52,519 nucleotides of DNA from a virus. This document shows, piece by piece, positions 1 to 52,519 of the stretch. Position numbers and translations under genes: made by a program. The stretch spans positions 1 to 52,519 of IMG/VR virus record IMGVR_UViG_3300046714_000321. One strand, 5' to 3'. Position 1 is the first letter of the stretch. The number at the start of each line of letters is the position of its first letter. Below the pieces are notes generated by a model that saw only the letters and a list, made by a program, of their open reading frames with translations, did no database searches and had not been told where the DNA came from.

Positions 1-127
1 ATTGCCGAGGCCCTTGAGGCCCACGCGGCTTTCACCCTCGGCCAGGTACTTATCAAGCTTGCGCTCGAATGCACCGCGGGCCGTGGTCGCCTTTTCCACG
101 TCGATTGAGCCAGGCAGACCCTGGGTC
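1..127. repeat. Terminal direct repeat (assembly overlap)
   Basis: Bases 1-127 are identical to bases 52393-52519. The repeat lies inside one continuous reading frame, the major capsid gene, which is intact only when the two ends are joined. The length of 127 suggests a k-mer overlap of a circular or circularly permuted genome rather than a biological terminal repeat. This is an inference. Confidence 0.95.
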
Positions 128-558
128 CGCGCAAGCATCGCTTGACGACGGAGGTCCATGATCGAGTAATCCCAGGCCACACCGAACGAGACGATCGGGG
201 TGGAGGTTTGCCCACCCGCGATATCCGCGCGCGGGAAATCGTCCGCGTAGTCGTCGATCAAGTCGGCCTCGCCGAATTCCTTGATCATGGTGTACGTGTG
301 CGACGTCGCACCGTCCGGAATCGTCCCCGTCGCGACGGGGAAGAGCGCGCGGCCCTTCGCGGACTCCGTCAGAATCCGGTACGCCTCTTGGAACTGAAAC
401 TCCAGACCTCGGGTAAAGGCCATGGTTTCGTTCGCGTCGTGGCGGACACCCGGCAAAGCCAGGTTGAGGAGGCCTTTGGAGGCCTCGTGCATGTTCCAGA
501 CCACGCCCTCTGCGTAGCGCTCGTGGTAAATGTGGTCGAAGCGGCCGAGTTTGCGCAT
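1..558 (-). CDS. Major capsid protein, N-terminal part (continues at 52392)
   Basis: The gene starts at ATG 558-556 (MRKLGRFDHIYHERYAEG) with a ribosome site AAGGAA about 9 nt upstream. It runs off base 1 and continues at 52392, giving a joined protein of 354 residues. The N-terminal part carries the long-helix and E-loop-like stretch expected of an HK97-type shell protein (FTRGLEFQFQEAYRILTESA). The family looks like the DUF2184 group of major capsid proteins. It follows the cement gene (568-1077) and the protease/scaffold in the usual head order protease, decoration, capsid. It forms the icosahedral shell. The family assignment rests mainly on the C-terminal part and the gene order. Confidence 0.85.
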   Translation of the reverse strand, partial: MRKLGRFDHIYHERYAEGVVWNMHEASKGLLNLALPGVRHDANETMAFTRGLEFQFQEAYRILTESAKGRALFPVATGTIPDGATSHTYTMIKEFGEADLIDDYADDFPRADIAGGQTSTPIVSFGVAWDYSIMDLRRQAMLARTQGLPGSIDVEKATTARGAFERKLDKYLAEGESRVGLKGLGN

Positions 559-567
559 GGGAGTTCC

Positions 568-1077
568 TTACTGAAGCGGTCCTTCCAAAACCGCGATGCA
601 GAGAGACGTGTCCGAAACATCCTTCTTGAAAAGGATCTTGGTGAGGTAGACCTCTTGTCCGGTCGTGGTGGAGGTGCTCGCGTCCGTGAGCTTGCCCCGG
701 TGCTGAGCTTCCGAGTTACTGTCGTCGCTCGCGCTACGAACCTTGGCCGCCGTCAGAGGCGCATCCGTCGTGCCGGTAAACGACACGTAGATTTCACCCT
801 GTCGCATGACCGGGACCTGATCGCCCGCCGCGTAACCGCCGCTCTGGCGGACGCTGTCGAACATGGTCACACCGGCCAGCTTGCCCACGGCCGAGGCCGT
901 TTTGGGAAGGCGGACGTTACCCGCGGTGTTCGGGTCCAGTTCCACGACCACGCCGAAGGGGAGAGCCTCGGTCGCGATGTAGTGGTGAACCTTCTTGCCC
1001 GCGTTGCATGCCACCATGCCCGGCAATGCTGCCGTGGTGTCAAGACCGACTGCACTGGTTTGGGGACCGATCGACAT
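568..1077 (-). CDS. Capsid decoration / structural cement protein
   Basis: The 169-residue protein (MSIGPQTSAVGLDTTAALPG) is rich in small and beta-forming residues. It contains the GVTMFDSVRQSGGYAAGDQVPVMRQGEIYV segment typical of the gp24-like structural cement proteins that lie between protease and major capsid genes in many phages. Such proteins bind the shell surface at capsomer interfaces and stabilise the expanded head. The start ATG has a GGGCGG-type site upstream, and the gene ends 10 bp before the capsid start, so the two should be cotranscribed. The role is inferred from composition and position. Confidence 0.75.
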   Translation of the reverse strand: MSIGPQTSAVGLDTTAALPGMVACNAGKKVHHYIATEALPFGVVVELDPNTAGNVRLPKTASAVGKLAGVTMFDSVRQSGGYAAGDQVPVMRQGEIYVSFTGTTDAPLTAAKVRSASDDSNSEAQHRGKLTDASTSTTTGQEVYLTKILFKKDVSDTSLCIAVLEGPLQ

Positions 1078-1079
1078 GA

Positions 1080-2156
1080 TTACTTACCGCCCTTTTCGAA
1101 GGCCTTTCGATTGGCCTCCATCATCTTTTCGCGCGCGCTCCAAGCTGACGGTTCGTCGCTGGAGTCTTCGCGGGTGATTTCCTCCGTGGTGCCAGTGGCG
1201 GCCCGGCGGACCTCCGAAAGGCTTTCCTCGTTTTCGTCCTTACGCGCGTTCTCGCACGCGATATCGAAACGAACCTGGAGGTACGTATCCGAGAGGCCGT
1301 CCATCTTGAGGGCGGGGCTCTCCTTCTTGATCACGGCCTCAAGGATCTGACGATCCGTCTTACCGGCCAGGTCGGCGTCCGCGCCGAGCACCACGCGAGC
1401 GTCCTCACGGAGCTTCAACGCAGCGACCAGGAGGCCGGGGAGTTTATCCTCCGCGTCCTTGCGAGCCGACTTTGCCTTATCGAGCTCCGCTTGGAGGGAG
1501 TCAGCGCGCGCCGTCTGCTTCTCGGCTTCCGCCTTAGCAGCATCGCGCTCCGCTTCGACCTTGGCCAGTAGGGCCTTCGTTGCTTCGTCCATGCCCAAAG
1601 GTGTAGAAGCGGGCGAAATAACAGCAGAGTCTGTTACCTGATCGCCCTTGCCATCCAACCGGAGGCGCACATCCGACCCCGCGCGGCCACGATCGACCAA
1701 AGCCGTGTGGTTGTATCGGATATGCGTCTGAACGGCATCGTAACGACCCCCTTCATAATCCCCAGGAGTGTCGTTCAGGCTGACGTCATAACCGCAAGAA
1801 AGTTCAACCTTCCCGGATTTCACAACGGAGCATGCCTTAGCGTCTTGCACATAAACGGTCGCCCGGACAAATGCCCCGTCCTGTCTCACATCATCGCCAA
1901 TGTGACCCACTGCGTATTTCTTCCAATTATCTGGCGTAACCAAACCGGGATGATCGACAGTTAAAGGTGCCCCCTTCAAGGAGTCCAAACTGTCCTTCTT
2001 GAAAACTTCTTCCGGAGTGCGGAGCTCGCGTCGCTCCGTTCCGTCCTCGTTGTAATAAACGAAGATACCAGTCCGGGTCAGCGTTGCATCTGCCACCATT
2101 CCACCGGACGGCGATTCGCGAACCGAGTCCAATCGGAATTTATCGAATCGGAGCAT
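1080..2156 (-). CDS. DUF2213-type prohead protease with scaffold-like C-terminus
   Basis: The protein has 358 residues from ATG 2156; TTG 2162 would add two. Residues 1 to about 165 match the DUF2213 type, with GAPLTVDHPG, a GKVELSCGYD block and YNHTALVDRGRAG near the end of the domain. These are the conserved His and Ser positions expected of this putative head-maturation protease. Residues about 190-240 form a charged Ala/Glu/Lys coiled coil (KVEAERDAAKAEAEKQTARA), as in protease-scaffold fusions. It probably directs assembly of the shell and then cleaves the scaffold. The start lies in a small hairpin, TACCC-CTTT-GGGTA, that includes the A of ATG. Confidence 0.8.
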   Translation of the reverse strand: MLRFDKFRLDSVRESPSGGMVADATLTRTGIFVYYNEDGTERRELRTPEEVFKKDSLDSLKGAPLTVDHPGLVTPDNWKKYAVGHIGDDVRQDGAFVRATVYVQDAKACSVVKSGKVELSCGYDVSLNDTPGDYEGGRYDAVQTHIRYNHTALVDRGRAGSDVRLRLDGKGDQVTDSAVISPASTPLGMDEATKALLAKVEAERDAAKAEAEKQTARADSLQAELDKAKSARKDAEDKLPGLLVAALKLREDARVVLGADADLAGKTDRQILEAVIKKESPALKMDGLSDTYLQVRFDIACENARKDENEESLSEVRRAATGTTEEITREDSSDEPSAWSAREKMMEANRKAFEKGGK

Positions 2157-2169
2157 ACCCAAAGGGGTA
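2156..2169 (-). promoter_or_regulatory. Start-codon hairpin of the protease gene
   Basis: On the minus strand TACCC (2169-2165), CTTT and GGGTA (2160-2156) form a 5-bp hairpin whose last base is the A of the ATG. The same hairpin with another loop (TACCC-TGTA-GGGTA) lies at the start of the tail chaperone gene at 34060. No ordinary Shine-Dalgarno site is seen. A translational control role is inferred. Confidence 0.4.
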
Positions 2170-2173
2170 GCCT

Positions 2174-2743
2174 TTACCGGAGAAGAGCATTCAACCGATG
2201 CCGATTTTCATAGGCCAAGCAGTCTTTTCGCCACGCATAGGACGCATCGGATTTCCGGCGATTGCAACCCCCGCAAAGCCAGGAAACATTGTCCGACACG
2301 TATCCCCGGTCAGGATCCACCCTATCGATGCTGGGTCGATCTTGAACCGATCCTGAAGAAGTCCCCGCCAGCAATTTTTGGCATAGGGGGCACTTGTCCG
2401 GAATGGGGCCAAGTGCAGCCAGCAAAGCCCCAATTTCGTCGAAAGCCCAGCCTGCTTTCTTCGCACGGTGGCGCGCCGCGCAAACTAGATAAGTGGGCGT
2501 GCACGCACGCCGGTACCCCGCCTGCATTTCGGCGTAGTAGCCAGGATGCTCCTGACGCCACTTGCGCTGATCATACCTGTTACGCGCCTTGTAGGCCTCT
2601 CTGAACGCCTCGTTCCCGTTGTGAGCCTGGTAGTGAGGCTCCTTGCCGCGCGATTTGTACGCCGCGTTTTGATTCCTCAAGCAGTCTCTACAAGCGCCGT
2701 CCGGACGGAGGTTTTCAGACCCGCAATGTGTGCATGCAGACAT
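2174..2743 (-). CDS. HNH-type endonuclease with zinc ribbons
   Basis: The protein has 189 residues. The N-terminus has CTHC and CRDC pairs about 10 residues apart (zinc ribbon). A basic middle region is followed by CPLC near residue 118 and then RPSIDRVDPDRGY, a conserved Asn and CGGCNRRKSD. This is the pattern of endonuclease VII/HNH nucleases that are often free-standing homing enzymes in phages. It is the first gene of the head operon and lies 12-18 bp upstream of the protease. It may be a selfish element or may serve packaging. The start ATG lies two bases after the predicted transcription start, so the mRNA is almost leaderless. Confidence 0.7.
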   Translation of the reverse strand: MSACTHCGSENLRPDGACRDCLRNQNAAYKSRGKEPHYQAHNGNEAFREAYKARNRYDQRKWRQEHPGYYAEMQAGYRRACTPTYLVCAARHRAKKAGWAFDEIGALLAALGPIPDKCPLCQKLLAGTSSGSVQDRPSIDRVDPDRGYVSDNVSWLCGGCNRRKSDASYAWRKDCLAYENRHRLNALLR

Positions 2744-2751
2744 CTAGTAAC

Positions 2752-2757
2752 AGTATA
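2752..2757 (-). promoter_or_regulatory. Near-leaderless promoter of the head operon
   Basis: On the minus strand TATACT (2757-2752) is followed by six bases, then AG, then ATG 2743. A GTAGCCGAC stretch precedes it, as in other boxes of this genome. Transcription would start about two bases before the start codon of the HNH gene. Confidence 0.5.
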
Positions 2758-2973
2758 GTCGGCTACTCAGCTACCCAAGGATCTTACGTTCCATATATAA
2801 TGCCTTTTCCATACCCACCACGCCCGCCCCACCCATTACCCCTCCCCCTCTTATTTCTCTTCTTATACACATAAAGATGGGTAGCTTAGGTAACATGTGG
2901 AGAATCACTCACTTTTTCGATAAGTAGCGGTTAGGTAGCCTACCCATCTGCCTAGGTAGCGACCAAAGAAAAA

Positions 2974-2998
2974 GCCCCGGTTCTTTGGAAACCGGGGC
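2974..2998 (-). terminator. Intrinsic terminator of the primase gene
   Basis: A perfect 9-bp stem, GCCCCGGTT (2974-2982) with AACCGGGGC (2990-2998), has a 7-nt loop. On the minus strand it is followed by TTTTTCTTTGG. It lies 30 bp beyond the stop codon of the primase-helicase gene. Confidence 0.9.
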
Positions 2999-3027
2999 CG
3001 GCGAGGCCGATTGGCTGGGAAAAAGAT

Positions 3028-5157
3028 TTAATTCGGGGCTGACGGCGTGGGGTCGCGTCCTGGCACCGGCGGGAGCATCTCGGATAGGTGTGAGGGCACT
3101 TCCCAGAATTTCTGGTTATGGCCATCGACCTTTCGCACACGGACCTTGCACCCCAGACGCCGGAGTATTGAGGACACGCGGTTGGTCTCCCTTCGACCCA
3201 CACCCTTCAAGTCCGAAGGCTGGCCGATGCACCCCGTGAATACCTCGCCGGCCGTGCGGAACTCTTTTCGACCCCGGAGCCACGCCTCGATCTTTGGAGA
3301 CCAGGCATCCACCTCCACGAAGGGCGAGCGGACTACCTCCAGAACCCCGTCGTCCTCGTAGTGGTGCTCGAAACGGGGATCTCGGGCCAGCTCGTACGCG
3401 GCGGCCCAGATCCGGTCCCGGTTGGCCTTCACGTATTCGATGTCCACCTTCCCGGGTATGGGAATGGGCCAGTAACGACGGTCCCCGGTGGCGTCTCGTA
3501 GAAAGTCATCGTCATTGGTGGTCCCCACGAAAACCACCTGGCGAGGTACCTCCACCTCCGCGCGTTCGTAGGGCGGTCGGTAGGCGTCCACCGTCCGAGA
3601 CAGGAACTCCTTCGCCGTCTGGTTTTCCTGGCGCAGCATGGCATCCAGCTCGCCTACCTCCACGGCCCAGCACCCCCGGAGCGCGCCGCACGCGTCCTTG
3701 CTTCGCAGGTCGGGCAAGCTCTCGCGGTACCAGGGAAACATGGCCCGGACGAAACGAGACTTACCCACACCCTGGCCACCCTGCAAAACCAGCATGGTGT
3801 CCACCTGGCACCCCGGCTGCAAAACACGGCGCACGGCCGCGACCAGGAACTTACGCAGCATGTCGTCGTAAACCGGATCCGCCGTGCCGAACACACGCGC
3901 CGACAACCCATCCAGGATGGCACCCCGGTTTTCGGCTGGCCCCAAGCTGTCCAGGTACTCGACCACCGTATGGAAGGCGTTCGTGTGCGCGACCTTCAAA
4001 ACAGCCCGTCGGATATCGTCCACCGGCGCCAAAATGCCGTTCACGCTCAACCAGAGCCGGACCCCGGAAATGTCCTCATCGCTCAACCCTCGCCCGTTCT
4101 CCGAATCCCGCATATCGACCGGGGGATCGACGGCGAAAACCTTCCGCTGGAATTCGTCATACTGGAGCACACCCTCCCAGTCGGGGTGGTTTTTTAGACC
4201 CGCAATCAGGTCATCAAAGGCCACCTTTCGCCGTTGACCCTGGGCCGTGTCGCCGTTCTGCACCGAATACTTATGCGCCGGGTTTTTCGTACGACGTTTC
4301 GGCTCCGGCGCCCGCTCCACCTCTGGCCTCGGCCGTTCAATCATCGTCCAGTCAGCGCCCAGGTACCCCCAGTCCATCTCGGTCTCGGTCTGGATGATCT
4401 TCCGCATCAGGTCGGCCTCACCCCACGGCGGCTGGCATGCGGAGTTCCACTCCTCCAGGAGCTCCAGCACGACAGGACGCGGCAAGCCCAGCTCCCGGCG
4501 AAGTTTCCCGGCGAGGATAAACGTGTGCGTTGAGCCACCCTGGCCCTCGATGGCTGGCCCCCACCGGTCGATCAGGGCACGCGCCTCCAGGAGGTTCCGA
4601 CCCATCTGGCTTGCGGTGCACGTGTAAGGCTCCGTCCCCTGGCGCTCTTTGGCCTGGTTTCTCAATAAGGCCGACAAGAGCCACGGCGGCAGTTTCGAGG
4701 GGGCCATGGCCAGCACCACCTCGTAAGTTCCGCCCGCCAAATTAACGCCGGGACCCACAACCTGGCCTCCGTCACCCCGGATATCCACACCGACGCACGG
4801 CCGCCCCTGGGTATTCCTCACGGGAAACCCGGGGTGTGCAAAGTACAGGTGAAAACCGCCCGTCGGCGTCCGGACCGTTAGGGTCGGGGGCACCGTCTGG
4901 CCCTGCTCGGCCACCCACTCGGCCCAGTTGCGTAGGCCGTTTTTCCCGTCTTTTTCATCGATATCGATGACCACGACGCCGGACGGCGCGCCCGTTACCA
5001 CTCCATACGGCTGGCCCTCCGCGACACCCTCCGTCCACTCTTGCCAGTTCGCGACAGTCGGGTGCTTACCCGTCGATTTGCCGCATGATTCGCCCGCGGG
5101 ACACTCGCAAATCCCGTCCGGGCCGACACCCCACAAGGGGATTTTGCGCACGGCCAT
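3028..5157 (-). CDS. Primase-polymerase / VapE-like helicase
   Basis: This 709-residue protein has two parts. Residues about 1-170 are a Prim-Pol (archaeo-eukaryotic primase) domain: the VVVIDIDEKDG acidic pair near residue 62, GGFHLYF near 102 and VDIRGDGGQVVGPG near 125. The C-terminal half is a D5/VapE-type superfamily 3 ATPase with Walker A GGQGVGKS near residue 460, an acidic VEVGELDAM segment and FVGTTNDDDFLRD (sensor region) near 545. It should prime and unwind DNA at the phage fork. It is transcribed alone on the minus strand, divergent from the replication operon that starts at 5201, and ends at its own terminator. Cysteines near residues 18-25 (CECPAGESC) may bind metal. Confidence 0.9.
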   Translation of the reverse strand: MAVRKIPLWGVGPDGICECPAGESCGKSTGKHPTVANWQEWTEGVAEGQPYGVVTGAPSGVVVIDIDEKDGKNGLRNWAEWVAEQGQTVPPTLTVRTPTGGFHLYFAHPGFPVRNTQGRPCVGVDIRGDGGQVVGPGVNLAGGTYEVVLAMAPSKLPPWLLSALLRNQAKERQGTEPYTCTASQMGRNLLEARALIDRWGPAIEGQGGSTHTFILAGKLRRELGLPRPVVLELLEEWNSACQPPWGEADLMRKIIQTETEMDWGYLGADWTMIERPRPEVERAPEPKRRTKNPAHKYSVQNGDTAQGQRRKVAFDDLIAGLKNHPDWEGVLQYDEFQRKVFAVDPPVDMRDSENGRGLSDEDISGVRLWLSVNGILAPVDDIRRAVLKVAHTNAFHTVVEYLDSLGPAENRGAILDGLSARVFGTADPVYDDMLRKFLVAAVRRVLQPGCQVDTMLVLQGGQGVGKSRFVRAMFPWYRESLPDLRSKDACGALRGCWAVEVGELDAMLRQENQTAKEFLSRTVDAYRPPYERAEVEVPRQVVFVGTTNDDDFLRDATGDRRYWPIPIPGKVDIEYVKANRDRIWAAAYELARDPRFEHHYEDDGVLEVVRSPFVEVDAWSPKIEAWLRGRKEFRTAGEVFTGCIGQPSDLKGVGRRETNRVSSILRRLGCKVRVRKVDGHNQKFWEVPSHLSEMLPPVPGRDPTPSAPN

Positions 5158-5179
5158 GGGCGAACCCTAGCCGAAACTT

Positions 5180-5198
5180 TTTATACCTACCTGTTATC
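5180..5198 (-). promoter_or_regulatory. Promoter box of the primase gene
   Basis: On the minus strand GATAACAGGTAGG is followed by TATAAA (5185-5180), with the same 13-base distance from GATAAC to the -10 hexamer as the boxes at 17719 and 22975. Transcription would start near 5173, giving a 16-nt leader before ATG 5157. The plus strand of this 43-bp divergent gap must also hold the start of the 5201 operon, but no clear plus-strand -10 was fixed. Confidence 0.6.
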
Positions 5199-5200
5199 TC

Positions 5201-6805
5201 ATGTCCGATATCGAGGACCTGAGACCCTGGGACGGAAAAGCCTACTGCGACGAGGAGGTCAGCCCCACCCAAATTGGCACCTGGCGCGAATGCCAGCGGA
5301 AATGGGCGTGGAAACGGATCGGGAAAATCGACGTCGGCCAGAAGGCCTCGGCCGCGCTTGGTACGCGCACGCATAAACAGCTGGAGCATTACCTGGCTGG
5401 CCAGTCCGTGGATTTCATGGATGAAACGGGCGAGATACTGGCCCCCGCGGTGGAGCATTTTCCCGCCCCTGGCCTCCCCGGCATGAAAAGCGAGTGGGAA
5501 TTTCGCCTGGAGGCGCCCAAGGCGGGCGTGATTCTGCATGGCCTCATGGATATTTGGGTGCCCCCAACCCCCGAGGATCCCTGGGCAAATATCTTCGATC
5601 TGAAAACCACGAGCGATATTAACCGCTGGGCGAAAACGCCGGAGGACCTCCAGACGGACCCCCAGGGCGTTATCTACGCGGGCGTCGGCATGGCTTACGG
5701 CACGACGGACCGCGTTAACCTCAATTGGGTCTATACCCAGACGCGAGGAACCAAGAAATCCAAGAAGGTGCATCTCCCCGTAATCGCTGGGGAAGGCGTC
5801 TTTAGAGAAAACTGGAAAAATAATCTCGATACCGCCCAGGAAATCGTCCGTAACTACAAGCGCGACAAGCGGGAGCGAGGCTCTCCGGCCTGCAAGCCTG
5901 GGGACGAGGTTTCTAAGATAATTGTTACCAGGTATCAACCAAACCCCGCCGCGTGCGATGGGTTCGGTGGGTGCCCGTACCGGGAGTTTTGTCCGGACGT
6001 TGACCCCTTTTCCGGCCTTTTCGGCGAAAACAAGGAAGACATGAGCCAAGCGAATATCGATGACCTGATCAAGGGCCTCGGGGCGCAGCACCCGACCGGA
6101 GGCGCGCCCGTGCAGATCAACCCACCGGAGCGAAGCCCCGAGCCGAACGCTGATCCCATGGCGGCCCTTCGGGCGAAGGTGGCGAGCGGGAATAGCGTGC
6201 AGCTGAGTCCGGCGGAGATCGCTCTTCTCCTGGGCCAGCCCCCGCCGGCCGCGCCGACCGTGACGGCCACGACCCCCATTCCGACGTCCCTCCCGTCCTT
6301 GTCTGAGGTCCTGCCGGCCCCTCGAGCGTCCCAGGCCGTCGCGGCCGCGGTGGGAGGCGGGGTGTCACCCCCGGCCGAGAAGCCCAAGCGAGGGCGTCCC
6401 AAGAAGGAAACGGCCCTTTCGGAGATATCCACCCCCATTATCCCGGCTTCAGAGGAAGCGGAAGCCGTGGTGAGCGGTATGCTTGCGTCGAGTAAAGCGG
6501 CCCAGGTCACGTCGGCCGACCCCATCGGGTGCCTTTACGTCAATTGCGCCCCGCTCGGGGAGGCGTGCGCGTCGCTGGGGGATATCCTCCCGGACCTGGC
6601 GGATGGTATCCGTGCCAAGCATGGCAAGGCTGATTACCGTTTCTTCGAATACGGCCAGGGCCCCGGCCATCTCTCCGAGGAGCTCAAGTCCTATCTGGAG
6701 GGGAAGAGCATCCCGGCCCTCGCCGTGGACACGCGCACGCCGGAAGGTGCCATTCTCCTGTACGCCCTTTTCCAGGCGTCCGCGCGGGTGGTCCAGGCCC
6801 GATGA
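5201..6805 (+). CDS. PD-(D/E)XK (RecB/Cas4-like) nuclease with extra C-terminal domain
   Basis: The protein has 534 residues. Residues about 10-60 (SPTQIGTWRECQRKWAWKR, LGTRTHKQLEHYL) match the start of the PDDEXK_1/RecB nuclease family. The catalytic core is GLMDIW near 113 and FDLKTTSD near 130. Late cysteines (CDGFGGCPYREFC, near 250-262) recall the Fe-S cysteines of Cas4/AddB enzymes. After a Pro/Ala-rich linker with an AT-hook-like KRGRPKK near residue 398 comes a C-terminal domain of about 90 residues (YVNCAPLGEACASLGDILPD) that I do not recognise. It leads the replication operon and probably acts in recombination or DNA processing. The nuclease call is firm; the exact role is not. Confidence 0.8.
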   Translation: MSDIEDLRPWDGKAYCDEEVSPTQIGTWRECQRKWAWKRIGKIDVGQKASAALGTRTHKQLEHYLAGQSVDFMDETGEILAPAVEHFPAPGLPGMKSEWEFRLEAPKAGVILHGLMDIWVPPTPEDPWANIFDLKTTSDINRWAKTPEDLQTDPQGVIYAGVGMAYGTTDRVNLNWVYTQTRGTKKSKKVHLPVIAGEGVFRENWKNNLDTAQEIVRNYKRDKRERGSPACKPGDEVSKIIVTRYQPNPAACDGFGGCPYREFCPDVDPFSGLFGENKEDMSQANIDDLIKGLGAQHPTGGAPVQINPPERSPEPNADPMAALRAKVASGNSVQLSPAEIALLLGQPPPAAPTVTATTPIPTSLPSLSEVLPAPRASQAVAAAVGGGVSPPAEKPKRGRPKKETALSEISTPIIPASEEAEAVVSGMLASSKAAQVTSADPIGCLYVNCAPLGEACASLGDILPDLADGIRAKHGKADYRFFEYGQGPGHLSEELKSYLEGKSIPALAVDTRTPEGAILLYALFQASARVVQAR

Positions 6806-7035
6806 AAACGCCCAAATACGAGATCCACGCGGGCCCCTTCGTGGCTACCGGTTATTGCGTTCTCAATAAGGAGATTACTGTCCTTTTCTCCCACACCGCA
6901 TCCGGGACCAAACCCTGGCGCCTCGGCCCCGAGCTCGCGGAGGCCATGGTGGAGCGGGCGCGCGCCGAGGGCTGGGACGGTGCCGCCGTCCAGGTCGTGC
7001 CCCCGCCGATCCCGATCTTGGACGAAATCCAGTGA
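6802..7035 (+). CDS. Small protein of unknown function
   Basis: The 77-residue protein (MKTPKYEIHAGPFVATGYCV) starts in an ATGA overlap with the nuclease stop and ends in a GTGA overlap with the next gene, so it is translationally coupled in the replication operon. It resembles a small beta-rich domain followed by a helix. I do not recognise the family. Confidence 0.7.
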   Translation: MKTPKYEIHAGPFVATGYCVLNKEITVLFSHTASGTKPWRLGPELAEAMVERARAEGWDGAAVQVVPPPIPILDEIQ

Positions 7036-7247
7036 GCGATCTCGAGAAAAGGCTGGCCCTAAGCCGCGTTTTCGAGGCGTGGAGGGTGGTCCCGCACCTT
7101 TCTCTTGCCAACCTGGTCGCCCTCCGCAAGCCCCTCGAGGGCGAGCTGGAGGACGTCTGGCTGGATAACCTCCACGAGGCCGCGCTGAAAGAGCGCATGA
7201 GAATGGCCCGGAAGCACCTACCCAAGGTCGCGCACCGGGTCCGATAA
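7032..7247 (+). CDS. Small basic protein of unknown function
   Basis: This 71-residue protein starts at GTG 7032 in a GTGA overlap with the previous gene. It is charged and helical (RLALSRVFEAWRVVPHLSLA), with a basic C-terminus (RMRMARKHLPKVAHRVR) that could contact nucleic acid. No family was recognised; the coupling to its neighbours supports it as a real gene. Confidence 0.65.
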   Translation: MSDLEKRLALSRVFEAWRVVPHLSLANLVALRKPLEGELEDVWLDNLHEAALKERMRMARKHLPKVAHRVR

Positions 7248-7255
7248 GGCGAAAA

Positions 7256-7450
7256 ATGAACCTCGGCCGCCACCTTTACGCCATCAAAGACAGGGTATAC
7301 GGGGAGTGGTATTGCGCCGTAACTGGCCGATATCTCACGAAATACAAGCAGTCTAGGACCCTCCTACCCAAACCCCACGCGGTTGCCATTATGAAACTCC
7401 TCCGCGAGGAGTGGCCGGAGCTGGATTTCGTCCTCGTGCGTGTCCCGTGA
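7256..7450 (+). CDS. Small protein of unknown function
   Basis: The 64-residue protein (MNLGRHLYAIKDRVYGEWYC) follows the previous stop by 8 bp and ends in a GTGA overlap with the next gene. It has aromatic beta-like residues at the N-terminus and a helix (PHAVAIMKLLREEWPELD) at the C-terminus. The function is unknown. Confidence 0.65.
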   Translation: MNLGRHLYAIKDRVYGEWYCAVTGRYLTKYKQSRTLLPKPHAVAIMKLLREEWPELDFVLVRVP

Positions 7451-7644
7451 AAGTCACCTGGCGCCCGATTCGCCCGAACGCGACGACGGCGCACGCTTTC
7501 CGCGTCGTTTGCGAGGGGATTTGGGTCCGTTTTGAGGCCCGTTCCGTTTGCAATCGTGACGGGAAGCCTAGATTTCAGGAAAATAACCAGCTCCGTAAGT
7601 GTCCGGAATGCCTGGCTCTAATCGCAGCCGCGAGGAAAAAATGA
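7447..7644 (+). CDS. Small cysteine-containing protein
   Basis: The 65-residue protein starts at GTG 7447, overlapping the previous stop. Cysteines near residues 24, 37 and in a CPEC pair near 54-57 could bind zinc (VCEGIW, VCNRDGK, RKCPECLALI). It ends in an ATGA overlap with the next gene. It may be a small nucleic-acid-binding zinc protein; this is inference. Confidence 0.6.
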   Translation: MKVTWRPIRPNATTAHAFRVVCEGIWVRFEARSVCNRDGKPRFQENNQLRKCPECLALIAAARKK

Positions 7645-7781
7645 GACTCAATCCGTCTGCCGTGACTTTCTGGATTTTTACTGGCTCCGTCGGTTACGCC
7701 GTCAATGGCGCCCATGGGGCGGCCGTCGGCCTGGCTATCGGTACCGGCGTGTCGTATTTGATTACCTGGCTGGGCTGGTGA
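7641..7781 (+). CDS. Small membrane protein
   Basis: This 46-residue protein (MRLNPSAVTFWIFTGSVGYA) is almost wholly hydrophobic and Gly/Ala-rich, with one or two short membrane spans separated by NGAHGA. ATGA and GTGA overlaps on both sides place it in the replication operon. The function is unknown. Confidence 0.6.
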   Translation: MRLNPSAVTFWIFTGSVGYAVNGAHGAAVGLAIGTGVSYLITWLGW

Positions 7782-8074
7782 AGACGGCCGCGAAATTCCG
7801 GGAGGAGTTTTGGAGGATCGCCCGCAACTGGCGACGCCTCCCGATTATCACTAACCCGGGCCCTGGCGATGCAGATCCGGGACCCCATTGCATGACTACG
7901 GCCAAAGCCCACGGCACCGTTTCCGGGCTACTCCAAGAGGCCGTCAAGCGGGGGGACATCCCACAATTTCAGCCGGACTGGGTATCTGTCCATTTCGACG
8001 CTTTTACCAGACACCTAGGCATAATTCCGTCCTCGGCCGCCCCTTCGTGGTTCAGGGAGTGGTGGGGGCTTTGA
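7778..8074 (+). CDS. Protein of unknown function
   Basis: The 98-residue protein starts at GTG 7778, overlapping the stop of the small membrane gene. The N-terminal helix is basic (KFREEFWRIARNWRRLP). The C-terminus is Trp-rich (SAAPSWFREWWGL). It overlaps the helicase start (TTGA). No domain was recognised. Confidence 0.65.
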   Translation: MKTAAKFREEFWRIARNWRRLPIITNPGPGDADPGPHCMTTAKAHGTVSGLLQEAVKRGDIPQFQPDWVSVHFDAFTRHLGIIPSSAAPSWFREWWGL

Positions 8075-9882
8075 GTGACTGGCTTACGTCCACGTTCGCG
8101 GCGGACAAGGCCCTGGGCTCCAGCCCGGAGTTTCACCGGATCGACCGCGTCCCGCGCCGCACATGGACGGCCCAGGAGGGCGAGGACCTCCGGGTGCGCA
8201 TGACCTCCGTACTCCGTACGCCCGGGGGGTCCCAGGAGCTCCGTCTGCCCCAGGCCATCGCGCTAGCGGAAATCGGTACCCAGGGGGCGGGTTTCTTCCC
8301 CCTCAAGGTCGGCGCGGGAAAGACCCTGATCTCCCTCCTGGCCGCCTACGTGCTGGGTGCCAAGCGGCCTTTGCTTCTCATGCCGGCCGCTCTCCTGGCC
8401 CGTACCCAGCGGGAGATGGGGCCACTCATGAAGGAGTGGCTGATTCCCCGGTCGATCCGGCCCATGTCGTACCAGTTCCTCTCCCAGGAGGCGAACGCCA
8501 ACGTCCTGGAGTTCTGGCGACCTGACCTGATTATCTGCGATGAGGCCCACAAGCTGAAAAATCGACGGGCCGCGTGCACGCGCCGCGTCAAAAAGTTTCT
8601 CGAGAAATATCCTGAGACCCGGTTCGTTGTCCTATCCGGGACCATGCAGAAGCACGGCGTGAAGGATTATGCCCACCTCCTCCGCTGGTCCATGAAGCAA
8701 AACGCCACCCTTCCCGCGAACGAGGGGGAGCTGGAGCAGTGGGCGGAAATCCTGGATGAGGGTGTGCAGTTCCGGCGGATGCGCCCTGGCGTCCTTCTGA
8801 ATTGGTGCACGGACGAGGACCATGCCAAGGCCAAGGGCGACGAGACGCGGTCCGCGCGCCTGGGTTTCCAGCGCCGGCTCCTGGAGACCCCAGGCGTTTT
8901 CGCGACACCCGGCGAGGAAGTGGCGGCCAGCCTGATAGTCGGCGCCATCCGCTACCAGGCCAACCCGTCCACCGAGGCCAATTTCGGGAAGCTCCGTAAG
9001 GAGTGGACGACACCCGACGGGTGGACCCTGGCCCTGGCCCCTCACGTGTGGGCGAAAGCCCGGGAGCTCGCGCTTGGTTTTCATCATATTTGGGACCCTC
9101 GCCCGCCCGAAAAGTGGCTCAACGCGCGCAAGGCCTGGGCTAAATACGTCCGTTCCATCCTGGCCGACTCCCGTCACCTGGATTCGGAGCTCCAGGTCTG
9201 GAACGCGGTCCGGCGCGGGGAGCTGGGGGACCCGGACGGCGAGGCCCTTCAGGCCGCGTGGGCCGCAATCAAGGACACCTTCACGCCGCACGTGAAAGCG
9301 GTCTGGCACGACGATACCGCCCTCAAGGTGGCCCACCGGTGGATTGAGGACGGACCGGGGATCGTGTGGGTGGAACACGTCCTTTTCGGGGAACGATTGG
9401 CCTCGTTAACTGGATGCGATTACTACGGGAGCCAAGGCGTTAACAGCAAAGGACGTCCAATCGAAGACGAGAGGGGGGACCGTCCCGTGATCGCCTCGAT
9501 TCAGGCCAATGGCACCGGCCGAAACCTACAGCGTTTCGCCCGCAACCTGATCACGTCCCTGCCCCAGGGGGCGGATATCCTGGAGCAACTAATCGGCCGC
9601 ACGCATCGCGATGGCCAGACGGCGGACGAGGTTACCGTCGATTTTCTCGTGGGTTGCGCGGAGCACCTGGAGGGCTTCTGGAAAGCCCGCGCGGACGCGG
9701 AGATGGCCCGCGACACCATGGGCCAGCCCCAGAAACTCCTCCTGGCCGATATCGACGTCCCGTCCGTGGACGAGATGAGGCTCTGGCCTGGCGCCCGTTG
9801 GACGCGCACGGCCCAGGCCGCGGGGGCGGAGGGGATTACTAATATGATGCTGTTAGCAGCTCTGGAAAACATACGAGGATAA
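8071..9882 (+). CDS. SNF2-like superfamily 2 DNA helicase
   Basis: Starting at TTG 8071, which overlaps the previous stop, the protein has 603 residues. Motif I is VGAGKT near residue 80, motif II ICDEAHKLKNR near 156, motif III VLSGTM near 190 and motif VI QLIGRTHRDGQTADEV near 508. This is a DEAH-type SNF2-like helicase as found in many phage replication modules. The GRTHRDGQ motif is the usual arginine-finger element of the Snf2 group (GRxHRxGQ). It probably remodels or unwinds DNA at the fork or during recombination. The reading frame is open further upstream, but the overlap and the neighbouring gene favour this start. Confidence 0.88.
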   Translation: MSDWLTSTFAADKALGSSPEFHRIDRVPRRTWTAQEGEDLRVRMTSVLRTPGGSQELRLPQAIALAEIGTQGAGFFPLKVGAGKTLISLLAAYVLGAKRPLLLMPAALLARTQREMGPLMKEWLIPRSIRPMSYQFLSQEANANVLEFWRPDLIICDEAHKLKNRRAACTRRVKKFLEKYPETRFVVLSGTMQKHGVKDYAHLLRWSMKQNATLPANEGELEQWAEILDEGVQFRRMRPGVLLNWCTDEDHAKAKGDETRSARLGFQRRLLETPGVFATPGEEVAASLIVGAIRYQANPSTEANFGKLRKEWTTPDGWTLALAPHVWAKARELALGFHHIWDPRPPEKWLNARKAWAKYVRSILADSRHLDSELQVWNAVRRGELGDPDGEALQAAWAAIKDTFTPHVKAVWHDDTALKVAHRWIEDGPGIVWVEHVLFGERLASLTGCDYYGSQGVNSKGRPIEDERGDRPVIASIQANGTGRNLQRFARNLITSLPQGADILEQLIGRTHRDGQTADEVTVDFLVGCAEHLEGFWKARADAEMARDTMGQPQKLLLADIDVPSVDEMRLWPGARWTRTAQAAGAEGITNMMLLAALENIRG

Positions 9883-9885
9883 AAC

Positions 9886-10368
9886 ATGCAGGCAGATAAT
9901 TTTTTCGGCGGAATGAAGGATACGGAGCTCTCCAAAAAGGGGACCTACCTCACGGACGGCATTTTTCGCCTTCGTGTGAAGTCTACCGAGCGGGTGGATT
10001 TCCGTGACGGTGTGAAAAAGGGTTACGCGGTCACCGTGGAGGTCATCGAGACCCCGGATCCCGTCAAGCACCCGGTGGGTTCCGAGCGCTCCTACTTCGT
10101 GACACTTCGGCCCGGCGACGACGGCCGCAAGATGTTTATGCAGAGCGTCAAATCCTTTATCGTCGCGGCCCTCGGTTATGACGCGAAGGTAGACGAGGAA
10201 AAGATCAAGTCGGAACTCGATCCGAAAATCGAGCAACTGGCTCTCGCCTCCACGCAAAACAAGGCACTTCTCGCGGGTCGCGAAGTGATCTGCGAAGTGA
10301 AATCCGTCCCCAAGAAATCGAAGCCGACGGAGATGTTTTCCCGGCACACATTCTCCCCCGCAAAATAA
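9886..10368 (+). CDS. Probable single-stranded DNA-binding protein
   Basis: The 160-residue protein (MQADNFFGGMKDTELSKKGT) has an alternating beta pattern (DGIFRLRVKSTERVDFRDG, YAVTVEVIETPD) like an OB-fold, and ends in a Lys-rich tail (VPKKSKPTEMFSRHTFSPAK). It sits between the helicase and the polymerase with a GAGGAT ribosome site, the usual place for a phage SSB or DUF669-type protein. SSB is the best guess from shape and context; no catalytic motif is visible. Confidence 0.55.
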   Translation: MQADNFFGGMKDTELSKKGTYLTDGIFRLRVKSTERVDFRDGVKKGYAVTVEVIETPDPVKHPVGSERSYFVTLRPGDDGRKMFMQSVKSFIVAALGYDAKVDEEKIKSELDPKIEQLALASTQNKALLAGREVICEVKSVPKKSKPTEMFSRHTFSPAK

Positions 10369-10390
10369 TCGACGGCTGGGCTGAAAAAGG

Positions 10391-10419
10391 TTGCCCGTAA
10401 TCTAGCGTCGCGCTAGATA
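10391..10419 (+). promoter_or_regulatory. Sigma-70-type promoter of the structured leader
   Basis: TTGCCC (10391-10396), a 17-bp spacer and TAGATA (10414-10419) form a good promoter, with transcription predicted to start at G 10426. The spacer and -10 are filled by an inverted repeat. A second promoter of the same design lies at 36387-36414. Confidence 0.7.
10400..10418. promoter_or_regulatory. Palindromic operator in the promoter spacer
   Basis: ATCTAGCG (10400-10407), TCG, then CGCTAGAT (10411-10418) is a perfect 8-bp inverted repeat overlapping the -10. The same dyad with one mismatch occurs at 36394-36414. The position suggests a repressor site. The candidate proteins are the HTH proteins at 13031, 22180 and 24414, or the 50221 protein. 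Confidence 0.6.
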
Positions 10420-10425
10420 CACCTT

Positions 10426-10677
10426 GTCCCCTTGCAGCTCATGCGGGGGTTGACGCCGGTCAAGGAAACCGGCCGCCATGGTTGGCAAGTCGACCCCCGT
10501 ATTTCACTGTATCTGTAATCACTACCGGGGATAAGCCTCGGTTTCTGGGTATGGTGCGCCCTGGCGTAAGCCTTGCCGCATCGGCCATGTAGGCCCACAA
10601 GCGCCCTCCGTTCTCCGGGGCGTTCGGGCCCCAGTGCACCCAGAAGCCGAGGCTTATCCCTGGAAGGGAAATAGTCC
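10426..10677 (+). ncRNA. Structured leader RNA / non-coding RNA
   Basis: This gene-free stretch has strong RNA-like pairing. P1 pairs 10441-10454 with 10489-10502 (14 bp with three G-U pairs). Inside it are P2 (10455-10460/10468-10473, GCCGGT/ACCGGC) and P3 (10475-10478/10483-10486), which make a three-way junction with only three unpaired junction bases. P4 pairs 10528-10550 with 10638-10660, 23 bp with one G-U wobble and no mismatch. Within its loop are small hairpins (GGC-gtaa-GCC at 10563, GGCC/GGCC at 10583-10595, GCGCCC at 10601 with GGGCGT at 10618). P4 ends two bases before the AAGGGA ribosome site of the next gene. It may be a 5' regulatory leader or an independent small RNA. Confidence 0.65.
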
Positions 10678-11082
10678 ATGGTCACTGAGATTACCGAGAA
10701 GAAAAAGCAAATCCCGGGTGCAGAGGATATCCCCGGCTGGATGCGCACGGCGGCCAAGCTAGTGGCCGATGGCCTCGATCCCATTCACGACCTGGCGATC
10801 AGCATCTCCGAGAAGGGCGCCACCCTCGTGGGCCGCATGGTCCTGGGCCGCACCATGCGGGCCATGGCCGAAGAGACGAAGGACCCCGAGTACAAGGTCG
10901 GCCTCCTGACGATGGCCGCCACGGTCGAGAAGTTCCCGGAGCCGCACCCCGAGGGCCACCCGGCGATCTGTTTCGTCCTTTTTGAGTGGTCGACCGGGAC
11001 CCTTCTCTGCCGCTTTTTTGACAAGCAGGCGACGCCCGAGGTGGTCGAGTTCAAGCCGAACGCGGTCGGGGGCCAGGCCTGA
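10678..11082 (+). CDS. Protein of unknown function downstream of the structured leader
   Basis: The 134-residue protein (MVTEITEKKKQIPGAEDIPG) begins with a charged segment. It then has a mixed alpha/beta body ending in a hydrophobic beta stretch (GHPAICFVLFEWSTGTLLCRFF). GGAAGGGA at 10662-10669 is a good ribosome site 8 nt before the ATG. It is the only operon member preceded by its own long leader and promoter, and it ends 2 bp before the DNA polymerase. Translation may depend on the leader fold. I do not recognise the family. Confidence 0.7.
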   Translation: MVTEITEKKKQIPGAEDIPGWMRTAAKLVADGLDPIHDLAISISEKGATLVGRMVLGRTMRAMAEETKDPEYKVGLLTMAATVEKFPEPHPEGHPAICFVLFEWSTGTLLCRFFDKQATPEVVEFKPNAVGGQA

Positions 11083-11084
11083 TC

Positions 11085-13034
11085 GTGCGCTTCACGTTCG
11101 ATACGGAAACCGCCCGGTTTCGCCCCGGGGTCATGGCCCCGGAGCTGGCGTGCGTTTCCTACGTGGTGGCCGGCCAATACCCCCAGCTGGTACACGTGAA
11201 CAACTCCCGGGACGTTATCTGTACCTGGCTGAGAGACGCCGATCTGATCGTCGCCCACCACGCCCCTTACGACCTGGCCGTAATCTGCGCCCACTGGCCC
11301 GACCTTATCCCGGCCGTTTTCGCGGCCCTTTCAGCCGACCGGATTACGGACACGAAAATCCGGGAGCAACTGATCATGCTCGGATTCGGCCGGTTCAAGG
11401 GCCACCGGGACAAGTCGGGCAAGTGGACGAAAACCCAGTACTCGCTGGACATGCTGGCCCGGCGGTACCTGGGGCACCAGATCGACAAGAAGGACCCTGA
11501 GATCGAGGCCATCCGCCTGGGTTTCGGCCCCCTCCGACACCTCCCGCTGGACCAGTGGCCGCCCAAGGCCGTGGCCTATGCGAAAGAGGACGCCGATCTT
11601 ACGGACCGGATTTTCCAGCTCCAAGAGAAGGCGCCCCCGGAATTCCTGGTCAACCAGTACGCCCAGACCCGTTACGCGTTTTGGCTCCACCTGGCGAAAA
11701 CCTGGGGCCTCCGGACGCGCACGGAAGGCGTTACCGCCCTGACCCAGGAGGTCGAACGGCGGAAAGAGGACGTCAAGAAGGAGCTCATGGGCCACGGCCT
11801 CGTGCGCGACGACGGGAGCCGGGACACGAAGGAGGCCGCCGCGTTGATGATCAAGGTCTGCACGGAGGCCCAGAAGGAGGTCCGCCGGAACGACCCCACC
11901 GAGAAGATGCTGCGGGACGGCCAGACCCAGGGATCCGTCCAGCTGGACGAGGACGCGTGCCGTTACTCCGAGGACGACACCATGCTCCTTTATGCGGAGT
12001 ACACGGTCCTGGGGTCGATTCTGTCCAAGGACGTGCCGGCCCTGGCCGCGGGGGTGGAGTTTCCGATCCACACCGATTTCGGCCTGGCCGAGTCAGGTCG
12101 GACGACGTCCGCCAGCCCCAACGTCCAGAACTTCCGTCGATCGTCGGACGAGGAAGGGAGCCTAACGGCCGGCCTCCAGGGGATTCGGGAGTGTTTCGTG
12201 CCGCGCGCCGGCCACGTCTATTTCCAGGCCGATTACCCGTCCCTGGAGCTCCGGACCCTGGCCCAGGCCTGCATGAGCCTGGTTGGGCACTCGGAACTGG
12301 CCAAGGTCCTCAACGCGGACGTGGACCCGCACACTTCCCTGGCCGCGGAGATCCTCGGGATCCCCTACGACGAATGCAAGGCGCGCCTCAAGGCGGAAAA
12401 GGACCTACCGAAAGGCTCGCAAAAGCCGTGTGATAACGCCCGTCAGACGGCCAAGGTCGCGAACTTTGGGTTTCCCGGAGGCCTCGGTTACAAGTCCCTG
12501 ATTTCTTTCGCCCGTAAGTCCTACAAGGTAATTCTGTCGGAGGACCAGGCACGGGATCTGAAACGCAGGTGGCTCGCCCGATGGCCGGAAATGCGGGAGT
12601 ACTTCGATTTCGTCGCCCGCCTGACGGACGAGGACCGGCCCGTGGTCCAGCTGTTTTCCAACCGGATCCGGCGCGGCTGCACGTACACGAGCGCCTGCAA
12701 CACCTACTTTCAGGGCCTGGGCGCCGACTGCTCCAAGCTCGCGGGCTGGGAAGTTTCGAAGCGCTGTTACCTGGAGCACTTGAAATCCCCGCTTTTTGGC
12801 TCTCGGATCGTGAACTTCGTGCACGACGAAATTATTGGGGAGTGCCTGGATAACGATCAGGCCCACGACGTGGCCACGGAGCTGGCCAAGGTCATGAAAG
12901 ATGCGGCGAATCGGCTCCTTCCGGACGTGCCGTTTATCGACGTGGAGCCGGCCCTCATGGCCTACTGGAGCAAAAACGCGAAGACGATCCGGGACGAAAA
13001 CGGCCGCCTCAAGGTCTGGGGGCGCGACAAATGA
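11085..13034 (+). CDS. Family A DNA polymerase with 3'-5' exonuclease
   Basis: This 649-residue protein starts at GTG. The exonuclease domain has FDTET at residue 4, HHAPYDL near 62 and YAKEDADLT near 165. The polymerase domain shows motif A QADYPSLELRTLAQ near 382, motif B RQTAKVANFGFPGGLGY near 452 and motif C NFVHDEIIGE near 578. These are the catalytic residues of DNA polymerase I-type enzymes, so the protein should be an active replicative polymerase with proofreading. The usual DYSQIELR of motif A reads DYPSLELR here. No 5' nuclease domain is attached. It overlaps the next gene by an ATGA. Confidence 0.95.
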   Translation: MRFTFDTETARFRPGVMAPELACVSYVVAGQYPQLVHVNNSRDVICTWLRDADLIVAHHAPYDLAVICAHWPDLIPAVFAALSADRITDTKIREQLIMLGFGRFKGHRDKSGKWTKTQYSLDMLARRYLGHQIDKKDPEIEAIRLGFGPLRHLPLDQWPPKAVAYAKEDADLTDRIFQLQEKAPPEFLVNQYAQTRYAFWLHLAKTWGLRTRTEGVTALTQEVERRKEDVKKELMGHGLVRDDGSRDTKEAAALMIKVCTEAQKEVRRNDPTEKMLRDGQTQGSVQLDEDACRYSEDDTMLLYAEYTVLGSILSKDVPALAAGVEFPIHTDFGLAESGRTTSASPNVQNFRRSSDEEGSLTAGLQGIRECFVPRAGHVYFQADYPSLELRTLAQACMSLVGHSELAKVLNADVDPHTSLAAEILGIPYDECKARLKAEKDLPKGSQKPCDNARQTAKVANFGFPGGLGYKSLISFARKSYKVILSEDQARDLKRRWLARWPEMREYFDFVARLTDEDRPVVQLFSNRIRRGCTYTSACNTYFQGLGADCSKLAGWEVSKRCYLEHLKSPLFGSRIVNFVHDEIIGECLDNDQAHDVATELAKVMKDAANRLLPDVPFIDVEPALMAYWSKNAKTIRDENGRLKVWGRDK

Positions 13035-13297
13035 CTACCGCGGAGATGGCCCGGGCCCTCCGGATCACGGAAGCGGCCGCCTACTGGCGACGCAAGCACT
13101 GGCCCCCGGAGCGCTGGTTTGAACCCCCTCGGGAGTACGGGCGCGAGAAGCCCCCGGCACCCAAGGTGGCGCGGCCCCGGGCCCAAAGTCTGGTTTCTCA
13201 GCTGGCCCAAAAGGCCGGGATTACGCGACGAGCGATGGCCTACCGCATGAAGCGATGGCCCATGGACCTCTGGCTGAAAGGTGCGGAATCATCATGA
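13031..13297 (+). CDS. Putative helix-turn-helix DNA-binding protein
   Basis: The 88-residue basic protein contains two similar helix-turn-helix-like units: TTAEMARALRITEAAAYWRR at the N-terminus and SQLAQKAGITRRAMAYRMKR near residues 56-75. Each ends in a Trp-Pro segment (KHWPPERW, RWPMDLW), which suggests an internal duplication. It is coupled to the polymerase (ATGA) and to the next gene (ATGA). It could be a transcription or replication regulator. Confidence 0.6.
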   Translation: MTTAEMARALRITEAAAYWRRKHWPPERWFEPPREYGREKPPAPKVARPRAQSLVSQLAQKAGITRRAMAYRMKRWPMDLWLKGAESS

Positions 13298-13998
13298 GTT
13301 TTCGAGCGGGTGACCGGGTCCTGATCAACGCGAACGCCTATGGCCAAAACGGCAAATTCGGCGTGATTTCCCACGAACACGCTCCCCAGATGTGGGTGGT
13401 AAAGCACGAGGAAGCGCGCCTATTTCCTGAGTATCCCGAGGGGTACTATTTCGAAGGGGAGCTATCCCGGGTCACGGAAATCGAGGCCAAAACCCTCCCC
13501 AGTGGCCAGCTCCCCCAGCCCCCGCCGCTCCCCCGCGAGGTCCGGCCCACGGCCCCGAGCGCGAAGGATTTCAAGGCGACCAACCCCAAGGACGGCGCGG
13601 CCACGGCACGCCTGGCCCTCTCCCTCTTTCCCCAGACCGCTATCGCGTACGGGGCGCTGGCCATGACGGAGGGCCACCAAAAGTACGGTGGTTATAACTA
13701 TCGGGAGGCCGGCGTTAATGCATCGGTTTACGTGGACGCCTGCATGCGCCACCTTTTCAAGTGGTACAACGGCCAGGAGGCGGACGGGGCCACGGGAGTT
13801 CCAGAACTTGCCTCCGCCCTGGCCTGTCTGGCCGTCCTGATCGACGCCGTCGAGTGCCAGAAACTGAAGGACGACCGGCCGCCCGTCGGACCTATGGCTG
13901 GTCTATTGGCCCGCATGGAGCAGAGCACGAAAGCCCTCCAGGAGAGGTTCCCGGGAAGCCCCGGACGCTGCGTCGCGAAGAAACCCGAGGCCGCGTGA
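13294..13998 (+). CDS. MazZ-like dATP/dGTP diphosphohydrolase domain protein
   Basis: The protein has 234 residues from ATG 13294. The N-terminal 75 residues look like a small SH3/KOW-like beta domain (FRAGDRVLINANAYGQNGKF) and are joined by a Pro-rich linker. Residues about 93-190 match the DUF5664/MazZ-type domain: NPKDGAATARLALSLFPQ, YGALAMTEGHQKYGGYNYRE, YVDACMRHLFKWYNG and a late helix ELASALACLAVLIDA. Such enzymes hydrolyse purine dNTPs and in some phages help supply 2-aminoadenine (Z) DNA. No PurZ-like gene is visible here, so a general dNTP-pool role is more likely. Confidence 0.65.
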   Translation: MSFRAGDRVLINANAYGQNGKFGVISHEHAPQMWVVKHEEARLFPEYPEGYYFEGELSRVTEIEAKTLPSGQLPQPPPLPREVRPTAPSAKDFKATNPKDGAATARLALSLFPQTAIAYGALAMTEGHQKYGGYNYREAGVNASVYVDACMRHLFKWYNGQEADGATGVPELASALACLAVLIDAVECQKLKDDRPPVGPMAGLLARMEQSTKALQERFPGSPGRCVAKKPEAA

Positions 13999-14333
13999 AA
14001 GATTCGGCCGTCCCGACCGAGGTCCAGGTGGTCGATACCCTCTACTCCGTGGAGGTCCGGCCCAAGGTTTTCGTGGATCGGGAGCAGACGGCCGGGTCCT
14101 TTTCCGGGACGGAGATGGCTATCCAGATCGCCCGTGCCACCCGGGAGCGAATGCGCTGGGCGTGCCGGCATGAGACGTTCCACGCGGCGGAGCACGAGGT
14201 GGCAGAGAAGGAGCTAAACGACCTTCTGGGCCAGCGCTTGGCCATCAAAGTGTCCGAGATTTACGCCGGCAAAGTTATCCCCGCCTACCTGGCCGCTCTA
14301 GAAAACGCCGGCCTAATTGAAATCAAGAGATGA
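13995..14333 (+). CDS. Protein of unknown function
   Basis: This 112-residue protein starts at GTG 13995 in a GTGA overlap. It is predicted mixed alpha/beta with a charged helix (AEHEVAEKELNDLLGQRLAI), and it ends by overlapping the metallophosphoesterase start (ATGA). No motif was recognised. Confidence 0.65.
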   Translation: MKDSAVPTEVQVVDTLYSVEVRPKVFVDREQTAGSFSGTEMAIQIARATRERMRWACRHETFHAAEHEVAEKELNDLLGQRLAIKVSEIYAGKVIPAYLAALENAGLIEIKR

Positions 14334-15385
14334 AAACCTCCGACCTTCTCAAGTTTCGCCGCGTTCAGGACCAGCTATCGGAGGCCAGGGCTGCCCACGC
14401 GGAGCTCCTGGAGGCCCTGGAGGAGTACAAGATCCGCCAGAAGTTCCTGGATCGGGCGGCGCTTTACAGCCCCACGCCCCGGATCATGAAGAAAGAGAAG
14501 GGGAGCCGGGTCCGGGAGTGTACGGCCGTCGCGCTTCTGTCGGACGTCCATTTCGAGGAAACCGTGGAGCCCGAGACGATCGACTGGCTCAATGCGTACA
14601 GTATCCCGATCGCGACACTTCGGCTCAAAAAGTTTTTTGAGGCCGTTATCTGGAATGTGGAGCACCACCGGGCGGACGGAAACATCCGCATCCGCTCGCT
14701 TGTCCTCTCCCTCCTGGGGGACCTGATCACTGGCTACATCCACCGGGAGCTGGTCGAGTCTAACGGGTGCAGCCCCACCCTGGCCACGTTCCAGTTGATG
14801 CGGATCCTCCGGGACGGGATCGCCACCCTCCTGGAACACGGGGGTTTCGAGAAAATCGTTATCCCTTGCAGCATCGGTAACCACGGCCGGACGACAGATA
14901 AACAGCAGATTTCGACGGGTTACGCGAATTCGTTTGAGTGGCTCCTTTACAACCTTCTAAAGGACATGTTCGCCCATGAAAAACGAGTCCATTTCGAGGT
15001 TACCGCCGACCGACACCAGTACGTCGAAGTGTACGGAAAGACCCTCGGATTCCACCACGGGGACTCGGTGCGTTCTCTCGGAGGTGTGGGCGGGATTGCG
15101 GTTCCGCTCCTCCGAGCCATCCCCCGTTGGGACTCCGTTCGACGCTGTCATATTCGACATGTGGGCCACTTCCACCAATATCGAGACTTTGGATCGCTTG
15201 TGGTCAACGGCCCACTTATCGGCTTCGCCCCGTACTCCCAGTTTATCGGAGCCGGTTACGAAGAGCCGTCGCAAGCCTTCTACCTGATCGACTCCGAGGC
15301 GGGAAAGTGCCAGTCCACGCCCCTCTGGGTTAAGTCCTCGAAAGAACCGAAGATTAAGCGGCCGCCGTCGGCCATCGCGGGGTGA
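14330..15385 (+). CDS. Calcineurin-like metallophosphoesterase
   Basis: The 351-residue protein carries the metal-binding blocks in order: LLSDVHFE near residue 68, LGDLITG near 129, SIGNHGR near 182, FHHGDS near 241 and VGHFHQ near 277. This is the full set for a two-metal phosphoesterase. A coiled-coil N-terminus of about 60 residues precedes the domain. Phage enzymes of this type resemble Mre11/SbcD nucleases or DNA-processing phosphatases. Its place between replication genes and the sigma factor fits DNA metabolism, but the substrate cannot be told. Confidence 0.85.
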   Translation: MKTSDLLKFRRVQDQLSEARAAHAELLEALEEYKIRQKFLDRAALYSPTPRIMKKEKGSRVRECTAVALLSDVHFEETVEPETIDWLNAYSIPIATLRLKKFFEAVIWNVEHHRADGNIRIRSLVLSLLGDLITGYIHRELVESNGCSPTLATFQLMRILRDGIATLLEHGGFEKIVIPCSIGNHGRTTDKQQISTGYANSFEWLLYNLLKDMFAHEKRVHFEVTADRHQYVEVYGKTLGFHHGDSVRSLGGVGGIAVPLLRAIPRWDSVRRCHIRHVGHFHQYRDFGSLVVNGPLIGFAPYSQFIGAGYEEPSQAFYLIDSEAGKCQSTPLWVKSSKEPKIKRPPSAIAG

Positions 15386-15549
15386 GCGTGGATATCGATC
15401 CTCAAGGGGACCCCAGGGTCGAGGCTTGTCTGGCCCTCTGGGTCCTCATGGTCCCTTGGGCGCTTTCCGGCTCTTTTTGGGTCGGGGTCGGTACCTGGGT
15501 TGGCGTCGTGGGTGGGGTGGCCGCCGTGGAGCATTACCTGTATGGCTAA
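15382..15549 (+). CDS. Small two-span membrane protein
   Basis: The 55-residue protein starts at GTG 15382 (GTGA overlap) and has two hydrophobic segments (CLALWVLMVPWALSGSFW and GVGTWVGVVGGVAAV). Its stop overlaps the sigma factor start (15542). The function is unknown. The placement inside an operon and the overlaps support it. Confidence 0.55.
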   Translation: MSVDIDPQGDPRVEACLALWVLMVPWALSGSFWVGVGTWVGVVGGVAAVEHYLYG

Positions 15550-16342
15550 AGGGAAGTTCGACCAGGACACGTACGATCAGTTTCGCGCCGCCCGAGAGGC
15601 GGGGGACCGAAAAACCGCCGACCGCCATCGTAATACGCTGGTCGAGGAAAACCGCTTCCTGGCCGTCAAGATGGCCAACAATTTCCGGAAGTTCACGGCC
15701 CGGCATATGGACCTCCAGGACCTGATTCAGGCTGGCATTGTGGGCCTGATTACGGCCATCGAACGCTTCGACCCCAACCGAGGCAAGTTCGGCACCTACG
15801 CGGCCCAATACATCCACATGGAGATGCAGGACGCGTCTCTCCGCGACCAGCCGGTTTACCGCCCCCGGTCCGATTACCTCCGCCAGGTCCAGATCAAGGT
15901 CATGGAGCGTATCCGGGCCAAGGAAGGCCGGGAGGCCACGCCCGAGGAGCTGGGGTGCAGCCCCGAGGCCCTCCGCCGGCACCTGGAGAGGGTGAAACCC
16001 CTTCACATGGTCACGTCGGCCAAGGACGAGGGCGAGGACGGGCGCACGCGGACCGTCGAAAACCTGATCCCCTCGACGTCCAGCACGGAGGAGCTCCTGG
16101 CCACCCTGAACCGGGAGACGGCCCTGGCTGGCATCTCCGAGGCGGACCGCCTGCTTTTCCTCGAGAAATACCAGGAAAATATCCCCTACAAGGATCTCGA
16201 GAAGAAGTACGGCCAGACCAAATACATGCTGGGAATGCGGCTCATGAGGGCCCGTCGGCGCCTAGAGCTGTTATTACATGGCGAGCAAACTAACCGCCGA
16301 TATCGTAAGCGTGGCCGTCGATCGGGAGCTCTGTCGGCGTAG
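15542..16342 (+). CDS. Sigma-70-family RNA polymerase sigma factor
   Basis: The protein has 266 residues from ATG 15542. Region 2 spans about residues 35-105: LVEENRFLAVKMANNFRKF, DLQDLIQAGIVGLITAIERF, NRGKFGTYAAQYI. A region 3-like segment follows (RAKEGREATPEELG). Region 4 is near 200-245 (LFLEKYQENIPYKDLEKKYG, with MLGMRLMRARRRLELL as the DNA-reading helix). It should redirect host RNA polymerase to phage promoters. It lies just before the large terminase and overlaps it by 65 bp, so it may switch on late genes. The recurring TAKTAT boxes are its obvious candidate targets, but this is not shown. Confidence 0.88.
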   Translation: MAKGKFDQDTYDQFRAAREAGDRKTADRHRNTLVEENRFLAVKMANNFRKFTARHMDLQDLIQAGIVGLITAIERFDPNRGKFGTYAAQYIHMEMQDASLRDQPVYRPRSDYLRQVQIKVMERIRAKEGREATPEELGCSPEALRRHLERVKPLHMVTSAKDEGEDGRTRTVENLIPSTSSTEELLATLNRETALAGISEADRLLFLEKYQENIPYKDLEKKYGQTKYMLGMRLMRARRRLELLLHGEQTNRRYRKRGRRSGALSA

Positions 16343-17723
16343 CTTTCACGAATTCGTCAAGCGCGCGTGGCATATCATCGAGCCGGGCGTCCCATTCTCC
16401 GATAACTGGCACATTGAGCTGGTCTGTCGGAAACTTGAGGCGGTTTTCCGGGGCGAGATAAAAAAGCTGGTCATAAACCAGCCCCCGGGCACGTCGAAAT
16501 CCACCGTGGTTTCCGTGCTTTTCAAGGTTTGGACCTGGATCAACCAGCCGGGCCACAAGTTTCTGGCGGCCAGTTTCGATGGGTCCCTAACTCTCCGAGA
16601 CGCCCGTAAGTGCCTGACTTTGCTCCAGTCTGATTGGTTCAAAGCAAGGTGGGGCGACACGGTGGCGGCCGTGGAGAAAAACCTGGCCGTCTCGGATTTC
16701 GCGACCACGGCCGGGGGCCAGCTGTTTTCCACGTCGGTGGGTGGCAAGGTCACGGGTCGCCACTTCGACACCCACATTATCGACGATCCGACCAAACCCC
16801 TGGCCGTGTCCCCCGTGACCCTGGAGCAGGCCCAGAAGTGGTTCCAAGGCACGTTGGCCTCCCGTTTCCGGGACCCGAAAAACGGCCGGACGGTCCTGAT
16901 CATGCAGCGTCTGCATGAGAACGACCTGGCCGGCTTCCTCGAGAGGGAGCACGGGTATTACGTCGTCAGGCTCCCCATGGAGTACGAGCCGGCGGAGGCT
17001 CACCCCGAGGACCCGCGCACGGAAGAGGGTGAGCTCCTCTGGCCGGACCGGATCCCGCTGCACGTGGTCCTGGAGCTCAAAAAAACGATGGGGTCGATCG
17101 TGTACGCGGCCCAGGAACAGCAGAGGCCGGTCCCCGAGGGAGGCGCCGTTTTCCGCCGGGAATGGTTCCAGTACTACAAGGGCGTCCCGGCCAAGTTCGA
17201 CCAGCTCCTTATGTCGGTGGACTGCTCTTTCAAGGACCTCGAAACCTCGGACTGGGTCGTTATCCAGGTCTGGGGCCGGAGGGGCGGGGAGTTCTGGCTA
17301 CTGGACCAGACGCGGGAGCGCATGGGTTTCTCGGCTACGTGCGTCGCGATCCGGGCCATGGCGAAAAAATGGCCTCGGGCCGTGAAAAAAATCGTGGAGG
17401 ATAAAGCCAACGGATCCGCGGTGGTCGAGACCCTGAATAAAAAAATCAGCGGTATGAGGCCAGTTAACCCCGAGGGTGGCAAGCTCGCGCGCGCTAATGC
17501 CGTGAGCCCTCTTTTCGAGGCGAAAAACGTCTGGCTACCGGACCCCGAGCTGGCCCCCTGGATCGGCGACTACACCAAGGAACTCCAGTCGTTCCCGATG
17601 GGGACGAACGACGACCAGGTGGACGCGACCACCCAGGCTTTGAACCACATGTATATGGGCAAAAGTCGGGTGAAAGAGGCGATGGCGGCCATGGCTCGCG
17701 GGTATATGCCTGGCATCCGATAA
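16278..17723 (+). CDS. terL: Terminase large subunit
   Basis: This 481-residue protein has an ATPase domain with Walker A NQPPGTSKST near residue 67-76 and Walker B THIIDDP near 166. Its RNase H-like nuclease domain has acidic residues in MSVDCSFKD near 313, KIVEDKANGS near 374 and TNDDQVDATTQAL near 443. It cuts and pumps DNA into the prohead through the portal. The gene is on the plus strand at the end of the replication operon, while portal and head genes are on the minus strand, an unusual split. Its stop codon lies inside the GATAAC of the promoter box at 17719. Confidence 0.95.
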   Translation: MASKLTADIVSVAVDRELCRRSFHEFVKRAWHIIEPGVPFSDNWHIELVCRKLEAVFRGEIKKLVINQPPGTSKSTVVSVLFKVWTWINQPGHKFLAASFDGSLTLRDARKCLTLLQSDWFKARWGDTVAAVEKNLAVSDFATTAGGQLFSTSVGGKVTGRHFDTHIIDDPTKPLAVSPVTLEQAQKWFQGTLASRFRDPKNGRTVLIMQRLHENDLAGFLEREHGYYVVRLPMEYEPAEAHPEDPRTEEGELLWPDRIPLHVVLELKKTMGSIVYAAQEQQRPVPEGGAVFRREWFQYYKGVPAKFDQLLMSVDCSFKDLETSDWVVIQVWGRRGGEFWLLDQTRERMGFSATCVAIRAMAKKWPRAVKKIVEDKANGSAVVETLNKKISGMRPVNPEGGKLARANAVSPLFEAKNVWLPDPELAPWIGDYTKELQSFPMGTNDDQVDATTQALNHMYMGKSRVKEAMAAMARGYMPGIR

Positions 17724-17743
17724 CAGGTACCTAGTATCTGATT
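17719..17743 (+). promoter_or_regulatory. Leaderless promoter box A
   Basis: GATAACAGGTACC (17719-17731) is followed by TAGTAT (17732-17737), CTGATT and ATG 17744, with no ribosome site. The first 20 bases are nearly palindromic around GGTACC. It matches the box at 22975 in 25 of 28 positions. Transcription should start on the A of ATG. Confidence 0.75.
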
Positions 17744-18354
<611 letters not shown>

Positions 18355-18358
<4 letters not shown>

Positions 18359-18606
18359 CGGAGCACGAACTAAAAACCTGGCGCCCGTATTTCGAGGACG
18401 TCTGGGAGGGCCGGAAGGCTTTCGAGGTCCGGAAAAACGACCGGGACTTTCAGGTAGGCGACCGGGTCATTCTGAGGGAGACGGGCCCCCGGGACCCCCG
18501 CCGAATCTACGCGACCGTGGGGTACGTCCTATCGGGCGGTCAGTTCGGTATCGAGCCGGGATACGCGGTTTTGGGTCTGACGGATATCCACCGGAGGGCT
18601 GAGTGA
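18355..18606 (+). CDS. DUF3850 / ASCH-like RNA-binding domain protein
   Basis: The 83-residue protein reads HELKTWRPYFEDVWEGRKAF, then EVRKNDRDFQVGDRVILRE and a C-terminal beta strand with YVLSGGQFGIEPGYAVLGL. This is the complete DUF3850 pattern, an ASCH/PUA-like fold common in phages and thought to bind RNA. It starts in an ATGA overlap with the Ala-repeat gene. Confidence 0.85.
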
Positions 18607-18947
18607 TGCTGGTCATCATCGAGTCGCCTTTCGGGGCCAAGGATCCGGCCGTCCTTGAAGAAAACAAGCGCTACCTGGACGAGTGCCTGGCCGACTCACT
18701 CAAGCGCGGCGAGGCGCCCTACGCCAGCCACAAGCTCTATCCCGGCGTGCTGGACGATAACGTTCCGGACCAGAGGCGCCAGGGCATGGAAGCCGGCTTC
18801 GCGTGGGGCGAGAGGGGCGACCTGGTCGCGGTCTACGTCGATCGGGGCCTATCGGCCGGCATGGTCGAAGGGGTCAAGAAGGCCCAGGCGCGCGGCCAGA
18901 AGGTCGTTTTCCGGTCCGTCAAGCTGGGCAACATGGGGACGCTATGA
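18603..18947 (+). CDS. DUF7768-like nucleoside-processing domain protein
   Basis: The protein has 114 residues from GTG 18603; ATG 18606 is the alternative. It begins MLVIIESPFGAKDPAVLEEN and continues with RYLDECLADSLKRGEAPYAS, HKLYPGVLDD and QGMEAGFAWGERGDLVAVYV. This pattern recalls phage DUF7768/deoxyribosyltransferase-like Rossmann proteins. A role in nucleotide or NAD-related chemistry is inferred from the fold only. It is coupled to its neighbours by overlapping codons. Confidence 0.65.
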   Translation: MMLVIIESPFGAKDPAVLEENKRYLDECLADSLKRGEAPYASHKLYPGVLDDNVPDQRRQGMEAGFAWGERGDLVAVYVDRGLSAGMVEGVKKAQARGQKVVFRSVKLGNMGTL

Positions 18948-19282
18948 GATTCTTCCTCCTGTACGGCCTTATCTGTCTTGGGGTTTTCGCTGGAATCTGG
19001 ACCATGGGGGCCCTGCTCCGTCACCTGGATGAGAAGCCCCCGGCCCCCGACGTGTGCGAGGCCCAAGCGCGCAAGCTTTACGCCGCGGCCGAGACGTTCC
19101 AAGGCAAAGAGTACTGTTATTTCCGGGTAAAGCTGGGCACGAACTGGTTTTTCTTCACGTCGCTCGGCGATGTGGGCCGTCTGCCCTTGATCGTCGATCG
19201 TCCCGAGGACGTCGAAATACCGGCCCATGCCCCCGGCATGGACCGCTCTACTGGCTACGTGCAGCCGTGGAAGGGGCCGTAA
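18944..19282 (+). CDS. Membrane-anchored protein of unknown function
   Basis: The 112-residue protein has an N-terminal membrane span (FFLLYGLICLGVFAGIWTMG) and a soluble domain with two cysteines (VCEAQARKLY, KEYCYFRVKLG). The soluble part could be periplasmic or external. Both ends overlap neighbouring genes. The function is unknown. Confidence 0.65.
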   Translation: MRFFLLYGLICLGVFAGIWTMGALLRHLDEKPPAPDVCEAQARKLYAAAETFQGKEYCYFRVKLGTNWFFFTSLGDVGRLPLIVDRPEDVEIPAHAPGMDRSTGYVQPWKGP

Positions 19283-19365
19283 TGGGAACCTTCCTGCTGA
19301 TCGTCGCGCTAGCCACGATAGTGGTCTGTTTGAGCCCCTCCACGCGCCCGAAAGGACCACGATAG
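19282..19365 (+). CDS. 27-residue single-span membrane peptide
   Basis: The peptide MGTFLLIVALATIVVCLSPS ends with a basic tail. It starts on the last base of the previous stop codon (TAATG) and ends by overlapping the next GTG (TAGTG), so coupling supports translation. The function is unknown. Confidence 0.45.
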   Translation: MGTFLLIVALATIVVCLSPSTRPKGPR

Positions 19366-19607
19366 TGGGCTGGAAAAAGTGCCCGGACCCGTGCGGCGGA
19401 GATTGCGCTCCCGACACGGAGCCACCGGATACCGACCAGAACGCGCCGAGCCCCCGGCCCTCGTATTGGGACCTCTGGGAGGTTCGGGAGGCTCTGAGGG
19501 CCTTCCTTTACGACCCCGACGGCAAAAGCACGCCAGCGCACCTGAGTAAACTCCGTCGCCTCGTGCCGCTCCACGATCCGCCTCACTGGCGCAAGGAACG
19601 GCCGTGA
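19365..19607 (+). CDS. Small protein with N-terminal cysteines
   Basis: The 80-residue protein starts at GTG 19365 (MGWKKCPDPCGGDCAPDTEP). Three closely spaced cysteines could bind metal. The rest is helical (YWDLWEVREALRAFLYDPDG). It is coupled to both neighbours. The function is unknown. Confidence 0.55.
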   Translation: MGWKKCPDPCGGDCAPDTEPPDTDQNAPSPRPSYWDLWEVREALRAFLYDPDGKSTPAHLSKLRRLVPLHDPPHWRKERP

Positions 19608-19840
19608 GTATCACCTTTCATGGAGAAGATGAGCTCTGGTTTTACTGTTTTCTGACGGAAAACGTAAAACTGGACGAGTCCGAATTCGTGTGCCTGGACG
19701 AGGGTATCCTACCCCCTGAAAAGGCGCCCCCGCCCGGTGGGGAGGTTCCTTTCCACGCGGTACTCGAGGTGCGGGAGCCGCGCCCTTACGGAGGCCCTGG
19801 CGACCCTTGGGGGCCCTACTGGCCTCGGGGGGAGATATGA
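19604..19840 (+). CDS. Small acidic protein of unknown function
   Basis: The 78-residue protein (MSITFHGEDELWFYCFLTEN) starts at GTG 19604 in a GTGA overlap. It has an acidic N-terminus and a Pro/Gly-rich C-terminus. No family was recognised. Confidence 0.55.
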   Translation: MSITFHGEDELWFYCFLTENVKLDESEFVCLDEGILPPEKAPPPGGEVPFHAVLEVREPRPYGGPGDPWGPYWPRGEI

Positions 19841-20127
19841 GGTTCCTCCGGCTCTCCTCCCTCAGTTACCCGATGCTGGCCTCTCTCCTGGAGGTCTACT
19901 TCCGCGCCCCCGCGCGCCCGTACACCTTCAACCCCCGATCGGCCGTCTACACGGTGGGGGAGTACCAGTTTTCTAACGTCCCGGTCACTCGGGCAAAACA
20001 GCTATCGCCACGCACCGGCACTGGTAGTCCTCTCCCGGGTGACCCGTCTCTGGAGGCGAGTCCCAGCGAAAGCGTTTCCCCTCGTTCGCCTGGTGCGTCT
20101 CCCGCACCCGCTCGTCCCCCGATGTAG
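19837..20127 (+). CDS. Possible protein overlapping the head gene on the other strand
   Basis: This 96-residue frame (MRFLRLSSLSYPMLASLLEV) starts in an ATGA overlap with the previous gene. Its last 143 bp lie antisense to the Mu F-like gene, where it becomes Pro/Ser-rich. The first 50 residues look real; the tail may simply be the mirror of the opposite gene. It is the last plus-strand gene before the convergent head genes. Confidence 0.4.
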   Translation: MRFLRLSSLSYPMLASLLEVYFRAPARPYTFNPRSAVYTVGEYQFSNVPVTRAKQLSPRTGTGSPLPGDPSLEASPSESVSPRSPGASPAPARPPM

Positions 20128-20740
20128 ACCACTCGTACTCTTCCACGCCCGCGTCCTCCTGACGGGCCTGGGTGATAGCGCCGTTGAGTTTCAGGGTCTG
20201 GTCACGCGCGATTAGCTCGGCCCGGGACTCCGAGACGTTGCCCCGTTCGATCAGATCGTCCCGGATATCCTCCACGCGCTTTCCGAAGGTCGAGGGATCT
20301 TCCATGACGGCCCGAACGTCCGTGGCGTACACCCGGTGCGCTTTCTCGACCAGGCGGATGCTGGCCTCCCGGGCCGCGTCGATCGCCGTCTTTACTCCCG
20401 TGCCCTCCTGGGTCACACCCACGGCGCGCCAGGCATTTTCCTCGACCTTCCGGGCCATGGGATCGAACGCGGCGCGCACGCGGGAGGCCAGGCCTAGCTG
20501 GATTCGCTGGGTCAGAGCTTCGATGATCGACCCCGCGCCATCGGTCCTCGTCTGGGCGTCCGTTCGGCGTTTCAGGAGCGGGGCCAGCTCCGCCATGTAG
20601 GTCCGGTGGATGCCTCGAAGGGTGGCCCGGATTAGCCGGACGTACTGGAGTTCACTGGCTCGAATTGCCTGGGGGTTGCTTGTCGGCTGGAGCTTGCGGG
20701 GCCGGCTTTGCCGGGGCGTTCGGATCGTTCGGCGCGGCAT
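19985..20740 (-). CDS. Mu F / SPP1 gp7-like head morphogenesis protein
   Basis: The 251-residue protein ends with the signature of this family: EYEWSTSGDERVRETHQANE, then FRWDSPPETGHPGEDYQCRC near the C-terminus, with the His/Cys cluster. These minor capsid proteins associate with the portal early in head assembly. The gene follows the portal on the minus strand. The ATG at 20740 gives an 89-bp overlap with the portal; no better start (ATG, GTG or TTG) is seen nearby, so the exact start is uncertain. Confidence 0.85.
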   Translation of the reverse strand: MPRRTIRTPRQSRPRKLQPTSNPQAIRASELQYVRLIRATLRGIHRTYMAELAPLLKRRTDAQTRTDGAGSIIEALTQRIQLGLASRVRAAFDPMARKVEENAWRAVGVTQEGTGVKTAIDAAREASIRLVEKAHRVYATDVRAVMEDPSTFGKRVEDIRDDLIERGNVSESRAELIARDQTLKLNGAITQARQEDAGVEEYEWSTSGDERVRETHQANEGKRFRWDSPPETGHPGEDYQCRCVAIAVLPE

Positions 20741-22136
20741 TGCTGTTACCAGGATTCATAGCCGGATCGGGCTGGACCCAAGCCTGGCTTAGACGATCCT
20801 CAGTTTTCAAGGACTCGCGAGCGGCGTCGATCCAGTCTTTTTCGGCCTTCAACGTGAGGGAGAACGGCACACCCTGGCCGAACCGGGCGATCTTCACTTC
20901 CTCGGGTGTGAAAACCTGGTTCGTAACCAAGATCGCGTCCCGCTCGGCGCACGTTTTCTCTAGGGCCGCGCGTTCGTCGTCGGTCAGGGAGATCAGGGAA
21001 TTGTGCTCGATTTCCACTTTTTCCGGGTCGGCGCTAACCAGGCGGGCGATCATCCGGTAGATTTTCAGGAGCTTGGGCGTAAGGCCGTTTTTCTGCTCCG
21101 ACTCGATCGAACCATAAAACGACCGAAAGTCCGCGTCACCCGTGGCATTCATGCCAGCCGGGGACCGACCCATTAGAATGGTTACGGGCATGCCAGCCGC
21201 GGCGGCCAGCCTCTGCTGCCACCGGTCCAGGAGCTCCGGGATCCCTCCGAACTGGGTGGGCTTGCGGTCGAAGTCCTCGTTTTCGTCGGCGTCCAGCAGA
21301 ATGGCCCGCGCCGCCGATCGCTGCAGCTCCATGACCTGCATGCGCCGGTTGAGGGTCTCCTGGTCATTGGCGATCTGGTCCATGAGGCCAGCCAGTTTCC
21401 AGACAGCTTGGCTCGCGTCCGAGAGCAGGATGGCCGTGGCCCCGTAAGCCTGGCCGAACTGCCGGAGGACGTTGTAAGGGCGCTGTAGGACGCTGTAGGT
21501 CCAACCCTTGAGGCGCACACGCTCCATGCGGTCCGTCGGCGCACCCTCAAAGCGGATGCAACGGGACTCGTGCACGAGGATCGGCTTACCCGTGGGGCCA
21601 CCGTCCCGGCCGGCCAGGGTCTGGGGCGTGATCGAGTAAAGCTCTGGATCCCCGAAATTGGGTTTGAGAGGATCGTTATAGTACGAGAAAACCTCTGCCG
21701 AGCGGCGGTCCACGACCGTCAGGAACGTGATATCCTTAACGCTTTCCTCGTCCAGTGGCTGGGCCGCTTTCTTGCCATCCTGGGCCCCGATAATCAGAAG
21801 CGCGCCCCCGCGGAGCCGGCCCCACCGGTAACCATCCAGGAAGTTATCGTTGACCTTCAAGGCCTTGGCCTTGTCCGTCATCTCCTGGGACTTGTCGGAA
21901 ATTACGCGGTAGCCAGCCCGAAACATTTCCTCCGGTCGCGTATCGACGATCCGGCCGGCCATGTCGTCCGAGGAGTACATGGCCGTGAGTTCCTCATCGT
22001 CCAGCTGGATCTCGCGCTCGTAGAACGCGGACATGGTCTTGTCCCGCCCCAGCTGGCCCAGTCCCGTCGTAAAGTTAACCCACCCGTCGGCTCGGGGGCG
22101 CTTGCGGGAGGTAGGCTTTTTTGCGGGGCGACCCAT
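20652..22136 (-). CDS. Portal protein (DUF1073 type)
   Basis: This 494-residue protein has the DUF1073/PF06381 portal features: YSSDDMAGRIVDTRPEEMFR near residue 54, RWGRLRGGALLIIGAQDGKK, VLQRPYNVLRQFGQAYGATA, a wing/stem region with NRRMQVMELQRSAARAILLD, and MPVTILMGRSPAGMNATGDA near 317. The Pro/Ala/Gln-rich tail (from about 455) is probably disordered. It forms the dodecameric DNA gate at the head vertex and the docking site for terminase. It is divergent from the HTH and small-terminase genes at 22180. Confidence 0.9.
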   Translation of the reverse strand: MGRPAKKPTSRKRPRADGWVNFTTGLGQLGRDKTMSAFYEREIQLDDEELTAMYSSDDMAGRIVDTRPEEMFRAGYRVISDKSQEMTDKAKALKVNDNFLDGYRWGRLRGGALLIIGAQDGKKAAQPLDEESVKDITFLTVVDRRSAEVFSYYNDPLKPNFGDPELYSITPQTLAGRDGGPTGKPILVHESRCIRFEGAPTDRMERVRLKGWTYSVLQRPYNVLRQFGQAYGATAILLSDASQAVWKLAGLMDQIANDQETLNRRMQVMELQRSAARAILLDADENEDFDRKPTQFGGIPELLDRWQQRLAAAAGMPVTILMGRSPAGMNATGDADFRSFYGSIESEQKNGLTPKLLKIYRMIARLVSADPEKVEIEHNSLISLTDDERAALEKTCAERDAILVTNQVFTPEEVKIARFGQGVPFSLTLKAEKDWIDAARESLKTEDRLSQAWVQPDPAMNPGNSNAAPNDPNAPAKPAPQAPADKQPPGNSSQ

Positions 22137-22164
22137 GCCCTAAACGTAGGATACTGTTACCTGC

Positions 22165-22179
22165 TAATATGTGGTTATC
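22165..22179 (+). promoter_or_regulatory. Near-leaderless promoter of the 22180 operon
   Basis: TAATAT (22165-22170), GTGGTT and ATC precede ATG 22180, giving a 3-nt leader. TACTGTTACCTGC upstream resembles the inverted form of the box elements. The 43-bp divergent gap also serves the portal gene on the other strand, whose -10 is less clear. Confidence 0.5.
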
Positions 22180-22380
22180 ATGTCTGACGATTTGCTGAAA
22201 ACCGCAGCGGGGCGCCTCACGGAAAAGGGTGTCAAGCGCATCCTGGAGCTGCGCCAGGCTGGGAAAACCTACCAGGCCATCGCGATTGAAATGAACGTAT
22301 CCATGGGGACGGTTTTCAACGCGGTCCGAGGGAAGACCCACCCGCACCTGACCCGCCCGGCCAGCCCCGCCCAGCCGTGA
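22180..22380 (+). CDS. Small HTH protein
   Basis: The 66-residue protein has KGVKRILELRQAGKTYQAIA followed by IEMNVSMGTVFNAVRG, a good homeodomain-like helix-turn-helix. It overlaps the probable small terminase by GTGA/ATGA. It could bind DNA as a regulator or assist packaging-site recognition. Confidence 0.7.
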   Translation: MSDDLLKTAAGRLTEKGVKRILELRQAGKTYQAIAIEMNVSMGTVFNAVRGKTHPHLTRPASPAQP

Positions 22381-22976
22381 GCCTGGTCCCGGTGGCCCCG
22401 GCCCCCGTACGCATCTGGGAGCGCCAAGATCAGGAGAGCGAGGCCTCCTGGGCCGGCTTTCAGGCGTACCGCGATGGCCAGCGCCCGCGCCAGCTAGAGG
22501 ACGTGGCCCGCAAGTTCCGGGTCCCCCTCCACAAGATAATCGACCTCTGCAATGATAATTCCTGGCGCCAGAGGGTCCTGGAATTCGACCGGTGGGAGGA
22601 CGCCAACCTCCTGGAGGACCGCCTGGCCGTGCTCCAGGAGACTCAGAGGGACGTCACGATCCGACACCTCCGCTTGATTCGCATGGCCTCCGAGGTGGCG
22701 GCCGAGGATATGTCGAAGCTCCTGGCCACCGCGAAAGAGTCCGAGCAACCAGTGGTTAACCGTGTCGCGGACCTGATCAAACTCATGGACGCGGCCGTGA
22801 AACTGGACCGACTCGAACGGGGCCAGGCCACGGAAATACTTCAGGCTGGCGCCCCCGTGCTGGATCTGTCTCAGTTTACGCCCGAGGAGCTCCTGGTTTT
22901 CGAAAAGCTGGCCACGAAGGCCGGTATCCCCCTGGGCGCCGAAACGACCCAGGTCCCTGCCCTCCCGGCGAAGTGA
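22377..22976 (+). CDS. Probable terminase small subunit
   Basis: The 199-residue, mainly helical protein has an N-terminal HTH-like segment (RQLEDVARKFRVPLHKIIDL) followed by NSWRQRVLEFDRWED, a pattern common in phage small terminases. Long helices follow (residues 75-165) and could form the oligomerisation core. Such proteins bind the pac site and hand DNA to the large subunit. The large subunit gene is 4.7 kb away, not adjacent, so the call rests on sequence pattern. Its stop TGA overlaps promoter box B. Confidence 0.6.
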   Translation: MSLVPVAPAPVRIWERQDQESEASWAGFQAYRDGQRPRQLEDVARKFRVPLHKIIDLCNDNSWRQRVLEFDRWEDANLLEDRLAVLQETQRDVTIRHLRLIRMASEVAAEDMSKLLATAKESEQPVVNRVADLIKLMDAAVKLDRLERGQATEILQAGAPVLDLSQFTPEELLVFEKLATKAGIPLGAETTQVPALPAK

Positions 22977-22999
22977 TAACAGGTTTCTAGTATCTGGTT
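22975..22999 (+). promoter_or_regulatory. Leaderless promoter box B
   Basis: GATAACAGGTTTC (22975-22987), TAGTAT (22988-22993), CTGGTT and then ATG 23000. It differs from box A (17719) at only three of 28 bases and has the same -10-to-ATG distance. It overlaps the stop codon of the gene before it, as box A does. Confidence 0.75.
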
Positions 23000-23356
23000 A
23001 TGGGGCTCGGCGGAGGTAATCGCTGGATTTGTGAAAAGCCTGGTCGCCGTTCGACCTCCCAGAACGCGCTGGATCTGGCTCTAGCCCAGGCCACTTTCGC
23101 CAAATACCGGAAAAGTGTCCGAGCGGTACACATAAATAAAGACCCCTATAAGGGCGTAACTACTTACATTTATCTGGCCGCCAAGGACCTCTGTCGAAAG
23201 CTTGCCCAAAACCCGTTTTTGCAGCTCACCCAAAAGCAACGGGCCATGTTCGAGCGGGCCCTAGGGCCGGAGGTCGTGGCCCAAATAAAGGCCCAATTGG
23301 GGCCCCCGGAGATACCGGCCCAGGCCCTCCCCCTAAAACCCCCGGGTCGCGAATGA
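23000..23356 (+). CDS. Basic protein of unknown function
   Basis: The 118-residue basic protein (MGLGGGNRWICEKPGRRSTS) has no ribosome site and should be made from a leaderless mRNA. A helical middle (KDLCRKLAQNPFLQLTQKQR) and Pro-rich end are visible. It overlaps the next gene by ATGA. The family is not recognised. Confidence 0.65.
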   Translation: MGLGGGNRWICEKPGRRSTSQNALDLALAQATFAKYRKSVRAVHINKDPYKGVTTYIYLAAKDLCRKLAQNPFLQLTQKQRAMFERALGPEVVAQIKAQLGPPEIPAQALPLKPPGRE

Positions 23357-23553
23357 GGCCGAAGCATGTTCGCGCCCAGATAATCGCCGAAGACGGCCGG
23401 AAAATCCTGATCGATATCGAGGGGTCGGAAGCCTACGTGGCTGAGCGGCTTACCTACATCGGCGAGTTATCTCTGCTCCGGTTCGACTCGGGGCGCGAGG
23501 GCACGGCCGTTTACAACTTCAAGGAGCCAGTGAAATGTATCGGATCGGCGTAG
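23353..23553 (+). CDS. Small protein of unknown function
   Basis: The 66-residue protein (MRPKHVRAQIIAEDGRKILI) is predicted as a small beta-sheet domain. It starts in an ATGA overlap and ends 19 bp inside the next gene. The function is unknown. Confidence 0.6.
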   Translation: MRPKHVRAQIIAEDGRKILIDIEGSEAYVAERLTYIGELSLLRFDSGREGTAVYNFKEPVKCIGSA

Positions 23554-23942
23554 CGGGAAGTGCGGCCCACGACCAGCCCACGTGCGGGACCCGGGAGATG
23601 GCCATCGAGTCGGCCAAGAAGGCGTCCCGGTCGATCACGGTCTTTCAGTTTTGCGTGTGGGACATGAGCCAGAGACCACCTCGCCAGGTGGGGTACGCGC
23701 ACAGGGGGAATTGGTTCTGGGACGCCTCGTTCACGGGGACCCACGGCCGGAACGCCTACAAGGAATCGTGCGACGAGCACCATACCCCGCCCGAAACGCC
23801 GCGCATGTCTTTGGGAGAGGCCTTCGCGATACAAATCTACACCCCCGCCGGCCCCGTCGTCGGTGTGTATCAGGAGAGCGTCGGCTGGATCGTGCCTGAA
23901 GCCATCCGGATGGTCGAGATCAAGGCGAAGGTCGTGGTGTGA
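23535..23942 (+). CDS. Protein of unknown function
   Basis: The 135-residue protein (MYRIGVAGSAAHDQPTCGTR) has aromatic-rich beta segments (FQFCVWDMSQRPPRQVGYAH) and ends in a GTGA overlap with the RuvC-like gene. It starts inside the previous gene, which indicates coupling. No domain was recognised. Confidence 0.6.
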   Translation: MYRIGVAGSAAHDQPTCGTREMAIESAKKASRSITVFQFCVWDMSQRPPRQVGYAHRGNWFWDASFTGTHGRNAYKESCDEHHTPPETPRMSLGEAFAIQIYTPAGPVVGVYQESVGWIVPEAIRMVEIKAKVVV

Positions 23943-24424
23943 GCGTTCTTCTGGCCATCGACCCTGGCCGCTGCACCGGGTGGGCGTTCTCCGTCGACGG
24001 CCGGATCCGGGACGCGGGGGTTCTCAAATACGACCCGTGGGGACGGGTAACATTTGTGAACCATTCCATTTATCAGCCGGACACGGTCGTGATCGAATAC
24101 CCGTGCGTTCGCCGTGGACGAAGTAGCAAGGGCGACCCTAACGACCTTATCCCCCTCGCTGGCCAGGCCTGGACCATGAAGTTTTTCCACGAGACTTTCG
24201 ACCGTTGCAAAGTGCACCTCGTCACCCCCGAGGGGTGGAAGGGCCAGCTGGATAAGAAGGTCCATCATGCCCAGCTCTGGCCCCAGCTGACGACCGAGGA
24301 ACGTGCAGCTGTTTCCGCCGCTGCCTTGCCCATTGCCGAGAGTTACAGGCACAATCTATACGACGCGGTCGCTCTAGCCGTCTGGGGCGCGCGCCAGTAC
24401 CAGGGGCGAAAAAATGGCACGTGA
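23939..24424 (+). CDS. RuvC-like Holliday junction resolvase
   Basis: The 161-residue protein has an RNase H fold. The first acidic residue is in LLAIDPGRCTGWAFSVDG (D7), the second in DTVVIEYP near residue 50, and the last in SYRHNLYDAVALAVWGARQY near 145. It should cut four-way junctions made by replication and recombination before packaging. It starts at GTG in an overlap with the previous gene and overlaps the next by 11 bp. Confidence 0.8.
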   Translation: MSVLLAIDPGRCTGWAFSVDGRIRDAGVLKYDPWGRVTFVNHSIYQPDTVVIEYPCVRRGRSSKGDPNDLIPLAGQAWTMKFFHETFDRCKVHLVTPEGWKGQLDKKVHHAQLWPQLTTEERAAVSAAALPIAESYRHNLYDAVALAVWGARQYQGRKNGT

Positions 24425-24614
24425 GATAGGGGCCCGAGGACCCTGGCGCGATCTGATTCTGGCCTACGGGACGTTAAAGGAATTCGCGGCTTTAGTCGGC
24501 GTCACGCCCAGCACGATTACCAAATGGGAGCGGGGCACCCACCCCGTTTCGAAACTGGCCGTGTCCCGTATTCGAGCCCTCGCGAAACGCAAGGGTTTAC
24601 CGTCGCCCGTCTAA
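24414..24614 (+). CDS. Cro/CI-type HTH regulator
   Basis: The 66-residue protein contains a compact helix-turn-helix, LKEFAALVGVTPSTITKWER, followed by a recognition-helix flank GTHPVSKLAVSRIRALAKRK. It is the size of phage Cro-like or MqsA-type regulators. It is convergent with and overlaps by 4 bp the zinc protease gene at 24611. It is a candidate to bind one of the dyads in this genome. Confidence 0.75.
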   Translation: MAREIGARGPWRDLILAYGTLKEFAALVGVTPSTITKWERGTHPVSKLAVSRIRALAKRKGLPSPV

Positions 24615-25216
24615 CGCGGAGGCGCCCAGCCGCACGAGCGGAGGTGGTCGTAACGCCACGCCGGCCGGATACTTGCGAGGGCCCGGATCGTCACATCGTC
24701 GATGCACGGCGCCCCGAAGGTGTAACCCGGAAACATGAGGGTCCCCACGATACCGATGTGGTTCATACCCAGCGTGTGCCCGATCTCATGCATCATGATT
24801 GCCTTTAAATTCCGCTCACCTACGGCCAGGCTGCACACGTAAATCACGGGGGAGCCAAGGTCCGTAACGAAAGCCAGGGTGCCATCATCGCACGAGAGGT
24901 TGTCCCCGAGGCGGATAACCAGGCGCCCCTGGCCCGTGGCCTGTACGTCCTTCAGGGCGTCCTCCAGCATCGGGAAATCCGCGGCGTCCTCCCGGATGCC
25001 GAAGTAGTCGTAACCGTTGAGGGCCAGGTTCCACTCGGAGAATGCGGCCTTGATCTGGTCTCGCTCGTTTTCCGTGAAATCCGCGTCGATGGTTACCGGC
25101 TGATACCGAGCCACGTAATCCACCGGGGGCGTGGCTGGCCTGTAGGTTAAAGCGCTCTCCGTGGAGAAACAGGCGACCAAAACGAGGGCGAGAAACAGAA
25201 AAAACGCGTACCGCAT
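24611..25216 (-). CDS. Secreted lipoprotein zinc metalloprotease (matrixin-like)
   Basis: The 201-residue protein has a type II signal peptide (FFLFLALVLVACFS, lipobox Cys near residue 16). Near residues 142-152 is MMHEIGHTLGMNH, the full zinc site HExxHxxGxxH, followed by GTLMFPGY as the Met-turn. This is a metzincin of the matrixin kind with its catalytic Glu intact. It would be tethered to the cell membrane and face outwards or to the periplasm. A divergent second lipoprotease starts 36 bp away. In a phage this suggests cell-surface modification by a lysogen or help in lysis; both are inference. Confidence 0.82.
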   Translation of the reverse strand: MRYAFFLFLALVLVACFSTESALTYRPATPPVDYVARYQPVTIDADFTENERDQIKAAFSEWNLALNGYDYFGIREDAADFPMLEDALKDVQATGQGRLVIRLGDNLSCDDGTLAFVTDLGSPVIYVCSLAVGERNLKAIMMHEIGHTLGMNHIGIVGTLMFPGYTFGAPCIDDVTIRALASIRPAWRYDHLRSCGWAPPR

Positions 25217-25252
25217 TGCAAAGCGGTAGCCGATAACTATTAGTTAACAGAC
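25217..25252. promoter_or_regulatory. Divergent dyad promoter between the two proteases
   Basis: GATAACTATTAGTTAAC (25232-25248) is a near-palindrome. On the plus strand TATTAG (25238-25243) plus six bases and GAC leads to ATG 25253 (3-nt leader). On the minus strand TAATAG (25242-25237) plus six bases leads to a 14-nt leader before ATG 25216. Both genes probably share one control site. Confidence 0.6.
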
Positions 25253-25849
25253 ATGCGTTATCTGATCGGCGTCCTGGTTTTCCTCGTGGTCTGGCTCCTC
25301 GGTTGTTCGTCCGGCGTGACGGATCCTCCGGTAGTTAAGGAATATCCAGAGGTTTGCTCACTAATCGACCAGGCCCCGGCCGAGTCTTTAACGGCCGTTC
25401 GGCTGGTTATGGAGCCCACGATTACGCCCCTGGAGGCCGTGCTTATCGTCGACGCCGCGGCCGAGTGGGAGCAAGCGGGGTGCCGCCTCCACTTCGTTCT
25501 CGAGTACTCGGACGTCGTCCACGGCGCCAACGAACCTCACACGATTCGCTTCCGGCACGGGGACCCGGTGGGTCACGAGGGCTTGGGAGCGAAGGCCTTC
25601 TCCCCGCACCTGCTCCAGACCGATATCGAAATCTACGCCACCTGGCACCCCCGCCTTCGGACGATCGTCCTTCACGAGCTTGGGCACGCCCTGGACCTCG
25701 GTTGGGGCGGTTCCGACCACTACCGCGGGGAAAAAGCGGCCGTCATGCACCCGGCCCTGGAGGACGCGGCCGACCACCTCGAGGACGTGGACGTGCTGGC
25801 CCTACGCGAAATCTGGCAGTGTTCTACCGAAGGAACCGGCCAGCCGTGA
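25253..25849 (+). CDS. Second secreted lipoprotein zinc protease
   Basis: The 198-residue protein has a type II signal (LIGVLVFLVVWLLGCSSG). The zinc site VLHELGHALDLGWGGSDH is near residues 139-156, with a later AAVMHPALED that could be the Met-turn. It keeps the catalytic Glu. It differs from the first protease in the spacing of the third His. The two proteins share size, architecture and position of the active site and are likely distant relatives. Its end overlaps the tail-tip gene (25824) by 26 bp on the other strand. Confidence 0.78.
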   Translation: MRYLIGVLVFLVVWLLGCSSGVTDPPVVKEYPEVCSLIDQAPAESLTAVRLVMEPTITPLEAVLIVDAAAEWEQAGCRLHFVLEYSDVVHGANEPHTIRFRHGDPVGHEGLGAKAFSPHLLQTDIEIYATWHPRLRTIVLHELGHALDLGWGGSDHYRGEKAAVMHPALEDAADHLEDVDVLALREIWQCSTEGTGQP

Positions 25850-27194
25850 GGCTGAGGGCCAGGGCCGCCGTATTGTACGCGCAAAACTGGTAAGCCCCGT
25901 CCTGGTCGCGCGCGCACGTGACCTGGGGATAGATAAACTTGGAGTTCCCGAGGCTCACGCTCGCGTGGGGGAGGACGAACGTGGGCACCCGGTGCGGGGT
26001 GTAACTCAGTTCGGACGTGGTGTACCAGAGGCCACAAGGGTTTTCGTTCCACCCGAAAGCGGCGGTATCCATCTCGGCCATGCAGATCAGGTCCCCGCAC
26101 GCCGACACGCCGGTCAGGTGGTGCGCCGTGAGGGTGAACCGGAGCGTCCAGCTGGTGCCGTTGGTCGAGGTGTAAAGCTTGGAGTCCGTGCCGTCGCTGG
26201 CCAGGAGGATAAATCCGTGCTGGTCGCTGTAGGCCAGGGCGCGGCATCGGTAGGAGCCGGAGTAGGGCACGGTTTCGCAGGTCTGGCCAAGGCTGAAAGA
26301 ATTGGTGACCAGGATGTAGCCCGCGCACGTGGCGGCCGTCAGGCCAGTGAAAGCCACGTTGAGGCCGGTCGCGCCGCCGCTGACGAATTTCCAGCCGTTG
26401 TCCTGCATGTCTCCGGTGGACGTGTCCGCGGCCTGGAGATCGACGGGGGACGTTGGGATAAAGGTCGAAACGTCCGAGTAGGAGGACCCGTCCGGAGTGG
26501 TGAACATGTGGTTTTTATTGTCATCGGCGCTGTAACCGATGGCCACTATACCGGTAATCCCGCCGGACGAGAACGTGGACTCCATGCACGACCACTCCAT
26601 GGAGATGGCCCCCACCGGCTGGATGAGGGAGTCGGCGATCACGCCCGAGGAGGCCGTGTAAACCGAAACCTTCGTGTCGTCGTTACTGGTGCCGACTACG
26701 CTACCGTCCCGGCCGACCGCGAAGACGGTGGGGGAGCTCCAGGAGTCCGTGAGGACCCCGATCAGGTTCCAGTTCACCTGGTCCACGGAGTAGAAAAGAT
26801 TCGTGTCGTCGTCGGTAACTGACGTCTGGGTCATGTACCAGATACCCTGGTTGAATGGCTTGGTACCGCTTCCGCCCAGCGCGGCCATGGGGGCGGCCCA
26901 GCGCACGCGCGAGAAACGACGGGTGCCCACGCCGACGGCGAAAGGCGTCTGATACCCGTGCCAGTTATTGACCTGCAACTGGCCAAGAAACTGCATGAAG
27001 GCATCGGCCGCGTTCTGACCCTCCTCGCCACGCTGGGCCAGGACGTCGTTTACCTCGTCCACGGCGATGGGGCGGCTGGGAACAAAACCATCGTCAGCCG
27101 GCACGACTCGCTTGGGCAGTCCGTCCCACTCCTCGCCCGGATCGGAGTAGTTTCCACTGGCCCATTCGGCAAATACGGGGGTTTGCGGCTTCAT
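25824..27194 (-). CDS. Tail-tip / receptor-binding beta-propeller-like protein
   Basis: This 456-residue protein is the last gene of the baseplate operon. The first 110 residues contain a tail-attachment-like part (RPIAVDEVNDVLAQRGEEGQ). The rest is a series of repeated beta blades with short bulges (NLFYSVDQVNWNLIGVLTDS, YTSTNGTSWTLRFTLT, DGSSYSDVSTF), resembling BNR/sialidase-like propellers. It probably binds the host surface. It overlaps the previous gene by ATGA. The assignment rests on gene order and repeats. Confidence 0.65.
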   Translation of the reverse strand: MKPQTPVFAEWASGNYSDPGEEWDGLPKRVVPADDGFVPSRPIAVDEVNDVLAQRGEEGQNAADAFMQFLGQLQVNNWHGYQTPFAVGVGTRRFSRVRWAAPMAALGGSGTKPFNQGIWYMTQTSVTDDDTNLFYSVDQVNWNLIGVLTDSWSSPTVFAVGRDGSVVGTSNDDTKVSVYTASSGVIADSLIQPVGAISMEWSCMESTFSSGGITGIVAIGYSADDNKNHMFTTPDGSSYSDVSTFIPTSPVDLQAADTSTGDMQDNGWKFVSGGATGLNVAFTGLTAATCAGYILVTNSFSLGQTCETVPYSGSYRCRALAYSDQHGFILLASDGTDSKLYTSTNGTSWTLRFTLTAHHLTGVSACGDLICMAEMDTAAFGWNENPCGLWYTTSELSYTPHRVPTFVLPHASVSLGNSKFIYPQVTCARDQDGAYQFCAYNTAALALSLTAGRFLR

Positions 27195-27784
27195 GTGACT
27201 CCGATAGATGCGGCCGTAGGCATTCCGACCGTGTTATCCCCGGACCAGCCGGTGGTGTTATCGTTTAGGCTAGGGTCCCCGGTCCAGCCCCAGCGGGCCA
27301 CGTCGGCCGGGTCGCCTCCCCAGTATTCGAGGACCGCGTAAACGCCCTGGGGCTTCACGCGCTTCAGGAGCTTGGCGATCTCCTGGGGCTGGTCCACGTT
27401 GACCAGGGTGAGGGTAAACGCCGCGATGGCCCCTTCCGTGTAGTCCACGGTTTCGGCCAGGGTCAGGTCCCCGAACTTGATCACGTCCTCGGGCCGCCCG
27501 GTGGAGCGGTTAACATGAATCCGTAACCTGATAGCAGCGCGGTAAGCCTCATCGGTGCGGCCCTCGCGGTCCTGGCCGACGATCTCCCCGAGGGCTTCTA
27601 GCTGCACCCCGACCGCGTCATCCAGGTTGAAGCGGGCCAGGAGTTCCCAGAAAAGGGCCTCGATGCGGTCACACCACGCGACCAGCGCGCGCATGAGGGC
27701 GGCCGTATTCGGGAGGTTCCGGTACTTCTGCGTTAGCGAAGCAACGGCCTCTGTCTGGTGACTGGCGATCGGCTCGGGGATCAT
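27191..27784 (-). CDS. DUF2612-like baseplate protein (gpI-like)
   Basis: The 197-residue protein reads RIEALFWELLARFNLDDAVG, VQLEALGEIVGQDREGRTDE and YRAAIRLRIHVNRSTG, the pattern of DUF2612/tail protein I-type wedge proteins. It follows the J-like gene as gpI follows gpJ in P2. It links the wedge to the fibre. It overlaps its neighbours by 4 bp on both sides. Confidence 0.8.
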   Translation of the reverse strand: MIPEPIASHQTEAVASLTQKYRNLPNTAALMRALVAWCDRIEALFWELLARFNLDDAVGVQLEALGEIVGQDREGRTDEAYRAAIRLRIHVNRSTGRPEDVIKFGDLTLAETVDYTEGAIAAFTLTLVNVDQPQEIAKLLKRVKPQGVYAVLEYWGGDPADVARWGWTGDPSLNDNTTGWSGDNTVGMPTAASIGVT

Positions 27785-28962
27785 ACGTGGGTGACCGTGA
27801 TCCGCCCGGTATCGAACGTGGCGATCTGCCGGGACCCGACCGGGATATTTGCCGTGGCCGTGGGCGACGAGCCGAAATCGAGCTCCAGGGCTGGCACGTC
27901 GGTAACGCCGCGCACGGTGAGGCCAGCCGCACGGAAGGCCAGGGCGATCACGTCGTCCCCCATCTCGAGGGCGTCACCCAGGGCCACGAGGGCGTCCTTG
28001 ATCTGGTCGTCGCCGTCCGCCGGGAAGGAGGTCAGGTCCACCGTGGCGAACACATCGAAGTAAATCGGGACCTGGGTCGCGCGCGTAAAGCTCACGTCCC
28101 GGAGGCGCCCCTTGGAGTCCCTGGCCTGGGCCGTCGTGGTCCCGTACGCGCGCATACCCGCGGGCTTGTTATCCCAGATGGCTTGGGCAATTTCCGTGTC
28201 GTCCGCGTCCATTCCGACGTCGTCCCAGACCACGATTTCGAACGACTTGCCCGGGAGGCCATCGTCGTCCGTGGTGAGCAAAACGTTTTCGAAACCGGCC
28301 ACGGCCAGCACCCCGTCCAGCTCCTCCACGGCGGCCACGCACGAGTCCAAGGTACAGTCACCCTGGGCCGGCAGTTCCTGCTTGCGGCGGATCCGGAGGT
28401 CCGTGTCTTCCTCGAGATTGTTCCCCAGCTCCGCGTCCAGGGGATTGGTCACGGTATTCCAGCCCGACACGGTCGAAACGATGTTGATCAGGGTCCCCGA
28501 ATTCGCGGCCGTGGGGCCAGTGGTCGTACACTCGAAATCCCCGACGTACGTGCCGGCCGTGGTCGAGGTCACATCGGCCATGAGGGAGAAGAGGACGCCC
28601 GGAATATCCGGATTGTTGATCAGGGACCCGGCCGGGACCGTCGTGGACGCGTCCAGATCCAGCTCCACGTCCCGGGCGATGCTGGCCTTCGGCTCCTTCC
28701 GGCGCGTGCCAGTGAGAGCGCAAACATTGTCCAGGAGGCGCTTCTCGGCCGCCTTGGGGTTCATTTGGTTGTGACAGGTGGCCCCCAGCTCCCAGAGGCG
28801 TTGTTCCCGAAGCGCGATGCGGCCGACGATCTGGCCAAGCGGGCTGGTCTCCCCCAGGTCCTGGCCAGCGTCGATATTGGCCCAGATATCCGCCTTCAGG
28901 GCGTCCTGGATTTCCGTAACTGTCGGGACCGTAAGGCCCTCATCCGTGAGTCCGTATGTCAT
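27781..28962 (-). CDS. Baseplate J-like wedge protein
   Basis: The 393-residue protein starts MTYGLTDEGLTVPTVTEIQD and has IGRIALREQRLWELGATCHN and a middle domain with DTDLRIRRKQELPAQGDCTL and SCVAAVEELDGVLAVAGFEN. This is the baseplate_J signature. It is the main wedge protein around the hub and transmits contraction. The order 28959 (gp25-like), J-like, DUF2612 matches many contractile phages. Confidence 0.92.
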   Translation of the reverse strand: MTYGLTDEGLTVPTVTEIQDALKADIWANIDAGQDLGETSPLGQIVGRIALREQRLWELGATCHNQMNPKAAEKRLLDNVCALTGTRRKEPKASIARDVELDLDASTTVPAGSLINNPDIPGVLFSLMADVTSTTAGTYVGDFECTTTGPTAANSGTLINIVSTVSGWNTVTNPLDAELGNNLEEDTDLRIRRKQELPAQGDCTLDSCVAAVEELDGVLAVAGFENVLLTTDDDGLPGKSFEIVVWDDVGMDADDTEIAQAIWDNKPAGMRAYGTTTAQARDSKGRLRDVSFTRATQVPIYFDVFATVDLTSFPADGDDQIKDALVALGDALEMGDDVIALAFRAAGLTVRGVTDVPALELDFGSSPTATANIPVGSRQIATFDTGRITVTHV

Positions 28963-29342
28963 GGCGCCGTCACGATAAAGGGCCGCACGGACCCTCCGGT
29001 AACCGTAGACCCGTCATTGATTTTGGCCTCAAATTCAAAGTCCAGACTCCTCGTGGCCTTGTCAAACGTCAGCTCCATGACCGGCACGGAAACGACGTTT
29101 TCCACGGAGAGGATTATCTTCTGGAAAAGGCCTCGGATAATCGCCAGGTTAGGGCGCTTGACCAGGACCAGGTCCAGGTACGGGACGCCGATCCGGCTGT
29201 CCAGAACCGACTCCCCCAGGCCGATTCCAAAGGCGTTTTTGATGCGAATGGCGGCCACCTCTCCGGGGTCGTCCTCGATCAGGAGGCGCCCGTTCTCGAA
29301 AACAATGTCCCCCGTCGCGTCCTGTTTAATGCACGTAATCAT
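28959..29342 (-). CDS. gp25/W-like baseplate wedge protein
   Basis: The 127-residue protein has DPGEVAAIRIKNAFGIGLGE and LDSRIGVPYLDLVLVKRPNL, typical of the gpW/gp25 lysozyme-like wedge protein that nucleates sheath assembly. It lies between the spike and J-like genes and overlaps the latter by 4 bp. Confidence 0.85.
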   Translation of the reverse strand: MITCIKQDATGDIVFENGRLLIEDDPGEVAAIRIKNAFGIGLGESVLDSRIGVPYLDLVLVKRPNLAIIRGLFQKIILSVENVVSVPVMELTFDKATRSLDFEFEAKINDGSTVTGGSVRPFIVTAP

Positions 29343-29346
29343 GGGG

Positions 29347-30018
29347 TTACAGAGCCTTTACGGTGGCCGCGGCCGTGGTCGGCTGGGCGCCCAGGGGGGT
29401 GATCGGGCTTGAAGTGGTACCGCCACCTCCAGGGGCCGTGTGGGTGTGGGCGTTGATGTAAGTCCGCATCGCCGCGATAACCCCATCGACCTTGGAGGCC
29501 AGGGCGACGTAATCCACGGCCATCCGATTCAGGAGGATTTCCAGCTCCTTAACCTGGATCTGGGTCCCGCCCGAGATCCCCAGGATAGCCGCGGCCTGGC
29601 GTTCGAAAGCCTCCGCGGGCGAGCGCGGTTCGGCCATGGGCTTCAGGCGCGGAACCCAGTAACAGGACTGGTAAGCGTGCCGGCTTACGTTCTCCGGCTC
29701 CAGTCCAGGTATCCCCTCGATATCCCAGTGGGAAGTGTCGAAGGTCGAAAAGTGCAGCATGCCCACGTCCCCCTGGCTAAGCGGAAACGTGAGGTCGAAA
29801 ATCCCTCCGCCCGGAAAGCAGACGAGGACTTTCGGGATGGCCGGAGGGTCCCGGTACTCCCACCCGTCCGCCGTGGGGACGGGAATCTGGGCCACCGGCT
29901 GGACGTCCACGGTCCCCAAGGCCGGGTCAAAGGTAATCACCCGCGCGGGGATCGACGTCCAGATATCGTGCCGGGCGCTTTCCATGTGCGCCTGGATAAC
30001 TTCGGGGAGAGACGTCAC
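29347..30018 (-). CDS. Baseplate spike (gp138/gpV-like)
   Basis: The 223-residue protein starts at GTG with a CTGGGGG site. Residues 20-110 form an OB-like domain (IWTSIPARVITFDPALGTVD, FPGGGIFDLTFPLSQGDVGM). The C-terminus has INAHTHTAPGGGGTTSSP, the His-rich spike/tip pattern of gp138-type and Mu gpV-type spikes. It punctures the outer layer of the cell at contraction. Confidence 0.85.
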   Translation of the reverse strand: MTSLPEVIQAHMESARHDIWTSIPARVITFDPALGTVDVQPVAQIPVPTADGWEYRDPPAIPKVLVCFPGGGIFDLTFPLSQGDVGMLHFSTFDTSHWDIEGIPGLEPENVSRHAYQSCYWVPRLKPMAEPRSPAEAFERQAAAILGISGGTQIQVKELEILLNRMAVDYVALASKVDGVIAAMRTYINAHTHTAPGGGGTTSSPITPLGAQPTTAAATVKAL

Positions 30019-30034
30019 CCCCAGAAACTAGCTA

Positions 30035-30847
30035 TCAGAACTTTTTGCAGACCAGCGTGCAGCTCCAGTCATCGCCGCGGGTGTCGCCGGTAAACTCAGT
30101 TTCTTCAATGCGATAGCCACCCTTGACCCCATGGCTATTGAAAAGCACGATCTGTCCAGGGATGAGGTCCGGGATCAGCTGGGTCTGGGCATGGACCTTC
30201 CCCTCGTTATCCACCGACGGGGAGCCCAGGAGACCCGTCCCGGGGCTTAGCAAGTAGGCCAGGCCCTCCCGAGGCTTGCCCTTGTCCAGAATCTGTACCT
30301 GGCCGTTTTGGATGGACCACTCCAGGCCGGCGCTTTCACAGAAGTCAGTCATGCGCGAGGCCACGTTGCCCACGATGACCTGGCGGCCACCGAGGCTCAC
30401 CACACCCTTGGCCCTCAGCTTGGCCAGCGCGAAAGGGAGGTTTCCCGTACCCACGCCCAGGGCCTTTACGATGGCCGTCAGGGCCAGGTCCGGGGGCGTC
30501 TTCGGCCCGATGACCTGGTAAAGGCCGTTTTTACGCGCGCTCTCCCCGTCGCCCGAGGAAAGTTCCGTCACCCAGTCCGCGCCGTCTTTGACCGTGGGGG
30601 CCGTCCGGAGCTCCCCGAGGTAAATCTGGCCGATGTTAGATTTGTACCCCGCGCGAAGTTTGACGGCCGCCTTTTTCTTCGCAGATCCAAGGGCTTTCTG
30701 GGTCGACGGGGCCAGGTTGAAGATATTGATCTCCGCCGTATTCGGCTCCGGCTTCAGGTTCTTTTTGACCCGAAAGGTACAGTCGAAGTCCGAAAGCTCG
30801 TAAGTATCGACAACCAGCTCTATTTTTCGGTCGAAAAGAAGGGCCAT
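30035..30847 (-). CDS. Baseplate hub protein
   Basis: The 270-residue protein (MALLFDRKIELVVDTYELSD) starts with a beta-barrel-like domain (AEINIFNLAPSTQKALGSAK) and continues with a second (QLIPDLIPGQIVLFNSHGVK), as in gp27/gpD-like hubs. It sits between the plug and spike genes and overlaps the plug by one base. It connects tail tube and spike. Confidence 0.8.
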   Translation of the reverse strand: MALLFDRKIELVVDTYELSDFDCTFRVKKNLKPEPNTAEINIFNLAPSTQKALGSAKKKAAVKLRAGYKSNIGQIYLGELRTAPTVKDGADWVTELSSGDGESARKNGLYQVIGPKTPPDLALTAIVKALGVGTGNLPFALAKLRAKGVVSLGGRQVIVGNVASRMTDFCESAGLEWSIQNGQVQILDKGKPREGLAYLLSPGTGLLGSPSVDNEGKVHAQTQLIPDLIPGQIVLFNSHGVKGGYRIEETEFTGDTRGDDWSCTLVCKKF

Positions 30848-31182
30848 TATGCCCCCGCCAGGTCTTCGACCGTCGCGTAAACCAGCTCCACGCGCTTCCC
30901 CTCGCCCAGCTCCGTCAGGCCCGGGGGCGACTTATCGGCGCCGGACGCGGAGGCCAGCATCTCCCCCTGGGGCATGAGGGGGTTGGCCTTGTAGTCCTCG
31001 AGTAGCGGGACCTCGCAAACGACCTTGATCCCCTTGAGAAGTTCGGTCCCGTCGATCTGGAGAATGTCGAAATACCAGCACGATTCCCGTTCGTTGAACC
31101 GGAAATCCAGGATGTAGTCCGTCCCGTCCATGGCCACGATCTGGGTATAAAACGGGTCTTCGAAGGTCTCGATCAGGATCAT
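30847..31182 (-). CDS. Baseplate plug protein (Pam3 gp18-like)
   Basis: The 111-residue protein (MILIETFEDPFYTQIVAMDG) has DYILDFRFNERESCWYFDIL, the pattern of the small plug proteins first described in the cyanophage Pam3 baseplate. It would sit at the hub near the end of the tail tube. Its position between the Dit-like and hub genes agrees. Confidence 0.75.
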   Translation of the reverse strand: MILIETFEDPFYTQIVAMDGTDYILDFRFNERESCWYFDILQIDGTELLKGIKVVCEVPLLEDYKANPLMPQGEMLASASGADKSPPGLTELGEGKRVELVYATVEDLAGA

Positions 31183-31183
31183 T

Positions 31184-31900
31184 TTACAGGCCCATTTTCT
31201 TGAGCATGGACTGTTTCTTGACCGGGTCCGTTATCTCTTTGCCCTGGGTGGACTTCTTTTTCGGAGGCGTCGCGCGGAGCTCCGTTGGCACGGGCGCGTC
31301 CACGAGGAGAGACTCCACGAACCGGACCTTTTTGAACTCCAGGGAGAACTTCGCCCCGGTGCCCTCGGACGGCGTTTTATTCAGTACGACGCCCGTCAGA
31401 ACCATGTCCTCGTACGTGCGCGTGGACGTGTAGACGGTCAGGACTTCGCCGTCCTCTTTCAGCGTGATCAGCTTTTCGTGCACGGCCAGGACCGCGTCGA
31501 AAGGCACCGCGAACTGGAGCACCCGGGCCACGTACTCCGGCTTTCCGAAGAGAACGTTTCGGATGGCCGACCCCGCCGCATGGAAGAGGGAGCCAGGGGT
31601 AGGCTGTAGCGGGGGCTCGTACGAGGGGACGTCTAGGAGTGACGGCGCTTGCTCGATACCGAAGTTCTCGTTTCCCCCGAAATTGTCCTCCGCGAAAAGT
31701 GGCTCGTTTGAAACCATGCACTCGAAGGAGACGCGGTCCCCGTTCTGGCGGATGTGATCGGCCACATCGGCGCCCTTTTCCACGGCCTTCTCCGTGACCT
31801 CGGACGTGCCCTCGTGGGTCTGGTTCGTTACCGCGTTGAATTTGACAACGTGCGGGAGGCCGATCTTGTCCGACCACTGGATGAAACAGGCCTCATTCAT
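31184..31900 (-). CDS. Dit-like baseplate / tail protein
   Basis: The 238-residue protein begins with an N-terminal domain having TSEVTEKAVEKGADVADHIR and a strand NGDRVSFECMVSNEP, the mark of the Dit-like N-terminal domain of contractile phages. It joins the tape measure/tube region to the hub. The C-terminal 35 residues are Lys-rich (PPKKKSTQGKEITDPVKKQS). It overlaps the tape measure stop (ATGA). Confidence 0.78.
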   Translation of the reverse strand: MNEACFIQWSDKIGLPHVVKFNAVTNQTHEGTSEVTEKAVEKGADVADHIRQNGDRVSFECMVSNEPLFAEDNFGGNENFGIEQAPSLLDVPSYEPPLQPTPGSLFHAAGSAIRNVLFGKPEYVARVLQFAVPFDAVLAVHEKLITLKEDGEVLTVYTSTRTYEDMVLTGVVLNKTPSEGTGAKFSLEFKKVRFVESLLVDAPVPTELRATPPKKKSTQGKEITDPVKKQSMLKKMGL

Positions 31901-33429
31901 CGGATTGACCCCGCCTCAAGGGCGCTACGGAGGTCCGTATTGTCCCGCTGGAAACTCTGGACCTTGCGCGCCACGGCCGTCGGGTCTCCCGCGCCATTGA
32001 CGTTGATTTCCACCTGATTCGTCTGGGTGACGTTCGGGGAGACCATGCCACCCCACTGGGGCCCGTTCGCGCTGGGCGCGGGGACCGAGAGGAGGCCGGG
32101 GTTAGAGCCGGAGCCGAAAACTGTATCCCCGGCCTTATCAATGGCCTTGCCGGCCTTGCCCTCGGGCGTAAGCAGGGACCCGGCCGCGCCGGCCTTGGAA
32201 AAGATGGCATCGAAGACGGAGCCACCCTTTTTACGGACGTCGCCGAAGGCGTTCGCCATCTCCCCAATGGCCGTAACCAGGCCCCCGAGAAGCGTGAGGG
32301 CCGAGGCCATGATTTTCACGAGCCAGACGAACACATTGAGGATCGGGGGGAGCACGGCTTTGCCCACGTCCCCCAGGGCCTGGAGGGCCGGGCTGGCCGC
32401 GTTGAAGGCCACCACGAGTTGGTCCCACACGCCCCAGAGCTGTTTCGCGAATTCCGAAGCGGCGCCCGCACCGAAAAGCTTGTCCATCGTCTCGCCGATG
32501 ACCGACTCCCCGCCCGTCATGAGCGTGTAGAGGTCCTCGAAAAGCAGGAAAAGCCCGGTCGCAAACAGGATGATCGGGGACTTAGCCAGGATCCCCATGA
32601 CGTTCACGAGGCGGCCGATGGCGAACGCGCCACCCAGGCCCATGGCCACGAGGCCAGCCTGGACCACGTTGGTTTCAGACGCGAGCTTACGCGCCTTGGC
32701 CGCCCACTCGGTGAGCTTTACGGCGATGTTTTTGACGATGGGAAGGAGGGCCAAGGCCACCTGAGACTTGAGGGCGCGCGTCACGAAACCCAGCCGGTCC
32801 AGCTGGTCGCCCGCCTCATCGGCCGCGTGGATAAAGTCGTGGCCGAGGATAATCCCCAGGTCGTCCGCTTCCTTGAAAAGCTTTTCGAAACCCTCACGAC
32901 CCTCGGCCAAGGCCGGGAGGAGAGCCGCGCCGCCGCGCCCGAAAAGCTTCATGGCCGCCGCGGTCCGCTGGGCCTGGCTGTCCATGCTGTCCAGGGCGTC
33001 CACGACGTCCAGGAACACGTCCGACGTCTCCCGGGGGCCCTGGCTGTCCTTGAGGGCGATACCCAGCCCTGCGAAGCTCTGGACCGCTTCCTTGTTCCCG
33101 TCGGCCGCGTTGCCGATATTCTTGTTCAGGAACCCCAGGGCCGTGCCCATGGTGTCGGCCGAGATGCCAGCCAGTTTCCCGGCATACTCGAATTTCTGGA
33201 GCTCATCCGTGCCCACGCCCAGGCGAAGAGCCGTATCGTTGATCCGGGAGCCAAGCTCGATTTGCTCGTGGATGAGGTCCTTGATCCCGACCACGACGGC
33301 CGCGCCCGCGATGGCTGCGCCGAAACCCTTGATCGAGTCAAGGGCGCCGCCCATGCGCTTTTCGAAGGTATCCAGGTCCTTCGAATCGACCTCAACGCCA
33401 AGGGTCGCCAGGATTTCGCGGAGTGCCAT
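31897..33429 (-). CDS. Tail tape measure protein
   Basis: The 510-residue protein starts MALREILATLGVEVDSKDLD, a common opening of tape measure proteins. Long helices follow, with hydrophobic segments in the middle (AGLVAMGLGGAFAIGRLVNV, PIILFATGLFLLFEDLYTLM) and again near 370-395. It sets tail length; at about 0.15 nm per residue the tail would be about 75 nm (rule of thumb). It follows the tail assembly chaperone. Confidence 0.9.
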   Translation of the reverse strand: MALREILATLGVEVDSKDLDTFEKRMGGALDSIKGFGAAIAGAAVVVGIKDLIHEQIELGSRINDTALRLGVGTDELQKFEYAGKLAGISADTMGTALGFLNKNIGNAADGNKEAVQSFAGLGIALKDSQGPRETSDVFLDVVDALDSMDSQAQRTAAAMKLFGRGGAALLPALAEGREGFEKLFKEADDLGIILGHDFIHAADEAGDQLDRLGFVTRALKSQVALALLPIVKNIAVKLTEWAAKARKLASETNVVQAGLVAMGLGGAFAIGRLVNVMGILAKSPIILFATGLFLLFEDLYTLMTGGESVIGETMDKLFGAGAASEFAKQLWGVWDQLVVAFNAASPALQALGDVGKAVLPPILNVFVWLVKIMASALTLLGGLVTAIGEMANAFGDVRKKGGSVFDAIFSKAGAAGSLLTPEGKAGKAIDKAGDTVFGSGSNPGLLSVPAPSANGPQWGGMVSPNVTQTNQVEINVNGAGDPTAVARKVQSFQRDNTDLRSALEAGSIR

Positions 33430-33431
33430 GG

Positions 33432-33704
33432 TTATCGCCCGGATTTCTGGGCCTTAGCCTCGGCCTCGGCGCGCGCCCGCTCTTCCAGTTCCTCGTATAG
33501 ATTTAGGACGTCGTGGGCCTCCAGGAGGTCGTCATGGCACCAGTATTCCCCGAGTTCCTGGCGGGAAACCTTAATGGTTCCCGTACGATCGTACAGGATG
33601 CGGCCTACGCCCCAGTCTAGGTGGTCGGGGATTCTGACGGTGGGTCCGCTTGGCCGGGCTTCACGACCGAAGCAATTCCGCCCGCCAAGATACCGCGAAA
33701 AAAA
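33432..33704 (-). CDS. Frameshift extension of the tail assembly chaperone
   Basis: This frame has no start codon of its own near its beginning and stays open from the slippery site to TAA 33432. A -1 shift at TTTTTTT (33704-33698) would join the first 121 residues of the chaperone to 88 further residues, ending in a helix EAHDVLNLYEELEERARAEA and giving a 209-residue product. Many tail chaperones (lambda G/GT) are made in this way. The extension in such systems recruits the tape measure protein, whose gene follows directly. Confidence 0.7.
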   Translation of the reverse strand, partial: FFSRYLGGRNCFGREARPSGPTVRIPDHLDWGVGRILYDRTGTIKVSRQELGEYWCHDDLLEAHDVLNLYEELEERARAEAEAKAQKSGR

Positions 33705-34060
33705 CCGCCGAAATTCACCCCCATGGCGAACACGAACCACTGGACCAGCTCGAAATACCGGCCGGCGAAATGCTCCCCGTAGATAGCCGAGAGGGCCCCA
33801 GGCTTGCCGCCCGCGGGCTGGCAAATCGTGTTTTCGGCCATCGTCTTGGCCAGCTCTTCGAAGGTGTCGGGGTCGATCGCGTCGGCCAGGCCAGCGATAA
33901 AACCCGCGTCCTTCTCGCCACCCTTGGAGGTCTGGGCCTTGGCGATGGCCGGCCCAAAAAACCGCATGAGCCGAACGATAACCCGCTGGCCCTCGATAGC
34001 CCCAAGCTGGTTGACCGTGTACCGGTCCCCGCCGATAACCTTGGATTCCGATTTCCGCAT
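33617..34060 (-). CDS. Tail assembly chaperone (unshifted product)
   Basis: The 147-residue protein (MRKSESKVIGGDRYTVNQLG) is helical, with EGQRVIVRLMRFFGPAIAKA. It lies between the tube and tape measure genes, where the chaperone is expected. The frame-0 stop is TAG at 33617. The ATG lies at the foot of a TACCC-TGTA-GGGTA hairpin. The family assignment rests on position, size and the frameshift arrangement. Confidence 0.72.
   Translation of the reverse strand: MRKSESKVIGGDRYTVNQLGAIEGQRVIVRLMRFFGPAIAKAQTSKGGEKDAGFIAGLADAIDPDTFEELAKTMAENTICQPAGGKPGALSAIYGEHFAGRYFELVQWFVFAMGVNFGGFFRGILAGGIASVVKPGQADPPSESPTT
33698..33704 (-). promoter_or_regulatory. Slippery heptamer for -1 frameshifting
   Basis: On the minus strand GGT TTT TTT CGC gives T-TTT-TTT in the proper zero frame, 7 uridines. 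A -1 slip re-pairs both tRNAs fully and leads into the downstream open frame. Confidence 0.7.
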
Positions 34061-34087
34061 ACCCTACAGGGTAGCGGGTAGCGGATA

Positions 34088-34516
34088 TCAGTTACCGCCG
34101 TCGTGGCGTAGGACGAGGTTCGCGATACGAACCGTCCACTCTCGGGCGCCAGCCTGGCGATCGAAATCGACGTCCGGAGCCTTGGAGATCCAGCACGACT
34201 CGGCCGAGTAGACCGACGTACCTTGGCGGTCGGCCAGGTAGAAGGGGCCCACGCCCGCGCCGTTGCCCGCGAGCTTGTCCAGCTCATGGAGGGCCGAGAG
34301 AGCATCGTTGATCTCGCTCGACTGCATGAGCTTGACCTTGACCTCTGCCCGGTTGTCGTTCGTCTTGGACCGGGTGACCTCACCGTCGGTGCCGATCACG
34401 TCCGAAAACGCGTCGCTGACCATCGAGAGGGTCACGAAGGAGCCATCCGCGAAGCCTCGATCCACGAGGATTCCGCCGACAACCAAAGTGACTTCGTTCG
34501 CGTCGTATACCTTCAT
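34088..34516 (-). CDS. Tail tube protein (DUF3277-like)
   Basis: The 142-residue protein has YDANEVTLVVGGILVDRGFA, a middle helix (SEINDALSALHELDKLAGNG) and FYLADRQGTSVYSAESCWIS, which fits the DUF3277 tube proteins found next to DUF3383 sheath genes. It starts 4 bases after the sheath stop. It forms the inner tube of the contractile tail. Confidence 0.85.
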   Translation of the reverse strand: MKVYDANEVTLVVGGILVDRGFADGSFVTLSMVSDAFSDVIGTDGEVTRSKTNDNRAEVKVKLMQSSEINDALSALHELDKLAGNGAGVGPFYLADRQGTSVYSAESCWISKAPDVDFDRQAGAREWTVRIANLVLRHDGGN

Positions 34517-34519
34517 GGG

Positions 34520-35839
34520 TTACACCGAAACCAGGCCGGAGATTGAAACCGTGTGGACCGCGCCCTCGAGGACGGCGGAAAACTCGATATCCGGGAGGTG
34601 CCGGTCTAGACGATCCGCCTCCGAGATATCCGCGACCTTGGGGGCCGTAACCGTGGGGGCCGGGGACTTGGCCAGGAGCGTCACGCGCACGCCCGCCTGG
34701 AGAGCGCCCATGATGACGCCCTTGATCAGGTCCACGCCCGCGTCCGTGTAGCCAATTTTCTTGGCGTTAACGAGCGCGGTCAGGAGCCGGATTTTGATCT
34801 CCGACTTGAGCCAGTCGAGGCCTCGGATAACGTCGAGATACTCTCCGGACGTCGTCTTACCCCCGCCCTGGGTAATGTTCAGACCCTGGACCGAGTCGAG
34901 GAAGTTGACCCGCTTGGTTACGAGGGTGTTGCGCGGGCCAGCCTGAATCTCGAAGGCCGGGACGCCCGAGAGCTGCTTAAACTCCCAGGTATCCTCGCCC
35001 GGACGGTACGGGAGACGGTCGCCCGCGATGGCCGCGTCCAGCTGGGACGGGCACTTGCGGCCGTTCCAGTAGATTGCGACGTGGTCGTACGCGTTTGACT
35101 TGAGGTCGCTCGCGACGTCCGTGGTCGTACCGCTGTCCTGTACGCCCCAGTCGGACGTGGACGCGATGTAGAGTTTCCCGTTGGCTTGCGCCCAGGCGGC
35201 CGCTGCGTTGATAACCGCTTCGCTGCAACCGTCGACCAGGAGGACGTACCAGCCCGAATCGACCTCGAGGATATCGGCCAGGTCATTGGCGATACCCGCG
35301 TCCGCGGTCGTATCCGTGAAGTGGAAATTGTCCGACCAGTTCGCGTAGACCGCGGTTTTTCCGGCCGTGGTCGTGACCGTAATCGTGTCGGTCGTGGGGC
35401 TGGACGTGATTTCCGAAAGCGCTTCGATCAGGGCCTCGATGGCCGTCGCGACGGTCGTGGTCGTTTCGGACGAAACCACCGTGTAGGAGATGGTCGTGGA
35501 CGTGCCGCCCGGGGGCGTAACGTCGATCGTGTAAACGTCACCCTCGACCGCGGACATGCACTTGAGAGTGACCGTCTGGGTGGGGATGCTCTGGAGGCGG
35601 CCAAGCTTGAAATTCTTGGGCTTATTCCTCTGGCTGCACATAACGGCCGCCTTGAGGTACGCGCCTTCCGAAACCGAGAAACCGGCCGAGATGAGGTCCG
35701 CGGGTTTCTTGTACGTCGAGACCAGCGTGGGGAGGCCGTGGACGTGGTAACTGGCGATCAACGGGACGCCGAAACCCTCACGGGTCGGGGCCGCGGTCGC
35801 CGCCGTTACGACCAAATCAACGATATCATCGAGGGCCAT
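34520..35839 (-). CDS. Contractile tail sheath protein (DUF3383-like)
   Basis: The 439-residue protein has a Thr-rich domain inserted at residues about 95-170 (TYTVVSSETTTTVATAIEAL is typical of it) and a core ending with GYTDAGVDLIKGVIMGALQA and LDRHLPDIEFSAVLEGAVHT. The start and the C-terminal strands match the DUF3383 sheath family. It wraps the tube and contracts at infection. It leads the tail operon together with two small genes upstream. Confidence 0.9.
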   Translation of the reverse strand: MALDDIVDLVVTAATAAPTREGFGVPLIASYHVHGLPTLVSTYKKPADLISAGFSVSEGAYLKAAVMCSQRNKPKNFKLGRLQSIPTQTVTLKCMSAVEGDVYTIDVTPPGGTSTTISYTVVSSETTTTVATAIEALIEALSEITSSPTTDTITVTTTAGKTAVYANWSDNFHFTDTTADAGIANDLADILEVDSGWYVLLVDGCSEAVINAAAAWAQANGKLYIASTSDWGVQDSGTTTDVASDLKSNAYDHVAIYWNGRKCPSQLDAAIAGDRLPYRPGEDTWEFKQLSGVPAFEIQAGPRNTLVTKRVNFLDSVQGLNITQGGGKTTSGEYLDVIRGLDWLKSEIKIRLLTALVNAKKIGYTDAGVDLIKGVIMGALQAGVRVTLLAKSPAPTVTAPKVADISEADRLDRHLPDIEFSAVLEGAVHTVSISGLVSV

Positions 35840-35872
35840 CCCCCAAACAGGTAGAAACCCTCGAGATATCTG

Positions 35873-36064
35873 CTACTTGATAACCTTTAACAGTTTCGAG
35901 ATTCGTCCTAGGTCGCGCTTCGCGGACACGAAATTGGCGATAAAGTCGGGGTCCTCGCCCGCGACCAGGAGAGCCAGGGCCTGGGTCAGGTGGGAGTGGA
36001 GCTCCCTCGTTTCCATGAGGGCGAGCTCCAGGGGTCGCTGGATATCGGCGCGTTTCAAAGGCAC
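35873..36064 (-). CDS. Small helical protein
   Basis: The 63-residue protein starts at GTG 36064 (MPLKRADIQRPLELALMETR) and is all helical. It overlaps the 38-residue gene upstream and precedes the sheath gene by 33 bp. The function is unknown. Confidence 0.6.
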   Translation of the reverse strand: MPLKRADIQRPLELALMETRELHSHLTQALALLVAGEDPDFIANFVSAKRDLGRISKLLKVIK

Positions 36065-36171
36065 CCGGGGACCCAGTGGGCCAGCCTGGCCAGGGCGATC
36101 TCCACGTACTTATCCGGGATGCGGCGGAGGACCTCGAGGACGTCTCCCCGGACCAGGCGAGCCTTGGGCAT
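36055..36171 (-). CDS. 38-residue leaderless protein
   Basis: The small protein (MPKARLVRGDVLEVLRRIPD) starts exactly six bases after TATTAT of the promoter at 36178. It overlaps the start of the next gene by 10 bases, so it may mainly couple translation of the tail operon. The promoter placement is the main support. Confidence 0.5.
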   Translation of the reverse strand: MPKARLVRGDVLEVLRRIPDKYVEIALARLAHWVPGCL

Positions 36172-36207
36172 AATCTGATAATAGGTGGCTGTTACTAGTA
36201 TCCCCTG
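36172..36207. promoter_or_regulatory. Bidirectional leaderless promoter
   Basis: On the minus strand GTAACAGCCACC is followed by TATTAT (36183-36178), CAGATT and ATG 36171. On the plus strand TAGTAT (36196-36201), CCCCTG and GTG 36208. Each start codon stands exactly six bases after a -10 hexamer. It separates the tail operon from the 36208 gene. Confidence 0.7.
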
Positions 36208-36390
36208 GTGACTATCTCGGACCGACTGAGGGAGGAAGCACGGACGCTACTGGAGCTGGCCGACGAATTGGACCGGACCGAGAAAAAGGCGAAAACCGAC
36301 CGGCGGAAATCCGTTGTCCTTCCCGAGATATCCGAAACGCGCCGGGAAAAAGCGGCAGATAAGCTCCGAAAAATGGGTCTGGTTACTTGA
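36208..36390 (+). CDS. Small charged helical protein
   Basis: The 60-residue protein starts at a leaderless GTG (MTISDRLREEARTLLELADE). It is a charged coil with many Lys/Arg/Glu residues (RTEKKAKTDRRKS). A promoter with operator overlaps its stop. The function is unknown; it may be regulatory. Confidence 0.55.
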   Translation: MTISDRLREEARTLLELADELDRTEKKAKTDRRKSVVLPEISETRREKAADKLRKMGLVT

Positions 36391-36414
36391 CCGAATCCAG
36401 CGCGGCGCTAGATT
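36387..36414 (+). promoter_or_regulatory. Operator-controlled promoter of the 36424 gene
   Basis: TTGACC (36387-36392), a 16-bp spacer and TAGATT (36409-36414). The spacer and -10 hold the dyad AATCCAGCG (36394-36402), CGG, CGCTAGATT (36406-36414), matched in 8 of 9 pairs. It is the same dyad as at 10400. The start would be near 36421, a 3-nt leader before ATG 36424. Confidence 0.7.
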
Positions 36415-36423
36415 CAACGGACC

Positions 36424-37323
36424 ATGAAAAACTCGAAACGCACCGACTGCCACCGTCCCGGCGCGATTATCCCGAGCGACTATGAAGAGGTCCTTATCGA
36501 GGGCTGGGGTTTCGTGGCCTACATCCAGGGCCGCCAGGGGGAGCCCCCGTTCGGCGTCCGGGAAACCGTTAATTTCCTCATGGCCGAACGGGCCAAGGGG
36601 CGCCAGGTTTTCGGCGGTATCGGTAAGTGCGGCGTGTGCGGCGCGTGGTTTATGGAGGGCGTCGTCCTCCGCCATGTGCCGACCGGGGATTACGTCCACC
36701 TAGGCCACATGTGCGCGGAGAAGTACGAGATGCTGGCCGATTGCGACTGGGACGCGGCCACGAGCATGGTCCGCCGTCAGCGCGCCGCGGAGCTCACCCG
36801 CATCGAAAACGAGCGCCTCAAGGTCTGGGCCTGGAGCGAGGTGGACAAGGTCGAAGGCCTCCGCGCGGCCCTCGAAACTAACCACCACATCGTGGCCGAT
36901 ATCAAGGCGCGCGTGGACAAGGGTCGCGTACCGAGCGAACGCCAGACGGCCCTGGTTTTCAAGCTGGCCAAGGAAGCGGTGGAGCGCGTGCCCGAGGTCT
37001 ATGCGACGGCGCCGACGGGTCGCGTCACGGTCCGCGGCGTCGTCGTTTCCACCCGCACGGACGAGGGTCCCTGGGGTACCGCCCAGAAAATGGTGGTCAA
37101 GGTCACGGAGGCGGACGGCTCTATCTGGCTGGTTTGGAGCACCGCGCCCCAGTCAATCTACGACTCCCTCCATACGACTTTCGGCCACGGTGAGCCCCTC
37201 AAGGGCAAAGAGGTCGAGTTCACGGCCACTCTCTCACCGGGCAAGGACAAGCATTTCGCGTTTTGCAAACGACCCACCAAAGGCCGCGTGGTTACCACCC
37301 CGGCCGTCGCGGAGGCATCTTGA
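36424..37323 (+). CDS. Zinc-finger protein of unknown function
   Basis: The 299-residue protein has a zinc site GKCGVCGAWF near residue 67 followed by VHLGHMCAEKYEML near 97. Central helices follow (TRIENERLKVWAWSEVDKVE), and an OB-like beta domain at about 190-290 (RVTVRGVVVSTRTDEGPWGT, KGKEVEFTATLSPGKDKH). This combination suggests single-strand nucleic acid binding, but no named family is certain. It is the first gene under the second operator-bearing promoter and starts the integrase operon. Confidence 0.7.
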   Translation: MKNSKRTDCHRPGAIIPSDYEEVLIEGWGFVAYIQGRQGEPPFGVRETVNFLMAERAKGRQVFGGIGKCGVCGAWFMEGVVLRHVPTGDYVHLGHMCAEKYEMLADCDWDAATSMVRRQRAAELTRIENERLKVWAWSEVDKVEGLRAALETNHHIVADIKARVDKGRVPSERQTALVFKLAKEAVERVPEVYATAPTGRVTVRGVVVSTRTDEGPWGTAQKMVVKVTEADGSIWLVWSTAPQSIYDSLHTTFGHGEPLKGKEVEFTATLSPGKDKHFAFCKRPTKGRVVTTPAVAEAS

Positions 37324-37475
37324 AAAACGGCTTTATCGAAATCTCCGTGGACCAGACCCCCGAGGGTTTCCTCTGGCGGGTTTGGCTCCTCGGCCAGCTC
37401 CGATTTTTCGGCGTCCAGGAGACATTCTGGGGCGCGCACCGCGAGGCGGCCACGGCCGCGGGGGGCTTGTCATGA
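37320..37475 (+). CDS. Small protein of unknown function
   Basis: The 51-residue protein starts at TTG 37320 in a TTGA overlap (KNGFIEISVDQTPEGFLWRV). It is beta-rich and aromatic, and it overlaps the next gene by ATGA. The function is unknown. Confidence 0.55.
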   Translation: MKNGFIEISVDQTPEGFLWRVWLLGQLRFFGVQETFWGAHREAATAAGGLS

Positions 37476-37636
37476 GCTCCGGCGCCATGACCCTGAACCT
37501 GGCCGACCAGGCGTTTCAGAACGTCCGTTCCAAGCTTCCCCCGGACCAGGCCGCGGCCTGGGACACCCTCGCGAAAGGCCAACCCCTCAACGTTTTGGTG
37601 CGCCTCGCTCGTCTCTGGCGCGTGGAGATTACGTAA
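37472..37636 (+). CDS. Small helical protein
   Basis: The 54-residue protein (MSSGAMTLNLADQAFQNVRS) is coupled to both neighbours by overlapping start and stop codons. It has a hydrophobic, Leu-rich helical C-terminus. The function is unknown. Confidence 0.55.
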   Translation: MSSGAMTLNLADQAFQNVRSKLPPDQAAAWDTLAKGQPLNVLVRLARLWRVEIT

Positions 37637-37908
37637 TGGCCCGGATTACGGCGCGACAGAGCCGCACCCTGACACACGGCTGGCACGAAAAGGGTGGCCT
37701 GGAAATCTCCGTGAATGGGGAGTGGGTTGCAGTCGTATATCCGAGCAAGGCCCGAATCGGCCAGTGGCGCTGGGCCATCCAAATGGGCCTATCGATTCCG
37801 ACCCCTCCGCCAACGGAGCGAGATAACTTTTACGAGACCCGGGACGAAGCAAAAGCCGCGTGCGTCGAATACATCCGCGCCCAGCTGGCCAAGGTCGAGG
37901 GCCTATGA
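37636..37908 (+). CDS. Protein of unknown function
   Basis: The 90-residue protein (MARITARQSRTLTHGWHEKG) has beta strands with Trp residues (RIGQWRWAIQMG) and a C-terminal helix with KAACVEYIRAQLAK. Its ATG starts in the previous TAA (TAATG). No family is recognised. Confidence 0.6.
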   Translation: MARITARQSRTLTHGWHEKGGLEISVNGEWVAVVYPSKARIGQWRWAIQMGLSIPTPPPTERDNFYETRDEAKAACVEYIRAQLAKVEGL

Positions 37909-38087
37909 AACCGGGCGATACCGTGCGCGTAAGCGAGACTGCCAATATCAAACTCCTCCAGCCGGGCGAACTGGGCCAGGTCGTGGAGGTCTCCCCGGTC
38001 GTGGACTCCAAGCCGGCCGTGCGCGTCGCGTTCGCCACCGGGTGGATCGTCTGGCTTTTCCCCTCCGAATACGAGGCCGTCCCGTGA
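37905..38087 (+). CDS. Small SH3/KOW-like protein
   Basis: The 60-residue protein (MKPGDTVRVSETANIKLLQP, then GELGQVVEVSPVVDSKPAVR) looks like a small beta barrel of the KOW/SH3 kind. It directly precedes and overlaps the integrase (GTGA). The role is unknown. Confidence 0.6.
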   Translation: MKPGDTVRVSETANIKLLQPGELGQVVEVSPVVDSKPAVRVAFATGWIVWLFPSEYEAVP

Positions 38088-39247
38088 CCCGGCCCCCCGG
38101 AAACGTGACGGAGCTCGCTCCCGGCCGCTGGCGCGCGCGGGTGTTCCATGACGGAAAGCTGAAGCACCTGGGCGTCCATGCGACAGAGTCCGAGGCCTGG
38201 GACATGATCGTGGTCTGGCACGAGACGCGGGCCAAGCGCGGCGGGTCTGACTCGTTTCTGAACTTCGGGGAGTCGGTCCTCGAGTCTCGGGAGCTGGAGG
38301 GTACCTCGGACGCCCAGACGGACGCGGGCCGCTTCCGCAAGCACATCGCCACGGCGCCGTGGGCCAGCCAGCCGGTGGACAAGATCGAAACCCCGGAGCT
38401 GGTCGACTGGCTCCGAAAGTCCCTCTACCGGCGTAAGGCTGACGACCAGCGGGGGTCCCGCCTGATCAAGCGGCGCACGGTCCAGCGGATCATGTCCCTC
38501 GTCTCGGTCATCTTCTCGGAGGCCGTGCTCCATGGAAAGCGCTCAACCAACCCGTGCGCGGCCATCGAGGTCAAGCTGACGTCCGAAGAGATCGCGGACC
38601 AGGAAGAGGCCTGGGACTGGATCCGACCGGCGGAGCAGAAGAAGTTCCTTGCAGCCACGGAGGTCCCCGAGGCCTTCCGCGTCATGTCCTGGTTCGCGTG
38701 GCGGACCGGACTCCGTCAGGGGGAGCAGTGGAGCCTCACCCTGGACCGCGTGATCATGGAAGCCGAGCGCCCCCACCTCGTGGTTAACAAGGGGTCGGCT
38801 AAGGGCTCCACCAAAACGCGGCGCACGCGTCGGGTGCCATTGTTTGGGGAGGGGCTGGACGCGGCCAAGGCCTGGCTGGAAATCCTCCCTCACTACGCGA
38901 AGGAGAACCCCCGCGGCCTGGTCTTCCCCCGCGCGTGCGGAACGCACCGGGGCAAGGGTCCGCCCAAGCTGGGAATCACGGTAGACGGGAAGCCCCAGAA
39001 GGTGCTGGCCCTGGACCACTACATGAAACTGGCGGGCGTGGATCGCTACCTCCGGTGGCACGACCTCCGCCACTCCTTCGCCGCGAACCTGGTCTCGGGC
39101 CTCTGGGGCCGGCCGCGTTCGCTCCTGGAGATCAAGGCTCTCATGGGCCATGGGTCGATCAAAACAACGGAGATTTACGCTCACCTGGCAGACGGTTTCG
39201 TGGACGTCGCGGCGAGTGAGGAAGGCTGGAAGGAAGATGAAATGTGA
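38084..39247 (+). CDS. int: Tyrosine integrase
   Basis: This 387-residue protein starts at GTG 38084. An N-terminal arm-binding-like domain (RWRARVFHDGKLKHLG) and a core-binding domain (TVQRIMSLVSVIFSEAVLHG) precede the catalytic domain. The catalytic residues are R in FAWRTGLRQGEQWSL near 209, the beta-hairpin Lys in KGSTKTRRTRRVPL near 245, HxxR in WHDLRHSFA near 326, His in LMGHGSIKTTE near 356 and Tyr in EIYAHLAD near 366. All are present. It catalyses integration at attP, which lies about 400 bp downstream. Confidence 0.95.
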   Translation: MTRPPGNVTELAPGRWRARVFHDGKLKHLGVHATESEAWDMIVVWHETRAKRGGSDSFLNFGESVLESRELEGTSDAQTDAGRFRKHIATAPWASQPVDKIETPELVDWLRKSLYRRKADDQRGSRLIKRRTVQRIMSLVSVIFSEAVLHGKRSTNPCAAIEVKLTSEEIADQEEAWDWIRPAEQKKFLAATEVPEAFRVMSWFAWRTGLRQGEQWSLTLDRVIMEAERPHLVVNKGSAKGSTKTRRTRRVPLFGEGLDAAKAWLEILPHYAKENPRGLVFPRACGTHRGKGPPKLGITVDGKPQKVLALDHYMKLAGVDRYLRWHDLRHSFAANLVSGLWGRPRSLLEIKALMGHGSIKTTEIYAHLADGFVDVAASEEGWKEDEM

Positions 39248-39623
39248 TTGGTGCGCCTCCCCCGTGAATCCCTTGAAAGCAAGCCGGATGGTGGGTTTCT
39301 CCCAGACGTTCTGCTGCCCGGATTGCGCGTACGCCTGGCAGTTGGCACTAGCCCGGCCTCCAGCCCCAGCCCCTCCCTCGCCCAAGTGCGACCAGTGCAA
39401 GCGTGCTTTGCCCCCAACCAACTACCAGATCCAGGGCCACGTCGAATTTTTCTGTAGCATCGGATGCGCAAACAACTGGACGATCAGCCAGAGCCGGGTC
39501 CAGGCCCCACCTCTCGCACCGGAGCCCAAGCCCGAGCCCGAGGACTGGCGCGCGTGGGCCCGCGTGCGCGAGGGCGAGTGTGCTTGCGGCATCCCCCGGG
39601 CGTCGTGCGAGTACCACCGATGA
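39237..39623 (+). CDS. Zinc-ribbon protein (possible excisionase partner)
   Basis: The 128-residue protein has MKCDWCASPV, CCPDCAYAW, PKCDQCKRALPP and FCSIGCANNW, that is two TRASH/MYM-like zinc modules, and a Pro-rich linker. Another Cys cluster ends the protein (CACGIPRASC). It overlaps the integrase by 11 bp and ends just before attP. It may act in site-specific recombination or its control; this is inference. Confidence 0.65.
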   Translation: MKCDWCASPVNPLKASRMVGFSQTFCCPDCAYAWQLALARPPAPAPPSPKCDQCKRALPPTNYQIQGHVEFFCSIGCANNWTISQSRVQAPPLAPEPKPEPEDWRAWARVREGECACGIPRASCEYHR

Positions 39624-39700
39624 CCAGACCGATCGGTCACTTGACACGGGACTTGACACGGTCCGGAGTGACGATATGCCCAAGTCCTCGTAATCTTGGG

Positions 39701-39742
39701 CGCGCTCGGCGCGACTTGAACGCGCGACCTACGGTTTAGGAA
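39701..39742 (-). other. attP core: 3' half of tRNA-Arg(CCT)-like sequence
   Basis: Reading the minus strand: anticodon loop TTCCTAA (39742-39736, anticodon CCT), stem ACCGT, variable AGGTC, T-arm GCGCG-TTCAAGT-CGCGC, acceptor CGAGCGC and discriminator G (39701). The 5' half of a tRNA is absent. The phage would recombine with the host tRNA gene and rebuild its 3' end. Confidence 0.8.
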
Positions 39743-39745
39743 TGC

Positions 39746-39751
39746 TAATAT
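39746..39751 (+). promoter_or_regulatory. Promoter of the 39785 gene
   Basis: TAATAT (39746-39751) followed by CAGGTT puts the start at 39758, with a leader holding GATAACAGGAG. AGGAG (39767-39771) lies 13 bases before ATG 39785. It sits right beside the attP core, so integration would separate it from or join it to flanking DNA. Confidence 0.45.
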
Positions 39752-39784
39752 CAGGTTAATGATAACAGGAGTTTGGGCGCGATC

Positions 39785-40018
39785 ATGTCAAGTGACGGTC
39801 AAGTGACGTATGAAGTCTTCCTCAGGGTCTCCCCGCGCAATGGGGAATGGCTCGTGATTCTGGAGGAAGCCTCGCACCCCTCGGCCCACTACTTACGATC
39901 CGAATGCGTCACCCTCGCGCGATTCGATTGCGAAGAGTCGGCCCACGCGTACGTCCGAGAGTGGTTTAAGCTGGCGCGGAACATGCCCGAGGACCGAGAG
40001 GAGGTGCGCCGTGGATGA
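39785..40018 (+). CDS. Small protein next to attP
   Basis: The 77-residue protein (MSSDGQVTYEVFLRVSPRNG) is beta-rich with a C-terminal helix (SAHAYVREWFKLARNMPEDR). The start could instead be TTG 39773. Its first codons contain the right arm-type repeats of attP, so integrase binding may repress it. It is convergent with the pentapeptide gene. The function is unknown. Confidence 0.6.
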   Translation: MSSDGQVTYEVFLRVSPRNGEWLVILEEASHPSAHYLRSECVTLARFDCEESAHAYVREWFKLARNMPEDREEVRRG

Positions 40019-40077
40019 AGTTCGCCCACAAGCATTTGCCTGCTTGCGTACGCGTACTTCCTCTGGCGTGGAGGGGA

Positions 40078-40656
40078 CTAGGGCGCCGTGTACGAGGCGT
40101 AACCGTCGCCACCGACGGACCAGCCCGCATCGAACGTCACGCCCGTAACGTCCGCATCTCCGAAGTAGCAGCCACGAAGGTTGGCCGTGGTCAGAATGCA
40201 GTCCGTCATGTCCGTCCCAGCGAAGGACGCGCCACGGAGGTCGGCACTCGTGAGGTCACACCCCAGCAAGGCGCCGTCCGTAACGATGCAGCCTCGGAGG
40301 TCGGCACCGGTGAGGTCCGTATCCTCGTCCGCCGTGAGCTCCGACATAACCGAACCGGCCAGCTTAGCGCCCGAGAGGTCCGCCCCGGAGACGTCCGCCC
40401 GGGACAAGAAACAGCCGACCAGGAGAGCATCCGAGAGGTCCGCGCCCGTGAGGGTCGCGCCCTTCATGTTAACAGCTTGCCCCGTCACACCGGCCAGGCT
40501 CGCCTCCGATAGATCCGCCCCCTCGAGGGACGCACACTGAAGGTTGGCGCCGTCCAGGGTCAGGTCCGAGAGGTCCATTCCATTCATGGACTCGCCCCGC
40601 AGATTCGCGAGATGCAGATCCGTGATACCTGCTTGAAGCCGGGCCAGGTCGCTCAT
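40078..40656 (-). CDS. Pentapeptide-repeat protein
   Basis: This 192-residue protein is built almost wholly of A(D/N)LxX repeats (LSDLTLDGANLQCASLEGAD, ADLRGASFAGTDMTD), about 25 to 30 units, forming a right-handed beta-helix. Pentapeptide proteins such as MfpA/Qnr mimic DNA and protect gyrase, but many have other roles. It is the last gene of the lysis/fibre operon, 9 bp after the endolysin. The ATG is 40656; TTG 40662 is possible. Confidence 0.85.
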   Translation of the reverse strand: MSDLARLQAGITDLHLANLRGESMNGMDLSDLTLDGANLQCASLEGADLSEASLAGVTGQAVNMKGATLTGADLSDALLVGCFLSRADVSGADLSGAKLAGSVMSELTADEDTDLTGADLRGCIVTDGALLGCDLTSADLRGASFAGTDMTDCILTTANLRGCYFGDADVTGVTFDAGWSVGGDGYASYTAP

Positions 40657-40665
40657 GGCCAAAAG

Positions 40666-41436
40666 CTAGCTGCCGAGCAAGGCCAGGCGAGCGGCGCCGT
40701 CCAGTCGCTGGTAGGGCTTCCCTTGCGCCCAGGCCTTGAATGCAGCCAGGGAGAGGGGGCCGATGGCTCCGTCCTCGACCAGGTTCGCGCCCGCGCGATT
40801 GAGGCCAGCCTGGGCCATCTTATTCAAGCTGGTAACAGCTGTCTTATAGACCTGGAGGCCTCGGCAGAGTTCCACCGTAACGATCAGGTCCCGGACGTTG
40901 ATGTAGCCCTTGCGCTTGATCCGTGGGTCCACGGGATCGGGGATCTCCGGGTGGCCAGCTTGGGGGCGGTCGAGGCCGCGATTGACGCGCCAGGTCGCGG
41001 CTTCCTTGGCCTTCCGACTGTCGAAAATAATGAAGTCCGGATCGTCCTTGTGGCCAAGGTGCGCCGGGGCGAAGTTCAGGAGATAGAGCGCGCCGCCCGT
41101 CCGGAACTCCCCGAAATGGAACCGACCGCGCCAGTCCTCCACGTACTTCGAAAACCACTCCAGCTGGGTCTGAATTCCCACCTCTCGAAAGTCGGCATGC
41201 GTCCCAGGGAAGCCCAGGTTGTGCAGGATCTCGGGCATCGCTTGCCAGAGGCCGGAAGCGTGGCCCGAAAGGTTGTGCGCATAGGGCCCGCGCGGGGGCG
41301 TGCGCGTAGTTACCAGGCCGCTTTCGTTCGTAGCGAAAGCCAGGAAATCCTCGGGCTGGTAGCGCGCGCTGTACGCCTCACGTACAAGCGTCGCGTAGTC
41401 CTCGGGCGTCCAGCCGTTGGCGTCACGTTCGAACAT
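40666..41436 (-). CDS. Endolysin (lytic transglycosylase-like)
   Basis: The protein has 256 residues from ATG 41436. The N-terminal region has PEDFLAFATNESGLVTTRTP, with a catalytic-Glu pattern like SLT transglycosylases, and HASGLWQAMPEILHNLGFPG as the next fold element. The C-terminus (GAIGPLSLAAFKAWAQGKPY) resembles a peptidoglycan-binding repeat. It degrades the cell wall at lysis. It overlaps the 41423 gene and follows small membrane proteins that may be holins. Confidence 0.75.
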   Translation of the reverse strand: MFERDANGWTPEDYATLVREAYSARYQPEDFLAFATNESGLVTTRTPPRGPYAHNLSGHASGLWQAMPEILHNLGFPGTHADFREVGIQTQLEWFSKYVEDWRGRFHFGEFRTGGALYLLNFAPAHLGHKDDPDFIIFDSRKAKEAATWRVNRGLDRPQAGHPEIPDPVDPRIKRKGYINVRDLIVTVELCRGLQVYKTAVTSLNKMAQAGLNRAGANLVEDGAIGPLSLAAFKAWAQGKPYQRLDGAARLALLGS

Positions 41437-41683
41437 GGAACTTGAGGACCTCGTGGAGAATGGCGGCCGCCTCGGCCGAGTCCTTGGCCGCTTCGATCTC
41501 AGCCTTGACGTCGCGGCCACCGTTGAGGGCGTCCAGGAGCGCCGGCACGAGGCTCGGCAAAAGGGCCACGAGGGTCTCAGCGATGAGGGGCGCCTTGTCG
41601 TCCGGGGCGTCGTGCGACCCCAGATCCACGAACGTGTCGTTAGGCCCGTCGTAGTACGTGATCGCTACGGAGGACGGATTCAC
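41423..41683 (-). CDS. Small protein of the lysis cassette
   Basis: The 86-residue protein starts at GTG 41683 (GTGA overlap). It has a hydrophobic segment (PLIAETLVALLPSLVPALLD) and an amphipathic Ala/Glu helix at the end (AEIEAAKDSAEAAAILHEVL). It lies between the membrane protein and the endolysin and could take part in lysis. The function is not certain. Confidence 0.6.
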   Translation of the reverse strand: MNPSSVAITYYDGPNDTFVDLGSHDAPDDKAPLIAETLVALLPSLVPALLDALNGGRDVKAEIEAAKDSAEAAAILHEVLKFHVRT

Positions 41684-42123
41684 GGCGCCCCCGCGTCGGC
41701 GCAAACGAGGGTGCTTCCGTCCACGTGGCAGTGAGCGGGGACCGGGGTGCACGGGCGCCCGTCGGCCAGGTTGACCCGGCACCGGCATTCCTGAGACTGG
41801 GCCAGGGTGGCCGCCGTGGACACGCACATTTCCAGCTGGGCCGCGTAGGTGGTCGGGGGGATAGCCTCGGCGCACGCGGCCACGAGAACCAGGAGCGCCC
41901 CGCCCGAGATGAGGGTAAGGTTCGGCCCTCCGCCGTTGCTCCCGTCAGCCGGGGGAGGGGGCGACGGCGGGTTTTTCCGGCCCAGTACGGCCGGCCCGAG
42001 AGCCGCGATAACGGTTCCGATTACGACGATCAGCTCCTTTTGGTCCGGGAAATACCGGAGCAGGGCCATCTCGCAAACCACGAGGGCGACCAGAAGAATG
42101 GCCGCGGGGTAGTTAATGGTCAT
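41680..42123 (-). CDS. Holin/spanin-like membrane protein
   Basis: The 147-residue protein has two N-terminal spans (PAAILLVALVVCEMALL and LIVVIGTVIAALGPAVL), a Pro/Gly linker, then a third hydrophobic stretch LISGGALLVLVAAC with a lipobox-like LVAAC near residue 83, and a Cys-rich tail. This looks like a holin-type hairpin joined to an outer-membrane spanin-like part. Position before the endolysin supports lysis. The fusion idea is inference. Confidence 0.55.
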   Translation of the reverse strand: MTINYPAAILLVALVVCEMALLRYFPDQKELIVVIGTVIAALGPAVLGRKNPPSPPPPADGSNGGGPNLTLISGGALLVLVAACAEAIPPTTYAAQLEMCVSTAATLAQSQECRCRVNLADGRPCTPVPAHCHVDGSTLVCADAGAP

Positions 42124-42135
42124 TGCTAACAGAAG

Positions 42136-42303
42136 TTAGCGAAGGGCGCGTGCACGCTCGCGCGCGGGGGCAGCTTTCTTTTCCGGGAAACGCTTCTCCA
42201 AGCGCTCCAAACGGGCGTCCAGTTTCGCCAGTTTCGTAGCCAGAAACCAGGTGGCGACGATAACAGAGCCCAGCTGTAGACCCAGGTCCACGAGGGGGTG
42301 CAT
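42136..42303 (-). CDS. Small membrane protein with coiled tail
   Basis: The 55-residue protein (MHPLVDLGLQLGSVIVATWF) has one span at residues 7-22, then a coiled coil (ATKLAKLDARLERLEKRFPE) and a basic end. It overlaps the previous gene's stop (TAATG) and precedes the 41680 gene. It could be a holin or an inner-membrane spanin. Confidence 0.55.
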   Translation of the reverse strand: MHPLVDLGLQLGSVIVATWFLATKLAKLDARLERLEKRFPEKKAAPARERARALR

Positions 42304-42866
42304 TACTGCTCCACGACGAGACTGGTTGCGGTTGTGCCGTTTGCGGTCGAAGCGATGGCCACGATTTCGCCCGTGATATACGAGCCGGCCAGGGCCTTGT
42401 AGGTGCGCCAGCCGACCGTGAGGCCTCCGCCGTTGTCCACGTCCTCCTGCATTTTGATCAGGACGTCACCCGCGCCGCCCACGAAAATACGCCGCGCGAA
42501 GGGGGCGAAGTATCCGGGGTTACGCGAGATCCGGAACTTCTGACTCGTGAGGCTCGAAAACGAGACGCTGGAAGCCAGGGTTACGGTCGTGGCCGTCGTG
42601 CTGACGATGGTGTATTCGCCCGCGTTCGCGCCGCCGAAGATCGTGAGGGTGCCACCCGCATAGGTCGCATCCGTTGGGATACCGCCACCGGCCGAGGTCA
42701 GGACGTGGCCAGCCGCGCTGGTAGACCCGTCGGTGCCAGTCTTGTTTTCGCTTCCGAGTTTCGTCAGATCGACGTCCCCCACGTCCAGCGCGGCGGCCGC
42801 CGAACGGCTCGGAATGACCTGCGAAGGGCTCCGGAGAAAGCTGGCCGTTTTGGTGCGCATGGTCAT
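42303..42866 (-). CDS. Structural protein of the fibre region
   Basis: The 187-residue protein (MTMRTKTASFLRSPSQVIPS) is Gly/Thr/Ser-rich with beta segments (AGEYTIVSTTATTVTLASSV) like virion fibre or decoration domains. It lies between fibre genes and the lysis genes. The family is not recognised. Confidence 0.55.
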   Translation of the reverse strand: MTMRTKTASFLRSPSQVIPSRSAAAALDVGDVDLTKLGSENKTGTDGSTSAAGHVLTSAGGGIPTDATYAGGTLTIFGGANAGEYTIVSTTATTVTLASSVSFSSLTSQKFRISRNPGYFAPFARRIFVGGAGDVLIKMQEDVDNGGGLTVGWRTYKALAGSYITGEIVAIASTANGTTATSLVVEQ

Positions 42867-42867
42867 G

Positions 42868-43269
42868 TTACGCGTTGCCCGCGGTCAGGGTGAAACTCGT
42901 GATCGTGAAAAGCTGGCCCGAAGCGAGGGAGGTCGTATCCAGGGTCATATCCCCGCCCCCGCCCGTGGCGGTAATCGAGCCTTGGATATGACACGTGGAA
43001 CTGACCTTGATCCGGAAGTGTCCGGCCGTCCCGGTGCCATCCGCGCTGGAGTCCGACCAGGTCCCCGAGAGGGCTTTCGCACCGGAGGCCGCGGCGGCCA
43101 TCCAGTCGCTGGGGAGGGTCAGTGTCGCGAGGACCGATCCAGCGTCCGCCGCAGCGCAGTTAGCGGGCTTGGTACTGGTGCGGATTTCGAGGGTGGGAGA
43201 GGTACTGATCGTCGACTCGATCACATCGAGCATCGCGTTCCGTACCGTGGTCGAAAACTGAATTCCCAT
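42868..43269 (-). CDS. Structural protein of the fibre region
   Basis: The 133-residue protein (MGIQFSTTVRNAMLDVIEST) has a beta-sandwich look (LEIRTSTKPANCAAADAGSV, HFRIKVSSTCHIQGSITATG). Such small proteins near fibre genes are common in phages. It is cotranscribed with 42303 and 43277. The role is inferred from position. Confidence 0.6.
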   Translation of the reverse strand: MGIQFSTTVRNAMLDVIESTISTSPTLEIRTSTKPANCAAADAGSVLATLTLPSDWMAAAASGAKALSGTWSDSSADGTGTAGHFRIKVSSTCHIQGSITATGGGGDMTLDTTSLASGQLFTITSFTLTAGNA

Positions 43270-43276
43270 GGTGCTA

Positions 43277-44239
43277 TTAACCGTAGAGAGCGGCCAGCTG
43301 GGCGTCCAAATAGGCCACCTGGGCGTCCGTTAGGTACGCATCGAAAGCACCGCACGCCGCGATATCGCAGCTGGGACCGGAGGTGGTGTTATTGCTTCCC
43401 ACGATCGTAACGGACGTGGTGACATGTTTCCAAAACCAAGGGCTTCCGGAAACAGTTGTATTCACACCGTTTATCGCGGCCTTAAACCAGGTCGTGGAGT
43501 CGACGTCGTCCGAGCCTCCGCCCCAGTTACGGATAATCCAGCGCTCCCAGGTGCCGTTGGAGTAGGTGCCGAATTGGCAGGACTTGACGGTGCCTCCCGA
43601 GGTTCGGGCCTGCATCTGGCGAGTATTCGTTGATAGCTCCAGCTGCCAGCCGCCTCGCACGCTGTTATTATTGTGGAGGAACATGAGTCCCCCCGACCCG
43701 GCCGTACGCTTAAAAACGAGATAAGCCGTATACCCGTTGGCCACGCTGAAACAGGCCGTGGAATTGGAGTGGGACGCGAACTTGCCGTTAGTTCCGTCCG
43801 GCGCTGACCGCATGATATCTTTGGCGGAATTGCTGGACCCATTATCGATCCAGGTCATTTTCCGGCCCGAGGTTCCTTGGGTCGGGGACCGGCCACCGGT
43901 CGAAAGGTCGTTCACGGTGCCGATGAGATCGGACCCGTCTTTTACGACACCCACCGTCGCGTCCGCGTTGTAAGTCATCGCCTCCGCTGGCATTTGGAGG
44001 CCCGCGGAAACCAGCGTCACGTCGTCCAGGGTCGCGGAAAGGTCTCCGTACGCGGAGGCCAGGCCGGCCGAGGACACGGTCACATCGTCCAGGGTCGCGG
44101 AAAGGTCCCCGTAGGCTCCGGCTTTGCCGACCGATGCCAGGGTGACGTCGTCCAGCGTGGCCGCCAAACCGGCCAGCGTGGAGGGGAGGATAACCGACGA
44201 CGGGTTATCGAGGCCTATGCCAAACGTAAATGCCCACAT
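43277..44239 (-). CDS. Tail fibre protein with lectin-like domain and three N-terminal repeats
   Basis: The 320-residue protein begins with three near-identical units of about 24 residues (LSATLDDVTVSSAGLASAYG, again ATLDDVTLVSAGL). Residues about 80-320 resemble a concanavalin/LamG-type sandwich (ACFSVANGYTAYLVFKRTAG, RGGWQLELSTNTRQMQARTS, NGTWERWIIRN), with the final strand CGAFDAYLTDAQVAYLDAQL. It probably binds sugars on the host. It follows the tailspike. Confidence 0.65.
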   Translation of the reverse strand: MWAFTFGIGLDNPSSVILPSTLAGLAATLDDVTLASVGKAGAYGDLSATLDDVTVSSAGLASAYGDLSATLDDVTLVSAGLQMPAEAMTYNADATVGVVKDGSDLIGTVNDLSTGGRSPTQGTSGRKMTWIDNGSSNSAKDIMRSAPDGTNGKFASHSNSTACFSVANGYTAYLVFKRTAGSGGLMFLHNNNSVRGGWQLELSTNTRQMQARTSGGTVKSCQFGTYSNGTWERWIIRNWGGGSDDVDSTTWFKAAINGVNTTVSGSPWFWKHVTTSVTIVGSNNTTSGPSCDIAACGAFDAYLTDAQVAYLDAQLAALYG

Positions 44240-44240
44240 G

Positions 44241-47200
44241 TTACGGCATTAGGATGTAGAGGAGCTCGCAAGAGAACGTCCCATCCCCCCAGGTTGAAAG
44301 GTTGACGTCACTGGCCAGGCTGATAATCGCCTGGGTCGCGGCCGTACCGAACGAAACGCCCGCGTTTGCATTGGAGTTTTTGACGCCCGTCGTTTTCAAA
44401 TCAGCCGCGGAAATCCCTAGCGTCGTGGCTCCAGACTTACCGACGGACGCGGTCGCGGTGGTCCCTGCGCTGACGGCCGCGGTAACGTCCACGATGCACG
44501 CGACCAGACGGGTATTCGGGGGTAGCGCGGTGCTGAGATTGATCGTGGCCGTGGTGGCCGCCGCGAACGTCCCGCTGGTAAGCGTCACCCCGTGGGAAAC
44601 AGCCGCCCAGTGTCCGCTGGACGTAACGGTGACCGTCGTTTTTCGCCGACGGATCTCGCCCGACTCGTAGCCAGCCGAGGGGATATCCGTCCCGTAAACC
44701 TTCCCATTCAAAGCCGGGAGAGCCTCAACCGAACCAACGGCCGTGGTGCGATTGCAGCCAGACAGGGTAACGCGCACGGTGGTAATGCCTCCGGGCACGC
44801 CATCGTTTCGATTGGCAATGTGACCGCCCGAGTCGGCTTCACACTCGCTCGCGTCGAATCCACCGGCCGTAGACCCGGGCGTCAGGTTGAAGACGGAGGC
44901 AAGAATGTCGGTTTTCCCCGAACGAGAATGAGCGAGGGTCTTCAGGCGCGCGGTGGATCCGGTGTTCGTGGAGGCGAACCAAATCGCCTGCTGATCCCCG
45001 ATCACATACGAAGTAATCGGCCAGCCGTAACGCTGGGAAATGTACTTCGTAATCCGGGCCATGTGCATCGCGTAAACCTCGGGCAAACCGAAGTCCACGA
45101 GGGGAAAAACGTTGTCAACGATCAGGTCCCCGGTGTCGTTCGCGGCGGCCGTGAGGATCGTCGAATCAATCCAGAAAGTGCGGCCGTGCCAGACGAAAAT
45201 CTGGTCGAGGACAGGATTCGTGGAGTAGGTTCCAGTGACCTTAAAACGCCAGGAGTAACCAGACGTCGCGCCGTTGATCACGGACGCGGCCCAGTTAGTC
45301 GGAAGCTTCGTACAGCGAATCGTGTAACCGTCCGCGGGCGCGGCCGTGAACCCGCTGGTCCCATCGACCACCCCGGTAAGCGCCGTCCACGCGGAGCCGT
45401 TCCAGTACTCGATGGCCATCGTCCCACCGATGCCCGCGGTACCGTTGGCGTAGTCGATCGTCAGCTGCTGAAAACGGAAAGGCGCGGTAACTACGCAGTA
45501 ATCCCCGACCACTTCGGACGTGGGAAAGGGTTGGGTGTCAGCATTGGTCGCGTTCGCGGCGAAAGCCGTGATATCCGTGTACGTCGGCCCCGAGGCGACC
45601 ACTTGCCAGACCTTGGCCGGGGCCACGCCGCTAGAAGTCGCCTGCAGCGGATCCGAGACAGTGTCCCCCGGCTCCAGGTCCCACTCCTCGGTCCCGTCGA
45701 AAGCCCAGATACCGTAAATCGAATTCCCCAGATGGCGCGCGGGGCCAGCCGGAGGGGAGGAATCAAACTTCCCATCGAAGTGGGTGCCAAAGGCGCCGAA
45801 TTCCGCGCACTTGCCGCTGACGCTTCCGAGCCGAACGGAGCTGAATCCCGTCGTTACGGAGGTATTGGTCGTCCCGATAATTCCGCCATGGAGCGAAAGG
45901 TTACCCAGGCCGGTGTGCAGAATGACCGTGCCGGAGGAGTGGGGGTACGCCGGGACGACGTGGGGTGACCAGATAGAAATGTCCGAGAACCCGGTGGATG
46001 AGACATAAAGGAACCCACCGACCGCCTCGATATAAGGCTTTTCGATGGTCATGTTTCGCGAAAGCGAGGTCAGTTCCAGCGCGAAACAGTCGCCCGGCGA
46101 GAGGAGGACTTCGTTATTGAAATCGCACGCGGCCAGGGCCGAGAAGCGGGCCGGCTGCAAGTAACAGCTGCCGGTGCCGAAGAAAATGCACCCATCGTTG
46201 ATCTTGCACTGGACACTTTGCCCAGAGCTGGACCCGTGCTGGACGTGCGTGTACCAGCCGCCCCCGCCCGCGGGGAAGTAGCAGCTGGACATTTCCAGGG
46301 TGTCGCAATTGCCGTTACCCTCGGCCACGGTGTTCGCAACGCGGGTAACGAACGCAGTCCCGTCGTGGGCGGATTGCTGGTAATAAACGTTTCCAGGCTT
46401 GGGGACGTACGCCGGGGCCCAATTGACGTTTACGCGAGTGATCGAATTGAGGCCGAATCCGTAGCAACCAAAGAGACAATTCTTGTGCTTGACCGCTGTG
46501 ACCAGGCTGGCCGAGGTGCCACCCGGATTGACCACATCGATCAGGCAACCGAGGCGGGTGCTAATCCCCGCGAAAATCTCGCACCGCACGATCTCGATAG
46601 CGCGGCCAGCGAAGATGAAACCGACCATATCGATGTGCGCGGAGATGGATCCGGACGCCGAAGAGTCATCGAACGGGCTGGAAATGTGCGGGTTATAGAG
46701 GGAAACCGTGGTCCCTCCGCTAGTAACCACATCCCCCGCGTCGTTATAAACGCCGGAAACGTACCACTCGCCCGCGTTTAGAACGCTGTTTCGAAGGCCC
46801 CAAACCCAGCATCGGCGCCCGATGTGGTGGCTACCGAGGTTCGTGAACCCCCGAAGGCGCCAGTGTTTCTGGGATCCGGAGGTGCCACGGGAGACGTAAG
46901 TGCCGGTCGTAGTGTGCGGTTCCGTGCACTTGAACGTGATCGTGGATCCGTTAAAGCCGTTGATCCGCTCGTTGGAATGGGCGCCAAGGATGAGGACGCC
47001 GCGTTTCTGGCCACCCTCGATATCGTCGGCCAGCTCCAGGGGCGCGCCGGTCCCGATATCGACGATCGTGTTTCCGCAAGGAACGCGGAGGGTGCAGTTC
47101 TGGGGGATATCCGTGAAGCATTGGCGCCATGCCGCGACGTCATTGGTCGAACCGTCGCACAAGGCGCCCCAGCTGCGGATATCGAATTCGATTTTTCGCC

Positions 47201-48260
47201 GGGCTTCCCAGTTGGTTCCGTTATGGACCAGCTCGTATTCCCGATCGGCGGTAAACAGGGCATGGAGCTCGCCCGCGCGACGCGGATCGATGACCGTATT
47301 TCCCTGCTTGTCGCAGATACCCACGATCCACTGATCCGTGGTGGCCGCCGCAAGCGTCGTCCTCACGGGCCGGCCGGTGGCCGTATTCACCGTCACGCGA
47401 CCATCCGCGGCACCCGAGGAAATCGAAAGGACGCTGGGGGCCACGATATCCCCCGGCTTCGCGGCCAGTTTCTGATCCCCGGCCACGCCCGTCTGGAGCA
47501 TGATCTTGATGCCAGCCGCGCCGACGTCGGCCAGGTTGGCGGCCGTGGCCAGTTTCACCTTGAGGGGTGCGCCGGTGTTATCGTTGGCGGAGCAGACGAC
47601 GTCTCCGATGGCGAACGCGCCCGCGGGTCCGGTGCCGGTTCCGACCAGGGTAACGAGGACGCCCGATCCCGCGACCAGGCCGGGGGCCCACTGGGCGCCG
47701 TCCCAGACCAGGCCCTGACCCGTCGTCGGTGCCGTGGACGCGACCGTTCGGCCGGCCAGGATGTTATCTGGACCCGCCGCGCCGGTCGGTCCCGTGGGGC
47801 CAGAGGGGCCCGTGGCTCCGTCCGCGCCGGCCGGTCCCGTGGCTCCGTCCGAGCCCCTTGCGCCGGTCGTGCCGGCCGGTCCCGTGCGTCCGGTGGGGCC
47901 GATGGGGCCAAACGGGCCGATGAGACCCTGGGGGCCAACGGGGCCGGTAGCTCCCTGAGATCCCGTGTCGCCCTTGTCGCCCTTGGCTCCGGTCGGTCCA
48001 TGGGGTCCCGTCGGCCCCTGGGGGCCTGTTTCGCCCTGAGGGCCGGTCGGTCCCGCCTCGCCCTGGGGTCCGGTGGGTCCGCCTTCGGGTCCCGTGGGGC
48101 CAGACGGGCCGGTAGGTCCTACGTCTCCCGTGTCGCCTTTGACGCCGCGCGGGCCCGTGGGTCCCGTGGGGCCGGCAGGACCGGACGATCCGCGGGGGCC
48201 AGCGTGGCCCGAAACAGCCACCGACGTGGTCGGGCCGCGTACGACGATACGATCAGTCAC
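44241..48260 (-). CDS. Large tailspike with collagen-like stalk and beta-helix
   Basis: The largest gene: 1339 residues from GTG 48260. Residues about 15-165 are Gly-X-Y collagen repeats ([20 protein letters not shown]). A short trimeric-like domain follows. From about 350 a pectate-lyase-type right-handed beta-helix begins with [20 protein letters not shown], the usual entry motif of tailspikes. C-terminal domains from about 880 are beta-sandwich in style. It would form a long stalk with a possible polysaccharide-binding or cleaving spike. The active site cannot be read from the sequence. Confidence 0.85.
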
Positions 48261-48627
48261 GCGTAACCTCGCGTTTCAGCGCACATTCGCCGTCCACGAC
48301 GGGCAGGACGATCTCGTGGTCGTCCTCGAATTCCGCCGGGATAAAAAGCTCCAGGTCCCAAACCCCGAGGTAGAAATCCAGGGCCGCCGTGGTTTCCGCC
48401 AGGATAAGAATCCGAACGGTCCCCTCTCCCACGTCGATATCGATCCCCTCGTCACCCACGATGGGGGACGTCAGGGAGATAAGGGCCGTTTCCGAGTTCA
48501 CGCCCTCGCGCACCTGGGCGCGCGCGGAGTACCCCGTAAGGTCGATGGGGTCTCCGTTTTCTGAGGTTAACTCCAGGGTTAGATCAAAGGTCCCGCCCTG
48601 GCGAATCGTGATCGGGTAATCGGCCAC
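48253..48627 (-). CDS. Small beta-sandwich virion protein
   Basis: The 124-residue protein ([20 protein letters not shown]) has an Ig/BppU-like pattern: [56 protein letters not shown]. Such proteins often precede tail fibres and attach them. It starts at GTG and overlaps the tailspike by 8 bp. Confidence 0.65.
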
Positions 48628-48643
48628 GATTGAAAAGTAGCCT

Positions 48644-49210
48644 TTAAGGGTCGGGCACCGTCGTATCCGGAATTACCTTGGAGCCAGGGTCCACCTCGCC
48701 CCGGTACGTGACGCTTTCGATCCAACCGCTTTGGGTGTCCTGGGTCCCCTCGACCGTGCCGTAAAACTTCAGGTCCAGCTGGGCCACGGTGATATCTCGA
48801 CCGTCCACATTGCCGTCCAGGGTCGCGGTCGCCCCCAGCTCCCGGAGGGCGATCTCGTCCCCCCTCAGGCGCGCGCGGGAGGCCTTCCCCTGGATATCGA
48901 TCCGGAGGGCCTCCAGGCAATCGTACGGATCCCCGGTCCCCGAGGGCAGGGCGGAGCAGAGAACGCTCACCGTGAAGTCTCGGAGGCCATGCGTGCTCTC
49001 GATCCGCCGGGGCGCGCTGACGGCCGGGGGGTCGAAATACTGCACGCGGTCCTCGTCCCACCCGACACCCTTCATGGTCGGCACGTTGAGCTTGATCAGG
49101 AGACCCTTGTCGGGGTTGATCATGGGCTCCGAGTCGCCGTCCCAGATGGTCGGAACGCCAGTTAGGTCCTCGATAATGCTGAGAATTGCGTCCCAGTTAA
49201 TGAGCCTCAT
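48644..49210 (-). CDS. Neck / tail terminator-like protein
   Basis: The 188-residue protein (MRLINWDAILSIIEDLTGVP) has DCLEALRIDIQGKASRARLR and strands LDLKFYGTVEGTQDTQSG. Its size and place after the DUF4054 and morphogenesis-like genes match head-tail neck or terminator proteins (LIC_12616/gp12-like). It overlaps the previous gene by 4 bp. The function is inferred from order. Confidence 0.65.
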   Translation of the reverse strand: MRLINWDAILSIIEDLTGVPTIWDGDSEPMINPDKGLLIKLNVPTMKGVGWDEDRVQYFDPPAVSAPRRIESTHGLRDFTVSVLCSALPSGTGDPYDCLEALRIDIQGKASRARLRGDEIALRELGATATLDGNVDGRDITVAQLDLKFYGTVEGTQDTQSGWIESVTYRGEVDPGSKVIPDTTVPDP

Positions 49211-49698
49211 CCGCCGTCACCCCCGCCAATTTGGTAGGTTATGGAGGAGCGGAGCTGACCCGTATTTATCAGGGGCGTGGACGACCCCTTGAGGGCCACC
49301 GTGCGGGGCGCGTTCGGAGGGTCGATGCCAGCCGCGATCCGCTTCTGAATCTCACCCTGGGCCCAGAGGCCAAGGTAATTCATCGCCTGGGCCTCGGAAA
49401 TCTTGCCTTTCACGATCCAGCCGAGTAGTTCCTTAATCTTCTTGCGTATCTGGGACTCGCTCTGGTCAACCCACGCCCGAATGAAGGACCTTTCAGGGCG
49501 GCCGATCCCGAATTCGTTGGCCGTGGCCACCTCGAGAATGGTCTGGGGGTCGGCCAGGGGGTCGCCTTCGTGGATCTGGTCGCCCTCGGCCGCGAAGATA
49601 CCGACGGTTACCTGGTCATGGTCGGCCTTGGCCAGCTGGGCCCGGAGCTTGCGATAACCCCGGTCCTTGTCCTTGATCGACGATTTACCGTGAGCCAC
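49207..49698 (-). CDS. Virion morphogenesis / tail completion protein (gp10-like)
   Basis: The 163-residue protein has VTVGIFAAEGDQIHEGDPLA, ILEVATANEFGIGRPERSFI and RAWVDQSESQIRKKIKELLG, then LINTGQLRSSITYQI at the end. This is typical of HK97 gp10/virion morphogenesis proteins that close the connector. It overlaps the next gene and follows the DUF4054 protein. Confidence 0.8.
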   Translation of the reverse strand: MAHGKSSIKDKDRGYRKLRAQLAKADHDQVTVGIFAAEGDQIHEGDPLADPQTILEVATANEFGIGRPERSFIRAWVDQSESQIRKKIKELLGWIVKGKISEAQAMNYLGLWAQGEIQKRIAAGIDPPNAPRTVALKGSSTPLINTGQLRSSITYQIGGGDGG

Positions 49699-49976
49699 TA
49701 GACCACCCGAAAGCCACTGGCTGATTTACGGATGATTGCTTTAAAGTGCCGGCTGTATGTAGTTGTGCCGTCTTTACTGTCGGAGAGACGCGCGTTTACG
49801 CCCGCGGGGCTGAGGGCCAGCTTGTGCGCCGCCAGGTACCCCTGGGCCGCGTCGTACTTCGTGCCCAGCACGTTGGCGTCCAGCTCCAGAGCCGCGTCGG
49901 CCATGAAAGCCTTTACCATCTCGTCCCCGATCAGCTTGAACTCAGGGAAGCGGGTCCGAAATTGCGTGAGCGTCAC
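49698..49976 (-). CDS. Head-tail adaptor (DUF4054)
   Basis: The 92-residue protein (MTLTQFRTRFPEFKLIGDEM) has VKAFMADAALELDANVLGTK and AAQGYLAAHKLALSPAGVNA, the DUF4054 pattern, a small connector that sits below the portal. It starts at GTG and ends one base into the gp10-like gene. It leads the connector operon. Confidence 0.82.
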   Translation of the reverse strand: MTLTQFRTRFPEFKLIGDEMVKAFMADAALELDANVLGTKYDAAQGYLAAHKLALSPAGVNARLSDSKDGTTTYSRHFKAIIRKSASGFRVV

Positions 49977-50127
49977 GGGAAAGGGCTAGCCCCGAGGCGG
50001 CGCGCCTGGCCAGATCCCATGCGTCAAACCACGTATCGGCCTCAACCGTGGGGTGCCCCGGTACCTGTACCCGACACTTACCATCTTTAAATTCAAAGCG
50101 AAAACCCAGCGACTGTACGGGCCTCAC
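49942..50127 (-). CDS. Small protein before the adaptor
   Basis: The 61-residue protein starts at GTG 50127 (RPVQSLGFRFEFKDGKCRVQ). It resembles a small beta domain with a helix (DTWFDAWDLARRAASGLALS). It overlaps the adaptor by 35 bp. The TAGGGT six bases plus A before its GTG could be a weak leaderless signal. The function is unknown. Confidence 0.5.
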   Translation of the reverse strand: MRPVQSLGFRFEFKDGKCRVQVPGHPTVEADTWFDAWDLARRAASGLALSRDAHAISDPLP

Positions 50128-50220
50128 TCATATCACCCTAGCGAAATGACGCGCTGCGCTTGTCCAATTCTTAGATATCAGCTATCAGATAATGGTCCTA
50201 CGAAAGGGAGGTTAACGGCC
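50128..50220. promoter_or_regulatory. Divergent promoter region
   Basis: GATATCAGCTATCAGATAAT near 50174-50193 combines several box elements. On the plus strand it is followed by AAAGGGAGG (50203-50211), the strongest ribosome site seen in this genome, 9 bases before ATG 50221. The minus strand leads to the connector operon. The exact -10 elements are uncertain. Confidence 0.45.
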
Positions 50221-50586
50221 ATGAGCCAACTAGAAACCCGCATCCAGGAGATCCTCACCCGCGCCGTGGCTGAAATCGTCAAGGTCTTCCAGGAGACCCC
50301 GCCGGCCATGTGGTCGATGGTCCCCCCGGGTCCGGCCCCCGCCGTGGCACGACGCGAGACGATCCAGAGCCGGGTGGCCAAGGCCAACGGAGCCATTTCC
50401 CTGGACGTGGCCGTGGCCAGGGTGAAAAAGTTCCTGGAGTCCCACCCGGGGCAGGGTCTGACCGGCATTTCCACGGGGACCGGCCTCGAAAAGGACATGG
50501 TGTCCCGGGCTACCTTGGCCCTGCTCCGAACCGGCGAGGCCCGGAGGAAGGGCGAGAAGCGGGGGACGAAGTACGTCCTAATCTGA
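50221..50586 (+). CDS. Putative winged-helix DNA-binding protein
   Basis: The protein has 121 residues from ATG 50221, chosen for its AAAGGGAGG site. The N-terminal helix resembles an oligomerisation segment (LETRIQEILTRAVAEIVKVF). The C-terminus (LESHPGQGLTGISTGTGLEK, DMVSRATLALLRTGEARRKG, TKYVLI) is a winged-helix pattern. It could be a transcription regulator. It stands alone with its own promoter and terminator. Confidence 0.7.
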   Translation: MSQLETRIQEILTRAVAEIVKVFQETPPAMWSMVPPGPAPAVARRETIQSRVAKANGAISLDVAVARVKKFLESHPGQGLTGISTGTGLEKDMVSRATLALLRTGEARRKGEKRGTKYVLI

Positions 50587-50625
50587 AGCCGGGCCCCGGT
50601 CACCGTTGTGTGGAGGCCGCCCGAG

Positions 50626-50658
50626 AAACCCCCGACCCTCAGACAGGCTCGGGGGTTT
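50626..50658. terminator. Bidirectional terminator-like hairpin
   Basis: AAACCCCCGA (50626-50635) pairs with TCGGGGGTTT (50649-50658), 10 bp and a 13-nt loop, between convergent genes. The U-rich part is only three bases long on either strand, so efficiency is uncertain. Confidence 0.65.
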
Positions 50659-50665
50659 CGTCCAT

Positions 50666-50878
50666 TTACGAGTCGCCGAAGGCGTCCAGAAAACGCTGCT
50701 TGGCCTCATCCATCCTGTCTCGGAGGGCGTTGACCTCTCGGGTCAGACTCAGGATCCGGTCGCTCTGGCCATTGATTACAGCCAGGCGTGCGTCCCCTTG
50801 AGATGCCCTGCGTAGGAGATCCTCGTACTCATCTATCGGGATAATGACGGTCGCGCCCCGTTTTTTCTTGGTTGCCAC
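50666..50878 (-). CDS. Small coiled-coil protein, Phd-antitoxin-like start
   Basis: The protein has 70 residues from GTG 50878. It has a basic N-terminus and VIIPIDEYEDLLRRASQGDA, similar to the strand-helix of Phd/YefM antitoxins. A leucine coiled coil follows (DRILSLTREVNALRDRMDEA). It follows the 50881 gene by two bases. An antitoxin role is only suggested. Confidence 0.5.
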   Translation of the reverse strand: MATKKKRGATVIIPIDEYEDLLRRASQGDARLAVINGQSDRILSLTREVNALRDRMDEAKQRFLDAFGDS

Positions 50879-50880
50879 GG

Positions 50881-51102
50881 TCAGGCCCTCAGCTCGAACG
50901 GTACAGCCCTCATAAAGATGACGTCGATCCCGTCCCGCTGGCACGTGAGGATCTGCTCCGTCTCCCGGCCGGTGCTGGAGTACCCAAAGCCAAGGGCCTT
51001 GACCTTTTCGCGCATGATGACCTTTGCGCCAGCCAGGCTAAGGGCGACGCCCTCTGGGTAGTCGTTACACATGACCACGTACACCGTCACGGGGTTGGGC
51101 AT
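50881..51102 (-). CDS. Small leaderless protein
   Basis: The 73-residue protein (MPNPVTVYVVMCNDYPEGVA) has a beta-alpha-beta pattern (LSLAGAKVIMREKVKALGFG, IDVIFMRAVPFELRA). It starts exactly six bases after TATTAT, so it should be translated from a leaderless mRNA. It is paired with the 50666 gene. The function is unknown. Confidence 0.6.
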   Translation of the reverse strand: MPNPVTVYVVMCNDYPEGVALSLAGAKVIMREKVKALGFGYSSTGRETEQILTCQRDGIDVIFMRAVPFELRA

Positions 51103-51108
51103 GACCTG

Positions 51109-51120
51109 ATAATAGGTACC
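51109..51120 (-). promoter_or_regulatory. Leaderless promoter of the 51102 gene
   Basis: On the minus strand GTAGCAGGTACC precedes TATTAT (51114-51109), then CAGGTC and ATG 51102. The arrangement equals box A. GGTACC at its centre is palindromic. Confidence 0.7.
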
Positions 51121-51138
51121 TGCTACCTGGTGTTTGGC

Positions 51139-51241
51139 GCCAAGGTGACGATCCGCCCGTCGACGTGCCTATTTCAGCGTCCCTATTTCGGCTCCCCCGC
51201 GCGACAGGCGGGTGCCGGGCTTCCCCCAGCGTGGCCTTGGC
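51139..51241 (-). ncRNA. Candidate small RNA closed by GCCAAGG/CCTTGGC
   Basis: A TATTAT promoter (51253-51248) predicts a start at G 51241, but no start codon follows. The transcript begins GCCAAGG (51241-51235), which pairs with CCTTGGC (51145-51139). In between are GC-rich, foldable segments. It ends in TTGGCGCCAA (51135-51144) without a U-tract. Length would be about 100 nt. Confidence 0.4.
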
Positions 51242-51247
51242 GATCTG

Positions 51248-51260
51248 ATAATAGGTATCG
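51248..51260 (-). promoter_or_regulatory. Promoter without a start codon
   Basis: TATTAT (51253-51248) with CAGATC after it and CGATACC before it matches the leaderless boxes, yet the expected start codon position is occupied by GCC. It could drive the candidate RNA at 51241-51139 and run on into the 51102 gene. Confidence 0.5.
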
Positions 51261-51732
51261 AGTACTGTCTTTATTTTCCGATTTTTTCTGGGCGATTTTC
51301 AAGTAGGCCGATTTATTTTTCAGGTCGCGCGTTAACTGGAGGGCCCCCGCGCGGGCGAGGGGGTGGGGGAGGGCCTACCGCTCGGAAGTCTCGCACCTAT
51401 GCACACATATTCATACACATACATACTAGACCAACGTTCTTTCTAACCCATGTACTTATCAATGATATCATATACATAGTATAATGCACTATGACATGCC
51501 TACATCTAGATATCAGTGTTCAGTAATTGAGACGTACACATGTGCACACATGGTATTACACGGTATTCTTATGGGGTTGGGCTCTAGGGCCAAATGCTGG
51601 GCCAACCCCAAAAACCCCAGGGTAAAAGATACCCCTATAGAAGCACGTCTAGCCCACACTGCAGATAACAGGTGAGCCAGCTGGTAACAGAGAGGGCTAG
51701 GCTTTACTTGCCACCTTCCCTCGTCAGTCACC

Positions 51733-51768
51733 AAACCCCTAAGCGCAAGCTTGGGGGTTTTTCTTTTT
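51733..51768 (+). terminator. Strong plus-strand terminator without an assigned gene
   Basis: AAACCCCTAAGC (51733-51744), loop GCAA (GNRA type), GCTTGGGGGTTT (51749-51760), then TTCTTTTT. It is a 12-bp stem with one G-U pair. The nearest plus-strand gene ends at 50586 and has its own hairpin, so an unannotated plus-strand transcript is likely. Confidence 0.85.
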
Positions 51769-51832
51769 CAGTAGTTCAGGGATTGGACGTATGTGTCCAA
51801 ATTCATCCTTTCAAGGGTAACCCCTGCAAAGC

Positions 51833-51862
51833 AAAAAGCCCCGACCTTGTGGGCCGAGGCTT
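51833..51862 (-). terminator. Terminator of the head operon
   Basis: On the minus strand AAGCCTCGGCC (51862-51852) pairs with GGTCGGGGCTT (51846-51836) around CACAA, with TTTTTGCTTTGC continuing from the right arm. It lies 24 bp beyond the capsid stop codon. Confidence 0.9.
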
Positions 51863-51885
51863 CTCGATAGGCCATCTGGCCTTGG

Positions 51886-52519
51886 TTACGCGTGGTAGCC
51901 AGTTCCGTCCATGTAGCAGACGCCGATCGGGTAGCGCGAGATAACGCCACCGAAGCGCCCATGGCAGTTCACGAGGTAGCTCATGTTTCGGAGCTGCGGT
52001 GCCATTTGCTCGAAGTCCGTGGGGACGAATCCCTGGACGACGCGCGGATCCGGGATGAGACCGACGACTCGGCCAGTTCCGTTGCTCGCCATCGTGCTGA
52101 GGCGATTCCAGGGGCGAACCGACTCGATGAGGGGCGATTCGTTGAGGACGTCGAGGACCGACTTGTTCTGGAAGGTCGGGCTGAACAGCGTGGTCGCGAG
52201 CGCGATGTGCTGCTGCAGCGGGAGGAGAATGCGAACGGCCTTGCCTTCCGCACCGAGTTCACCGGCCATCGCGAGGCTGATCTTCTTCGCGACCAGCTCC
52301 ACGTCGGCCTTCATGTCCTCCGGGTCCGCGATAACCTCGCCACCCGAATTGAACCACTGGCCAGCCGGCGAAGCGGTCAAGGTGCTTGCGAGATTGCCGA
52401 GGCCCTTGAGGCCCACGCGGCTTTCACCCTCGGCCAGGTACTTATCAAGCTTGCGCTCGAATGCACCGCGGGCCGTGGTCGCCTTTTCCACGTCGATTGA
52501 GCCAGGCAGACCCTGGGTC
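51886..52519 (-). CDS. Major capsid protein, C-terminal part (joins 558..1)
   Basis: This is the C-terminal part of the 354-residue capsid protein whose N-terminus is at 558-1; bases 52393-52519 duplicate 1-127. The end shows GLIPDPRVVQGFVPTDFEQM, APQLRNMSYLVNCHGRFGG and VISRYPIGVCYMDGTGYHA. This is the P-domain ending typical of DUF2184/encapsulin-like HK97-fold capsid proteins (Pro-x-x-Phe-Glu-Gln, then Gly-Gly-Val and Asp-Gly). It stops at TAA 51886. A terminator follows, so this is the last gene of the head operon. Confidence 0.85.
   Translation of the reverse strand, partial: TQGLPGSIDVEKATTARGAFERKLDKYLAEGESRVGLKGLGNLASTLTASPAGQWFNSGGEVIADPEDMKADVELVAKKISLAMAGELGAEGKAVRILLPLQQHIALATTLFSPTFQNKSVLDVLNESPLIESVRPWNRLSTMASNGTGRVVGLIPDPRVVQGFVPTDFEQMAPQLRNMSYLVNCHGRFGGVISRYPIGVCYMDGTGYHA

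Follow-up and report, generated by a model that had tools for sequence, protein, structure and literature searches.

A predicted structured RNA, most likely a regulated operon leader, upstream of the polA operon of a tailed phage

The window analysed here is the whole 52,519-nucleotide stretch of IMG/VR record IMGVR_UViG_3300046714_000321, a 52.5-kb viral contig in which portal, terminase, major head protein and integrase genes were found, which indicates a tailed phage that is probably temperate. On its + strand, a gap without long reading frames separates an SSB-like gene, so named as a guess from its position alone, from gene 10678 and the family A DNA polymerase gene (polA) that follows it. 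The features of this locus, and the distant near-copy of its promoter, are as follows.

9886-10368, + strand: SSB-like gene (putative name), with homologues at the same position in relatives and without a family match
10391-10419, + strand: predicted promoter, TTGCCC (10391-10396), 17-nt spacer, TAGATA (10414-10419)
10400-10418, between the -35 and -10 boxes: operator-like palindrome ATCTAGCG-TCG-CGCTAGAT, a perfect 8-bp inverted repeat
10426-10677, + strand: predicted structured leader RNA (z -7.95), with a probable start at about G10426 judged from the spacing to the -10 box
10433-10437/10507-10511, + strand: P0, a weak stem of 5 bp that encloses the three-way junction in the fold
10441-10454/10489-10502, + strand: P1, a 14-bp stem with two G-U and no A-C pairs, closing the three-way junction
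10455-10473, + strand: P2, hairpin GCCGGU-CAAGGAA-ACCGGC within the three-way junction
10475-10486, + strand: P3, hairpin GCCA-UGGU-UGGC within the three-way junction
10478-10534, + strand: possible upstream frame of 18 codons, MVGKSTPVFHCICNHYRG; its AAGGA lies in the loop of P2 and its stop in the P4 5' arm
10525-10550/10638-10663, + strand: P4, a stem of 26 contiguous pairs with two G-U and no A-C pairs
10664-10669, + strand: ribosome site AAGGGA of gene 10678, immediately 3' of P4
10678-11082, + strand: gene 10678, 134 aa, the first gene after the leader, without a family
11085-13034, + strand: family A DNA polymerase, the next operon gene after gene 10678
36387-36414: second promoter TTGACC-N15-TAGATT, a near-copy of the first, upstream of gene 36424

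A search for useful relatives of the gene 10678 product and of the 36424 protein found none, and single-sequence fold models of the two were poor (mean pLDDT 43 and 47, respectively).

The tightly folded feature at 10426-10677 is real. The + strand of 10400-10700 folds at -154.2 kcal/mol, compared with a mean of -110.6 (sd 5.5) for 100 dinucleotide shuffles, none of which was as low (z -7.95), and the excess of pairing beyond chance reported in the first-pass annotation therefore holds; the - strand of the same interval folds less strongly (z -5.44). In a coarse scan of 262 non-overlapping 200-nt segments of the contig, the structured gap was the most extreme (z -4.1, the next being -3.75). 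The 14-bp stem and the tight three-way junction that it closes are present where that annotation had placed them; taken alone, such a stem is unexceptional genome-wide, each shuffled contig holding 0-5 stems of at least 14 bp. The other stem, previously described as 23 bp with a single G-U pair, does end before the ribosome site of gene 10678 but is longer: those 23 bp are the inner part of P4, which has 26 pairs, two of them G-U, and closes a branched 87-nt apex. P4 exceeds every other inverted repeat of the contig in length, and 20 shuffles of the whole contig gave maximum stem lengths of 13-21 bp, all below its 26 bp. The earlier statement that the gap has no coding frame stands for long frames but overlooked the SD-preceded 18-codon frame at 10478-10534, which may be a chance occurrence. 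P1 and P4 together contain four imperfect pairs, each of them G-U rather than A-C on the + strand; random transitions would give this outcome with a probability of about 1/16, which lends slight support to selection at the level of a + strand RNA. Long-stem imperfections pooled over the equivalent slots of relatives have no strand bias (22 G-U vs 20 A-C), so this argument about strand belongs to the window alone.

Searching the whole window with the Rfam covariance models gave nothing at threshold, in agreement with the first reading that no named family has this layout, and GOLLD, ROOL and other families remained below their gathering scores throughout. GOLLD and ROOL are large ornate phage RNAs located near tRNAs, many GOLLD RNAs exceeding 800 nt (PMC12286853); they resemble the window RNA in being highly structured, non-coding and of phage origin, with tRNAs nearby (here in the slot of relatives), but they are far longer and gave no Rfam match here. 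A tRNA or tRNA-derived RNA in the gap was rejected, the results of ARAGORN, Rfam and a slot-specific tRNA model (best score 7.1 bits) all being unconvincing, and no cloverleaf with a T-arm was found there by tRNA models. A homologue of the RNA was sought in a phage collection and in the contigs of 16 relatives, and none was found; what relatives have in common with the window is the slot, not the RNA sequence. The arm sequence GGGATAAGCCTCGG had 70 matches in 2.9 million viral contigs, about the chance level, and its match in the relative contig L007/L075 sits outside any hairpin. A mobile element or repeat was also rejected, as there is no second copy in the contig and no kin in the phage collection. 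The proposal of a structured, non-coding + strand leader or small RNA is backed by the folding statistics together with the lack of an Rfam match at threshold, and is further backed by the duplicated promoter and operator and by the RNA genes that relatives carry in the same slot.

The promoter that had been proposed upstream of the gap is weak by consensus, with 7 of 12 sigma-70 positions matched by our own count, and was missed by the consensus scan, but it has the near-copy at 36387, and these two are the only contig matches of that box form. The palindrome between its boxes, which the first-pass annotation had overlooked, recurs at 36395-36413 with one mismatch, so that two copies (the first included) were found in the contig at up to three mismatches against 0.09 expected, for a pattern that was chosen after the first copy had been seen; the second copy keeps the boxes, the palindrome and the position before a gene. 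An operator shared with another phage promoter (36387-36414), as would be looked for in a repressor-controlled early promoter, is present here, and from their sequences the promoters at 10391 and 36387 are taken as a shared, presumably regulated promoter form. The near-copied operator-like palindrome inside a matching promoter makes regulation of the start near 10426 likely, despite the weak consensus. The operator sequence had nine matches in viral contigs, which is chance-like, and none of the nine lay near homologues of the compared window genes, so the operator looks specific to this phage. Only about 10 nt separate the 36387 promoter from the start codon (ATG) of gene 36424, the mRNA of which would therefore be almost leaderless; the product of this gene has a weak match to phrog_4265. 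A MarR-like transcription regulator (PHROGs) encoded at 50053-50586 is a candidate binder of the shared palindrome.

About 80 related loci were collected by polymerase and helicase searches, and the closest relatives keep the order helicase, SSB-like gene, slot and polA. In relatives at approximately 45-50% protein identity, the slot is occupied by genes for tRNAs, by aberrant tRNA-likes and by long hairpins that frequently have a U-tail. Genes for tRNAs or tRNA-likes were present at the slot in L008, L079-L084, L137, L152 and L156, including tRNA-Leu(UAG) in L081, L082 and L083, tRNA-Gln(UUG) in L084 and, in L008, L079 and L080, aberrant tRNA-likes that precede long stems (13-18 bp). The slot-specific model, built from six of these slot tRNAs, found further tRNAs or tRNA-likes in L122, L152, L193 and the L079-like L120, with scores of 24-71 bits in relatives vs a best of 7.1 bits in the window gap. 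T-runs follow the long slot hairpins of L079, L080, L008 and L126, and in the L126 slot a stem of 15 bp closes a branched apex and, with a U-tract, stands just before polA. Stems are denser in the helicase-polA interval than elsewhere in the relatives' loci (2.7 vs 1.0 per 10 kb), and minus-strand-type stems are likewise denser (2.5 vs 1.0 per 10 kb); as both strand senses are enriched, by about 2.5 times, the result points to a higher density of long inverted repeats in the interval and is not in itself a sign of RNA.

The tRNA-like of L008 (5501-5573) has a 6-nt anticodon loop, and those of L079 (5470-5546) and L193 (1664-1753) have loops of about 8 nt, as judged by eye; the contig pieces of L008 and L079 each hold this tRNA-like as the sole one found. 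These abnormal-loop forms are possibly decoy, frameshifting or degenerate tRNAs. Two distant relatives, L080 (5533-5601) and L188 (8884-8961), have Trp-type tRNA-likes in which the D-loop is very short (GCACUGGGUGC, GGACUGGGUCC), and that of L080 matched the tRNA-Sec model with an E of 9e-4, below the threshold of the model. Upstream of the latter, at 5443-5529, a 15-16-bp stem closes a four-way junction with three hairpins and is a candidate second ornate RNA of the slot. L187 (11240-11323) and L194 (10142-10225) carry homologous 22-bp branched hairpins with an A-tract before and a T-tract after the stem, in which the inner hairpin has one compensatory change, CUUGG/CCAAG to CUCGG/CCGAG (by eye). 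In L004, a 27-bp inverted repeat around 43 nt lies in the helicase/SSB-like gap (4270-4366), and the helicase frame (1701-4238, 845 aa) has an apparent intein after DEC of a DECH-like motif (CFTGTTLV...VVHN; by eye).

The interpretation tentatively preferred for the window is that of a 5' leader of the polA operon, with an operator-controlled start near 10426 and a probable RNase III cut in P4. Transcription of the + strand would start near 10426 from the operator-controlled promoter, and the leader would fold into two independent modules, the three-way-junction RNA and the branched hairpin with the 26-bp stem. Transcription would then pass P4 and continue into gene 10678 and polA. No U-tract follows P4 on either strand (AAGGGAAATAGT follows it, with TAGTGATTACAG on the other strand), which suggests that the polymerase reads on and that the RNA is at least a leader of the polA operon. 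Unlike the long slot hairpins of relatives, which have T-runs, P4 is not the combination of GC-rich hairpin and T-run that marks an intrinsic terminator, and the terminator scan reported none. With neither a tRNA-like nor a U-tract in the window, the transcript most probably continues into the polA operon, for which it would serve as leader.

In this reading, host RNase III would most likely cut the P4 duplex, releasing the upstream three-way-junction RNA as a stable fragment and leaving a polA operon mRNA with a short leader. The 26 contiguous pairs of P4 exceed the 22-nt minimum RNase III target size (about 22 bp of duplex) used in PMC5371410, which cites RNase III sites of lambda and T7/T3 and genes opened by RNase III. 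The predicted leader resembles RNase III-processed phage leaders, such as the lambda N leader, lambda cIII and the T7 early mRNAs, in that a long stem, ending near a ribosome site, lies within the leader ahead of the genes of an early or replication operon, but it has no sequence relation to them, and its cutting is a prediction. Sequestration of the ribosome site was tried as an explanation and rejected, the opening energy being about 3 kcal/mol whether or not the leader was included (full leader, P4 alone and most simulated-cut trials). Since this energy is not lower after the simulated cut, a switch in which cutting opens the site for translation is without support.

It is possible, if doubtful, that the region is instead an independent small RNA gene, with a stable, trans-acting three-way-junction RNA, alone or together with the branched hairpin, having replaced the tRNA or tRNA-like of relatives. 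The tRNA-Leu, tRNA-Gln and aberrant tRNA-like genes of the slot favour such a replacement, as does the succession of tRNA-like and long hairpin in L008, L079, L080 and L152, which mirrors that of the P1 module and P4; the ornate ROOL and GOLLD RNAs are likewise found near tRNAs (PMC12286853). The likeness thus extends to the same slot and to a compact RNA followed by a long hairpin, but neither a cloverleaf nor a T-arm is present in the window RNA, and its hairpin lacks a U-tract. The absence of a terminator after P4, and of a tRNA-like in the gap by ARAGORN, Rfam and the slot-specific model (7.1 vs 24-71 bits), argues against a separate gene.

An improbable reading treats the inverted repeats as a DNA element, namely a replication origin, a recombination site or the remnant of a mobile element. 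Replication genes adjoin the gap, its 26-bp inverted repeat is near-perfect and a 27-bp inverted repeat occupies the helicase-SSB gap of L004, but the locus has no iterons and no skew turn at 10.4 kb, its repeat occurs only once in the contig, and the stronger fold of the + strand and the exclusively G-U imperfections also speak for RNA. Very unlikely is a leader-peptide attenuator, in which translation of the 18-codon frame would decide whether P4 forms. The AAGGA lies 11 nt before the ATG, and a terminating ribosome would cover the P4 5' arm because the frame ends inside it; however, chance readily yields short frames preceded by an SD site, the ATG is sequestered within P3, the frame lacks a run of regulatory codons, and P4 neither is a terminator nor clearly masks the ribosome site.

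The chance is slighter still that the RNA is a promoter-proximal element for processive antitermination, letting the polymerase pass downstream terminators as HK022 put does. A structured RNA beginning an operator-controlled phage transcript and the terminator-like hairpins in the slot of relatives would fit, but the window has a three-way junction, unlike put, which consists of two short tandem hairpins. Least credible is a C4-type antisense RNA (RF01695) on the minus strand at 10504-10439, the only permissive-setting Rfam match to the three-way junction: the permissive cmscan aligned the whole model, with the three-way junction, the long closing stem and a shared hairpin (GCCGGUUUCCUU; CCGGUUUCCUU on the minus strand of the window), but the score (18.4 bits, E 0.5) is far under the gathering score of 45, the single-stranded segment that the model has after the second hairpin is missing, two G-U stem positions of the + strand become A-C mismatches and the neighbouring genes are on the + strand, so membership was rejected.

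A regulated and structured leader of the phage replication operon is the likeliest identity of the region, which may in addition give rise to a separate small RNA. There is a small probability that it represents a new class of small phage RNA, occupying the tRNA-like slot, switched on by a regulator of the phage itself, stable during replication and serving as the polA leader as well; if so, the stable RNA might, for example, counter host defence or provide a scaffold for processing. If expressed, the RNA would extend phage replication control by a structured leader or small RNA that as yet has no name. Across a broad phage group, the helicase/SSB-polA slot holds changing RNA genes, comprising ordinary tRNAs, aberrant tRNA-likes (anticodon loops of 6 or 8 nt) and branched long-stem hairpins, and it is therefore a defined place in which to seek phage RNA genes and to ask why defective-looking tRNAs persist.
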